This document shows, piece by piece, positions 1 through 38,029 of a DNA stretch of 38,029 nucleotides (positions are counted from its first letter, which is position 1; each line of letters begins with the position of its first letter). Source of the DNA: a virus; the IMG/VR virus record IMGVR_UViG_3300042338_001090, positions 1-38,029 of that record. One strand, 5' to 3'. The notes under the pieces are model-generated. The model had not been told where the DNA came from. It made no database searches and worked only from the letters and a program-made list of their open reading frames with translations. The translations under genes and the position numbers were made by a program.

Positions 1-74
1 ATGCTGATCAGGCCACCATTGAAAAGGGCGTCAACTTCCCGACGCTGCAAAGAGTGATCGGAAAAACAACTTAA
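1..74 (+). CDS. C-terminal fragment of an XRE-type helix-turn-helix protein (partial)
   Basis: The reading frame starting at base 3 is open from the window edge to a TAA at 72-74. It encodes a tail containing ATIEKGVNFPTLQRVI, which resembles the recognition helix and following helix of XRE/Cro-type regulators (pattern 'I..iEkG...Ptl..l'). The usual continuation after that helix ('ADALGV' or similar) is missing and the frame stops five residues later, so the 3' end may itself be cut. The N-terminal part lies outside the window. Its end is immediately followed by an ATPase gene that lacks its own 5' part, suggesting a recombination junction near bases 60-100. The assignment rests on about 20 residues only. 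Confidence 0.4.
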   Translation, partial: ADQATIEKGVNFPTLQRVIGKTT

Positions 75-100
75 TTTTTACAGTACTGGCTCAAAACAGG

Positions 101-2428
101 TTGACACGTTCCGCTGGCTTGACAGTCATCTATGGAGAGAATGGGGCCGGCAAGTCAGGTTACTCACGAATTCTCAAGCATGCCTGCCGCGCCCGCGATC
201 AGCGCGAAGCTATCCTTCCTGACGCGAAGATGGATCCTGCAAAGGCTGGGAAGCCCTCGGCAAAGTTTGACGTGATCATCGATGGTGTCAACTCTGAACT
301 AGCGTGGACAGTTGACAGCACTCCCCCTGAGCCGTTATCCGAGATCGCCATTTTCGATACCCATTGCGCCAGGGCCTACATCGACAATCATGGCGACTTT
401 GCCTATCGTCCTTATGGGCTAGACATCCTGGAGGGCCTGGTAGGACTCTGCAACAAGCTGAGGGTCCTGGCCACGCAAGAGAAGGCAGCCAACGCTCCCA
501 CAAATACAGCTTACGGAGCCATTGCAACGCAGCAAACAGCGGTTGGACGAGCCTTGCTTGCCATACCTGGCGCAACCAAAGCCACTGATATTGAAACCCT
601 CGCAACGTTTTCTGAGGTTGAACTCGCACGAATAGAACTGCTTACGCACACCCTATCCGAGACGGATCCCAAGCAGAAGGCTCAGGCATTGAAGCAGCGG
701 GCGGGGCGATTGCAAGAGCTGAAGGGTCGCCTCGACCTTGCAATACCTCTGGTCGACAGCGCCAAGATCGCAGCCCTGCGGGAGCTGATTGACAGGTCGA
801 GAGCAGCCAAAGCAGCAGCCGATCTTGCAGCCACCGACTTCAAGGCAAAGGATGGGCAGTTGCCCGGAACAGGTGGCGAGGAATGGAAGGCTCTGTTCGA
901 GTCCGCCAGAGCTTTTGCAAGGACTTCGCACCCCGATCACCAAATGGGCAAGTTGCCCAATGGCGCATCCTGCCCACTGTGCCAAAACGTCTTAGGCAGT
1001 GAAGGCTCAACTCGGATGTCTCGCTTCGAAGCGTTCATCCAGCAAGATTCCGAAGCGCAGGCAAAGAAGGCTCGAGTCGATGCCGAAGCAGCCTATAGGA
1101 ATTTGCAGGCAGCAAATTTGAACGTGCTGATCGGAGCGGCCCTTGCCGAAGAGTTAAAGGAGATTGATGCGGCCCTTGCCGATCAATGCTCAGCGCTGCA
1201 AACCTGCCTGATCAACCGTCAGCGACAGACTATGGAGGCCTCCGCTGGAAAGCTTGCTTGGGAGCAGATTCAGCCTATCGCCGATGATCCTCGCGGCAAG
1301 CTCGAGGTACATGCTGCAAGGCTAATCGAGCATGCCAACGCGCTTGAGGCAACCGCTGATGAGAAGGCTAAGGCCGCCATGGTGCAGGAAAAGCTGGAGT
1401 TGGATGCACGTAAGCGCCTTACCGAAGTCAAGGCAGCAGTACTCGACACAATTACCAAACACGATCTTTGCGCTAAGCTACAGGCGTGCATCGACGCAAT
1501 GGATACGCGCGCAATATCTCGCAAATCCACCGAGCTTTCACGGACTATGGCCAGCCAAGAACTCGCTGACGCACTCAATACAGAGCTTCGTTGCCTCAAA
1601 GTCCATGAGCTGTGTGTCGGGATGAAGCCTGAGTCCCCGGGCGGCAAGACTCAATTCAAGCTGACGCTACAGCTTCCAGGTGGTGGCGCGCCATCAGCAG
1701 TCCTCAGCGAAGGCGAGCAACGCGCCATTGCCATCGCATCCTTCTTGGCAGAAATCAAACTAGGAAAGGGTAAGGGAGGCATAGTCTTGGACGACCCGGT
1801 CTCCTCTCTTGACCATCGCCGCCGCTGGGAGGTGGCTGAGCGCCTCGCGCAGGAATCCAAAGTCCGCCAGGTGATCATCTTCACTCACGACATCTATTTC
1901 CTGGCGATCTTGGAACAGAAGGCAGAGGCAGTTGGCGCATCACTAGCCAAGCATTACATCCGAAGGACTGCTAACGGCTTTGGCGTCCACTCCCAAAGCC
2001 TCCCGTTCGATGTAGAGGGAACCAAGGCGCGGGTGGGCCAATTGCGGCAAATGCAGGTTGAAGCTCAGCTAGCAAAGAAAGACGGAGATGATGACCGGCA
2101 TCGAATGCTGACGAATGCAGCCTACGGAAGGCTGCGATTGGCCTGGGAGCGTTGCGTCGAAGAGGTCTTGTTCAATGGCGTTGTCCAACGCTTTGGCGAG
2201 GGCGTCTCCACGCAAAAGCTGAAAGCCGTCGTAGTGACTGACGATGACTACAAACAGATCCATGCTGGCATGTCGAAGAGCTCGAAGTTTGAGCACGATG
2301 CGGCCAGCCCAGTCGGACGTCTTCCGCTACCGGATCCTGAAGAGCTCTCAGCAGACATCGAAAGCCTTGAAACTTTCCGCGTAGCGGTAGACAAACGAAA
2401 TAGGCAGGGAATCCCAACGCGGGCATGA
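101..2428 (+). CDS. PrrC/RloC-like AAA ATPase with zinc hook, N-terminally truncated
   Basis: This is an ABC/SMC-type ATPase of the AAA_13 kind. The P-loop GENGAGKS is at residues 12-19. Long helical, probably coiled-coil arms are interrupted by a Rad50-like CPLC hook at 291-294. The ABC signature LSEGEQRA is at 535-542, the Walker B/D-loop DDPVSSLD at 564-571 and the H-loop His at 596. The C-terminal domain carries R679-x3-E683 and H732, the order and first spacing of the Arg-Glu-His triad of PrrC/RloC anticodon nucleases; the nuclease role is inferred. The only start is TTG at 101, 11 residues before the P-loop. The frame is open back to base 23 but has no ATG, so the normal N-terminal strand and any extension are missing. 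It precedes the 300-aa gene by 21 bases and was probably a defence operon. It may be inactive. Confidence 0.75.
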   Translation: MTRSAGLTVIYGENGAGKSGYSRILKHACRARDQREAILPDAKMDPAKAGKPSAKFDVIIDGVNSELAWTVDSTPPEPLSEIAIFDTHCARAYIDNHGDFAYRPYGLDILEGLVGLCNKLRVLATQEKAANAPTNTAYGAIATQQTAVGRALLAIPGATKATDIETLATFSEVELARIELLTHTLSETDPKQKAQALKQRAGRLQELKGRLDLAIPLVDSAKIAALRELIDRSRAAKAAADLAATDFKAKDGQLPGTGGEEWKALFESARAFARTSHPDHQMGKLPNGASCPLCQNVLGSEGSTRMSRFEAFIQQDSEAQAKKARVDAEAAYRNLQAANLNVLIGAALAEELKEIDAALADQCSALQTCLINRQRQTMEASAGKLAWEQIQPIADDPRGKLEVHAARLIEHANALEATADEKAKAAMVQEKLELDARKRLTEVKAAVLDTITKHDLCAKLQACIDAMDTRAISRKSTELSRTMASQELADALNTELRCLKVHELCVGMKPESPGGKTQFKLTLQLPGGGAPSAVLSEGEQRAIAIASFLAEIKLGKGKGGIVLDDPVSSLDHRRRWEVAERLAQESKVRQVIIFTHDIYFLAILEQKAEAVGASLAKHYIRRTANGFGVHSQSLPFDVEGTKARVGQLRQMQVEAQLAKKDGDDDRHRMLTNAAYGRLRLAWERCVEEVLFNGVVQRFGEGVSTQKLKAVVVTDDDYKQIHAGMSKSSKFEHDAASPVGRLPLPDPEELSADIESLETFRVAVDKRNRQGIPTRA

Positions 2429-2449
2429 ACTCGTCAACCAGGAGGTACG

Positions 2450-3352
2450 ATGTATCTGGGCATATGCAACAACACAGGGCTCGTCTATGAGGGGTTGGGA
2501 GCCGCCGACATTCCATCGATTCCGACGCCCAGCGTCACCCAAGCTAAGCTGATCGAGGCCGACGCTGAATGGCAGGATCTGCCGCGAGGGTTGACGTTGG
2601 ATCCGCTGCGGTGGATCTTCCGCGAGGACTCTTTTGACCCAGTGACACGAACCCGGCGTGGCCGGCTCTACGAGCCTCAGTCAGGCCATGGACAGCCCAA
2701 CCAGCAGCGAGTCGGACCCCATCCTTACGAAGACCCTATGATGCGGCAGGTGGGCACAGGGGGGCGAGTCGCGAAGACCCTCTTTACCTTCACAGCGTGC
2801 CACCCACTCCTAGCTCTCCCTAATCAAGGCCAAGGTATGACGCTCGCCCTGGGAGATGCCCGAGCTGCATCCCCATGGCGCATCATTCAGACCGAGGCCT
2901 TAGCTAACGGATCTGTGATGGTGACGCTCAAGTCCCTATCTGCCTTCGCAATCATCCCTGCGGTTGACTATGGGCAAGTTGCGCAGGAGCATCGGCCAGC
3001 AGTGACGGATGCCATCGAACGAGTAATGAATTCCGCATTTCGCGAGGCTCCCATTTCGGTCGTGGACCATTGTCGGGCAGCGCTGACCGTCCTGCTATCG
3101 CGATGGCTGCTCCAGAACAGGCGAGAAGAGGAGGCTGCCCTCGCTCTCGACTTGGGTCCTCTGGCCAGGCGCATGGAGGCGTACGAAATGTTCTGCGTAG
3201 CAAACGCAGCTCATATCGTTGCAAGGCTACATGCGCGTGGCAAGCCTAATGAGCAGCAAGCGCGCGGGTTGCGGACTCCTGAAATCGGTGATGACGAGTT
3301 TGCGCTGGAATCGGTTGGCTTGGTGATTCGAGATCTTGGCTGGTCAGCATGA
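2450..3352 (+). CDS. Unknown 300-aa protein paired with the AAA ATPase
   Basis: I do not recognise a family with confidence. The ATG at 2450 has a strong ribosome binding site (AGGAGG, five bases upstream) and follows the ATPase stop by 21 bases, so the two genes form an operon. The N-terminal two thirds look like a mixed alpha/beta globular protein. The C-terminal 110 residues (about 190-300) are helical, with a stretch of the kind 'LARLHARGKPNEQQ' followed by 'ALESVGLVIRDLGW', which loosely resembles helical C-terminal domains of abortive-infection proteins. There is no signal peptide or membrane segment. Position suggests a partner or regulator of the nuclease-like ATPase. This is inference from context. 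Confidence 0.7.
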   Translation: MYLGICNNTGLVYEGLGAADIPSIPTPSVTQAKLIEADAEWQDLPRGLTLDPLRWIFREDSFDPVTRTRRGRLYEPQSGHGQPNQQRVGPHPYEDPMMRQVGTGGRVAKTLFTFTACHPLLALPNQGQGMTLALGDARAASPWRIIQTEALANGSVMVTLKSLSAFAIIPAVDYGQVAQEHRPAVTDAIERVMNSAFREAPISVVDHCRAALTVLLSRWLLQNRREEEAALALDLGPLARRMEAYEMFCVANAAHIVARLHARGKPNEQQARGLRTPEIGDDEFALESVGLVIRDLGWSA

Positions 3353-3461
3353 GCTAAGTACGCCGATCATGAGTCTTGGCTATCGGCAAGTGACCGAGTT
3401 CGGATTTTCCTGACTCTCGTAGAAAAAAACTGGATGTTGGCAACCAGCCTTTTCCAGACCA

Positions 3462-3626
3462 TCAAAATGTCGGTGTGGCGATTTGCTTGATTGACGGAGA
3501 AGCCTCTATTACTGCCGTTCCGCATGGGAATCCCAAGTAACGCTTTAACCAGTTGCGGTCGTCCACCAACGACTGCTTTGCCTTTTCGAGAACGAGGGTA
3601 AGGTTAAGCGCAACTATCACGGCCAT
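3462..3626 (-). CDS. Small ORF downstream of the MBL-fold gene (54 aa)
   Basis: An ATG at 3624-3626 opens six bases after the stop of the MBL-fold hydrolase gene and runs to a TGA at 3462-3464. The product has a protein-like composition, with the helical stretch VLEKAKQSLVDDRNWLKRY followed by a short hydrophobic segment GFPCGTAVIEA. No convincing ribosome binding site precedes it, so expression would depend on coupling to the upstream gene. It could be a real small partner protein, a truncated remnant of a longer gene, or chance. I know no family for it. Confidence 0.35.
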   Translation of the reverse strand: MAVIVALNLTLVLEKAKQSLVDDRNWLKRYLGFPCGTAVIEASPSIKQIATPTF

Positions 3627-3632
3627 CCGAAG

Positions 3633-4823
3633 TTAAAGCACCCTCGACCATGTTCCATTGACATCGGTACGCCATGGGGCAACGCCACCTTGCATGGCCT
3701 TTAGCTCTACCACTACGCCAGCCATCGGGTGACCATACGAGTTGTTGCCACAGGAAATAGGTGTTGTCATGGTTGGGAATACTGCCAGCCAGTCCGCCGC
3801 AACCGGCTTTCCGGCCAAACCACCATGATGCGGCGTTACCAATACACACGGCTGTTCAATAAATGTTGGTACTTTGCCAGCTGCAGCCAGCACCTTATCG
3901 TAGTGGTGATCACCTGTAAGGAGGGCAATTCCGTGCTGCCCGCGAACACCTAAGACAATCCCAGTTTGGTTTCGCGAACGGCCTGGCGTAGCGCGGAACA
4001 TTGTGAAGACTCCCTTTTGCCAAAGCGGCTCCAGAACGATTTCTCTCGACGTACCTAACCTGGCCGCTGGTAGCTGCGCTGCCAAGGTGACACTATGTTG
4101 GGTCAAGAGCCTGAGTACCCGCTTGTAGGTTTCGGTGTCTGGTATCTGGCTTGGGGTGAAGACAATCCGAAGCTTTGCGAGCTCCGCTGGAGCGAACTCC
4201 AGTAGTGCATGAAAGTGGTCGACATCCCAATGACTGACTACGATACTGATCGATCGGGTTTCGCTCGCAATTTTCCGTCCGGCCACTAATGACCGTACTT
4301 TTGCCTTCGTGAACCATCGACTTGCGCCAACATCATAAATCACTCGATCTGTAGAAGTCTTGATCTCATTCCAGTTTCCATGACCACAGTCGATGACTGT
4401 CAACTCGATGTCACCCGTTGGATTTGGATCGACAACCAGCTCCAAAGTACTTTGCGGTATTTTGGCCACTCGTGGCGTGGTCAAGAACTGAGCGTAATTG
4501 CCATTACTCGGTATGCCAACCAAGTTAGCGCGTAAGAAGGAAGAGCTGGCGTCATCAGGATTAGTTCTCTGATACCTCGTGCCGACAAATGCGTCAAGAT
4601 CAATGTCGTACCATGATCCCTCCTTGAGTCCGTGGTAGCCAGAAGGGGCATAGGAGAGTCGCAACATTGAAGCTTTATTCGCAGAAAAAGCTCCATCCAA
4701 CTGTGGCTGGTCATTCAGAAATGACGCCAGTCGCAAATGGTCGTCCATTGTTGCGACATCAAGGATCACATCGTGGATGCCGGAAACCCTGTCGATGTCG
4801 ACCTGCTGAATGTAGAAAAGCAT
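3633..4823 (-). CDS. ComEC/Rec2-type metallo-beta-lactamase-fold hydrolase
   Basis: The 396-aa protein shows the metallo-beta-lactamase core in the second half. There is a strand ending in VIDCGHGN, the metal-binding motif SHWDVDH (HxDxDH, like SHPDADH of ComEC), then LLTGDHHYD (matching the LLTGD motif), VTPHHGG (matching PHHGS) and a final YGHP. This order is diagnostic of the ComEC-like MBL branch, which includes nucleases and phosphodiesterases. No membrane segments are present, so it is a soluble relative and not a DNA-uptake channel. The first 120 residues are an extra domain I cannot name. It starts at ATG 4823 without a clear ribosome binding site and lies convergent to the ATPase operon. 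Such soluble MBL proteins are common in accessory islands; substrate and role are unknown. Confidence 0.8.
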   Translation of the reverse strand: MLFYIQQVDIDRVSGIHDVILDVATMDDHLRLASFLNDQPQLDGAFSANKASMLRLSYAPSGYHGLKEGSWYDIDLDAFVGTRYQRTNPDDASSSFLRANLVGIPSNGNYAQFLTTPRVAKIPQSTLELVVDPNPTGDIELTVIDCGHGNWNEIKTSTDRVIYDVGASRWFTKAKVRSLVAGRKIASETRSISIVVSHWDVDHFHALLEFAPAELAKLRIVFTPSQIPDTETYKRVLRLLTQHSVTLAAQLPAARLGTSREIVLEPLWQKGVFTMFRATPGRSRNQTGIVLGVRGQHGIALLTGDHHYDKVLAAAGKVPTFIEQPCVLVTPHHGGLAGKPVAADWLAVFPTMTTPISCGNNSYGHPMAGVVVELKAMQGGVAPWRTDVNGTWSRVL

Positions 4824-5082
4824 GGCGTTTATAGGTCAATGCAAAGGGACTAAAGCGGCGCCACTCAATTGACCTGGTCGATGCGCAGAGAAACCGTTGG
4901 GATTCGATTTTCAGGATGCAGCATTTCGACTATTCTGGGCTACCTATTAGGGGTAATGTACCGAACATGTCGTATGCCCGCAAAGATTAAGCCACTGCCG
5001 GTCACATGCTCGCAACGACAGTCTGCTGTCAGCCTTTTGCAGTCAGTTTCTGGATGCCATAGTTAATTTCATAGAATTAACC

Positions 5083-5277
5083 TCAATCATTCCAACTTGC
5101 ACACTTGCCATTGGCTTTTCGATAGCCTGGGCCTCCTTTAGACCCACAGCCACCGCTACTGCGGCCGCCGCCACCTCGTCTTCCGCCACGGGCATCTGCT
5201 GCGACTGGAAGAATTCCCATCAATGAAATCCCAATCATTGCCACGATGCTCCGGCGTTTTTTTGCTTGGTTATTCAT
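5083..5277 (-). CDS. Small secreted Gly-rich protein with a C-terminal GGPGYR-type motif
   Basis: The 64-aa product has a basic N-terminus (KKRR) and a hydrophobic stretch (IVAMIGISLMGILPVAA) followed by ADARG, a typical signal peptide with likely cleavage after ADA. The mature part is a Gly/Arg/Ser-rich linker ending in CGSKGGPGYR...GKC, a pattern seen in small exported proteins of proteobacteria. Two mature Cys could form a disulfide. The ATG at 5277 has AAGGA about a dozen bases upstream. It stands alone between the MBL gene and a decayed gene. Function unknown. Confidence 0.65.
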   Translation of the reverse strand: MNNQAKKRRSIVAMIGISLMGILPVAADARGGRRGGGGRSSGGCGSKGGPGYRKANGKCASWND

Positions 5278-5442
5278 GTATCTGTTACATCCTTCAGGTT
5301 TATTGAATCTTGATGCAGTTTGAGTCTATTTCGACCGATCCGGAACCTCAACCCAGGCCAACCTACTATTTTTATTAGCTTTTTTGTCTGGCGGTGTTTT
5401 CGTCTAATTCGTTAGGCGCCCAATAGCCTTCAATCTTTATAG

Positions 5443-5943
5443 AAGTTTTTCTTGTTGTCTTCTACCTTCTTCCCGATCTACAGCATCGGCAAAGTACTGA
5501 TCCGGTATTTTCCTACTTTTCTTCTCCGTCGCTACTAAACCGCCGAGCGTCTGTCCAATCTGGTCTATTGCGACCTGGTTCCTCGCGGCGAGTCTGCGCA
5601 ATTAGACCTAGGGCAAGTCACCTCTGCACGGGTTTATTTACAACTCATCAATCTTTCGCCTTTACCGATAGAACTGGACCGTGGGCAGTTCAGCTTACAG
5701 TGTGCTGGAGCGAAGATTGACTTTGTTCATGTATCACCGAGGATTGCCATGACGCCAGGCATGGCAGCCCAGCTACCCCTGCAAGCCACAATCCACGAAG
5801 GCTCTTCTCGCGCCATCCGCGATCACTTTGACCCCCTGATTAATGTGCAGATGACAGGCTATCTTGAGTTCACGTGTACCACAGGGAAATTCACGAAGTC
5901 CATTTGCCTCTCGGAGATCCGGCCTCACTTGATCAATAGATAA
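5443..5943 (+). pseudogene. Decayed gene for an unknown protein, in-frame stop at 5536-5538
   Basis: One reading frame gives protein-like sequence from about 5443 to a TAA at 5941-5943, interrupted by a TAA at 5536-5538. Before that stop lies a hydrophobic, membrane-like stretch (FFPIYSIGKVLIRYFP). After it come about 134 residues with strand-like alternation (ARVYLQLINLSPLPIELDR and so on) but no early ATG; the first ATG in frame is at 5749, deep in the domain. Neither half has a ribosome binding site. I read this as one gene with a nonsense mutation and a lost 5' end. An undetected non-ATG start after the stop is possible. The flanks (5278-5442 and 5944-6067) are AT-rich and I see no gene in them. 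Confidence 0.4.
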
Positions 5944-6067
5944 ATGGGTCTTATGAAACGCTGGATGCGTATTCAACTTTTTCAGAAGATCGCGATAAAT
6001 ATTTTGAATTAAATGCAGACCTATTGGATTTGGTAGGTGTTTTTTCAGAGAGATTGCGTTCGAATGC

Positions 6068-9037
6068 ATGTACCCATATCCAAAAGGTTCATGTATGCAA
6101 TACCCTATTCCCCCTTGCTTTGATAATCCGGAAGAAGCTCCTGAGCGGCTGACCGAAATGTTCGTCGGCGTTGCGCAAGACCGTCGCATTCAACTGGGCC
6201 AGCGACCTGCCGAACGGGCGGTGTTCCGCAAGCTGCATGGTGTAGCCAGTGCCGAATGGGTGCTACAACCAAACATTCCCGAGGCTCTGAAGGTCGGCAT
6301 CTTCACGCATGAGCGCTTGCAAGCATGGGTGCGTTTTTCGAGTGACACAACGCCCACATCGCCGGACTTGAAGTCCACGCTTGGGGTTGGCATCAAACTT
6401 TTTGGCGTCCCGGGTGTCAAAGCACTGGGTGATGATGGCGATACGGCCGACTTCATCATGCAGAACTTTCCGGTCTTCTTTGTGGACAACGCCCAAGAGA
6501 TGACCGAGTTTACCTATGCCGGTGTGGTGCAAAAAGACTACCCCAGCTACCTGAAAAAGCACCCCAAAACCGCTGCGATTCTGGATCGCATGGCCAAGGT
6601 CGAAGGCAGTGTGCTCACCACAACCTATTGGGCCATCCTGCCTTTCATGGCAGGCGAGAAGCAATACGTCAAATACCGTCTCGATCCAGTTACACCACCC
6701 GAGAACGTGCCCAATGATCAGGCCGACTACCTGGCGGTGGATATGTGCAATCGCTTGTCCCATGACGGCTATCAGTTCAAGTTCATGGTTCAGTTGCGAA
6801 CCAATCCCGAAACCATGCCGTTGGATCAGGCCACAGTGGAATGGCCCGAGACAGAAAGTCCGTTTGTGCATGTGGCCACACTCACACTGCCCAGGCAAGA
6901 CATCACTTTGCGTGGCCAGTCGGAATACGGACAAGGCTTGAGCTTCAACATCTGGCGTGTGCCGCCAGAGCAAGCGCCAGTGGGCTCGATTGCCGTGGCT
7001 CGCAAAATGGTCTACCGCGAAGGCGCACGCTTGAGGCACGAAGCCAATGGCCAGCCCTTGCAAGACCCCACAGAACCGAGGCCAGCTGCATCGGCATGTC
7101 CTTTCCATCAAGTACAGGAGGCCACGGCCGAACCCGCCATTCAAATGTATGGACCCGTCGACACCTGCATTGTGAAAGCGGCCATCTACCCGTCTATTGG
7201 GGTGGCGCGTGTAGGCAACAGTCCTGATGAATGGTTTCTGGGGCCAGAGGTGCCAGACCCGGCCCCCTTTCCGCCAGGCTCTTACCGGGACGCACATCAT
7301 CGCCTCAAACGGCAGGCCGCCAGGTTCCGCATTTACGGACTCAATGCCAAGGGCGAGATCGTGCGAGAGCTGACTGCAGACAACGCTGACATCGAGTGGG
7401 ATGTTCAACTGGCCAACCAAAAGTCAGCTTGGTACGGGTTTCAGCTGGCGTTGGACATTCCGGAGGCGGCTTCTGCACCACCGACCACTTTGCGCAATCC
7501 GGGTGTCCCAGACAGAAACATGCTGAGCATCACCCCCAACCCACACAAGGTGAAAGGCAAGAACGCCAAAGCCAAGCGCTTTGACGATGGCCAGTTCATG
7601 GGTAAGCCGGTGTACCTGGGTGAAATTCACACAGACGAAAACGGGCGTCTGATTGTTTTGGGCGGCCACGGCCATTCGTCTTCTTACAACAACAGCAAAG
7701 CCATCACGTTTGGCAACAACGAAGGCTGGCATGACGATGTGTCCGACGGCCCGGTGACAGCAAGCGTGAAATACCAAGGCTTGCAACTGATGGTTGATCC
7801 TGCTTGGGTGGTGGTGGCGCCACCCAACTACGGTCCTGAGTTGAAAACTGTGCGCACGATGTGGGACTTGATGCGTGATGTAGCCATCACCAACGGGATG
7901 CTGCCCATGCCCACACGTCCAAGCTTTACTTTGGACATTTACCCGCTGTTCCAGCGGCTTCATGGTTTGCAGTGGGTCAACAGTGGCTTTGCTGCCGGCT
8001 TTGGCTGGAGGGGTGCAAATGATTTGACCAGCCCGGAAGTGGTAGCCAGACTGTCCAGCGCGTCCCCAGCCTTCAGGGAGCTACGCAAAACCATTGCAAA
8101 TCAGTTCCGCAACGACAACGTGGACTCGTGGTCTCCCAAGCCTTGGCCATGGCTGTATGGCGACGCCATGTCGGTACCCGCGGCCCATACTCCCCTGCAG
8201 AACACGTCATTGACTGCAACGCAGCTCGCTTTCCTGCAGCAATGGGCGAATGGTGATTTCATTGAAGACTACGATCCTGAGCAAGTGACGCCCAAGTCCA
8301 TTGAAGACGTGCCACTTGCAGCGCAAGGCGACACACTGACACGCGCAGCTCTGGACTTCTGTTTGGCCGATGCGTTTCACCCGGGGTGCGAGATGACATG
8401 GCCTGTACGCATCAAAACCATGTACATGGGACCGTTCAGGTTTGCGCATGCACCCAAGGGCTGGGTTGCCCCGTCTATTGGCGAGGTTTTGAGCAGTGAC
8501 TGGATCACGATTCCCAACGGACCTTTCAGCGGTCAGCAGGCGGGCGGCATCACCCGATGGATGGCCGTGCCGTGGCAAACAGACACCGCCAGCTGCCGCT
8601 CGGGCTACGACAAAGCGTATGACCCTTATGTGCCCAGCTTCTGGCCCGCACGTGTGCCCAACCAGGTTCTGACCAAGCAAAACTACGACATCGTGATGGA
8701 CACCAGCAAGTCGCTCGGAGAGCGCATGATGGCATTCGCCAATCGCGCGGCTTGGACCGCTCCGCTGGGTGACAGTTCGTACACGGATCAGATCAACAAC
8801 ATGATTCATCACTTTGACCACATGGGTGTGGTTGAAGTGCGCGAAGGCCCAGCAGACCGAGCAAATTTCCCTGCTGTGATTCAGGTAGAGGACGAACACC
8901 GTCCTATCTTGAGTGATGGACATGCACCGCGCAAACATCATGACGATGCAAAGCTGGGCGCAGCTGGTGAAACTCGCCCTGACTCTGTTGATCTGATGAC
9001 GATTGAGAAAGTGCGTCGCTTCCCTCGTGGTTTGTAA
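6068..9037 (+). CDS. Catalase-like domain fused to a LodA/GoxA-type CTQ amino-acid oxidase
   Basis: Two enzymes are joined. Residues ~20-340 resemble heme catalase-related proteins: a candidate distal His in FRKLHGVASAEW (H57), VRFSSD, GVGIKLFG, DFIMQNFPVFFV and YVKYRLDP. Residues ~362-989 are a LodA-family quinoprotein, opening with IYPSIGVARVGNS. C774 (HPGCEMTW) and W836 (MAVPWQTD) are 62 residues apart and are my candidates for the cysteine tryptophylquinone pair. LodA enzymes oxidise the amine of an amino acid (lysine epsilon or glycine), releasing ammonia and H2O2; the substrate cannot be read here. The catalase part could destroy the peroxide at source. The first ATG (6068) lacks a ribosome binding site; ATG 6095 with AAAAGG upstream is a better start (980 aa). 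The stop abuts the lodB-like start. Confidence 0.85.
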   Translation: MYPYPKGSCMQYPIPPCFDNPEEAPERLTEMFVGVAQDRRIQLGQRPAERAVFRKLHGVASAEWVLQPNIPEALKVGIFTHERLQAWVRFSSDTTPTSPDLKSTLGVGIKLFGVPGVKALGDDGDTADFIMQNFPVFFVDNAQEMTEFTYAGVVQKDYPSYLKKHPKTAAILDRMAKVEGSVLTTTYWAILPFMAGEKQYVKYRLDPVTPPENVPNDQADYLAVDMCNRLSHDGYQFKFMVQLRTNPETMPLDQATVEWPETESPFVHVATLTLPRQDITLRGQSEYGQGLSFNIWRVPPEQAPVGSIAVARKMVYREGARLRHEANGQPLQDPTEPRPAASACPFHQVQEATAEPAIQMYGPVDTCIVKAAIYPSIGVARVGNSPDEWFLGPEVPDPAPFPPGSYRDAHHRLKRQAARFRIYGLNAKGEIVRELTADNADIEWDVQLANQKSAWYGFQLALDIPEAASAPPTTLRNPGVPDRNMLSITPNPHKVKGKNAKAKRFDDGQFMGKPVYLGEIHTDENGRLIVLGGHGHSSSYNNSKAITFGNNEGWHDDVSDGPVTASVKYQGLQLMVDPAWVVVAPPNYGPELKTVRTMWDLMRDVAITNGMLPMPTRPSFTLDIYPLFQRLHGLQWVNSGFAAGFGWRGANDLTSPEVVARLSSASPAFRELRKTIANQFRNDNVDSWSPKPWPWLYGDAMSVPAAHTPLQNTSLTATQLAFLQQWANGDFIEDYDPEQVTPKSIEDVPLAAQGDTLTRAALDFCLADAFHPGCEMTWPVRIKTMYMGPFRFAHAPKGWVAPSIGEVLSSDWITIPNGPFSGQQAGGITRWMAVPWQTDTASCRSGYDKAYDPYVPSFWPARVPNQVLTKQNYDIVMDTSKSLGERMMAFANRAAWTAPLGDSSYTDQINNMIHHFDHMGVVEVREGPADRANFPAVIQVEDEHRPILSDGHAPRKHHDDAKLGAAGETRPDSVDLMTIEKVRRFPRGL

Positions 9038-10159
9038 GTGCCTGTGCGGGACCAGCTCTTTGTCGATGTTTTGGTGGTGGGGGCTGGCCCCGCAGGCAGT
9101 ACGGTGGCGCTTAATCTGGCAACTTTTCACAAGGTTTTGATCGTCACGCAGCAGAGTGTCACGTCACAAGCAGTTGGGGAGTCATTGCCGGCTGCTGCAT
9201 CACGTTTACTTAAAGACATGGGGCTGTGGTCTTCGTTTCTTGAACAAGACCATCAACCCCATCGCTTGAGCAAGTCACTATGGGGCAGTGCTGAACCTTA
9301 CTTCAATGACTCGGTTCGCAACCTGGACGGCGATGGCTGGCATCTGGACCGCGCTCGATTTGATGAGTGGCTGCTGCAGCAAGCTCATCGACGAGGCGCT
9401 GGAATTCTGAGGTGTTCGGGATTGAGTTTTGGAAATCTGGACCCCACCGATCAATCATGGCTTGTGGAAACCGAAGTCGATGGACAGCGCATTCACATCA
9501 AAGCCAATTGGTTGGTTGATGCCACTGGCCGAAAATCATTCTTCGCCAAACAAATGGGGTTGATACCGCAAGCCAAAGACAAGCTTGCCTGTGGCTGGAT
9601 GATTGGCCGTCACCTCTCCAACGCAGAGCAGGAAAGTGAAATCCATGCCGAAAGAGATGGCTGGTGGTATACGTCGGTTCTTCCCAATCAACAAAGGTTG
9701 CTGGCCTTCTATACCGATGCAGATCAGCCTTCTGCCAAAGATGCACACAAGCCCAACGCGTTGCTAAGGCGTGCACAGCAGCTGCCAGACCTGGCGCAAA
9801 CAATATTGACAACAGACTTTTCTGACATAGCCGCCAAACACGGCTTTTGCTCAGCCAACAGCGCCACGCTGCCTCAATACGCCGGACACCGCTGGCTGGC
9901 CACCGGAGACGCGGCCATGTGTTTTGATCCGCTCTCATCCCAAGGCATATTCAATGCGCTGTACACAGGTCTGGCTGCATCAACATCGATTCATGATGCG
10001 CTCAGCACGGATCATTTTCAGCCTTGTATCGATGAATACAGCAACGCACTGGCAAACATTTGGCAGACGTATTTGAACAACCGGGCCAGCTGGTATCAAG
10101 ACCAAGCACGCTGGCCAAAATCTGAGTTTTGGCTTCGGAGAACTTCAGCAATTACCTAG
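9038..10159 (+). CDS. LodB-like FAD-dependent maturase for the CTQ oxidase
   Basis: The 373-aa flavoprotein has an N-terminal dinucleotide-binding motif VVGAGPAGSTVALNLA, a GESLPAAASRLL segment typical of halogenase/LodB-type flavoproteins, VDATGRKS in the middle, and the second FAD motif ATGDAAMCFDPLSSQGI. LodB proteins are needed to make the cysteine tryptophylquinone in LodA. The GTG start at 9038 follows the LodA stop with no gap, so translation is coupled. The length is that of a full LodB, including the usual Trp/Arg-rich end. Its stop (10157-10159) overlaps by eight bases the end of the prophage spanin gene on the other strand. Confidence 0.85.
   Translation: MPVRDQLFVDVLVVGAGPAGSTVALNLATFHKVLIVTQQSVTSQAVGESLPAAASRLLKDMGLWSSFLEQDHQPHRLSKSLWGSAEPYFNDSVRNLDGDGWHLDRARFDEWLLQQAHRRGAGILRCSGLSFGNLDPTDQSWLVETEVDGQRIHIKANWLVDATGRKSFFAKQMGLIPQAKDKLACGWMIGRHLSNAEQESEIHAERDGWWYTSVLPNQQRLLAFYTDADQPSAKDAHKPNALLRRAQQLPDLAQTILTTDFSDIAAKHGFCSANSATLPQYAGHRWLATGDAAMCFDPLSSQGIFNALYTGLAASTSIHDALSTDHFQPCIDEYSNALANIWQTYLNNRASWYQDQARWPKSEFWLRRTSAIT
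10114..10133. repeat. Inverted repeat in the 3' end of the lodB-like gene
   Basis: GCCAAAA and TTTTGGC form a perfect 7-bp stem around a six-base loop, close to where the two convergent transcription units meet. Neither strand continues into a T-run, so it is a weak candidate for a terminator and may only reflect the coding sequence. Confidence 0.25.
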
Positions 10160-10661
10160 CTACAGTCAAGAGCAACTTTGAATGTTCGACGTACCACTTC
10201 TGAATTTCAACCAACATCAACGTAGTCTGTGCTGAATCCTCATAGAGCTTGTCACAGGTCAGCCGTCTCTCATCTGCGGAGGCAGAAGGTAAAGGGTCGG
10301 TGGCGGCTTCAGCAACGTTGGTGGAAGTTGCGGAAACGGTGGGCAAATGCTCGGCACCATCTGGGGGGTTGCTGCACACCCCGACAGGACGACCAGACTG
10401 CCAATTGGCAGCCAAGCGCGCAGATTTTCGCTTGAACTCATTTGAGATTTCATGGTTGATTTGCTCCTGTGAGCGTTTAATGTCTGCCGACTTTTGTTCA
10501 GACCGTGCTTGAACAAGCGCTACCTGATGCCGTTCGGCATCCCACGCCCGTTGAGTACGCCCCTCCCCCACCCACACACCATTGAGCCAGACGCCAAGCA
10601 TCACAATGGGGACGATGACCAGGGTCCAGTTGGAAATCAATAGACGAGTGAGCCAGTTCAT
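10152..10661 (-). CDS. Rz-like inner-membrane spanin (i-spanin)
   Basis: The 169-aa protein has one N-terminal membrane anchor (about residues 9-29, NWTLVIVPIVMLGVWLNGVW), then a long charged helical periplasmic part rich in Gln, Glu and Lys. This is the build of lambda Rz, which links inner and outer membranes in the last step of lysis. It is the last gene of the late operon. Its ATG overlaps the endolysin stop (ATGA), and a shifted frame inside it encodes the Rz1-type lipoprotein partner. Confidence 0.8.
   Translation of the reverse strand: MNWLTRLLISNWTLVIVPIVMLGVWLNGVWVGEGRTQRAWDAERHQVALVQARSEQKSADIKRSQEQINHEISNEFKRKSARLAANWQSGRPVGVCSNPPDGAEHLPTVSATSTNVAEAATDPLPSASADERRLTCDKLYEDSAQTTLMLVEIQKWYVEHSKLLLTVAR
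10259..10441 (-). CDS. Rz1-like outer-membrane spanin lipoprotein nested inside the Rz gene
   Basis: In another frame of the Rz gene an ORF encodes a short positive N-terminus, a hydrophobic stretch WLPIGSLVVLSGC with a lipobox (LSGC), and a proline-rich mature part (PPFPQLPPTLLKPPPT). This is the hallmark of Rz1 o-spanins, which are small lipoproteins coded inside or overlapping Rz. The frame is open from 10516, but the start is probably an internal ATG at 10441 (MSSSEN) or 10453 (MKSQMS); from the 10516 start the signal peptide would be too long. The product is about 60 aa before processing. Confidence 0.75.
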   Translation of the reverse strand: MSSSENLRAWLPIGSLVVLSGCAATPQMVPSICPPFPQLPPTLLKPPPTLYLLPPQMRDG

Positions 10662-11122
10662 TTCGATTCCTGATCCAAAGCCTGGAGCTTGTGTTGGAAA
10701 ATTAATCCGAGCAGCTTTTCGGTATAGGAAGGATCGGTCGCATACCCTGCCTTGAGCAGCGCACGAGCAAAATCCTCAGTGGTCTGACACATGAAACAGC
10801 GCTGATAGCGTGGATTGCCTTTGAGAAAAGCGGCATGATCATCAATGCTGGCCTGCCAACTGCTGTACTTTCGCCATTTGGCTGGAATAACAAGCCATTG
10901 CCCTCTGATGAACTCGCGTGTGTTTAAGGTCAGCGTTTCACCCTGCCACAGGCTATCGGCCTTGATACCAAAGAGGTTGTTCCCAGCTTTTGCAAGGCCT
11001 GATTCACCCCAGGCGGACTCAAGTGCCGCCTGAGCGATCGTGATGCTGGCAGGAACCCCTGACTTTCGCTGGGACTCCATCGCTGGCTTTGACAGCCGCA
11101 TGATGAACTCTGAAGGTCTCAC
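10658..11122 (-). CDS. Phage endolysin, FlgJ-type glucosaminidase
   Basis: The 154-aa protein matches the mannosyl-glycoprotein endo-beta-N-acetylglucosaminidase-like family (as in FlgJ). Signs are IAQAALESAWGESGLA with the catalytic Glu in 'ESAWGES', NNLFGIKA, then the RKYSSWQASIDDHAAFL and RYQ.C.....DFARALLKAGYATDPSY segments. It would cut peptidoglycan glycan strands. There is no signal peptide, so export relies on the holin. Its ATG overlaps the holin stop (ATGA) and its stop overlaps the Rz start. Confidence 0.88.
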   Translation of the reverse strand: MRPSEFIMRLSKPAMESQRKSGVPASITIAQAALESAWGESGLAKAGNNLFGIKADSLWQGETLTLNTREFIRGQWLVIPAKWRKYSSWQASIDDHAAFLKGNPRYQRCFMCQTTEDFARALLKAGYATDPSYTEKLLGLIFQHKLQALDQESK

Positions 11123-11502
11123 AGCAGCTCCTTCACATCCTTGGCCACCTGGTCGATGGAATCGTCACGGCGCTTATCGATGAAAGCAAACGTCCATCGC
11201 ACCATCGCCCACCCAGGCAGTCCACACGCAAAGATCAACCCACCCAAGGCGCAAAGCCCCATGGTTGAAAAAGCCCAGTGATGCAGTCCAAAGTGTTCGA
11301 CGGTGATGGCACCACCGCCGATGCTCGACACCACGGTGCTGATCAGCCCAACAGCCCACTCGCGTTTGTTGCGAGGCGGCGTCATCAACATGACCACCAC
11401 AGCTGCCAAGGTGGCGCCACTGGCTGCAGCAGCTGCGGAACCTCCCAATGCTTTATAGGCGACCGCCGCTCCGGCGACCCCACTGCTTGTCGGTTCTGGC
11501 AT
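11119..11502 (-). CDS. Probable phage holin
   Basis: The 127-aa protein has three hydrophobic segments: a Gly/Ala-rich one near the N-terminus (AAAAASGATLAAVVVMLM), GLISTVVSSIGGGAITV and FSTMGLCALGGLIFACGLPGWAMV. It ends in a charged tail (KRRDDSIDQVAKDVKELL). This is the plan of class I holins, and its place just before the endolysin supports that. I chose ATG 11502, with GGAG five bases upstream, over the longer open frame that reaches 11562, because the upstream part is the terminator-like hairpin. Confidence 0.75.
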   Translation of the reverse strand: MPEPTSSGVAGAAVAYKALGGSAAAAASGATLAAVVVMLMTPPRNKREWAVGLISTVVSSIGGGAITVEHFGLHHWAFSTMGLCALGGLIFACGLPGWAMVRWTFAFIDKRRDDSIDQVAKDVKELL

Positions 11503-11510
11503 TCGTAACT

Positions 11511-11545
11511 CCAAAAGAAAAGCCGCCAGGGAAAACCATGGCGGC
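11511..11545 (-). terminator. Terminator-like hairpin between the radical SAM and holin genes
   Basis: On the minus strand GCCGCCA (complement of 11539-11545) pairs perfectly with TGGCGGC (11522-11528) around a ten-base loop. TTTTCTTTT follows at once and runs into the holin GGAG. This has the form of a factor-independent terminator, yet it lies inside the late operon with no room for a promoter behind it. Confidence 0.65.
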
Positions 11546-11591
11546 CGATAAAAAATGAACAAAGAATGAAATGAAAGGCTTCGTAGCAGAT

Positions 11592-13013
11592 CTATGCGGC
11601 AACGACCGCAATCGGAAACGCTTTTCGGAGCTGCAGGACAGGAACCACGGTCTGCATGTCTCCACCAGACTCCACAAACGCAAGACAGATGACGTCAATC
11701 ACGTTCTGTCGTGACGAACGAATAGCATCAGCCTCAATCCGGGTCAGGATCAGCCCTTGCGTCTGGTAGTACAGCGCTGCGGCCATGACCGCCAGGTTGT
11801 GCGAAAACGAGTTGTCGCAGGCAGCGCGCCAGTAACCGTCTTCCAGAAACAAACAGGCCCCTTTGCAAAGTTGCACCACGGGACAACGCGGGCATTCGAT
11901 TCGGGTGCTGAAGTGGTACGCCGTATTCAGCGCTATGTCGTCAAATTGTTCAACGTGGCCGATCCTGTGACGGGTCGAGGCGCTCATGTTCTGGCAGGTC
12001 GTCACATTGCCTTTCATGTCTACGGCAATCGAGTCATCACGGTCCATGCCGCACTTTTGGCCCAAAGAGTTCAGCGGCCTGGACTGTGCCTGCGCTCGCA
12101 TGAATTCGTCGACTTTGTCTCGCATCGTACCCACCGACATGCCAGCACCTGTCACCAGTTCCCAGAACATCTGGTGGCGGTATCGATCAAGATCAGCACC
12201 TTCCAGCGTCAGCGAGAGACCTCCTTGGTCATAGGGCAGCATCACTTCCTCGGTGGCCAGCACAATGGCCTGCACTGGCAGATCGAGCTTTTCAGCGAAA
12301 TACTGCCGAACCGCCTTGAGGGATTGGTTGTGCCGGTGCAAAACCGTGTTGAAGCTCATCCGATCAAGCGGCATGCGCCTGGATACCCAGCGCTTGATCT
12401 GGACAAGCTTTTCAGGATCAGCCAATGGATCCGGGCCACGGTATGACTGGGCAGGTCCGTCATGGGACAAGCCAATCCCGATATCCAGCGCTTCCACCCA
12501 AGCCAGTTTTTCGTCATCGAATAGCGATCCGTTCGTCACGATCGACAACTGAGCATTGGGATAGCGACGTTTGACCTCCTCACCCAGGGGCTTGAGCAAT
12601 TTCCAGTAAACAAAGGGTTCTCCACCCCAAAACTCGATCTTGACGCCAGCACCTCGGCCATCCTCTCCTCCAGCAAACCACCCCTCGAGTTGCTGCATGA
12701 AAGGCTGGACATCGTCCGGGTGCCCGTCAAGGTCATGAGGCTGGTGTGCCTGTGAGCAGTATTGGCAGGCGTAATTGCATTTGAGCCCCAGCTGCAGCTT
12801 GAGGTGGCGAATGGCCCTTGATTTTCCGGCCGGATTGGAGGGGTGATGCAAATGCCAAAAAGGCTGCCACTGCATGCCCTCCTGGCGAGCAAATGCCTGT
12901 GGCAATGGCAAAGGCTCCCCACTGTCTTTCCAGACCAGACTGGAGTCTTCTGGGTTGTAGACGGCCTGTCGCTCAAACTCGTTTTTGCCATTGAGGGTGA
13001 GTGTGAATTTCAT
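11592..13013 (-). CDS. Radical SAM/SPASM enzyme in the phage fibre cassette
   Basis: The 473-aa protein has the radical SAM cluster motif CX3CX2C (C79, C83, C86 in KCNYACQYC), the GGEPF motif of the anSME/SPASM class, and a C-terminal SPASM domain. The SPASM Cys series is KCGMDRDD, then TTC, then CPRCPVVQLCKGAC and AAC, able to hold extra 4Fe-4S clusters. Relatives install thioether bonds, other cross-links or oxidations in peptides and proteins. ATG 13013 is chosen because it overlaps the stop of the 69-aa gene (ATGA) with GAGG upstream; the frame is open further, to 13055. It is the last gene before the holin and follows three oxygenase-like genes. Its substrate is unknown; the Cys/Asn-rich end of the fibre is my candidate. 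Confidence 0.88.
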   Translation of the reverse strand: MKFTLTLNGKNEFERQAVYNPEDSSLVWKDSGEPLPLPQAFARQEGMQWQPFWHLHHPSNPAGKSRAIRHLKLQLGLKCNYACQYCSQAHQPHDLDGHPDDVQPFMQQLEGWFAGGEDGRGAGVKIEFWGGEPFVYWKLLKPLGEEVKRRYPNAQLSIVTNGSLFDDEKLAWVEALDIGIGLSHDGPAQSYRGPDPLADPEKLVQIKRWVSRRMPLDRMSFNTVLHRHNQSLKAVRQYFAEKLDLPVQAIVLATEEVMLPYDQGGLSLTLEGADLDRYRHQMFWELVTGAGMSVGTMRDKVDEFMRAQAQSRPLNSLGQKCGMDRDDSIAVDMKGNVTTCQNMSASTRHRIGHVEQFDDIALNTAYHFSTRIECPRCPVVQLCKGACLFLEDGYWRAACDNSFSHNLAVMAAALYYQTQGLILTRIEADAIRSSRQNVIDVICLAFVESGGDMQTVVPVLQLRKAFPIAVVAA

Positions 13014-13219
13014 GACAATGATTCCTCGAATGCGATGGGGTATGCCTCTCGGCAAACCTGTGCCGGATCAGCACCCGGCATCGTTTGAATGTTGAAGACA
13101 TGACGGCCAGAAGCTTTGCCGTCGGGATTGGTGACCAACACAGTCATGCGCAGGTTGCTGTCGTCCACACGGACCACATCCACCTCGAAACCTGGACGGG
13201 TATGTGAATTCAAAGACAC
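13010..13219 (-). CDS. Small protein of the fibre-modification cassette (69 aa)
   Basis: I do not recognise this family. The product is acidic, with strand-like stretches (EVDVVRVDDSNLRMTVLVT, HVFNIQTMPG) and a single Cys (AQVCREAY). It starts at GTG 13219 under a perfect AGGAGG six bases upstream, inside the end of the preceding oxygenase gene. Its stop overlaps the radical SAM start (ATGA). Such tight coupling suggests similar amounts of both proteins. It may be a substrate-binding adaptor or chaperone for the radical SAM enzyme; with one Cys it is an unlikely thioether substrate. This is inference. Confidence 0.7.
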   Translation of the reverse strand: MSLNSHTRPGFEVDVVRVDDSNLRMTVLVTNPDGKASGRHVFNIQTMPGADPAQVCREAYPIAFEESLS

Positions 13220-13893
13220 GACGCCCCTCCTCTGAGCTCGGTGTACAGATCGCTGTAGTTGTGAGAGGCGACCCGAAGGGTCACCACCAGAAGGGTTCGC
13301 TCACCCTGGGCATTGAAGGGGTTGGTTTCATGCCAGATGCGCGATGGATGCAGTACCACCAGACCGGGAAAGGTTTCGATGTAGCGAACCTTCTCCCAAA
13401 ATGGAAACCCCGCCATCGGACGGGGGTCCTGCAAGATAAGTTCACCGTCACCGACGGTCCAGCTGCGTTGGTCCGGTGGACTTCGGCCTTGCCCGCAGTC
13501 CAGGTACAGACACAGGACATGGTCACAGGTGTGGTGGTAGTGCGGCTGAGCCCGCATACCTGGCTGGTAATGCACGGGGATGCAACGAGCTTCGATTTTT
13601 AGATCCTGTGCATTGCGCACCCCGTGTGCTTCGAGCAGGTAGTTGCGGTAAGTACTCTCCACCCAGAGCTTCCATGGATGCCAAACTGCCGGTGCATGAG
13701 CCTCATGATGGGCATGAAACAGATTGAGCTGGACCCTCAGCCGGACATCCACATCAGGCAAGCCGTGCACGGGTGGATGGGTCTGATGATCATGAAATCT
13801 TTCGACCGTGTAGCGCCGAAGTTCATCCATTTCAGATGGAGTCCAAGGCGCCGTGTCCTTGAGCACTGGCGTTGGCCAGAGGTATTCAATCAT
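13210..13893 (-). CDS. 2OG-Fe(II) oxygenase-like protein, third of the cassette
   Basis: The 227-aa protein resembles the phage-associated 2-oxoglutarate/Fe(II) oxygenase group. The His-rich strand AQPHYHHTCDHVLCLYLD (residues ~116-132) would hold the first metal ligands, DPRP (156-159) follows, then VVLHPSRIWHETNPF with H188, and R199 in ERTLLVV as candidate 2OG-binding Arg. The first ligand pair is less regular than the canonical HxD. ATG 13893 overlaps the stop of the upstream oxygenase gene (ATGA) and has AGAGGTGG upstream; the frame is open to 13941. Reactions in this fold include hydroxylation of amino-acid side chains. The substrate is unknown. Confidence 0.75.
   Translation of the reverse strand: MIEYLWPTPVLKDTAPWTPSEMDELRRYTVERFHDHQTHPPVHGLPDVDVRLRVQLNLFHAHHEAHAPAVWHPWKLWVESTYRNYLLEAHGVRNAQDLKIEARCIPVHYQPGMRAQPHYHHTCDHVLCLYLDCGQGRSPPDQRSWTVGDGELILQDPRPMAGFPFWEKVRYIETFPGLVVLHPSRIWHETNPFNAQGERTLLVVTLRVASHNYSDLYTELRGGASCL
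13226..13231 (-). promoter_or_regulatory. Shine-Dalgarno site deciding the GTG start of the 69-aa gene
   Basis: AGGAGG on the minus strand lies six bases before GTG 13219 and inside the last codons of the upstream oxygenase gene. It supports this non-ATG start over any other. Confidence 0.75.
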
Positions 13894-14468
13894 GGTGCCA
13901 CCTCTGAACCAAACGCCACCGCGATACGCAAGGCGTTGCAATAACGGGAGATCGGGCGGGCAGCATGGCGCATGCAGCCATTGATCTGCACCATCCGATT
14001 GGGTTTGACCATGACTGCCGCCTGAATTTCACCCAGATCGTCCAACATCACCAAATCCCCTCCCCAATCCGCACTCCACTCGGCTACCGGATACCAGATC
14101 ACGGATCTTGCCGTGTCCTGAAACTCAGTTGGGAAGTCCCTGTGGAGCGAAGCCTCATCTCCGAACGCTTGCACATTGACCCACAGGCGCGTGATCTCTG
14201 CGTTGGGAAAGAACTGCTCTTTGACCTGAAGGGCCACTCGGACCAGTGGTCCCCCCTGGGCCACAAACGCATCAAAAGTATGTTCTGGCTGCCATGCACC
14301 TGCGTCATAGTGGTGGTTGTGCTTTCCTGGCAGCACAAAATTTCGGTGCCAAAACACCCCAGGGGCCTTGGCATGCGCTTTCCAGCCAAACACAAGGTTC
14401 TGGCTCAACAGCCACTGGCGGCATTCAGCGGTCAACTCGGGCTCAATCAAACCGTCAACGATTTGCAT
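13890..14468 (-). CDS. 2OG-Fe(II) oxygenase, second of the cassette (canonical HxD...H...R)
   Basis: The 192-aa protein has the clearest active site of the three: H109-R-D111 (ASLHRDFP), the WGGDLVML strand, H168 in GCMRHAARP and R181 in ALRIAVAF, thirteen residues after H168. These fit the iron ligands and the 2OG-binding Arg of the SM-20/prolyl-hydroxylase-like fold. It should hydroxylate or oxidise a substrate side chain with O2 and 2-oxoglutarate. ATG 14468 with GGAGG upstream is chosen over the open frame to 14519. The start overlaps the upstream oxygenase by fourteen bases and the stop overlaps the next start (ATGA). Confidence 0.85.
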   Translation of the reverse strand: MQIVDGLIEPELTAECRQWLLSQNLVFGWKAHAKAPGVFWHRNFVLPGKHNHHYDAGAWQPEHTFDAFVAQGGPLVRVALQVKEQFFPNAEITRLWVNVQAFGDEASLHRDFPTEFQDTARSVIWYPVAEWSADWGGDLVMLDDLGEIQAAVMVKPNRMVQINGCMRHAARPISRYCNALRIAVAFGSEVAP

Positions 14469-15054
14469 GGGCTTGTCCCTCCAATGCCTGAACCCGGAAC
14501 TCAAAATGGACTTCCACACTCGGCCGGGTACCGTTGTAGGGGTGGGAATGGTGCGCCAGGTAGCTCGGGAAAATCACCAGCAGGCCGGGGTACGGATGGA
14601 TGATTTCCGAGCGCCAGCCTTCCCAGGGCAATTTGCGGCTGCCGTAAGCACCGCTGGGATTGACCAGCACAAAAGCGCCGGAGTAGTCCTGGCGAGAAGG
14701 ATCTGGCCGAGCATTTCCGTCAATCCAATACACCGCCGAGAGATCGGTGTCTTCGGCATGCAGCGGAATGAACTGACCAGGTTGGGTGATGACCTCTCGG
14801 GCGGATTGCCACACGGGTTCACACTGGTAGGCGTGCCCAATGACTTCACGAACCTGGTTTACCAGGGGTCTGAAAACGTCACAGCAGCTTTCATGATCGA
14901 TCAGGGACTGACGGCTTTTGCGTGCCCAGGGCTGCCCATCTCGATTGAGCCGCTGATGTAAATCCATTGCCCTTTTGAGCATCTGATCACGCAAGCCATC
15001 CTCAAAACTCAGTTGTCCTTGGTAGACCCGAGCAGAAAACAGTTCGCGAATCAT
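14455..15054 (-). CDS. 2OG-Fe(II) oxygenase-like protein, first of the cassette
   Basis: The 199-aa protein looks like the TIGR02466-type 2OG-Fe(II) oxygenases often found in phages. H99-A-E101 in IPLHAEDTDLSAVYWID is the candidate HxD/E pair, FVLVNP the following strand, HPYPGLLVIFPSYLAHHSH with H168/H169 the distal ligand and R177 the likely 2OG-binding Arg. Residue identities are my reading without alignment. The ATG overlaps the stop of the 268-aa structural gene (ATGA) with AGGTGG upstream, so it is translated along with the fibre genes. Confidence 0.78.
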   Translation of the reverse strand: MIRELFSARVYQGQLSFEDGLRDQMLKRAMDLHQRLNRDGQPWARKSRQSLIDHESCCDVFRPLVNQVREVIGHAYQCEPVWQSAREVITQPGQFIPLHAEDTDLSAVYWIDGNARPDPSRQDYSGAFVLVNPSGAYGSRKLPWEGWRSEIIHPYPGLLVIFPSYLAHHSHPYNGTRPSVEVHFEFRVQALEGQAHANR

Positions 15055-15857
15055 GAAAGGACCACCTGAGCATCGGCGCAGCCGGGGTAGAACTTGAAGC
15101 CCGCTTTCAATCGGACGGTGTCGCCAGCTTGAAGCCCCAAGGTCATGACGGTGGCTGTGGTCATCCCGCCCTGCGTTCGGCGTCGGCTGACGGGCAGATA
15201 ACCATTGACCGACTCAAAGTGAATCTCTGCATCACGGTTGCTGGGATTGCCCAGGCCGTCGAGCATCTGCACAGTGAATTCGGCTGGATCCCCCGCTATG
15301 ACATTTGCGGGGGCAATCACCCGCAAGTCTGGGAACTCCATTTCCCTTACCTGAGCAGATGACTGGTAATCGGTGTGCTCCACATCCATGGAAGCCACAC
15401 CTTCAACCAGACATCCTCCAAGCGTGGGATGAAGGTTCACCGTCACGAAGCATTCATCAAAGCTGCTGTCCGCAAAGGGCACGTTAAATCCGGTCAGGAA
15501 GTTCCCGTTCCAGACATGCCCCGAGACTTCTGGCGCTGTGAAACGCGTAGACAGGGTGTAGACATACAAGGGCAACGGGTCGATGAGCCGTTTTTCTGCC
15601 CAGCGGTAACCGGTCATAAAGGACTGTCGGTCGGACCACCCACGGTTGTTTCTCAGCTCACGATAGGCAAACACCTGCTCGGCAACCACCTGGTAAGTCA
15701 CCCCCTCCACAGAGAAGTCAGAAGGCTGATCACTATCTGGACGGTGTCGCAAGCCAAAGCGCATGAGTACCTGCTCAGCCGCTTGGTCCACTTTGAGATG
15801 AATGGCGTAATCCAGCGCAGTCGAGAGCTTGCCCGCGCGCACAAGAAAGACTTTCAT
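15051..15857 (-). CDS. Phage structural protein with C-terminal Ig-like domain
   Basis: The 268-aa protein has no family I can name. The first ~170 residues are a mixed domain beginning MKVFLVRAGKLS. From about residue 175 a beta-rich Ig-like (bacterial Ig/invasin-type) domain follows: DLRVIAPANVIAGDPAEFTV, then TTATVMTLGLQAGDTVRLKA, ending FYPGCADAQVVLS. Ig-like domains are common in tail and capsid surface proteins. The gene begins nine bases after the tail-fibre stop, with its AAGGA overlapping that stop, and its own stop overlaps the first oxygenase. It may be a fibre-tip partner or fibre chaperone. Confidence 0.65.
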   Translation of the reverse strand: MKVFLVRAGKLSTALDYAIHLKVDQAAEQVLMRFGLRHRPDSDQPSDFSVEGVTYQVVAEQVFAYRELRNNRGWSDRQSFMTGYRWAEKRLIDPLPLYVYTLSTRFTAPEVSGHVWNGNFLTGFNVPFADSSFDECFVTVNLHPTLGGCLVEGVASMDVEHTDYQSSAQVREMEFPDLRVIAPANVIAGDPAEFTVQMLDGLGNPSNRDAEIHFESVNGYLPVSRRRTQGGMTTATVMTLGLQAGDTVRLKAGFKFYPGCADAQVVLS

Positions 15858-15866
15858 GATGATCCT

Positions 15867-16877
15867 TCAGCAGCAACCGCAGCAGGCACAGTTGCAATTG
15901 CAGTTTGTTCGGCAATTGAAGGCGGTGTTGCCGCAGTTGCAGTTGGTGTAGCTGCCACAGTTGCAGTTGCAATTGCAGGCTCGGTACCAGCGGTGGTACT
16001 CGCCACCACCAATCTCGTCTTGGGCCAGGTAGTAACCGTCGTAGTTGTAGCCTGTGCTGGGCACGGCGTTATAGGCGTAGGTCGTTCCCCCCGCACCGTC
16101 GTATTGGGCCGAGTTGGCGCAGTAGTTGAACCCCAGGCCCCAGGTCCACCAGCTGGTATTGGAGGGTTTCCAGTACGTATTGCCTGCGCAGTTGCCGGTC
16201 GGCAAGATGCCATTGCAGTTAGCAGCCAGATCGTCGTAATACTGGTTGCTGCGCCCCATCTCGCCAATGTCCTGTCCATCGTTCATGCGATAGCCAGTGT
16301 TGCGAGCGTTGTCCGCCGCACCAGACTGAGACGAGTAAATCACTGCGCCAGTACCCATGTACAGATGGCCTGTCATCGTGTCACCGGCCTTGGCCAATCG
16401 ACTGGACAAATCGATCGGTACGGTGGCATTACCAGAGGCATCCGGTGCGTTGCCATTGACTGAGCGCACAAAGGCCGTGGAGTCATAGCCATCGAGCTTG
16501 TCAGCGTCCGCTGCCTTGGCCGTGATGCCCAGGTATGCCGCGTTGTGGTTGTGGCCCAGCGCTGCATATGCGGCATCGTGGTTGTGCCCACTCAGTGCAA
16601 AGCCGGTGGAGTCGATGCCATCCAGCAGATCCGCATTGGCCACTTTGCCCACTGTGGCCGAGAGGTCGATGACCATCTTCCACGTGACGGGACTGACCAC
16701 GGTGAGGATGTAGAGCTTTTGCTCATCAGTCCTGAAACACGGCATACCCTGCTGCAGATTCACAGTCGGAAACGCCGTTCCGCTGGAGAGCGAGAGCGCC
16801 GTCTTGTCGTTGTTCAGGATCTGCGACAGCGAGTCCGAGAGCGTCGTGCTGGACGGGATTTCGGTGTAGTTTTGCAT
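15867..16877 (-). CDS. Tail fibre with a Cys/Asn-rich C-terminal tail
   Basis: The 336-aa protein begins with a short head, then shows phage tail-fibre repeats: ADLLDGIDSTGFALSGHNH, AYAALGHNHNAAYLG and ADKLDGYDSTAF, with HxH metal-site motifs as in T4 and lambda side-fibre proteins, then RLAKAGDTMTGHLYMG. Residues ~215-298 are rich in Tyr, Trp, Asn and Gly and probably form the tip domain. The last 36 residues (301-336) contain 14 Cys and 10 Asn in CNCNCNCG, NCNCG and NCNCNCACCGCC blocks. So many Cys at the end of an extracellular fibre suggest metal binding, disulfides or enzyme-made cross-links. The modification-like genes directly downstream favour the last. ATG 16877 has AAAGGG upstream. 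Confidence 0.85.
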   Translation of the reverse strand: MQNYTEIPSSTTLSDSLSQILNNDKTALSLSSGTAFPTVNLQQGMPCFRTDEQKLYILTVVSPVTWKMVIDLSATVGKVANADLLDGIDSTGFALSGHNHDAAYAALGHNHNAAYLGITAKAADADKLDGYDSTAFVRSVNGNAPDASGNATVPIDLSSRLAKAGDTMTGHLYMGTGAVIYSSQSGAADNARNTGYRMNDGQDIGEMGRSNQYYDDLAANCNGILPTGNCAGNTYWKPSNTSWWTWGLGFNYCANSAQYDGAGGTTYAYNAVPSTGYNYDGYYLAQDEIGGGEYHRWYRACNCNCNCGSYTNCNCGNTAFNCRTNCNCNCACCGCC

Positions 16878-16888
16878 TCAGTACCCTT

Positions 16889-18079
16889 TCAATACCCCTG
16901 GGCAACCCAAGAAATGGCTCCCGTCACGCGGGCGCCAGAGGTGTTTTCCAAAACGGCGGTGAAGCCTGCGGTGGTGACCGTTCCAAGAATTCGAGGAATG
17001 GCCACGGTGGTACCGCCCTTGAAGGTCAGCGTGACCTCCGGCGAGACCCGAAAAGTCCGCACAAAAACGACCGCTACGCCACTGGACGCGGTGACCACCT
17101 GCGCCGTGCCTCGATCGAATACATCGGGCACGTCCACAGTCACCCGCAGGCCATCGATGTAGCCTCGGTCTGCGTTGCTGGAAGTCAAGATCGCCCTAAA
17201 AAGCGCACGCTGGTAGGTGTAGTCGCCCTGGATGAAGTCCCGGAAGTTGGTGTAACCGGGTGGATGACCAGACTCCAGGATGTCCATGAAGTCCTGCTCG
17301 GTGATCTCGGTGTTGGCAACGATCATGTCGCTGATCACCCCATTGGCCCGGCGCCGATACTGCTCGGCCAGACCAAAGGCCTCGCTGAGCTTCAAGGTCT
17401 GCGCACGCCTTATCGCCTCGCCAATGGCAAAGCCTTCGCTGATGGCACGGCGGTACGCGACCGTTCGACCGAGCGCCTCGGCCAGACTGAAGGCCTCGGA
17501 GATTTGCTTGACCTGCGACTTGACCAGTGCATCGCTCAGCCTGAAGTTTTCAGCCTGTGGCTTGGTCATCCCTTTGGAAGGCTTCTCGGAAAAACTCAGG
17601 CTCTCGGATACCCGCAGGATGAACGCAATGAGGTCCGTATAGGTCTCAGCCAGCGCCAGCGTCTCGTATTTGCGCAATACCAACTGCCGTGCCAGTCCCT
17701 CCCCCACCTGAAACGTCTCGAAGACGGCTTTGGTGCCCGTGCGAGCGTACTTTTCCGTGAACGTCAGGGACTCAACGAAACGCAGCACAAAGGCAATCAG
17801 GTCGGTGTAGGTCTCGACAAAGTTCAGGTTCTCGTACTTGTTGAGTGCCAAAGCCCGGCTGGATTTATCCGAGAAGGTCAGGCTCTCGGAATTGCTCTTA
17901 ATGCCCAATTTCTGAACCAACTCGGCAAAACTCAGGTCAGTGGCCACGGTCAGGGCGTAGACCGCCGGGTAGGCCGTTGTCCAGTTCTTGCCTGCCGTAG
18001 CGCTGCCCCAGGAAAACTTGCCGGAAGTCCAGGTGTAGTTGGCCCCCGGCGAGCTGGAGACGTTGACGGTCTCGGCCAT
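16889..18079 (-). CDS. Repetitive phage tail protein (SEsxxxxE repeats)
   Basis: The 396-aa protein carries about ten imperfect repeats of 16-20 residues between ~48 and 243, with the core 'sEslsfsEa..r' (SESLTFSDK, VESLTFTEK, SESLSFSEK, SEAFSLAEALGR, SEGFAIGEAIRR, SEAFGLAEQYRR). Two longer copies share ETYTDLIAF. The N-terminus has a beta-like segment (NYTWTSGKFSWGSATAGKNW) and the C-terminal 140 residues form a beta-rich domain. Its position between the J-side genes and the fibre suggests a tail-tip or fibre-base structural protein. The function of the repeats is unknown; they may form an elongated stalk. Confidence 0.7.
   Translation of the reverse strand: MAETVNVSSSPGANYTWTSGKFSWGSATAGKNWTTAYPAVYALTVATDLSFAELVQKLGIKSNSESLTFSDKSSRALALNKYENLNFVETYTDLIAFVLRFVESLTFTEKYARTGTKAVFETFQVGEGLARQLVLRKYETLALAETYTDLIAFILRVSESLSFSEKPSKGMTKPQAENFRLSDALVKSQVKQISEAFSLAEALGRTVAYRRAISEGFAIGEAIRRAQTLKLSEAFGLAEQYRRRANGVISDMIVANTEITEQDFMDILESGHPPGYTNFRDFIQGDYTYQRALFRAILTSSNADRGYIDGLRVTVDVPDVFDRGTAQVVTASSGVAVVFVRTFRVSPEVTLTFKGGTTVAIPRILGTVTTAGFTAVLENTSGARVTGAISWVAQGY
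17576..17839 (-). repeat. Tandem 168-bp duplication inside the repetitive tail gene
   Basis: Codons 81-112 (17744-17839) and 137-168 (17576-17671) encode near-identical segments, both built as KYE-x-L, then ETYTDLIAF, then ES-L-F-EK. They are 56 codons apart. This marks a recent internal duplication on top of the older short repeats. Confidence 0.7.
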
Positions 18080-18092
18080 ATCAGGTGCCCGA

Positions 18093-18524
18093 TCAGCTCA
18101 TGGTGAAGGTGAAAACAGCCGTCAGGCTGTCGTCCACGCCTTTGTTCACCACCGGGAAAACGACCCGATCGAACATGGCGCCAGCCGAGGCTGCATTGAA
18201 CACGCCCGCCTCGGTGAGCGCACCTGTGGCGTCACCCGCCGGATAGCTGGCCGTGAAAGTGAACACCTTGGTGCCAGCCGTGTGGGCATACGTGGCCGCA
18301 TTGCGCTTGATTTCGGTGACCAGGGCCGTCTGAGTGGCGGCAGCGGCCGTGGAGCCAGTGCCCACCGCAATCCAACCCATAACACCAGGGCGGCTGGCCG
18401 AATTGCCGATGGCATCGGCCACGAAGTCAAAGCCGCCATTGACGATGATGTTGTCCTTGTGCACCACCTCGACTTCGCCCGTGGGCTTGGCCAGCAGCAG
18501 CGTGATTGAGCCTTTGATGCTCAT
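18093..18524 (-). CDS. Phage tail protein downstream of J
   Basis: The product (143 aa from ATG 18524) begins MSIKGSITLLLAKPTGEVE and continues VHKDNIIVNGGFDFVADAIG, then MGWIAVGTGSTAAAATQTAL and ALTEAGVFNAASAGAMFDR. This pattern (a linear domain, then 'aiGtGtta....t.L..E', then 'teaGlF....g.m..R..F') is typical of small phage tail-fibre base proteins. ATG 18524 fits the domain start and has GAAGAAGG close upstream; in-frame ATGs at 18539 and 18563 are alternatives. A terminator-like hairpin separates it from J. Confidence 0.7.
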   Translation of the reverse strand: MSIKGSITLLLAKPTGEVEVVHKDNIIVNGGFDFVADAIGNSASRPGVMGWIAVGTGSTAAAATQTALVTEIKRNAATYAHTAGTKVFTFTASYPAGDATGALTEAGVFNAASAGAMFDRVVFPVVNKGVDDSLTAVFTFTMS

Positions 18525-18556
18525 GCCTTCTTCAATCATGGAGTTTTCCGTTTCTT

Positions 18557-18594
18557 CAAACAAAACGGGCGCTGCACCATTCGATGCAACGCCC
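18557..18594 (-). terminator. Terminator-like hairpin after gene J
   Basis: On the minus strand GGGCGTTGCA (complement of 18585-18594) pairs with TGCAGCGCCC (18567-18576), with one G-U pair and an eight-base loop, and is followed by GTTTTGTTTG. It sits between the J stop and the next tail gene and looks like a factor-independent terminator or a processing hairpin. Confidence 0.65.
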
Positions 18595-18617
18595 AGGTTG
18601 GGGTTCTGGGTTTACGT

Positions 18618-21600
18618 TCAATACAGCTTGAGGACCGTGTATCCGGCAGTGGGTTGCAAAGGACTGCTTGCGCTTTGCACATCGCCGCCCATCTTTCCGA
18701 CAAAGAGCCTGCGTTCAGCGGCCGTCTGACATACACCAACGCAAATCCGGTCGCTGACGCTCACGGGGTATGGCACGACGATTCGGTTGAACAGGTGGTC
18801 TTCCAGAAAGAAGCTGCCTGCCGCCGCATCGAAGCCCACAAGCAGGCTCACCCCTGCACCAGATGCTGTCCAGATGACCGAGGTGGTGATCTGATTCGGG
18901 ATGAACCAAAAGCTCACATGGAACACCCCGGGGATGCTCACACCCCAGGAAACCCGGGTCGTGTCCTTGATGAGTACCCCACTGCCGTACCGCCCGTCGC
19001 CATAGCTGACGCCCACGGCCTCCCCACTGGCAGGACTGCCGTACCCTGCCAGCGCACCATTGAGGCGCCAGCCGTAGAGCTCTCCGGCCTGCAATGCATC
19101 TTCGCGCGCCATCTGAAACCTCGCTTCGATGCTTTTGAGCGCGCCGTCATAGTTCCATTGCCGTTTGGCAGCATTGCTGCTCCAGACATAGTTCGCTGTC
19201 GACCAGGTTTCTCGATCATCCAGTGTGGCCCCGATGCTGGCCAACAGGGTGTTTTGCGCCCGGTAGCTGGTGGGCAGATTCACCTCGAACAGGTACTCGG
19301 ACTGCGCAACGCCACTGTCCATGCGCAGCACATCCAGGCTGTTGACCGACTCGACCGATGCGAAATGCTTCACCCCTGGAAACCGGGTGGCCTGTGCATC
19401 GATGGTGACCAGCAGGTTGGCGTTCTGGGGCTGGGCCACCACCGTCGAGACGAAGGTGGCCTCGTCCGAGTAGATGCCTGGCGAGGCGATTGCCTTGATC
19501 CAGAAATTACGCTCACCGTCAAAGCCTGAAGGCAAAGTGAAGCTGCTGGACTTGACCTCGGCAATGAAGATCGAAGTGTCCCACGCCGTGCCTTCTCGCA
19601 GCTCATAGGCCACCACCTCCGGCTCAGGATTGGGCAGCCAACGAAACTCCAGCCGGTTGGCCGACTGGACCACATCAAACTGCCGCACTGCGGCTGGTGC
19701 CAGCAGGAGCAACTCGAAGGTGGCGACATGCTGGCTGTACTTGCCAGAGGTGTCAAAGGCCCGGATGAAGTAGTTGTACCGACCTGATTCACTTTGGTCA
19801 TGGACGAGCTGGGTACCAGCGGTCTGCCCAACCAGAGTTCCCGCATCCCAGCCCGCGCCCACCCTCACCTCGTACCCTGCCAGATCGGCATCCGTGTTGG
19901 CGCTCCAACTCAGCAGCAGATCGGTCGTGCGGCGCAGCACCACAAAGTCCTGCACGTCATCGGGCGGCTGCAGTTTGCCAAGGATGGTCTGGCTCAATGA
20001 GGCCGAGCCCCCAAGCTTGCCGGACACCCCCACAGCCCGAACCGTGAAAACATAATCCCCGGCCTCGGCGTTTCGAATCTCCAGATAAGTGCTCGAAATC
20101 CGGGGCAAGGTGACGGTGTTGCCGCCATTGACCCGATAGCTCACCTGATACTCCAGGCCGCCGAAGACCTGCTCCCATCCCAACTGAATGAGCACCAGCG
20201 CCTGATCCTTGACCCGGTACAGGCTCTCGGTGATCAACAGGCCCGTAGGCGCCACAGGTGTGGTGGAGAGCACCGTGATATCACGAGGCTGCAGTGCCAG
20301 CCCACGCTCGATGGCGTCGTACTTGCTCGGATTGTGAGCCAGTGCCGTGACTTCATGGATGCCTGGCTCGCTCTCGGCGACCTGCACCGCCCTGAACAGT
20401 TGCGTCTCCACTTGACTGGAGGCCAGCACCCAGATGGCACCCACCTGAGGTGCTAAAGAGAATGCGCTTGTCACACCGACCGTTCGGCCAGACAGGGATC
20501 CGACTTGGCGCTCCTCCACCACTCCCGTGGGCAGCAGCACAGAGATGCGCCATGAACCGGCGGGCAAATCCTGATCCAGCGTGACGCTTATCGTGGTTGC
20601 CCCCGTGATGCGCCCACCCAGGCGTAGGCCACCCCGACTGCTGTCTGCCACCTTGATGACATCGCCGGGGCGCACAACAGCGCCTTCCAGTCCCGTGCGG
20701 AATGTGATGATTTCCGATTCGGACTGCTCGGAATACAGCAGCCAATTGCCCACCCGGTTGGCCTGGCCCCGGGAAGTGCAGCCCATGGCCACCACATCGG
20801 CCTGAACCACGCCATAGCGGGCAATGCCTGCCATGTCTTCGACGTATTCCACCTTCTGGCGGTAGAAATCACCCGGATCCACCCAGCTGACCAAAGCAAC
20901 CGTGTGCCGCGCCTTGGCGGATGACCCCTGGTAGGCGAACTCACCATCGATGACATTGGCTGCGGTGAACTGGTAGACCGGATCCTGGGGCGCATCCTGA
21001 GTGACAGTGATTGCCCCGCCCGACCAGTAAGCCATGCCCCTGAAGATCGAGGCCATATCCTGCACCACCTTGTAGGCCTGCTCGCGGCTTTGCAGATACA
21101 GGTTGCAGGTAAATCGCGGCTCATAGCCACCCAGACCATCGGGCACGAGTTCGTCACAGTAACGGGCCACCCGGTACAGCGCCCATTTGTCGACCTGGGA
21201 CTCCGGTATGAAACTACCCAGCCCGTAGCGGGTATTGGTTACCAGGTCATAAAAGCACCAGGCCGGGTTATCTGTCCAAGCCACCTTGAAAGTACCGTCC
21301 CAGATCCCGCTGTACGCACGGGTCTCGGGTGAGTAGTTCGAGGGGATGCGAACGCGAAGGAGCTTGAGGTCATAGCTGCGCCGTGGAATCGAAGTGAACT
21401 GCGAGGCATCCACCCGCAAGGCCATCAGGGCGCTGTTGGGATAGCGCAGCTTGCTTTCGATCACCTCGGTGTACGAATCTAGAAGCGTTTTGTTCTGCAG
21501 GCTGGTCTGTGTCGAGTCGGCCGTGATGCGGCGCAGGCGCACATCCCAAGGACCAGCGCCAATGAGTGGGACGTAGTAGCTGCGCTGGTAGCGCGAAGTG

Positions 21601-22127
21601 GTTTTGCCAGAGACCGTGTCGGTAACCACCTGCACATACCCGGCTCCCCGCGCCTGCACGTCGATCGCGTAGCTGACCGAAGTGCCGTTCAGGTCACCGT
21701 TGGTGGTGTCTTGCAGCGTGAGCGACGGGATACTGACCTTGATGCGCACGGCATCCACGTCAGGATCAGTGATGGAGCGCACCACCGGCTGATTGGCCTT
21801 GCACTCCACCCCAACAGCCACTTCGTTTTCCACAGCGGAGAAGCCGGGGATGTAGCTTTGCTGCTGGGTGCCAGGGCGGGTTTCGAGCGTTACCCCCGTG
21901 AAGTTGTAGCTGCCGTCCGGATTCTGGATAGGGGTGTCGTCCAGGTAGACGGATTGCAGGTTTGCGGCCAAGCCCTCAATCTCACCCTCGCAGACGAGGT
22001 CAACCACCCTGGCATAGGCCTTGGAGCGCAGGCTGTCGGGCGCTTCCTGCGCCACACGTGCGCTGCCGCCCCCACCCTTTCCACCGCCACCGGCACCAAT
22101 GATCAGAGAAGTGCTCTGTGTGCTCAT
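18618..22127 (-). CDS. J: Tail tip attachment / host specificity protein, lambda J family
   Basis: The 1169-aa protein starts with a Gly-rich leader (GAGGGGKGGGGSARVAQEAPDSLRS), followed by the conserved J core (YARVVDLVCEGEIEGL, VYLDDTPI.NPDGSYNF). Three fibronectin-III-like domains lie near residues 625-715, 718-800 and 805-905. After about 1035 there is a beta-rich domain (SGVLIKDTTRVSWGVSIPGVFHVSFWFIP) of lectin-like (concanavalin/LamG-like) type. J forms the tail tip and contacts the receptor, so the C-terminal domain is the likely recognition part. The stop of gene I overlaps the J start. Confidence 0.93.
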   Translation of the reverse strand: MSTQSTSLIIGAGGGGKGGGGSARVAQEAPDSLRSKAYARVVDLVCEGEIEGLAANLQSVYLDDTPIQNPDGSYNFTGVTLETRPGTQQQSYIPGFSAVENEVAVGVECKANQPVVRSITDPDVDAVRIKVSIPSLTLQDTTNGDLNGTSVSYAIDVQARGAGYVQVVTDTVSGKTTSRYQRSYYVPLIGAGPWDVRLRRITADSTQTSLQNKTLLDSYTEVIESKLRYPNSALMALRVDASQFTSIPRRSYDLKLLRVRIPSNYSPETRAYSGIWDGTFKVAWTDNPAWCFYDLVTNTRYGLGSFIPESQVDKWALYRVARYCDELVPDGLGGYEPRFTCNLYLQSREQAYKVVQDMASIFRGMAYWSGGAITVTQDAPQDPVYQFTAANVIDGEFAYQGSSAKARHTVALVSWVDPGDFYRQKVEYVEDMAGIARYGVVQADVVAMGCTSRGQANRVGNWLLYSEQSESEIITFRTGLEGAVVRPGDVIKVADSSRGGLRLGGRITGATTISVTLDQDLPAGSWRISVLLPTGVVEERQVGSLSGRTVGVTSAFSLAPQVGAIWVLASSQVETQLFRAVQVAESEPGIHEVTALAHNPSKYDAIERGLALQPRDITVLSTTPVAPTGLLITESLYRVKDQALVLIQLGWEQVFGGLEYQVSYRVNGGNTVTLPRISSTYLEIRNAEAGDYVFTVRAVGVSGKLGGSASLSQTILGKLQPPDDVQDFVVLRRTTDLLLSWSANTDADLAGYEVRVGAGWDAGTLVGQTAGTQLVHDQSESGRYNYFIRAFDTSGKYSQHVATFELLLLAPAAVRQFDVVQSANRLEFRWLPNPEPEVVAYELREGTAWDTSIFIAEVKSSSFTLPSGFDGERNFWIKAIASPGIYSDEATFVSTVVAQPQNANLLVTIDAQATRFPGVKHFASVESVNSLDVLRMDSGVAQSEYLFEVNLPTSYRAQNTLLASIGATLDDRETWSTANYVWSSNAAKRQWNYDGALKSIEARFQMAREDALQAGELYGWRLNGALAGYGSPASGEAVGVSYGDGRYGSGVLIKDTTRVSWGVSIPGVFHVSFWFIPNQITTSVIWTASGAGVSLLVGFDAAAGSFFLEDHLFNRIVVPYPVSVSDRICVGVCQTAAERRLFVGKMGGDVQSASSPLQPTAGYTVLKLY

Positions 22128-22717
22128 ACAGCGATCTCATCCACATCAATGCCCGCGCTGATCACGGCCGAACCCACAATGAGTCGGCCGTAGCCCACAG
22201 GTACGGGATGGCCCTGCGCCGTGGTGTTGACGGCCCCGTTGAAAACATAACTGGGCTGGTTGCCTGGCCGCTCAGAGGGGTCCTGGGCTTTGGCGGTGGG
22301 GGCAATCATCTGTGCCACACCGCCCAGGATCATGGATGTGCCCACTGAATACAAAGTGGCCTGCGACAGAAAAGAGCCTGCTGCGGCCCAGCCCATCGGA
22401 TTCCACCAGGATACGGCGATAAGGGCAGCGCCCAGCAGGATCTGACCCAGCCCGTTACCACCGGCCCCGGACACGACCGGCGCGATGGTGATGCGCTGTC
22501 GGCCACTGGGCTCGTGCAGACGATCAAGGCTCAGCGCATCCCGTCCAGCCAGCACCCGATAGCCCACTCCTCGCTCACCCGAGGCGACCAATTCCCGCTC
22601 AAAACCGGGAAAGTTGGCACAAAGGGCGCGCACGGCCTCAGCCGCCGAGGTCACCGCCATCCTGTGCCGACGCCCGAAGCGCTTGCCCAGTTCACCGAGA
22701 AGAAGGATCGTGACCAT
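22124..22717 (-). CDS. I: Tail assembly protein, lambda I family
   Basis: The 197-aa protein starts MVTILLLGELGKRFGRRHRM and has the RALCANFPGFERELV and GYRVLAGRDAL segments of lambda tail assembly protein I. A Gly/Ala-rich hydrophobic middle follows (GNGLGQILLGAALIAVSWW...ASFLSQATLYSVGTSMILGGVAQMI), then a C-terminal SYVFNGAVNTTAQGHPVPVGYG tail typical of the family. It acts in tail tip assembly between K and J. Its end overlaps the J start by four bases. Confidence 0.9.
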   Translation of the reverse strand: MVTILLLGELGKRFGRRHRMAVTSAAEAVRALCANFPGFERELVASGERGVGYRVLAGRDALSLDRLHEPSGRQRITIAPVVSGAGGNGLGQILLGAALIAVSWWNPMGWAAAGSFLSQATLYSVGTSMILGGVAQMIAPTAKAQDPSERPGNQPSYVFNGAVNTTAQGHPVPVGYGRLIVGSAVISAGIDVDEIAV

Positions 22718-22724
22718 GCTGGTG

Positions 22725-23435
22725 TTACTGCAAGAGTTGATGTCTCAGGGTGTGGGTGGTGATCTTTTGCCAGTAGCCGCCATAGACATCGCGACTGGAG
22801 AGCCTGCCCTGCAGGTGGTGCAGGATGAGACCATCTCCCAGGTAAATGGCAGCGTGGTTGGGCACGGGAGATGCGACCTGCATCAGCAGGACATCACCCA
22901 AATTCATGTCAGCTGGCTCCACCACATGAAAGCCTGCGCCAGCGAAGTTGTCCAGGTACAGGTTTTCACCGCGCTTCCACCACTCGTCAAAGCGGGTGAA
23001 ATCCGGCAGATCGATGCCGCGCTCCTGGGCGTACCAGTCCCGGATCAACGAGTAGCAGTCGAGCACACCATGCGACCATTCGCGCCCGACCAGCGGTGCG
23101 GCATAGCCTTGCGGGAGCAACTCGATCCACTGCGTGGCAGGAAAACTCGCGATGAACCAGGGCAATGCCGTGGCTTCGCATGCCACACGGTCCGCCTGGC
23201 TGGGTTCAGGGCTCAAGTTGGGGTGGGAGTGAAACACTCCCACGATCTCGCCAAGCTGGTCGGCGCGCACATAGTCCTCGGGGTGGATCACAAACTGATC
23301 GGTTCCCACGCCAATGTTGCGGCACGGAGCATAGGTCTCCCTGCCCTTGTGAATGACGAGCAAGCCACAGGCTTCGCGGGGAAACTCCCGAGCAGCATGG
23401 GCCAGCGCCAGCGTCTGATTGGCCTCGAGCATCAC
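22725..23435 (-). CDS. K: Tail tip assembly protein, lambda K family (MPN/JAMM plus NlpC/P60)
   Basis: Two domains are visible. The N-terminal JAMM/MPN part has a Glu in REACGLLV and the metal site HSHPNLSPEPSQAD. The C-terminal NlpC/P60 part has the catalytic Cys in GVLDCYSLIRDWY and His in PNHAAIYLGDG. The 236-aa length is that of the family. In lambda-type tails K is needed for tip assembly, and its peptidase domain may act on peptidoglycan at infection. Its start overlaps the L stop by four bases. Confidence 0.92.
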   Translation of the reverse strand: MMLEANQTLALAHAAREFPREACGLLVIHKGRETYAPCRNIGVGTDQFVIHPEDYVRADQLGEIVGVFHSHPNLSPEPSQADRVACEATALPWFIASFPATQWIELLPQGYAAPLVGREWSHGVLDCYSLIRDWYAQERGIDLPDFTRFDEWWKRGENLYLDNFAGAGFHVVEPADMNLGDVLLMQVASPVPNHAAIYLGDGLILHHLQGRLSSRDVYGGYWQKITTHTLRHQLLQ

Positions 23436-24136
23436 CGGATCAACCCCGCTGCAGGAAACCCGCCAAAGGGCAACTCAGCATTCACGCCAAAGCGCTTCTG
23501 ACAGGACGCCAGGCGTTTGCCACAGGCATCCTGCGCGCGGGAGCTGACGGTTTCATCGTTAGCGTTGAAGTACGCGGTTCCGGTGTAGCCGCATTCGGCA
23601 CCCTGGTATTGCCAGGGACAGACGTTTTGCACGATCTGGCGCCGGGGCAATGACACCCCTTCCAGATCAAAGGCGGCAGCCAACTCGAACTCGACCACAT
23701 CCCGGGTTTCCCGGGACTTGCGGTCAATGAAATACACGTCCTCCGCGAATTCAGCGGTGGCGTCTGCTGTCGAGTTGGACCCAGAGGCAAAGTTCACCGC
23801 ATCCAGGTATTTAAGGAGCGTGCGCTTTCTGGTGACTTTGGCCCCCACCAGGTCCTGATAGGACAGGATGAGTGCGGTGATGCTGCCTGTGACATTGGCC
23901 ACCTTGAGTTTGGGACGCGGCACCTGGCCGTTGCCGTTGAATTCAAAGCCTTCGGCCTGGATGGGAAACGGCTCATAGGTGTTGCCCTGCCAGACCACCT
24001 GCTGACGCAGCTCATTGGTTCCGGCATGAAACCTCACCACCCCCTCGTTGAATAGGGACAGGTCGAGCACAAAAAGCTCGATGACCGCACTCGGGGCCAG
24101 TCTCTGAATTTCTGAAGTAATCGCTTGGCTGGTCAT
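23432..24136 (-). CDS. L: Minor tail protein, lambda L family
   Basis: The 234-aa protein shows LAPSAVIELFVLDLSLFNEG at the N-terminus and FEFNGNGQVPRPKLKVANV in the middle. The C-terminal zinc or iron-sulfur cluster region has four Cys (VCPWQYQGAECGYTG, DACGKRL, SCQKRFG). Lambda L binds a 4Fe-4S cluster with this kind of C-terminal domain. The gene overlaps M and K by four bases at each side. Confidence 0.92.
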   Translation of the reverse strand: MTSQAITSEIQRLAPSAVIELFVLDLSLFNEGVVRFHAGTNELRQQVVWQGNTYEPFPIQAEGFEFNGNGQVPRPKLKVANVTGSITALILSYQDLVGAKVTRKRTLLKYLDAVNFASGSNSTADATAEFAEDVYFIDRKSRETRDVVEFELAAAFDLEGVSLPRRQIVQNVCPWQYQGAECGYTGTAYFNANDETVSSRAQDACGKRLASCQKRFGVNAELPFGGFPAAGLIR

Positions 24137-24483
24137 GACATATCAAACACCTGCCGGAACGTGGCGTGGATGTTTTCCAGATTGGGTTCTTCGATGCTGC
24201 GGCTCCACTCCTCACAAAGGAACTTGCCAACAATGCCGCTCGGGGTAGTCCAGTCGAATGACTGAACCGCCCCACGGGCACGCAGGAAGTTGTCGATGGC
24301 AGCCGCCTCGGCCGTTGATTTACCCCTGAATTCCAGGGACCAGATCTCCGGTTGGGTGTTGATGCCAAAGGCCAGGCGCTGCTCGTACCCATCCCCAAAG
24401 GAGACCTTACGGACATTGGGTTTGAGGGTGAGGGATGCCCCAATCGAGGCCGTCCACGTAAATGTCGATGTGAACGTCGCCAT
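24133..24483 (-). CDS. M: Minor tail protein, lambda M family
   Basis: The 116-aa protein has the family signs KVSFGDGYEQRLAFGINTQPE, WSLEFRG and FLRARGAVQSFDWTTP. M joins the tail tip between the tape measure and L. ATG 24483 lies 17 bases after the tape measure stop, and its stop overlaps the L start. Confidence 0.9.
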   Translation of the reverse strand: MATFTSTFTWTASIGASLTLKPNVRKVSFGDGYEQRLAFGINTQPEIWSLEFRGKSTAEAAAIDNFLRARGAVQSFDWTTPSGIVGKFLCEEWSRSIEEPNLENIHATFRQVFDMS

Positions 24484-24500
24484 GAGAATCCTTCAATACA

Positions 24501-26945
24501 TCACTGCCGACGCGGGTCCAGCAGACCACCGGCCCGCTTTTGGTTGAGCAGCTCCTGGCGCACCGCACTGGAAATCGCCCGCCCCAAGTCTTTGCCCTGC
24601 CCTGCGCTGCTGGTCACCCCACCCTCAGCCACATTCACCGAGATGTTGAACACATCGCCGCCTCCTGACGAGGACTGATTCATCGTGACAGGGATCGAGC
24701 GACCATCAGGCAACGGCACATAGGCCTCGGCCATGGAACCCTCGCCAAAGACGGCCAGCTGAGGCGTGGTGGCCACACCGCCACTGGCGTAGGCCCGCAA
24801 GGGCAAGGGGCCTGCTGAGGTCATGATCCCGCCATCGGCAAACCCGAACATGCTGCCCAGAGCCTTGGCCAAGGGCAGCGTGATGGCACGCTGAATCTGA
24901 ATGCGGATCAGGTCAGAGATGATGGAGGTGGCCAGCGACTTGAAGTCGAGCTTGCCCGTCATCACGAAGTTGGTGAGCGCATCCGTCATTCCATTGAAGG
25001 CCTTGGTGGTCACTGCCTCCATCTGCTTGCCCACCTGCTCGGTTTCTTCACCCAGGGTGCGAAGCGCCTTGGAGAACCCCGCACCGGGATCTGACAACTC
25101 AAGGGCCCGTTGACCCAGCAAGGTCGCCCCATCGGCTGCTTGACGGGCGGCCTCCTCGATGCGCCGAAACGATTCGGCCAACTTGTCGTTGCCAGGCGTG
25201 GCCTCCACCAGTTCTCTGGCCTTGGCCGCGAAATCCGCCAGCTCATCGGCACTGGAGCGCCTGGCAGCCGACAACCGTTTCAGCGAATCGATCTCGCTGA
25301 TCGAACCGGTCTCACGCAGAACCTTGATTTGCTCTTCGGTCGATCGCAGCTGACCCTGGCTTCTGGCTACCTGCTCCTGCAGGTCCTTGAGTGTTTCACC
25401 CGGCAGCTTGATCTCGCGCTCCAGATTGGACTGCTGGGCTTCACGCTCGAGCTTTTCTCGGCGCAGGGTGATTTCCGAAAGCTTGTCCTGGAGCTTCAAT
25501 TTGTCCTGGGCTGTCTTGGCCACGGTGGCCAGGCCACGCTTCAAGATGGACTCTTCCTGCGCATACAACTCACCCAGGCGGTCCGTGAATTCCTGCTGAA
25601 CGTTCAGCCGGGCTTCACTCGCCTCCTTGTAGCTGATGTATCCCTGCCCCTCATAGAGGTCGATGATCTTTTGCCGGTCCTTCAGAAGGCCCGTTTCCAC
25701 ATCGGTCAGACTCTGCAGCTGCTTGATGTCGCTCTCAATCTTGGCCATGGCCGCTGCAGTGAGCGCGCCAGTGGCCGAGTTGTAGTTCAGCTTGGGCTTT
25801 TTGGCTTCGGACGCAGCCTCGGTTTCCCCCTTGTTGATCGCATCGAAACGCTCCTTGACCGCATCAGCGAGCAAAGGCATCTTCCAGAGGTCAACATAGG
25901 TCTGGTTGGCCTTTTCAACGATCGCATTGCGTTTTTCCAATGCGGTCTTGAGGGTGGCCTGGTTCTCCTCGGAGAACGGGTTCAAGCCCTTGCCACCGGC
26001 CAAAAAGGTGCCGAGCAACTCGATGTCGGCCCAGACCGCCTCGAAGCTGCCCATGACCGCCTTGGCCATCTGGATCACACCACGCAGCGCATCGATCACG
26101 ATGGCAATGCCATACGCTGTGTCCTGCGCCCAGGTCTTGAGCGTGCCATCGTCTCGCAGCTTGACCATGGCCTCAGCCGTGTTGTGCGTGCCCAGCATCA
26201 CGGCTTTGAGCTCGCCCACCAATTCTTCGAGTGCAGGAAGCGCGGCCGTGACGATGGTCTGGGCGACGAAGTTGTGCTCGGCCCGCATGCGGCCCAGCGC
26301 CTTGGAGGCTTTCTCGGCAGATTCAATCTCAGCTTCAGTGAGCCGGATGTTCAGATCCTGGTTGGCCGCCAGGTCCTTGAGGAAGGGCAGCAGCCCAGCT
26401 CCAGACTTACCGAACAGCTCAAGCGCAATGGCCGTCTTGCCTGCCCCGTCCTCGAAATTGGACAGTTTCAGGGCAATGTCGTTCATGACCTCAGCCGGAT
26501 CGCGCAGGTTTCCCCCCGCATCCTTGGCCTTGATGCCCAGAAACTGCAGAGCTTGTGAAGCCCCCTTGGTCTCATCGTCCACCCCGGCCAGCCCCTTGGA
26601 GAGCTTGGTCAGGCCTACGCCAATCTGCTCCATCGCCACGCCAGAAATGGTGGCCACGGGCGCAAAGCCAGACAGGGCCGTGGCACTTGCTCCGGTCTGC
26701 TCGGCCAGATCCTGTAGGGCGGCCACTGTTTCCAGCGTGTGGGCCACCAATTCCTTGAGCGCCCCCACCGACTCCACGCCGATGGCGATGGCAAAGGTGG
26801 TTTTGGCGACTTCGGCCACTTTTTCGAGGGAGCCACGCATGGATTCGGCGTGGCGCTCCAAAAGCAATGCACTCTTGCCCAGGTCTTCGCGGAAATCGGC
26901 CGTTTCCGCTGCGAGTTTGACCACGAGGGAACCGATATCAGCCAT
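24501..26945 (-). CDS. Tail tape measure protein, lambda H family
   Basis: The 814-aa protein sets tail length. It has the start MADIGSLVVKLAAETADF, a hydrophobic segment (TTFAIAIGVESVGALKELVAH) near residue 60, long helical coiled-coil parts between ~380 and 640, and the family's C-terminal signature GFADGGIMTSAG with MAEAYVPLPDGRSIPV. I chose ATG 26945, which overlaps the end of the T-like chaperone ORF. The frame is open upstream to 27158, but that part is a shadow of the chaperone gene. Confidence 0.93.
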   Translation of the reverse strand: MADIGSLVVKLAAETADFREDLGKSALLLERHAESMRGSLEKVAEVAKTTFAIAIGVESVGALKELVAHTLETVAALQDLAEQTGASATALSGFAPVATISGVAMEQIGVGLTKLSKGLAGVDDETKGASQALQFLGIKAKDAGGNLRDPAEVMNDIALKLSNFEDGAGKTAIALELFGKSGAGLLPFLKDLAANQDLNIRLTEAEIESAEKASKALGRMRAEHNFVAQTIVTAALPALEELVGELKAVMLGTHNTAEAMVKLRDDGTLKTWAQDTAYGIAIVIDALRGVIQMAKAVMGSFEAVWADIELLGTFLAGGKGLNPFSEENQATLKTALEKRNAIVEKANQTYVDLWKMPLLADAVKERFDAINKGETEAASEAKKPKLNYNSATGALTAAAMAKIESDIKQLQSLTDVETGLLKDRQKIIDLYEGQGYISYKEASEARLNVQQEFTDRLGELYAQEESILKRGLATVAKTAQDKLKLQDKLSEITLRREKLEREAQQSNLEREIKLPGETLKDLQEQVARSQGQLRSTEEQIKVLRETGSISEIDSLKRLSAARRSSADELADFAAKARELVEATPGNDKLAESFRRIEEAARQAADGATLLGQRALELSDPGAGFSKALRTLGEETEQVGKQMEAVTTKAFNGMTDALTNFVMTGKLDFKSLATSIISDLIRIQIQRAITLPLAKALGSMFGFADGGIMTSAGPLPLRAYASGGVATTPQLAVFGEGSMAEAYVPLPDGRSIPVTMNQSSSGGGDVFNISVNVAEGGVTSSAGQGKDLGRAISSAVRQELLNQKRAGGLLDPRRQ

Positions 26946-27264
26946 GCTGTGATTGCCTTTTTTGGACCTTATGCGCGAACATGGCCTTGAACCGGGCCAC
27001 ATTGAGCTGTGTTTCGTCTTGAGGTTGGGTGGGTTGCGGCTTATCCAGGAAGGGCATGAAATCCTCTGGCCGAAATGGCCCCGCATCCTTGGCCCGGTGG
27101 GCATTGGCAAAGGTGGAGGCCACCACGCCGGACCTGTAATCGGCCCGATAGTCCCCAAAGGGCTCGAGCTGGTAGTACGCCATCCACTCGGTCAGCTCGT
27201 CCGACCCCATCGATGCGAGCATCGCGCGCACCGGCTGGCCCAAAGCCAGCGCCAGCCGGAACAC
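26938..27264 (-). CDS. T part of the tail assembly chaperone, read by -1 frameshift from G
   Basis: The ORF encodes LALALGQPVRAMLASMGSDELTEWMAYYQLEPFGDYRADYRS, typical of tail assembly chaperone T domains (DUF4035-like), then a C-terminal tail that should bind the tape measure. It has no ribosome binding site of its own. The frame is -1 to the G ORF and joins it through the slippery heptamer at 27294-27300, so the real product is a G-T fusion covering 26938-27626. The GTG at 27264 is only the nominal ORF start. Confidence 0.82.
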   Translation of the reverse strand: MFRLALALGQPVRAMLASMGSDELTEWMAYYQLEPFGDYRADYRSGVVASTFANAHRAKDAGPFRPEDFMPFLDKPQPTQPQDETQLNVARFKAMFAHKVQKRQSQHG

Positions 27265-27287
27265 AAAGCGCCGCGAAGGATGGGCGA

Positions 27288-27626
27288 TCAGGCGTTTTTT
27301 GCGGCGTCCACCTGATCAGCGCCGATGCCGTTCAGGCGCTGGGACACGGCAAACACCCGGTCCAGTGCCTTGGCGCTCTTGCCTCCGAGCGACGTGATGT
27401 CACCATCGCTGAAAAGACGGCTCCCCGTCTCGTCGCACAAGGTGAGCGAGACCAGGCGGGCACGCACGTTCTCAAGACGGCCTTCCTTGCCAATCAAGCT
27501 GGCCTCAAAGGCATCACGGTCGGTACCGGTCATGGTGCGCACCTGCACCTCCCCGCCCCACTCCGGGACTTGGACAGTTTCACGGGGCAGATCATCGCTC
27601 TGCAGGATTTGTTCACGGGTCAACAT
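27288..27626 (-). CDS. Tail assembly chaperone, lambda G-like
   Basis: The 112-aa protein begins MLTREQILQSDDLPRETVQV, with WGGEVQVRTMTGTDRDAFEAS and LVSLTLCDETGSRLFSDGDI. This is the usual G-type chaperone that coats the tape measure protein during tail assembly. It ends AAKNA-stop. The codons GCA AAA AAC before the stop form the A AAA AAC slippery site for the G-T fusion. Confidence 0.88.
   Translation of the reverse strand: MLTREQILQSDDLPRETVQVPEWGGEVQVRTMTGTDRDAFEASLIGKEGRLENVRARLVSLTLCDETGSRLFSDGDITSLGGKSAKALDRVFAVSQRLNGIGADQVDAAKNA
27294..27300 (-). other. -1 ribosomal frameshift site AAAAAAC (G/G-T)
   Basis: The heptamer A AAA AAC is in the exact phase required (X XXY YYZ in the G frame) and lies two codons before the G stop. 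A -1 shift continues through KKRLIAHPSRRFVF directly into the T ORF. This is the conserved arrangement of lambda-type tail chaperone genes. Confidence 0.85.
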
Positions 27627-27640
27627 GGGTGTGTCTCTCT

Positions 27641-28051
27641 TTAAGCTTCGGTGATGTCGCCATCGATCTCGATGGTCACGGAGGCCTGCACGACCGCATC
27701 CACACCGCCTTGCACGCTGAAGTGCGTGACATAGCCGTAGAAGGTCCAGGTGGCAGGGTTGGTGTCTGTAAAAGTGATCTTGAACTGGCGGCGCACCCGG
27801 TTGGCCCGGTCGGTCCTCAGGCCCTGGTGCACCAGATCGTCGGGGTTGTAGTGCAAGGTCAGGGACAACTGCCCCTCGTCGCGCAGGCCCACGCGCTTTT
27901 CCTTGGCAGTAGACGCTAGATTGGTGACGTCGATCACTGCTGCCTGCCCGCCAGGGCCTTGAAACGAGACCACGTTGGGGATGGTTTCAAAGGCGGTGGT
28001 GCCAAACCGGGCAATGGCAATACCCTGCGCGGTGATTGCGGTGCTGCTCAT
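27641..28051 (-). CDS. Major tail tube protein
   Basis: The 136-aa beta-rich protein (VVSFQGPGGQAAVIDVTNLAS, LTLHYNPDDLVHQGLR, FKITFTDTNPATWTFYGYVTHFSVQGGVDAVVQASVTIEI) matches the phage tail tube fold of the lambda V / HK97 type. The C-terminal 'GGVDAVVQASVTIEIDG' is characteristic. ATG 28051 has AAGGAG upstream, a strong site fitting an abundant protein. It lies directly before the chaperones. Confidence 0.88.
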   Translation of the reverse strand: MSSTAITAQGIAIARFGTTAFETIPNVVSFQGPGGQAAVIDVTNLASTAKEKRVGLRDEGQLSLTLHYNPDDLVHQGLRTDRANRVRRQFKITFTDTNPATWTFYGYVTHFSVQGGVDAVVQASVTIEIDGDITEA

Positions 28052-28067
28052 GTAGATGCTCCTTGTT

Positions 28068-28418
28068 TCACGGTGAACCCACCGGCCGGTGGTAGGTGTA
28101 GTCCACGCTCACCCGGTACAGCCGGGCCTGATCTTCAAATTCACTGAGCCCCATGCGCACATCGGCGACGGTGCTTTTGTCCGCCAGCAGCGCAGTCAGG
28201 ACCTGGTCTTGCAGGTGCAAGGCCTCCTGGTACGTTCTGGCGTAGGTGTCGACCTGCACGCGCACGCGCTGCAGGCCATGCGGTCCATCTATGCCGAAGA
28301 TGTGCTCTTGGACGATGGGCGTGTAGACGATGGCCGGGTACTGGGTGTTTTCTGCAGCGACAAGCGCGTAGACCTCCCCCCCGGCCAGGTCCTTGATGGC
28401 GTCAAAGAAATCCTGCAC
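28068..28418 (-). CDS. Tail completion protein, DUF3168 family
   Basis: The 116-aa protein shows DAIKDLAGGEVYALVAAENTQYPAIVYTPI and LQRVRVQVDTYARTYQEAL, the pattern of DUF3168 / tail terminator proteins (lambda U-like role), which close the tail end and join it to the head. It sits between the gp10-like and tail tube genes, as in HK97-type phages. Confidence 0.85.
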   Translation of the reverse strand: MQDFFDAIKDLAGGEVYALVAAENTQYPAIVYTPIVQEHIFGIDGPHGLQRVRVQVDTYARTYQEALHLQDQVLTALLADKSTVADVRMGLSEFEDQARLYRVSVDYTYHRPVGSP

Positions 28419-28420
28419 AG

Positions 28421-28921
28421 CTACTTCCTTTGCTGACCTCTGTAGAGGTTCTTGGCTTCCAGCTCGATACGCTCACTCAACCGGTCCTTCATGGCCTGCA
28501 CCGCTTCGCGACGCTTGGCTTCCAGGGCAGGTCTCAGGAATGGCCGCGCGCGCATTTTTCGGGTGCCAAACTCCACGAAACGCCAGTACCAGGCATCCTG
28601 CGAGAGGTTGCCCTTCTTGCCCTGCTTGCGGTACTTCTTGCCGTGGCGCACCGTCACAAAGAAGGTCTGGCGCGTGAGGCTGGAGAGCTCAGGGATCTGT
28701 TTCATGATCACCGAGCGCTTGAGCGTGCCTGGTGGCGGCTGATTGGGTCCCAGGACTTCGGCCGCTTTGGGCGCACGCATGCGGGCTTCATCGCGGATGA
28801 CCTTGGCTCCGGCATAAACAGAGACGCGCAGGCCGTTTTTGGCTACCCGGTCAGGCAATTCGCGCAGGGCTTTGGCCAATTCAGCCAAGCCCTCCACCTT
28901 GAAGGGTTCATGCTTAGCCAT
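28421..28921 (-). CDS. HK97 gp10-like head-tail joining protein
   Basis: The 166-aa basic protein begins FKVEGLAELAKALRELPDRVAKNGLR and has GAKVIRDEARMRAPKA plus a late GTRKMRARPFLRPALEA segment. These are the usual marks of the HK97 gp10 / minor tail Z-like family, thought to act at the head-tail junction. It overlaps the head closure gene by eight bases. Confidence 0.88.
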   Translation of the reverse strand: MAKHEPFKVEGLAELAKALRELPDRVAKNGLRVSVYAGAKVIRDEARMRAPKAAEVLGPNQPPPGTLKRSVIMKQIPELSSLTRQTFFVTVRHGKKYRKQGKKGNLSQDAWYWRFVEFGTRKMRARPFLRPALEAKRREAVQAMKDRLSERIELEAKNLYRGQQRK

Positions 28922-29264
28922 CGTCCAGACCCTCGCTGGCCAGCAGGATGACCAGGACGCGTTTTTCGTCCTCGTTCAGGGCCGAGTGGATGTTGAAGAT
29001 CCGCGACCTGTAGAGCACCCTGTACTGGGCCACCAGCTGAGGGTTGTCAAAAATGCTCTGGTAACGCACCGTGATCTGGTGCGTGAGTTCGGCCGAGATC
29101 CGGCTGGCAATCACAGCCTCTCGTCCGGACAAAGGCTGGATGTCTGCCCACACCGTGGCCACATCGATCCATGTCCGACTGGGTGCACCCAGGCTGTCTT
29201 TGACGGTACTGGGGCGCTGGATCTTGATGCGGCGGCCCAGCGTTCCGGCTCCGATCGGGTTCAT
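28914..29264 (-). CDS. Head closure / head-tail adaptor protein
   Basis: The 116-aa protein has GTLGRRIKIQRPS, DSLGAPSRTWIDVATVWADIQPLSGRE and ITVRYQ, typical of the SPP1 gp16-like head closure family. It plugs the connector after DNA packaging. Placed between the connector gp6-like gene and the gp10-like gene, the normal order in HK97-type phages. Confidence 0.9.
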   Translation of the reverse strand: MNPIGAGTLGRRIKIQRPSTVKDSLGAPSRTWIDVATVWADIQPLSGREAVIASRISAELTHQITVRYQSIFDNPQLVAQYRVLYRSRIFNIHSALNEDEKRVLVILLASEGLDDG

Positions 29265-29271
29265 AGAGGCC

Positions 29272-29895
29272 TCATATCAAAGGTACCTTGTAGGGATCGA
29301 GCAGGCCATCGATGAAGGGCAAGGGATCAATGCGCCCTCGCGTCATCGATGCCACCTCCTCGCGGTGGACGTAAAGAGAGCCCAGGCGCAGCTTGATCCA
29401 GGTCTTGATGCCCTCGGGCACCGCCGAAGCGTCGCCATATCCGGCATCAAAGATCACGCTCACGGCCCCGATCTGAGGCAAGGCAATCGGCCAGATCTGC
29501 CCGAACACGGGAGTGATTCGGGCAGGCTCGCAGGCGTTGTCGATCGTGTAGTTCGCTGCTGGCATGACCTGCCAGGCACCCGCCATGTCCAGATAGCGGA
29601 TTTCCACCACCGACTGCACGGGCGATTTGGGCAGTAACACAGCGTGCCCGGGCAACGTGAACACCTGCCCTGCGGGCACGCCCATGAGGCTGGGTCCAGG
29701 AAAGCTGTCGAGCACCATCCGCCAGCGCGCCGTGACAAGTTGCCGGTTGGTCAGCGTCTCGGCGGCCTGTCGGGCGGCGGAGATCAGGACCTGAATCAGG
29801 CTGTCGTCGTCATCGAAGTCCACCCGCAGGTGGAGCTTGGCTTCGGCAAGCGAAACCGGCTCTCCTGCAGGCGGGGTGATCAACTGCATAGGCAT
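29272..29895 (-). CDS. Head-tail connector protein (HK97 gp6-like)
   Basis: The 207-aa protein starts MQLITPPAGEPVSLAEAKLHLRVDF and continues DDDSLIQVLISAARQAAETLTNRQL, the hallmark of gp6-like connector proteins. A beta part (VQSVVEIRYLDMAG, AVSVIFDAGYG) and C-terminal helices (GIKTWIKLRLGSLYVHREEVA) follow. It forms the ring under the portal. ATG 29895 has GGGGAG upstream; an ATG two codons later is possible. Confidence 0.9.
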   Translation of the reverse strand: MPMQLITPPAGEPVSLAEAKLHLRVDFDDDDSLIQVLISAARQAAETLTNRQLVTARWRMVLDSFPGPSLMGVPAGQVFTLPGHAVLLPKSPVQSVVEIRYLDMAGAWQVMPAANYTIDNACEPARITPVFGQIWPIALPQIGAVSVIFDAGYGDASAVPEGIKTWIKLRLGSLYVHREEVASMTRGRIDPLPFIDGLLDPYKVPLI

Positions 29896-29915
29896 GCATT
29901 GCTCTCCCCGATTTC

Positions 29916-30365
29916 TTAGACCACCTGGACCACAGCGGCCTGGTTATTGGCGTCGCCCGGCGCAAAACGGGGGTTGACGCCAAGCACCTGGGCTGCGGTC
30001 AGACTGGCGGCAACACCCACGCTCACCGACAGGCGCACATAGGCATAGCCGTTGGTCACATCCAGGTCATCCGGGCGCAGGTTGATCAGCGCCTGCTTGG
30101 CCGAGCCACTGGCAGCCTGGGTGAGCTGCGTGATGGCCTTACCCGTCAGGTCCTTGGCACCGGTGCCCGAAGCATCCTGGGCCTGCTGGAGCTTGGCATC
30201 CAGCGTGGCGTTGGTGCCCAGAGCGCCGCTTTGGATGAGCGCCAGCAGGTTGTGGTGGTTACCGGCCGAGATCCAGCCAGTAGAGGTGGTACCGACGGCC
30301 TGGCTGGCCGGGTCGATGGTGGCCAGAACCGAGAATAGCTCGCTGCCTTTTGCATTGGGAAACAT
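29916..30365 (-). CDS. Unknown phage structural-type protein after the capsid gene
   Basis: The 149-aa protein begins MFPNAKGSELFSVLATIDPAS and is Ala/Gly/Ser/Thr-rich, with helical parts (LDAKLQQAQDASG, GKAITQLTQAASGSAKQAL) and a strand-like end (YAYVRLSVSVGVAASLTAAQVLGV). I do not recognise the family. A strong AAGGAG precedes ATG 30365, and it lies between the capsid and connector genes, where some phages encode a head decoration or stabilising protein. That role is inferred from position only. Confidence 0.7.
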   Translation of the reverse strand: MFPNAKGSELFSVLATIDPASQAVGTTSTGWISAGNHHNLLALIQSGALGTNATLDAKLQQAQDASGTGAKDLTGKAITQLTQAASGSAKQALINLRPDDLDVTNGYAYVRLSVSVGVAASLTAAQVLGVNPRFAPGDANNQAAVVQVV

Positions 30366-30380
30366 GTGATTTCTCCTTGA

Positions 30381-30398
30381 TGGTCAGGCGCCTGATCA
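30381..30398. repeat. 18-bp near-palindrome at the capsid gene stop
   Basis: TGATCAGG and CCTGACCA (minus strand) form an almost perfect palindrome overlapping the capsid TGA and lying before the next ribosome binding site. No T-run follows. It might stabilise the 3' end of the capsid message. Confidence 0.35.
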
Positions 30399-31712
30399 GC
30401 GAGCGCCCAGTTGGACAAAGGGCGACATGGTCGTGCTGCCCTTGGCGGGGGTGATCGGCGCAGCGATCTTGGATTGGCCGTCCATGCGGAACGTGGTGCG
30501 GAAAGCCGTGAGGTCCGCATCGAAGTACAGGTGCATGGAAGTGGCCGTCTGCATGCCTCCCGCTTTGGTGATGGTCTGGTAGTACGAGAGGTCCGCCAGG
30601 AGCACATCACCCGCAGAGGAGAAGGTGTTGGCATGCTGGGAGACGATGACCGGACGGCCAAGCAACGTGCCGTAGGGCGAGACCTGAATGCCACCAGGGT
30701 TCATGCCGGTGGGCAGATAGATCGGGTAGTTGCCCAGGGTCAGCGTGAAGAGCGCCGGGAGCACGTCGTTGTTGACGATCCAGACCGACTTGCCAAACGA
30801 GCCAGGGGGCAAGCGCGAGATCATCTTGGCCAGGTTCTGAGCCAAGAGCGTCTGCGTGGCCTGACCCGATTCCTTGGCCACGGTCACCGTGGTGGCGTTG
30901 CTCATGCAACCCACCGGCAGGCCAGTGCCCGAGCCAAACAGGATCGACTCGTTGGTCTTCCAGCGAATGGAGGTGGCGATCTTGTCAGGCAGGTAGGTCG
31001 ACAGGGCATTGGTGTCGTCCAGCAACTCGTCGGTCACCGGCACCAGGGCCATGAGCTTTTTGAGGCGCAGCGTCGACAGGCCCAGCACCGGCTTGGTACC
31101 GATGGCAGAAGCCGCTTCACCTTGCCAGTAGGCACGGATGCCGTTGGTGCCCCAGGGCGTGGTCTCATCCTTGGGGAAGGCCATGGTGTTGCCCGTGATC
31201 TCCACGTTGTCGGTCATGGGCAGCAGGGAGTCCTCGCCCAAAGACAACTGGAAGATTTCCTGGGCGAACTGAGGCGGCACCAGAAAGCCGCCGTCCTGGG
31301 CCGAACCTTCATTGCCGAAGGTGGCAGGCGCCACTGCGTTTCGGCCCGAGCCGATCAGCAGGCGCTCATCGATGGAAGCACCAGGGTTTTGCGCCTGGCG
31401 CACGGTCTTGAGGAAGTCGCCCACACTCTTGAAGCCGTGCTTGGGGTCTGCGGCGGCGTTGTCCACCACCGTGATCACAGAAGCCGTGGTCAGTTGAGAG
31501 GGGTGGTTCATCTGTGCCTCTTCGGCAATCAGGGCAGCTTCACGGTCAATGGCGGCTGAAGTTGCTTCGATCTTGGCCTTGAGGGCTTCGAAGGCTGCGA
31601 CCTCTTCGTCGTTCATGTCGCGCTGCTCGGCGGCAGCGATATCGGTCAGGGCGCGTGCGTCCTTGACCAGGGTGGCTTTGCGAGCTTGAAGCTCACGCAA
31701 TTGCTTGCTCAT
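30396..31712 (-). CDS. Major capsid protein, HK97 fold
   Basis: The 438-aa protein has an N-terminal helical scaffold-like part (residues ~1-70, QLRELQARKATLVKDARAL...EEVAAFEALKAKIEA). Then comes the capsid domain with HGFKSVGDFLKTVRQAQNPGA, FGNEGSAQDGGFLVPPQFA, a LVPVTDELLDD strand and GRPVIVSQH near the end. This is the phage capsid family; the N-terminal part is probably cut off by the S49 protease encoded upstream. ATG 31712 with CTGGAG upstream is chosen; the frame is open to 31811 but crosses the leader hairpins. Confidence 0.93.
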   Translation of the reverse strand: MSKQLRELQARKATLVKDARALTDIAAAEQRDMNDEEVAAFEALKAKIEATSAAIDREAALIAEEAQMNHPSQLTTASVITVVDNAAADPKHGFKSVGDFLKTVRQAQNPGASIDERLLIGSGRNAVAPATFGNEGSAQDGGFLVPPQFAQEIFQLSLGEDSLLPMTDNVEITGNTMAFPKDETTPWGTNGIRAYWQGEAASAIGTKPVLGLSTLRLKKLMALVPVTDELLDDTNALSTYLPDKIATSIRWKTNESILFGSGTGLPVGCMSNATTVTVAKESGQATQTLLAQNLAKMISRLPPGSFGKSVWIVNNDVLPALFTLTLGNYPIYLPTGMNPGGIQVSPYGTLLGRPVIVSQHANTFSSAGDVLLADLSYYQTITKAGGMQTATSMHLYFDADLTAFRTTFRMDGQSKIAAPITPAKGSTTMSPFVQLGAR

Positions 31713-31731
31713 TGGTTTATCTCCAGAAATG

Positions 31732-31764
31732 AAAAAACCGCCTGGTCGAAATGACTCAAGGCGG
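31732..31764 (-). terminator. Terminator-like hairpin before the capsid gene
   Basis: On the minus strand CCGCCT and AGGCGG form a 6-bp stem with a fifteen-base loop followed by TTTTTT, then the capsid ribosome binding site about ten bases later. It may attenuate or process the message ahead of the capsid gene. Confidence 0.55.
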
Positions 31765-31800
31765 CGACAGGGATCACGACCAACGGGTCGCAGGGGGGAC

Positions 31801-31822
31801 GCAGCCCTCAACGGAGGGCTGC
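31801..31822 (-). repeat. Second hairpin in the capsid leader
   Basis: GCAGCCCT and AGGGCTGC form a perfect 8-bp stem around a six-base loop in the 138-base gap between the protease and capsid genes. It is followed by a C-run, not a T-run, so it is not a classical terminator. Confidence 0.55.
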
Positions 31823-31850
31823 AAGGGAAAGGGTTGAAATCAGACCAGCA

Positions 31851-32792
31851 TCAAACCAGTGCGAGAGCGTCTCGCGCCTGTTTCAGTCGGGAATGGCTTT
31901 TCTGAGGCTGGCTGCGAACGGCGTTGCCTGTGACCTTGGCCTGCATGCGGGCCAGAACATCGTCAAAGGACGCGATGCCATCGACCATGCGTTGCGCCAA
32001 GGCAGCATCAGATCCCAGCACACGGCCTTCGCCCATGCCGTTTCGGACATCGTCGACCGTGACACCTCTGCCCACGGCCACAGCTTGAATGAAGGCGTTG
32101 TAGTAGTCGTCCACACGAGACTGCATGAAGGCCTGGGCCTCCGGGTCCAGCGGCACATAAGGGTTGCCCTCGACCTTGAACTTGCCAGCCGAGACCAGGG
32201 TGGTTTTGACGCCCTCCTCTTCCAGCGCTTTGGAATAGTCAAAGTGCGCCTGCCACACGCCAATGGAGCCCACCTCACCACCAAGGGTGACGTAGAACTC
32301 ACTGGCCGAGCAGCCAATCCAGTAAGCCGCAGAGGCAGCCAGGCTGTTGGCCACGGCCACCACGGGCTTCTGGGCTCGGGCCTTGACGATCTCCGAGGCC
32401 AGTTCGGCCACGCCATAAACGCTGCCACCGGGGCTGTCGATATCGATCAGGATCTGGCCCACCGTGTCGTCGGCCAGGACCTGGCGCAAGGCCGAGGTGA
32501 ATTGCTGGGTGCTGGTGCTGCCGGGGCCAGAGATGTCATCGACCATGTTGCCCCGCTGAGTGACCACGCCATACAGAGGCAAAACGGCAATGCCAGAGCC
32601 AGCATTGGCAGCTGCCATCTGTTTGCGGGTGTCGCGCAGCACCCGCTCCGACTGGATCTGGAACATCGCTTCGTCAGTTGGCGGCTCGCCCGCCGACCAG
32701 CGGGTCAAGACCCCGGCCATGGCCTGGAGCCGCTCGGGCATTAGGGCCCAGGGGGTAGTCAAAAATTCGGAGAGCAGAAGTTGTCTGTTCAT
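31851..32792 (-). CDS. S49/SppA-type head maturation protease
   Basis: The 313-aa protein has the Clp/SppA fold: IAVLPLYGVVTQRG, QILIDIDSPGGSVYGVAELA, the nucleophile region NSLAASAAYW (Ser154), GSIGVW, and the catalytic Lys in SAGKFKVEGNPY (Lys204 or Lys206). It matches the lambda C / S49 peptidases that cut the portal and capsid proteins in prohead maturation. No signal peptide is present, as expected for the phage form. Its ATG overlaps the portal stop. Confidence 0.92.
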   Translation of the reverse strand: MNRQLLLSEFLTTPWALMPERLQAMAGVLTRWSAGEPPTDEAMFQIQSERVLRDTRKQMAAANAGSGIAVLPLYGVVTQRGNMVDDISGPGSTSTQQFTSALRQVLADDTVGQILIDIDSPGGSVYGVAELASEIVKARAQKPVVAVANSLAASAAYWIGCSASEFYVTLGGEVGSIGVWQAHFDYSKALEEEGVKTTLVSAGKFKVEGNPYVPLDPEAQAFMQSRVDDYYNAFIQAVAVGRGVTVDDVRNGMGEGRVLGSDAALAQRMVDGIASFDDVLARMQAKVTGNAVRSQPQKSHSRLKQARDALALV

Positions 32793-34282
32793 TTGTGTAT
32801 TCCCAATTGAATGAGGGACCGGGACAGCGCCGGTTCATCCTCGAGTGATGGAGCGCCCTGCGCCCAGTCCTGCACGGCCGATGAAGGCAGGCTGAAGGTC
32901 TGGGCGATCAGGTTGATTTCGTTGGAGCCCAGAACGCCTTTTTTGCAAATGCGACGGGCCAGTCGCTGGGCGTTGGACTCGACCAGCTTTCGAAGGCGCA
33001 AGCTCAACTGCTGGTCTGGTTCAGGTCTGGCATCAGTGTCTGAATCCTGAGATTCGATTTGCGCGTCCTCGGCGTCCTCAGCGTCATCCTCTTCGACCAT
33101 GTTCAGCGGCCGCAGCGGTTGATCGAGCCCTGCGATCGGGTTGAGGTTTTCCGAGATGCGGGCCTCGTTACGGGTGAGCCAGCCATTCTGGATGCCGCTT
33201 TGGTAGTACGCCGAGCGGCTGGCCGCATCCCCTCGCATGAGGTTGGCAAAGTCAAACTCGATCTCCAGCGCATCACCATCTGGGAGCAGGTCAGCTTCGA
33301 TGGATGCCTCCCAGCGCTCTGCCCAGGGCGTCATGGTGTGCATGACGAATTCCAGGCTTTGCTGCTCGATGTTGGAGAACGTCGCCCGGTCCAGATCCGC
33401 AATCATGTGTGGTGGCACTCTGAACAATCGGGCGATGTCCGTGATCTGGAACTTGCGCAGCTCCAAGAACTGGGCGTCCTTGTTCGTGACGCCCACCTCG
33501 TGAAACTTCATGCCGTTCTCGAGCACCAGGACCTTGCCCCGGTTCGAGCCAGACTGCGCCGCCTGGTAGGACTCTCGAAACACCCGCTTGGCCTCCGGGT
33601 CCTTGAAGGTGCCCGGGAACTCGATCCAGCCCCCCGTGGGTTTGGCATCGTTGGAGAAAAACCGCGCCCCATAGTCCTGCGCGGCCAGGGCCATGCCCAG
33701 GCTTTCTCGCGAGAGATCAACGGGGCTCAGGCCAATCAGCCCATCCGAGGACAGCCCCCTCAGATGCCAGACCTCCCCACGAGGCAGGACGATCTCGGAG
33801 CCAGCCTGATCCCGGATGCGGTAGCGGTAGTCGCCTGAGGACAGCAGCTCCATGCGCACCCGGTCAGGGTGAATCGGGATCAGCTCGGTGATCTCACCCC
33901 GGCTGTTGGCCAGGATCTGGCAGAAGGCGTTGCCCCTCAAGGCCAGGTGTCCCTGCAGCATCTCACGCCACTCGAATGGGTTCTGGTACCGGTTGGGCCG
34001 TTTGCCCAGCAACTGGTAGAGCCAGTGGTCCGTCACCCGGTCCTTGCCGCCGTCCTTGCGGGGTCGGTAGACCACGAGAGGGAGAGACGCCATGGTCTCC
34101 GAGAGGATGCGCACGCAAGCATAGACCGCAGCCAAGCGCATGGCGGAATCGGCCGAGACGCGCATGCCTGAGATGCTTCGAGCCGAAACAGGCTCGAAAT
34201 AGAAGTCTCCCCAGGGTGATCGATCACTTTGGACGCCAATCCTGGAAGCTCTGAAGCGGTCAAAGAAGTTAAAAAATCCCAT
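32789..34282 (-). CDS. Portal protein, HK97 family
   Basis: The 497-aa protein has the family marks VSADSAMRLAAVYACVRILSETMASLPLVVYR, RPNRYQNPFEWREMLQGHLALRGNAF, GEVWHLRGLSSDGLIGLSPV and FRVPPHMIADLDRATFSNIEQQSLEFV. It forms the dodecamer through which DNA enters the head. The C-terminal ~90 residues are charged and variable (EEDDAEDAEDAQIESQ). It begins five bases after the terminase stop. Confidence 0.95.
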   Translation of the reverse strand: MGFFNFFDRFRASRIGVQSDRSPWGDFYFEPVSARSISGMRVSADSAMRLAAVYACVRILSETMASLPLVVYRPRKDGGKDRVTDHWLYQLLGKRPNRYQNPFEWREMLQGHLALRGNAFCQILANSRGEITELIPIHPDRVRMELLSSGDYRYRIRDQAGSEIVLPRGEVWHLRGLSSDGLIGLSPVDLSRESLGMALAAQDYGARFFSNDAKPTGGWIEFPGTFKDPEAKRVFRESYQAAQSGSNRGKVLVLENGMKFHEVGVTNKDAQFLELRKFQITDIARLFRVPPHMIADLDRATFSNIEQQSLEFVMHTMTPWAERWEASIEADLLPDGDALEIEFDFANLMRGDAASRSAYYQSGIQNGWLTRNEARISENLNPIAGLDQPLRPLNMVEEDDAEDAEDAQIESQDSDTDARPEPDQQLSLRLRKLVESNAQRLARRICKKGVLGSNEINLIAQTFSLPSSAVQDWAQGAPSLEDEPALSRSLIQLGIHK

Positions 34283-34286
34283 GACG

Positions 34287-35993
34287 TCAGAGCACCATCA
34301 ACTCGTAGTCGGATCCCAGCACCACCGATTCGCCCGGTTTGATCGCCCGTGAAAGGGCCATGATCAGTGCAACGATGCCGTCTATCTTGTTTTCTGGTCT
34401 TTCCTTCCTTGGATAGATGTTGTCTTTGACGTCCGTGTGGGCGACCACGTTGCTCGCCATCCATGCAAGGACCGGATCACCGTCATGAACGAGCTTCTTT
34501 TGCAGGACCAAGGCCTCAAGCGTCTTCATCGGCTCGCTGAAGTTCAGCACCGTGGGACGCACTTCAATCATGGGCAGCCCCTCGGACAACATGCGCGTGG
34601 ACAGCTGCGTGGCCTGGAACGGATCAAAGGCCACGGCTTGCACTGAAAACCGCGACGAGATGTCCAGCAAATCTGCTTCAATCCAGCTGAAATCGATCAC
34701 GTTGCCCGGCGTCACCGAGAGCCGTCCTGTATGAGCCCAGCCCTCGTATTGGCTGTTGCCCGCCGCCTGGACCGTGTCCTCTGGCAAGTAGTACTTGCCA
34801 AACACCGCGTATGCGTCTGGTGTGTCAGGGTGTTCAAACACCATGACGAGCGCGGCAATGTCCGTCTTGCTGGCCAGATCCAGTCCGAGCCAGCAGGGCT
34901 GACCCAGAAACTGATCGAGCTCAAGATCCGGATTGGCACTGGCATCCCAGGACCGCATGTCCATCCAGGCCGTGTCAGCACTCACCCACTCGTTGAGGTG
35001 CTTGGTCTTGAAGTTGTTGACCGCGCTGGGCAACTGCATGGCCTTGGCCTGCAGGGGCACCAGGATCTCCTCTCGTACCGAGATGCCCCAGTTGGGGTTG
35101 GCTTTGATGAGCGAGTCCTTGGCGGCCCAGTCATCACCTTCATCGAGCCCATAGATGATCCCGAACTGGGAGTCGTCTTCGAACACCCTGTTGAGCAGCT
35201 TGGTGACAAAGCTTCGGACCTCGTAGCAGATGCCCGATCGGTTGCTGCCAGCCGTGGTGATCACCCACAGCAGTGAGTTGTCCCGCTTGCCGGTTCCGGT
35301 CTCCACCACGTCATAGACGGTTCGGGTTTTGTGGGCGTGCAACTCATCGATGCAACCGAAGTGGATGTTCAAGCCGTCGAGCGTGGAGCCTTCTGCCGAG
35401 AGCGCCTCGAACTTGGAGCCGGTTTGCAAGACATGCATGTTGTGCGCCCCAACATTTACGGCAAAACGGTTCCTGAAACCCGGGCTCAACCGTGCCATGG
35501 TCTGGGCATCGCCAAAGACGATGCGGGCCTGATCGCGGGTGGTGGCCAGCGAATACACCTCAGCGCCGCCCTCGCGGTCGGCTGCCAGCATGTACAGGCC
35601 TACTGCCGAGGACAGGGTGGACTTTGCGTTGCCCCGAGGCACCTCGATGTAGGAGCGCCTGAAGCGACGCTTGCCGTCTGATTTGACCCACCCAAATACC
35701 GTGGACAGGATGAACACCTGCCAGGGCTCCAGAACGATCATCTTGCTGGCCAGTGGGCCTTTGACGTGGGGCAATCGCTCAATGAAGGCGCACAGGTTGT
35801 CCGCTGGCCTGTAGGGCCTGCCATAGCGGTCAAGCAGTTCCGGGTTGAACTGGTAGAGGCTGCTCTTGCGCTTGAAGCGGATCAGGTCATCGAGCTGGCG
35901 TTTGCAGGCTTTCTGGACCCACTCGCAGGTCAGGATCTCATGGGAGACAACGCGCTCAGCATATTGTTTGGCGCTCGCAGCGTATGTGCTCAT
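34287..35993 (-). CDS. Terminase large subunit
   Basis: The 568-aa packaging motor has the ATPase motif EVPRGNAKST (residues ~117-126), the Walker B pair D216-E217 in FGCIDELHAHKT, WVITTAG as coupling motif, and a nuclease domain beginning WLGLDLASKTDIAALVMVF, with a later Asp in VAFDPFQ. This is the HK97-type (Terminase_1) large subunit, used by cos phages. It follows the small subunit by 16 bases. Confidence 0.95.
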   Translation of the reverse strand: MSTYAASAKQYAERVVSHEILTCEWVQKACKRQLDDLIRFKRKSSLYQFNPELLDRYGRPYRPADNLCAFIERLPHVKGPLASKMIVLEPWQVFILSTVFGWVKSDGKRRFRRSYIEVPRGNAKSTLSSAVGLYMLAADREGGAEVYSLATTRDQARIVFGDAQTMARLSPGFRNRFAVNVGAHNMHVLQTGSKFEALSAEGSTLDGLNIHFGCIDELHAHKTRTVYDVVETGTGKRDNSLLWVITTAGSNRSGICYEVRSFVTKLLNRVFEDDSQFGIIYGLDEGDDWAAKDSLIKANPNWGISVREEILVPLQAKAMQLPSAVNNFKTKHLNEWVSADTAWMDMRSWDASANPDLELDQFLGQPCWLGLDLASKTDIAALVMVFEHPDTPDAYAVFGKYYLPEDTVQAAGNSQYEGWAHTGRLSVTPGNVIDFSWIEADLLDISSRFSVQAVAFDPFQATQLSTRMLSEGLPMIEVRPTVLNFSEPMKTLEALVLQKKLVHDGDPVLAWMASNVVAHTDVKDNIYPRKERPENKIDGIVALIMALSRAIKPGESVVLGSDYELMVL

Positions 35994-36009
35994 CCTGTAT
36001 CCCTTTGGG

Positions 36010-36471
36010 TCAACCCACGATGTCCTCCCAGAGATCGAGCTCCTCGCCCGGGCGTTCGTTTGGAATGGAGATGCGCGAGCGAGATGCCGGGGTGAATCCC
36101 ATCTCGATCGCGGCTTTGGTCATGATTTGGGCCTGCTTGTTCGCAATGGCCAGGTAAGGCGACTGCATGGGCACGCCGCTGTGGGGCGCCTTCACCAGGA
36201 GCCCGGTCTTGCCGATGCCCGTCTGGGCCTGCCGGTAGAGATCTGCCGCGCAAGCCCAGATCTCCAGCACGGACATGTCCAGCTTGCGGATCAGCGTGGG
36301 CGGGGCACATTCAAGCGCGTAGCGCCAGGCGGCCTTGGCACCTTCTGGCATGTAGTCCGGAGGCTCCACCAGCAAGCCCTCTGGGATGGGCTCGTGGTAG
36401 TTGGTCCGGCATGGCTGCAAGGTCCCTTTGATCTGCTTGACTTGAGTCGGCAGTGGCTTGCGTCCACCCAT
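36010..36471 (-). CDS. Terminase small subunit, P27 family
   Basis: The 153-aa protein begins MGGRKPLPTQVKQIKGTLQP and has PPDYMPEGAKAAWRYAL, VLEIWACAADLYRQAQ and SPYLAIANKQAQIM, the standard layout of the P27-type small terminase. It recognises the packaging site and loads the large subunit. It is the first of the head genes behind the HNH nuclease. Confidence 0.92.
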   Translation of the reverse strand: MGGRKPLPTQVKQIKGTLQPCRTNYHEPIPEGLLVEPPDYMPEGAKAAWRYALECAPPTLIRKLDMSVLEIWACAADLYRQAQTGIGKTGLLVKAPHSGVPMQSPYLAIANKQAQIMTKAAIEMGFTPASRSRISIPNERPGEELDLWEDIVG

Positions 36472-36635
36472 AAATCACCCGCTTGGTTTGATGTTCATCT
36501 GATGCAGTGCCTTTGCTGCAGGCTTTGGGGGATACCCCCCCTTGTTCAATTTGCACGCACAAAAATTTGCGCAAGCCAACGCATCTTGGGCGGCCATCTG
36601 TAGAGATTCATCCCCCCTACCCCCTCAGGACGGGG
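36472..36635. other. Gap between TerS and HNH genes, candidate cos region
   Basis: This 164-base stretch has no gene. It holds a GC-rich inverted repeat (GGGGG-ATA-CCCCC around 36527-36539) and C-runs near 36610-36625. HK97-type cos phages usually carry the cohesive-end site next to the HNH and small terminase genes, so this is where I would look for cos. The exact cut site cannot be read. Confidence 0.35.
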
Positions 36636-37004
36636 TCACTGGCGCGAGGACGCGGTCTCTGAGGCGGTCTTGGCGTTGTGACAGGGCACGCACAGGCTCT
36701 GCAGGTTCGCTCGCTCAAAGCGCTCACCACCAAGCTTCACTGGAACGATGTGGTCAACGACCTTGGCCGGTTGCAACAACCCCTTGGCCTCGCACCTGCA
36801 GCAAAGCGGGTTATCCCGTAACACCGCTGCACGGGTGTTGCGCCACCTGGCCGATTGATAGAAGCCCAGCTCCGTATCAAACCCTCTGCGCGCGCGGCCG
36901 TATTCACGGTGCACTTTCGACTGGTGATTGGCGCAGTAACCAGGCACGTTGAGCACCTGTGCGCAACCTGGGTATCGGCATGGAGTGGGCGCACTTCGCG
37001 GCAT
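36636..37004 (-). CDS. Phage HNH endonuclease
   Basis: The 122-aa protein has an N-terminal zinc-knuckle-like part (CRYPGCAQVLNVPGYCANH) and the HNH core: CCRCEAKG, KVVDHIVPVKLGG, NLQSLCVPCHNAKT. In HK97-type phages an HNH protein beside the terminase helps cut DNA at cos. It is the first gene of the minus-strand block and diverges from the plus-strand genes at 37112. Confidence 0.92.
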   Translation of the reverse strand: MPRSAPTPCRYPGCAQVLNVPGYCANHQSKVHREYGRARRGFDTELGFYQSARWRNTRAAVLRDNPLCCRCEAKGLLQPAKVVDHIVPVKLGGERFERANLQSLCVPCHNAKTASETASSRQ

Positions 37005-37111
37005 CTCAATCGACTTTCAAGGAATAAGCGACAGCTTCAAAAATTGACTTGGCTTCACCTTGATTCAGAGCGTCAATCCATCACATTGGATGAACGAAAG
37101 GAACCAAGCCA
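37005..37111. promoter_or_regulatory. Divergent intergenic region
   Basis: The 107 bases between the HNH gene and the DUF6900-like gene must hold the start signals for both directions. A small inverted repeat (ATCCA-TCACAT-TGGAT, 37076-37091) may be an operator. I see a TTGACT at about 37043 but no good -10 at the right distance, so no promoter is called. Confidence 0.3.
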
Positions 37112-37318
37112 ATGAAAGAAAACAAAAAACTGAACAAGCTGCTCGAGCAGATCGCCAAAGAGCATTTGTTCATTGAGACGCTGGAGACACAACACAGCGA
37201 TCGATCGGACTTCCACGACGTCGCGGTCTGGTCCATCAAGAGCGCTCTGGAGGCTGCTTACGCCGCAGGGATCGAAGCAGGAAAAAACACATCAACAACA
37301 TTGAGGGGCAAACAATGA
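37112..37318 (+). CDS. DUF6900-like small protein
   Basis: The 68-aa helical protein shows ...AKEHLFIETLETQHSDRSDFHDVAVWSIKSALEAAYAAG, split here as the motif 'LFIETLE' and the motif 'FHDVAVWSIKSALEAAY', which I associate with the DUF6900 family of phage and mobile-element genes. AGGA lies ten bases before the ATG. Its stop overlaps the start of the next gene, so the two are coupled. Function unknown. Confidence 0.75.
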   Translation: MKENKKLNKLLEQIAKEHLFIETLETQHSDRSDFHDVAVWSIKSALEAAYAAGIEAGKNTSTTLRGKQ

Positions 37319-37758
37319 AACTCACGGACACCCAACGCGCGCTGCTCGAAGCGGCTGCGCAGCATCCACAAAAGAAACTGACCAACTTCCCCGACACTCT
37401 CAAGGGCGGGGCTCGCATCAAGGTGCTCACCTCGATGCACAACGCCGAGCTCATCGAGCCAAGCGCTGCAGAGCCTGAGGTGTATGTGGCCACAGCCACA
37501 GGGCTGCAGGCGATTGGCATCACGGTCCAGGCACCGCGCGCCAAGCGTGAGGGCACCAAGCAAGCTGTACTGATTGAGCTGCTCACGCGCGCAGAAGGTG
37601 CGACGCTGCCGCAGATGACCGAGGCCACAGGTTGGCAGGTTCACACGGTGCGAGGCGCCATGGCTGGAGCCCTCAAGAAAAAGCTGGGCCTGGAGATCAT
37701 TTCAGAAAAGCAACCCGGCTCAGACCGCATCTACCGAATCACCAACCAAGTCGCCTGA
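37315..37758 (+). CDS. DUF3489-like protein
   Basis: The 147-aa protein has an N-terminal part (LTDTQRALLEAAAQHPQ) and a C-terminal winged-helix-like domain with GTKQAVLIELLTRAEGAT, then QMTEATGWQVHTVRGAMAG and LKKKLGLEIISEK, the signature of DUF3489. Such genes often lie beside DUF2924 and large serine recombinase genes in prophages and islands, so an integration gene may follow outside the window. It may bind DNA; this is inferred from the fold. Confidence 0.82.
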   Translation: MKLTDTQRALLEAAAQHPQKKLTNFPDTLKGGARIKVLTSMHNAELIEPSAAEPEVYVATATGLQAIGITVQAPRAKREGTKQAVLIELLTRAEGATLPQMTEATGWQVHTVRGAMAGALKKKLGLEIISEKQPGSDRIYRITNQVA

Positions 37759-37765
37759 GGTTCAC

Positions 37766-38029
37766 ATGAAAACCATGACCATCACGATTGAACGTAAACC
37801 ATTGACCATCCACTTCGATGGCAAAGACATGCAAGTCGAAGAGCTCGGCATCCGTCTGCCCTTTGGCCGCAAGCCCGCCACCATGAGCGAGATCGCTGGC
37901 AGCGAAGACTGCACCGTCTACATCACCGAGACCCGCGAGATGGAGCCTGCAGAGTTCGACCACTTTGCGCGGAACCTGCTCCAGTCTCGTGATTGGCTGG
38001 GTGGCAAGGGCGGCTATTACGGAGATGGC
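37766..38029 (+). CDS. Unknown protein, cut by the window end
   Basis: ATG 37766 lies seven bases after the DUF3489-like stop, with TGAGG serving as ribosome binding site. The open frame runs 88 codons to the edge: MTITIERKPLTIHFDGKDM, then FGRKPATMSEIAGSEDCTVYI and FARNLLQSRDWLGGKGG. I do not recognise the family. It belongs to the same operon as the two genes before it. Confidence 0.65.
   Translation, partial: MKTMTITIERKPLTIHFDGKDMQVEELGIRLPFGRKPATMSEIAGSEDCTVYITETREMEPAEFDHFARNLLQSRDWLGGKGGYYGDG

Follow-up and report, generated by a model that had tools for sequence, protein, structure and literature searches.

CteB is a SCIFF thioether former, and the ranthipeptide maturase PapB bonds Cys to the beta-carbon of Asp. 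PapB is a radical SAM/SPASM enzyme, and the genes of PapB-type maturases lie beside those of their Cys-rich substrates. In the accessible part of the published account, PapB bonds Cys to Asp or Glu and accepts Cys-Xn-Asp with n = 0-6 (PMC9413430). On the phage side, alternating HxH iron sites occur at the tips of T4 gp37 and marine phage fibres (PMC11705849, in excerpt), and pelagimyophages carry radical SAM gene cassettes in a tail-fibre-bearing host-recognition region; the available text of that paper gives no function for them and contains the word "cysteine" 0 times (PMC7029224). The locus described here resembles the PapB-type systems in the pairing of a radical SAM/SPASM enzyme with a Cys-rich protein, but X-Cys alternation replaces CX3D and the presumed substrate is a virion fibre instead of a short peptide. 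With the HxH tips it shares the repeated two-residue spacing and possible metal ligands, whereas the motif here is CxC, is C-terminal and comes with a dedicated enzyme. No description of a Cys-array fibre joined to a radical SAM enzyme was found in the open-licence literature, a search that did not cover bioRxiv and does not establish absence in print.

The window (the whole stretch of DNA analysed, 38,029 nucleotides of the IMG/VR virus record IMGVR_UViG_3300042338_001090) carries seven genes of interest on its minus strand, and ORF calls confirmed the place and strand that a sequence-only reading had given to the fibre gene and the six behind it. The putative fibre protein, an ORF of 336 aa and the presumed substrate, is encoded at 15867..16877, and its last 38 residues (RACNCNCNCGSYTNCNCGNTAFNCRTNCNCNCACCGCC) at 15870..15983. 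Behind it lie p268 (15051..15857, ATG at 15857), three 2OG-Fe(II)-oxygenase-like genes named ox199 (14455..15054, ATG at 15054), ox192 (13890..14468, ATG at 14468) and ox227 (13210..13893, ATG at 13893), the gene of a 69-aa protein, p69 (13010..13219, GTG at 13219), and, joined to p69 by an ATGA junction, the radical SAM/SPASM enzyme of 473 aa (11592..13013, ATG at 13013), the presumed fibre-tip maturase. The recomputed junctions, a gap of 9 bases and then overlaps of 4 (ATGA), 14, 4, 10 and 4 bases, agree with the strict coupling claimed before. Genes for a lambda-type tape measure, tail I, portal, capsid and terminase upstream place the series in a late operon, as had also been proposed. The ORF directly upstream of the fibre (16889..18079, minus strand) encodes a 396-aa tail protein, from its position a probable fibre adaptor, and the same gene order occurs in L271. 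The gene at 11119-11562 had been called a holin; it matches only phrog_1024, a family of unknown function, and the name was not retained. An endolysin gene (PHROG match) follows it.

We assigned the 336-aa protein as a tail fibre on the basis of gene order and of weak PHROG (phrog_972) and tblastn matches to proximal long-tail-fibre subunits; it partly resembles the T4-type proximal subunits. Over residues 1-174 it is 37% identical to the fibre of phage JWF. The Cys/Asn-rich tail described earlier was confirmed: 14 Cys and 10 Asn fall within the final 38 residues, compared with 4 Cys among the first 298 residues (binomial P about 4e-17 at the Cys rate of the head). Two His-Asn-His motifs were found in the shaft, and no His in the tip array.

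The identity of the radical SAM/SPASM enzyme was upheld by matches to PF04055 (30.3 bits, cut-off 29.5), TIGR04085 (33.5 bits, cut-off 27) and the "radical SAM" family phrog_1802 (E=5.6e-53). In a 77-row alignment, the CX3CX2C motif (C79, C83, C86) was invariant, as were C321, C340, C374, C377, C383, C387 and C399, with G335 kept in at least 90% of rows; the SPASM pattern C-x9-15-G-x4-C ... C-x2-C-x5-C-x3-C ... C is thus in register. The enzyme has both the cluster motif and, in its structure model (pLDDT 94.6), the core fold of the radical SAM superfamily. The nearest structures were CteB, ChlB, anSMEcpe and TigE (Z 19-23), with CteB (5why/5wgg) first among them (Z 23.3, 341 aligned residues, rmsd 3.7, 19% identity). 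The VIA alignment to CteB and TigE starts at residue 1 of the enzyme. In contrast to CteB, no helical RRE-like N-terminal part is predicted: the model has three strands and no helix of at least 4 residues before residue 87, so the usual fused peptide-binding RRE is not evident in it. Among curated models, that of PapB (NF047865) was the best or second-best match in all seven members scanned, at 52-80 bits against a cut-off of 340 (57.7 for the window enzyme, 79.5 for the highest relative); none of the known-maturase models reached its cut-off in these seven, the window enzyme included.

The association between enzyme and array is not limited to this record. We collected full-length enzyme ORFs for which 6.5 kb or more of upstream sequence was available, left out the loci selected by Cys pattern, and grouped the resulting 164 ORFs into 106 clusters at 90% identity. 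In 89 of the 106 clusters, a protein encoded nearby on the same strand carries a terminal array with four or more X-Cys pairs, and in 95 one with three or more; on the opposite strand, the corresponding numbers were 0 and 4. At 50% identity, 13 of 17 clusters had at least four pairs and 15 of 17 at least three, while the opposite strand gave 0 and 0. By this linkage, the system shows the RiPP feature of a ribosomal substrate gene linked to a maturase, the array being the presumed substrate. In the reverse direction, the DNA pattern TGY(AANTGY)x4 alone retrieved 117 new stretches. The enzyme or a relative was present on the stretch or record for 52 of 60 fibre-like frames and for 2 of 57 other frames (Fisher P 6e-22, a value inflated by kinship); both of the latter were real Lys-Cys arrays missed by the fibre-like rule. 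The remaining 8 of the 60 had no enzyme in the record, which contig ends explain only in part. The looser pattern (TGYNNN)x8TGY in viral_contigs gave at least 120 stretches, with no enzyme among the matches listed; the printed frames were mostly microsatellite-like, and this search is hence uninformative.

Selection by an unrelated gene gave a similar picture. Among the best 80 of 598 phages matched by tail protein J, 29 had at least 7 kb downstream; 28 carried both enzyme and array and one neither, leaving a single enzyme-free phage in this set. In a single bacterial family, 5 of 299 genomes had the enzyme, and 4 of these 5, but no others, had an array that looked fibre-like by eye. The two thus co-occur in both search directions in divergent phages, as expected from the sequence-only reading. 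That reading had also held that radical SAM genes without Cys-rich fibres would count against it; such cases form a minority (11 of 106 clusters), nine in settings that do not look like phage and two (L297, L399) apparently phage, and the other 95 have an array. The system is therefore not a one-off and recurs among many uncultured phages. The smallest gene sets seen have two or three genes, and copies also occur in free-living bacteria, within apparent prophages. JWF, an isolated phage that also carries the enzyme and array, is reported to be temperate and UV-inducible in the accessible text of PMC3899368.

Array composition was counted in 108 distinct tails, leaving out the Cys-selected loci because the selecting pattern favours Asn and Lys. 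In 688 pairs, X was mostly Asn (416, 60%), followed by Ala (112, 16%), Asp (72, 10%) and Lys (40, 6%), with only 2 Gly; when the Cys-selected loci were included (124 tails), Asn made up 63%. The first three X residues were Asn in 103, 101 and 89 of the 108 tails. Of the 57 arrays with four or more Asn-Cys units, 56 mix synonymous codons, indicating that the protein sequence and not a DNA repeat is conserved. The array either ends the protein or is followed directly by a self-cleaving Hint or S74 domain, and would end the mature chain in both cases. JWF has a Hint domain directly behind the array (PF05203, 47.5 bits, cut-off 32.1), and L028 and L214 have an S74 domain there (PF13884, 50.6 and 29.3 bits, cut-off 22). 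They are like known self-cleaving fibres in these domains and differ in the Cys array directly before them. By pattern, 9 of 108 tails were Hint-tailed; of the four scanned, JWF alone exceeded the Pfam cut-off (L235 21.1 bits, L285 16.7, L381 none). At least four changes in Hint status, as called by pattern, are forced on a quick tree. A pattern label of S74 in L332 and L339 proved wrong and was rejected.

The accompanying genes are more variable. All three oxygenase-like proteins proposed earlier are in place; their family support, near the Pfam cut-offs, is weaker than that for the radical SAM enzyme. For ox199, the match to PF13759 was 27.7 bits (cut-off 27), and for ox227 26.7; both also match phrog_81 and are picked up by one common profile set. 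The third, ox192, scored 26.1 bits with PF13640 (cut-off 27), has an HRD...H motif by eye, and matched the 2OG-oxygenase model FlmC at 48.7 bits (E=8.6e-13), far under its cut-off of 240. We counted oxygenases from the array gene to 2.5 kb past the enzyme in 123 distinct-tail loci, Cys-selected loci included. None was recognised in 56 of them, which does not agree with the earlier view of oxygenases as a core part of the system; they appear to be optional tailoring enzymes. Loci with 0, 1, 2 and 3 oxygenases had array Asn fractions of 0.66, 0.68, 0.82 and 0.81, and two Lys-rich loci with 4-5 oxygenases had 0.07-0.12; the groups are small and uncorrected for kinship, and no conclusion was drawn. 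The second recurring component was p268: its profile retrieved 211 ORFs in the collected loci, and p268-like proteins were found in 97 of the 123 distinct-tail loci. Its AlphaFold2 model (pLDDT 95) has an Ig/Big_1-like domain at residues 175-268, and structure and fold searches with the full-length model gave no named match for the N-terminal part. Since matches in these full-length searches were limited to the Ig-like end, p268 was rejected as a known chaperone or enzyme, although its N-terminal part may still have a known fold. Neither p268 nor p69 matched a family in the Pfam, PHROG and curated-model scans, and p69 homologues were found in 32 of 171 loci. LodA/LodB were rejected as parts of the system, having no homologue in the other loci searched.

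Outside phages, some relatives of the enzyme occupy RiPP-like clusters. The relative in L344 (Variovorax) adjoins a YcaO/nitroreductase protein by Pfam, and L340, L342 and L348 look alike by eye; a Bacteriovorax relative adjoins PqqD. A peptide of about 70 aa with a kept Asp-Cys adjoins the relatives in L342, L344, L348 and, weakly, L345, and small peptide genes of this kind may encode the substrates of some array-less relatives. On a quick tree with a midpoint root, the chromosomal clusters branch within the phage tree of the enzyme family.

The idea that the phage's own fibre end is the target of the enzymes thus has strong, though indirect, support from two-way co-occurrence, residue bias and RiPP-like relatives, and we consider it likely that the C-terminal array is the substrate of the radical SAM enzyme. 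Linkage alone could also arise if enzyme and array belonged to one pathway but the enzyme had a different target. Such a target might be p268, p69, a sugar on the host surface or a small molecule, with the disulfide-held Cys array only a neighbour; linkage is no proof of substrate, and glycosyltransferases and radical SAM cassettes stand together in the pelagimyophage host-recognition region (PMC7029224, in part). However, enzyme and array track each other over three fibre end types in distant phages, phages or genomes with such arrays but no enzyme were seldom encountered, and p268 was not found in 26 of 123 loci nor p69 in 139 of 171, which makes a separate target decidedly improbable. The hardened or metal-loaded tip of the sequence-only reading goes beyond the present results. 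The array might nevertheless serve mainly to bind metal: CxC pairs from three chains would coordinate Fe, Zn, Cu or an iron-sulfur cluster, and the enzyme would help to build or shield the site. The HxH ligands of fibre tips (PMC11705849, in excerpt) and the two His-Asn-His motifs of the shaft fit such a site, but metal binding by itself requires no dedicated radical SAM enzyme and a phage hub iron-sulfur site employs four Cys (PMC10276861, in excerpt), and we regard this function as unlikely.

As to the reaction itself, polytheonamide-like peptides contain alternating D/L residues and are beta-helical. If the enzyme epimerised X to D-amino acids, the array would fold into a beta-helical needle whose Cys all point to one side. 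The strict two-residue alternation, the choice of Asn, Ala and Asp over beta-branched residues at X, the near absence there of Gly, which is not epimerisable (2/688), and the epimerase EpeE among the structural matches all suit epimerisation, yet EpeE (Z 13.3) ranks clearly below CteB, ChlB, anSMEcpe and TigE and the invariance of Cys would be left unexplained, so that it seems a rather doubtful account. Least credible, and very improbable, is that the enzyme oxidises Cys to formylglycine, so that a row of aldehydes could bind host amines covalently. The enzyme shares its SPASM layout and fold with anSMEcpe (Z 19.8), and its JWF homologue carries a sulfatase-maturating annotation; against this, the window enzyme scores 34.6 bits in the sulfatase maturase model (cut-off 349.45), and Gln341, kept in at least 90% of the 77 rows, follows the second SPASM Cys at what we take to be the position of the anSME catalytic Asp.

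Therefore, we hypothesize that the fibre tip is probably finished by peptide-antibiotic (RiPP-like) chemistry. The fibre would be a very large RiPP-like precursor with its folded shaft in place of a leader, and the (Asn-Cys)n array would be the core, which the dedicated radical SAM/SPASM enzyme would modify either ahead of fibre assembly or in the course of it. In the likeliest chemistry, the enzyme would abstract hydrogen from a residue preceding or close to each Cys, in most cases Asn or Asp, and the Cys sulfur would bond there; the resulting series of thioether rings would make the tip rigid and free of thiols. A thioether product is tentative, at somewhat below an even chance; Ala (16%) and Lys (6%) at X make a Cys-Asx bond a misfit for part of the pairs. 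Where present, the 2OG-Fe(II) enzymes probably hydroxylate array residues, and p268, which has an Ig-like end, probably serves as a cap, chaperone or anchor of the tip. In those phages that have one, a Hint or S74 domain would then excise itself and leave the array as the mature fibre end. We infer the order of these steps and the meeting of the tip with the host surface. The whole picture, which we think reasonably probable, is of a RiPP-finished fibre tip in fresh- and sea-water phages, in which an (Asn-Cys)n or (Lys-Cys)n array of 3-27 pairs becomes a covalent ladder or needle, is dressed by oxygenases (in Lys-Cys phages perhaps by halogenase-like flavoproteins), and is exposed by self-cleaving domains as the mature, host-contacting end.

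The system is directly testable, given its small gene sets, a UV-inducible carrier in JWF and prophage-like copies in free-living bacteria. If the proposal is true, viral structural proteins can be RiPP substrates, and a large natural enzyme family modifies the end of a big folded protein. It could also account for the radical SAM cassettes of pelagimyophage host-recognition clusters and reveal a class of virion chemistry that sequence-based structure prediction would miss. For the phages themselves, it would mean a new kind of virion maturation and a new kind of receptor-binding tip.

The cassette lies on the minus strand of a 38-kb IMG/VR virus contig with lambda-type tail genes, and runs from the fibre gene (15867-16877), through the genes for p268 (the Ig-tailed protein), ox199, ox192, ox227 and p69 (the 69-aa protein), to the radical SAM enzyme gene (11592-13013). 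The recomputed junctions, a gap of 9 bases and then overlaps of 4, 14, 4, 10 and 4 bases, agreed with the coupled layout proposed by the sequence-only reading. Its Cys/Asn-tailed fibre was likewise confirmed, with 14 Cys and 10 Asn among the final 38 residues, and so was the radical SAM/SPASM identity of the enzyme, as both domains reached the cut-off in family searches. The enzyme also matched the phage family phrog_1802, and ox199, ox192 and ox227 scored at, or slightly under, the Pfam cut-offs for 2OG-Fe(II) oxygenases. The fibre shaft contains two copies of a GHNH(D/N)AAY repeat, whose His-Asn-His motifs resemble the HxH motifs that bind iron in T4-type fibres.

Relatives of the enzyme were collected from viral and genome contigs. 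Searching viral contigs with the window enzyme gave 28 loci, with best segments 34-96% identical. With a ten-sequence alignment, we found 106 relatives among 149 genome-contig stretches and kept 79 loci; the organisms named for these contigs included Limnohabitans, Nereida, Thalassobacter, Polynucleobacter and Burkholderia paludis. In free-living bacteria such as Nereida ignava CECT 5292 and a Limnohabitans strain, the genes lie in what appears to be a prophage. Viral contigs gave at least 591 relatives in at least 599 stretches (80 loci kept, some on contigs already in the sample). The 50,697 GenBank phage records yielded 18 matches: three from Achromobacter phages JWF and 2-1, covering 77-85% of the enzyme, and 15 weak ones from Campylobacter phages, covering 25-28%.

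On first inspection, most enzyme loci with sufficient upstream DNA had a protein with an alternating X-Cys end. For the strict count, we took the 164 enzyme ORFs that were full-length and had 6.5 kb or more of upstream sequence, excluding loci that had been selected by a Cys-repeat pattern. At 90% identity, 89 of 106 enzyme clusters had an array of four or more pairs and 95 one of three or more; the opposite strand of these loci gave 0 and 4. The corresponding numbers were 37 and 41 of 49 clusters at 70% identity (opposite strand 0 and 1), and 13 and 15 of 17 at 50% identity (0 and 0). By source, arrays were found in 67 of 74 viral loci, 40 of 41 loci picked by tail protein J and 44 of 58 genome-contig loci, where one contig may count repeatedly. 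Eleven of the 106 clusters were array-free. Nine of them (L287, L293, L334, L340, L342, L344, L345, L346 and L348) looked non-phage, eight on viewing by eye and L345 from its peptide. The other two were phage-like: L399 has a degenerate end, CNCAGGACDCG, and L297 has a frame that begins as other fibres do and ends differently.

In the reverse direction, viral contigs were searched at the DNA level for C(N/K)x4C, and the enzyme played no part in the selection. There were at least 120 matches, and among the matches listed, to which all counts from this search refer, 3 were already known loci and 117 were new. The enzyme or a relative lay on 44 of the 117 new stretches (E <=1e-3), at 1e-20 or better in 41 of them and more weakly in L203, L205 and L254; searching 50 of the remaining 73 as whole records revealed the enzyme or a relative in 10 more. 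Frames were called fibre-like when the array stood at the frame end or ahead of Hint- or S74-like sequence. By this rule, the enzyme accompanied 52 of 60 fibre-like frames and 2 of 57 others, both of these being long Lys-Cys arrays that the rule overlooked. Together with the 89 of 106 enzyme clusters bearing arrays, these counts supported the co-occurrence of enzyme and Cys/Asn fibre ends that had been put forward as a check. As to the eight fibre-like frames lacking the enzyme, L241 and L260 extend past the edge of their stretch, the match in L223 is about 100 bases or less from the contig end, the arrays of L251 and L269 were also met with the enzyme on other contigs, and in L213 and L250 the array is not the end of the frame; none of these explanations applies to L197. 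Of 299 genomes from one bacterial family, 5 carried the enzyme (two of them, G051 and G055, search seeds) and 18 the pattern CNCNC[N/D/A/T]C. Four of the 18 had a fibre-like frame by eye, one ahead of Hint-like sequence, and all four carried the enzyme; the other 14 showed out-of-frame hexamer repeats by eye. The fifth enzyme-bearing genome held a Ramlibacter chromosomal cluster. In a second family, the enzyme occurred in 4 of 295 genomes, including 2 search seeds.

Arrays of at least four pairs were present in 213 of 265 enzyme loci, or, leaving out the 40 Cys-selected ones, in 173 of 225, which represent 108 distinct tails and reach up to 27 pairs. Some natural array proteins are short, of about 94-133 aa, as in L310, L379 and L026. 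The 688 X residues of these tails were mainly Asn (416), followed by Ala (112), Asp (72), Lys (40, almost all from the L024 and L028 arrays), Gln and Cys (10 each), Arg (8), Tyr, Val, Thr and Ser (4 each), Gly (2), Glu (1) and Ile (1). Gly made up 11.7% of residues in the array-bearing proteins, in contrast to 2 of 688 at X. Asn occupied X1 in 103, X2 in 101, X3 in 89 and X4 in 41 of the 108 tails. Synonymous codons were mixed in 56 of 57 arrays with at least four Asn-Cys units, which argues that selection maintains the peptide. The array was the protein end in 96 of 108 tails; in JWF it is directly followed by a Hint domain above the Pfam cut-off, and in L028 and L214 by an S74 chaperone. Hint and S74 modules cleave at their own start, and so the array would form the end of the mature chain in all three designs. 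The arrays of L028 (993-1787) and L024 (688-1428), of 27 and 25 chiefly Lys-Cys pairs, stand ahead of S74-type ends; both clusters hold several 2OG-like proteins, joined in L024 by a second radical SAM gene and two flavoproteins resembling tryptophan halogenases. In L323 and L347 (Comamonadaceae and Burkholderiales bins), a CLCFCFC stretch occurs in an ORF downstream of the enzyme, which is probably an unrelated frame.

The loci examined held 211 p268-like ORFs, and 97 of 123 distinct-tail loci had such a protein. Within the span searched, recognised 2OG ORFs numbered none in 56 of these loci, one in 50, two in 11, three in 4, and four or five in 2, so that the window, with its three oxygenases, has an enriched form of a simpler gene set. 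The best full-length matches of p268 were unnamed or uncharacterised phage proteins. Its model (pLDDT 95) has a C-terminal Ig-like domain resembling those found in GH2 enzymes, in intimin or in the neck protein of phage Chi (Z 10-12), and this predicted end fits a virion or surface role better than a catalytic one. L155 (3051-11662) and L182 (240-6597), both on the minus strand, encode a 67-79-aa protein HTHxFxDDYSTACNCNCNCNC, then a protein that is p268-like by reading; besides a distant member of the enzyme family, they have more Cys-rich proteins that read as radical-SAM-like. In L020, a second, short radical SAM ORF (7001-7885) is flanked by p268 and the main enzyme, and the neighbouring fibre has Cys at every third position, YCSYCSYCSYCTYCNCNCDC. 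L193 (4830-7899) has a fibre-like protein ending in NCNCNCNCNCTS, directly followed by a shorter radical SAM protein of 355 aa, 25% identical to that of L020, and a 262-aa protein; it is possibly a minimal or sister system.

The SPASM Cys were all invariant in a 77-row alignment. The structure nearest to the enzyme model (pLDDT 94.6) was CteB (Z 23.3 across 341 residues), followed by ChlB, anSMEcpe and TigE (Z 19-20). The members scanned reached none of the curated radical SAM subfamily models, PapB being best or second-best, below cut-off, in all seven. PapB links Cys to the Asp beta-carbon and tolerates directly adjacent residues (PMC9413430). We infer a thioether as the first candidate reaction, epimerisation as the second and formylglycine formation as the third. 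In relatives from Variovorax, Ramlibacter and a gammaproteobacterial bin, the enzyme adjoins a large protein, which in L344 consists of YcaO and nitroreductase (Pfam) and is similar by eye in L340, L342 and L348. A phmmer search found a gene for an Asp-Cys peptide of about 70 aa in L342, L344 and L348, weakly in L345, and not in L340 or L346. L340, L342, L344 and L348 form a single clade within the phage tree (quick tree, midpoint root). Given these RiPP-like relatives, a peptide with Asx-Cys would be the natural reading of the enzyme's substrate. The chromosomal clusters L340, L342, L344, L345 and L348, with a YcaO/nitroreductase-like protein, this enzyme family and, in four, the peptide, look like an undescribed RiPP class.

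Two further gene pairs were noted in the window. At the left contig end (101-3352, plus strand), an AAA_13-type ATPase (775 aa) precedes a 300-aa protein without a family, possibly a defence pair. A LodA/GoxA-like CTQ oxidase and a LodB/GoxB-like maturase (6068-10159, plus strand) adjoin the phage lysis genes convergently; the 989-aa oxidase is extended at its N-terminus by about 370 residues, which match catalase weakly. The other loci searched held no LodA/LodB homologues, and therefore the pair is probably a host flank or private addition.

The radical SAM superfamily of the enzyme is already known. Our searches of openly available papers turned up no description of the array-fibre/radical SAM system, in line with the earlier impression that a system of such make-up was undescribed. 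The nearest remark found, in PMC7029224, is that host-recognition clusters of pelagimyophages acquire radical SAM cassettes, and the closest structural idea is the HxH iron fibres (PMC11705849). Fibres that serve as RiPP-like substrates, end in alternating Asn-Cys and converge on self-cleaving ends would, as far as checked, be a new kind of system.

Follow-up and report, generated by a model that had tools for sequence, protein, structure and literature searches.

The tail-fiber protein encoded in the DNA analyzed here (the window, all 38,029 nucleotides of IMG/VR virus record IMGVR_UViG_3300042338_001090) ends in a Cys-alternating (XC)n array, and this array, a radical SAM (rSAM)/SPASM gene, and genes encoding tailoring oxygenases are inherited together as a single gene set, in which rSAM type follows the C-domain of the fiber. 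The array probably serves as the substrate in a RiPP-like maturation of the fiber tip that the phage itself encodes, with Cys thioethers as the most likely outcome.

Translation of the minus-strand fiber ORF gave a 336-aa protein whose end is CNCNCNCGSYTNCNCGNTAFNCRTNCNCNCACCGCC. The original prediction, that the final 36 residues hold 14 Cys and 10 Asn with CCGCC last, was exact. The same array was present in independent metagenome contigs, hence it is neither chance nor an assembly slip. The gene lies shortly after one encoding a lambda-J-like tail protein (18618-22127), and the tail-fiber label rests on this position, weak PHROG tail-fiber matches (E 0.004), tblastn matches of the weakly T4-type N-terminal half to T4 gp34-like fibers, and the annotation of the homolog in Achromobacter phage JWF, which carries a T4 gp36 hinge-connector note. 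An AlphaFold model of the C-domain was unusable (pLDDT 30). Six minus-strand genes follow the fiber gene with overlapping or closely spaced starts and stops (Table 1), and an endolysin gene is found two genes beyond the rSAM. The family 8 oxygenase scored just below the cut-off against PF13640 (26.1 bits) and below it against NF052475 (E 8.6e-13), and neither the 268-aa nor the 69-aa protein matched a family in Pfam, NCBIfam, or PHROG.

Table 1. Fiber gene, array, and downstream genes in the window
Feature	Position	Strand	Details
Tail-fiber protein, 336 aa	15867..16877	-	N-domain ~1-172, C-domain ~181-300, array 300-336
Cys-alternating (XC)n array	15867..15980	-	Final 37 fiber codons plus stop; CCGCC end
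268-aa protein	15051..15857	-	Cluster 0; commonly the first gene past the fiber; 72 relatives at this place
2OG-Fe(II) oxygenase, family 1	14455..15054	-	PF13759 27.7 bits; phrog_81 E 1.5e-14; associated with CC tails
2OG-Fe(II) oxygenase, family 8	13890..14468	-	ATG 14468; associated with CCG/CCD tails
2OG-Fe(II) oxygenase, family 2	13210..13893	-	ATG 13893; PF13759 26.7 bits (just below cut-off); phrog_81 E 3.8e-12
69-aa protein, ahead of rSAM	13010..13219	-	Relatives in closest rSAM group
rSAM/SPASM enzyme P0002, 473 aa	11592..13013	-	PF04055 and TIGR04085 above cut-off; phrog_1802 E 5.6e-53

Elsewhere in the window, a plus-strand region (6068-10159) encodes a 989-aa protein with LodA_N/LodA_C domains (L-lysine epsilon-oxidase, CTQ quinoprotein family), the N-terminal part of which resembles a gene annotated as catalase, followed by a LodB-like FAD protein. 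This region is convergent to the tail operon, was absent from every relative fetched, and is perhaps host DNA or a cargo gene. At 101-3352 (+), an AAA_13/SMC-like ATPase precedes a 300-aa ORF that matched nothing in PHROG or Pfam, and the two may form a defense-type gene pair.

To follow the array across viruses, we searched IMG/VR with the fiber and the rSAM, which returned loci L001-L106. All 56 distinct complete fibers with the same N-domain ended in or contained an (XC)n array; a homolog with the same gene order and no Cys-rich end, the case named in advance as speaking against the array, was not found among them. An rSAM gene was present for every one of the 51 fibers with enough downstream sequence (at least 4.5 kb, or the rSAM seen). 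Independently of homology, IMG/VR was scanned with a DNA pattern for NCNC[ND]CNC. Among the matches listed, 86 of 117 loci had the motif no more than 25 residues from where a closed ORF ends; 70 of these 86 carried an rSAM, and the remaining 16 all had less than 2.7 kb of downstream sequence. The matched control NSNS[ND]SNS gave 14 C-terminal matches and an rSAM at 0 of 120 loci. The listed array-bearing proteins, compared without their arrays, fell into 9 groups that lacked detectable mutual similarity, and the listed rSAMs near arrays into 28 clusters below 60% identity. Matches listed from the cellular-genome collection were mostly low-complexity chance, and the three fiber-like ones (L352, L410, and L443) had an rSAM in the same genome, for L352 on the same contig. 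The NSNS control and the cellular-genome scan rule out a chance motif.

Several rSAM matches were set aside, namely that of Campylobacter phage CP220, a core domain match only with no array nearby, and those of human-gut phages, which had no nearby array. Xylophilus phage Lumi, a JWF relative, encodes a giant tail protein without an array and was absent from the phage-collection rSAM matches listed. No rSAM relative was found in the Paraburkholderia, Pseudacidovorax, and Bordetella genomes searched. At three loci (L102, L162, and L186), more than one array-ended small protein was encoded beside a single rSAM, and at two others (L026, 5818-6576; L220) fatty-acid-desaturase-like genes lay between the array-ended protein and the rSAM.

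The rSAM travels with the end of the fiber. Across 50 distinct fiber/rSAM pairs, rSAM identity was correlated with that of the fiber C-domain (r = 0.83, partial 0.81), whereas its partial correlation with the N-domain, C-domain held constant, was 0.003. The N-domain instead tracked the upstream gene (r = 0.93), and in pairs with near-identical N-domains and differing C-domains the rSAMs differed as well (mean identity 42%). The oxygenases, which we assigned to families by HMM, followed the last residues of the array, an end-motif code that was noticed in the data and whose counts take no account of shared ancestry: family 8 occurred in 8 of 8 CCG tails, its sole other carrier (L130) ending ACCD, and family 1 in 16 of 16 tails ending CC vs. 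8 of 48 others. STDC tails carried family 7, and four loci with ends CGDA, CGDG, CRD, or CND encoded a second rSAM between the fiber and the main rSAM. Both CC motifs are present in CCGCC, the tail of the window fiber, and families 8, 2, and 1 are encoded in the window. CCG tails occurred with five rSAM clusters.

The original prediction also held that the repeat could expand or shrink by slippage, such that block number may differ between strains. Block number does differ between lineages, from 4 to 27 XC units per array, but it is the same among close relatives, so nothing points to rapid slippage. Within the initial 27 codons of the array region, each of seven close relatives (L001, L002, L017, and L030 with the same tail; L003, L004, and L033 with a different end) differed from the window by 4 to 6 synonymous and 0 nonsynonymous changes. 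The more distant L005, L009, and L015 showed 10 to 14 synonymous and 3 nonsynonymous changes, none of the latter at Cys or at the Asn of an NC block. Because close relatives differ only synonymously, we rejected slippage as the driver of the array, and it is a doubtful source of strain-to-strain differences. The accompanying expectation that Cys spacing stays was right in essence, Cys being constant at every second position while X was N (457), D (60), A (49), K (40), or, rarely, another residue. That the array is a low-complexity slippage product without function has next to no probability; NCNC-encoding DNA in cellular genomes is of this chance kind for most of the matches listed, but the phage arrays are C-terminal, in frame, and tied to one enzyme, and the codon pattern together with the linkage refutes this reading.

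Two variants of the repeat were observed. The fibers of L020 and L021, loci that also carry a second rSAM gene, end in NYNCMSYCSYCSYCSYCTYCNCNCDCGDA, where a YC triad repeat (Cys at every third residue) adjoins an NC array. Near weaker rSAM matches, L115, L158, L217, L133, and L180 encode small proteins that combine (QTCQGC)n-type repeats with an NCNC/DC end, in tandem pairs at the first three loci; these may represent a related system with Cys at every third residue.

The array forms the actual end of the protein in most relatives. Arrays that are not terminal usually lie directly before a self-processing module, either Hint, which passed the Pfam cut-off in JWF and L207 but not in L085 and L352, or Peptidase_S74 (L196, L025, and L028), the profile of the latter starting at the first residues past the array. 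Hint and S74 modules self-cleave, and cleavage by the Hint and endosialidase-type Peptidase_S74 chaperone modules that directly follow the array in some relatives would release it as the mature C-terminus. Such modules are absent from the window fiber, where the array is the encoded end. Counter to this reading, L119 and L126 have about 175 residues without an assigned domain after the array. The array is quite likely the mature C-terminus. Loci L024 (4848-6611), L025, and L028 encode fibers with mostly KC arrays ahead of a Peptidase_S74 domain, of 25 and 27 units in L024 and L028, respectively, and in these three loci two Trp-halogenase-cluster genes and oxygenase-like genes lie between fiber and rSAM.

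The proposed modifier of the array is P0002. Its PF04055 match (30.3 bits, cut-off 29.5) includes the CxxxCxxC motif, of which C79, C83, and C86 were invariant in 34 divergent members, and its TIGR04085 match (33.5 bits, cut-off 27) includes the SPASM Cys pattern for two auxiliary Fe-S clusters, with seven Cys (C321, C340, C374, C377, C383, C387, and C399) invariant in the same 34. Foldseek with the structure model (pLDDT 91.7) placed CteB, the SCIFF/ranthipeptide enzyme, at the top, then anSME, ChlB, TigE, and SuiB; sequence identity to CteB was 14 to 18%, and anSME, TigE, and epimerase structures matched too. By profile alignment of the sequences, P0002 has seven rather than eight SPASM Cys and lacks one of the two early auxiliary-I Cys of anSME, as does CteB, in which auxiliary cluster I has an open coordination site that is bound by a substrate Cys (PMC6231123). 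This shared missing ligand makes Cys-binding thioether chemistry the leading guess. No curated maturase model reached its cut-off, the best being rSAM_nif11 (61.9 of 518.7 bits), with PapB at 57.7 of 340.

The gene set resembles the ranthipeptide and sactipeptide systems CteB-CteA, AlbA-SboA, and PapB in its rSAM/SPASM enzyme with seven SPASM Cys and a probable open auxiliary-I site, and in a Cys-rich substrate that adjoins the rSAM gene. Unlike these systems, the candidate substrate is a dyad (XC)n array at the end of a virion structural protein of ~90-600 aa. A short leader-core precursor is lacking, the candidate substrate here being the C-terminus of a 336-aa fiber, hence the set falls outside RiPPs in the strict sense; nor was a RiPP recognition domain identified in the system, which counts against the preferred reading. 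His-Xaa-Ser systems (HxsA/HxsB/HxsC) likewise pair a short-period repeat protein with rSAM maturases. Their repeat is a different one, and the HxsB and HxsC models scored well below cut-off against the rSAM (44.9 of 370 and 35.8 of 268 bits).

Metal clusters, a disulfide ladder, and Cys thioethers had been put forward as alternatives for the array. Because every array for which downstream sequence sufficed was accompanied by an rSAM/SPASM gene of a peptide-modifying type, genomic context favors covalent modification, thioethers most, and the metal and disulfide options less. In the T4 gp37 long-tail-fiber tip, HxH motifs bind iron, and the array is alike in placing a metal-type side chain at every second residue of a trimeric fiber tip, with Cys in place of His. 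Three parallel (XC)n strands of a fiber trimer with Cys inwards could bind a column of metal ions or clusters, the rSAM acting elsewhere or only priming the tip. Alternating Cys at a fiber tip suits this geometry, array length varies as a repeat would, and X accommodates K, D, A, and N alike. However, we found no homology to the gp37 tip, the only match being a weak one between residues 112-164 and a proximal fiber subunit (E 0.054), the T4 tip does not share the obligatory rSAM and oxygenases, and a metal needle leaves unexplained that obligatory rSAM, its co-evolution with the C-domain, and the match of end motif to oxygenase. We regard it as quite unlikely. An interchain disulfide knot that locks the trimer, with the rSAM and oxygenases modifying another part of the fiber, appears more doubtful still. 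Cys knots at collagen ends lock trimers by disulfides, CC and CCG ends, with their vicinal Cys, look like covalent locks of a trimer, and the virion would sit in an oxidizing medium, but KC arrays of 25 to 27 units are excessive for a lock and the pairing of enzyme with end motif suggests that the end is itself the substrate.

Other rSAM outcomes on the same substrate, either epimerization to alternating L/D residues forming a beta-helix or conversion of Cys to formylglycine, are unlikely. Polytheonamide forms a beta-helix of alternating L/D residues and anSME oxidizes Cys to formylglycine, a dyad repeat suits chemistry at every second residue, and both anSME and the epimerase YydG/EpeE were matched by the rSAM structure. 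EpeE was a weaker match, however, and the clusters of anSME are fully ligated, whereas the array-linked rSAM family lacks one ligand, like CteB.

We therefore retain thioether maturation as the working model. The fiber would be made first, and its C-domain would then present the array to the rSAM, which would use the putative open site on auxiliary cluster I to bind a Cys of the array and would build Cys thioether links along the (XC)n strand. The 2OG-Fe(II) oxygenases would then act on the end motif (CCG, CC), giving the fiber a stiff, covalently stapled tip at its mature C-terminus. That the array is the rSAM substrate is very likely, while a thioether product has roughly an even chance. Because X is variable (N, D, K, A), the array offers no fixed acceptor residue, which weighs against the model. 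From the position at the fiber end alone, a role in host contact or tip stability may or may not hold, with the chances about balanced. More broadly, we lean slightly toward the view that an unnamed, widespread class of phages builds multiply cross-linked, hydroxylated, natural-product-like fiber tips using radical SAM, oxygenase, and halogenase-like genes of its own, the tip perhaps being halogenated in some relatives, with the end sequence acting as a code for the tailoring enzymes and Hint/S74 self-cleavage exposing the tip in some lineages.

The type of chemistry, an rSAM/SPASM enzyme acting on a Cys-rich substrate, is already known. New to RiPP-type rSAM modification, it appears, are a virion structural protein as the candidate substrate and a dyad array with matching oxygenases. 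Searches of the open-licence literature for radical SAM with tail fiber, RiPP, ranthipeptide phage, or JWF returned no such description, and we know of no phage that modifies its fiber tips by radical chemistry. The isolated Achromobacter phages JWF and 2-1 open the system to direct test, and the many natural variants of a simple (XC)n substrate would be of use to enzymology. If correct, the model would assign a function to phage radical SAM genes (phrog_1802) and to the 2OG-Fe(II) oxygenases beside phage fiber genes, as well as to the Trp-halogenase-like genes of some relatives. It would represent a new kind of virion protein maturation, a phage-built cross-linked and hydroxylated tip, and add a post-translational layer to host recognition or tip stability.
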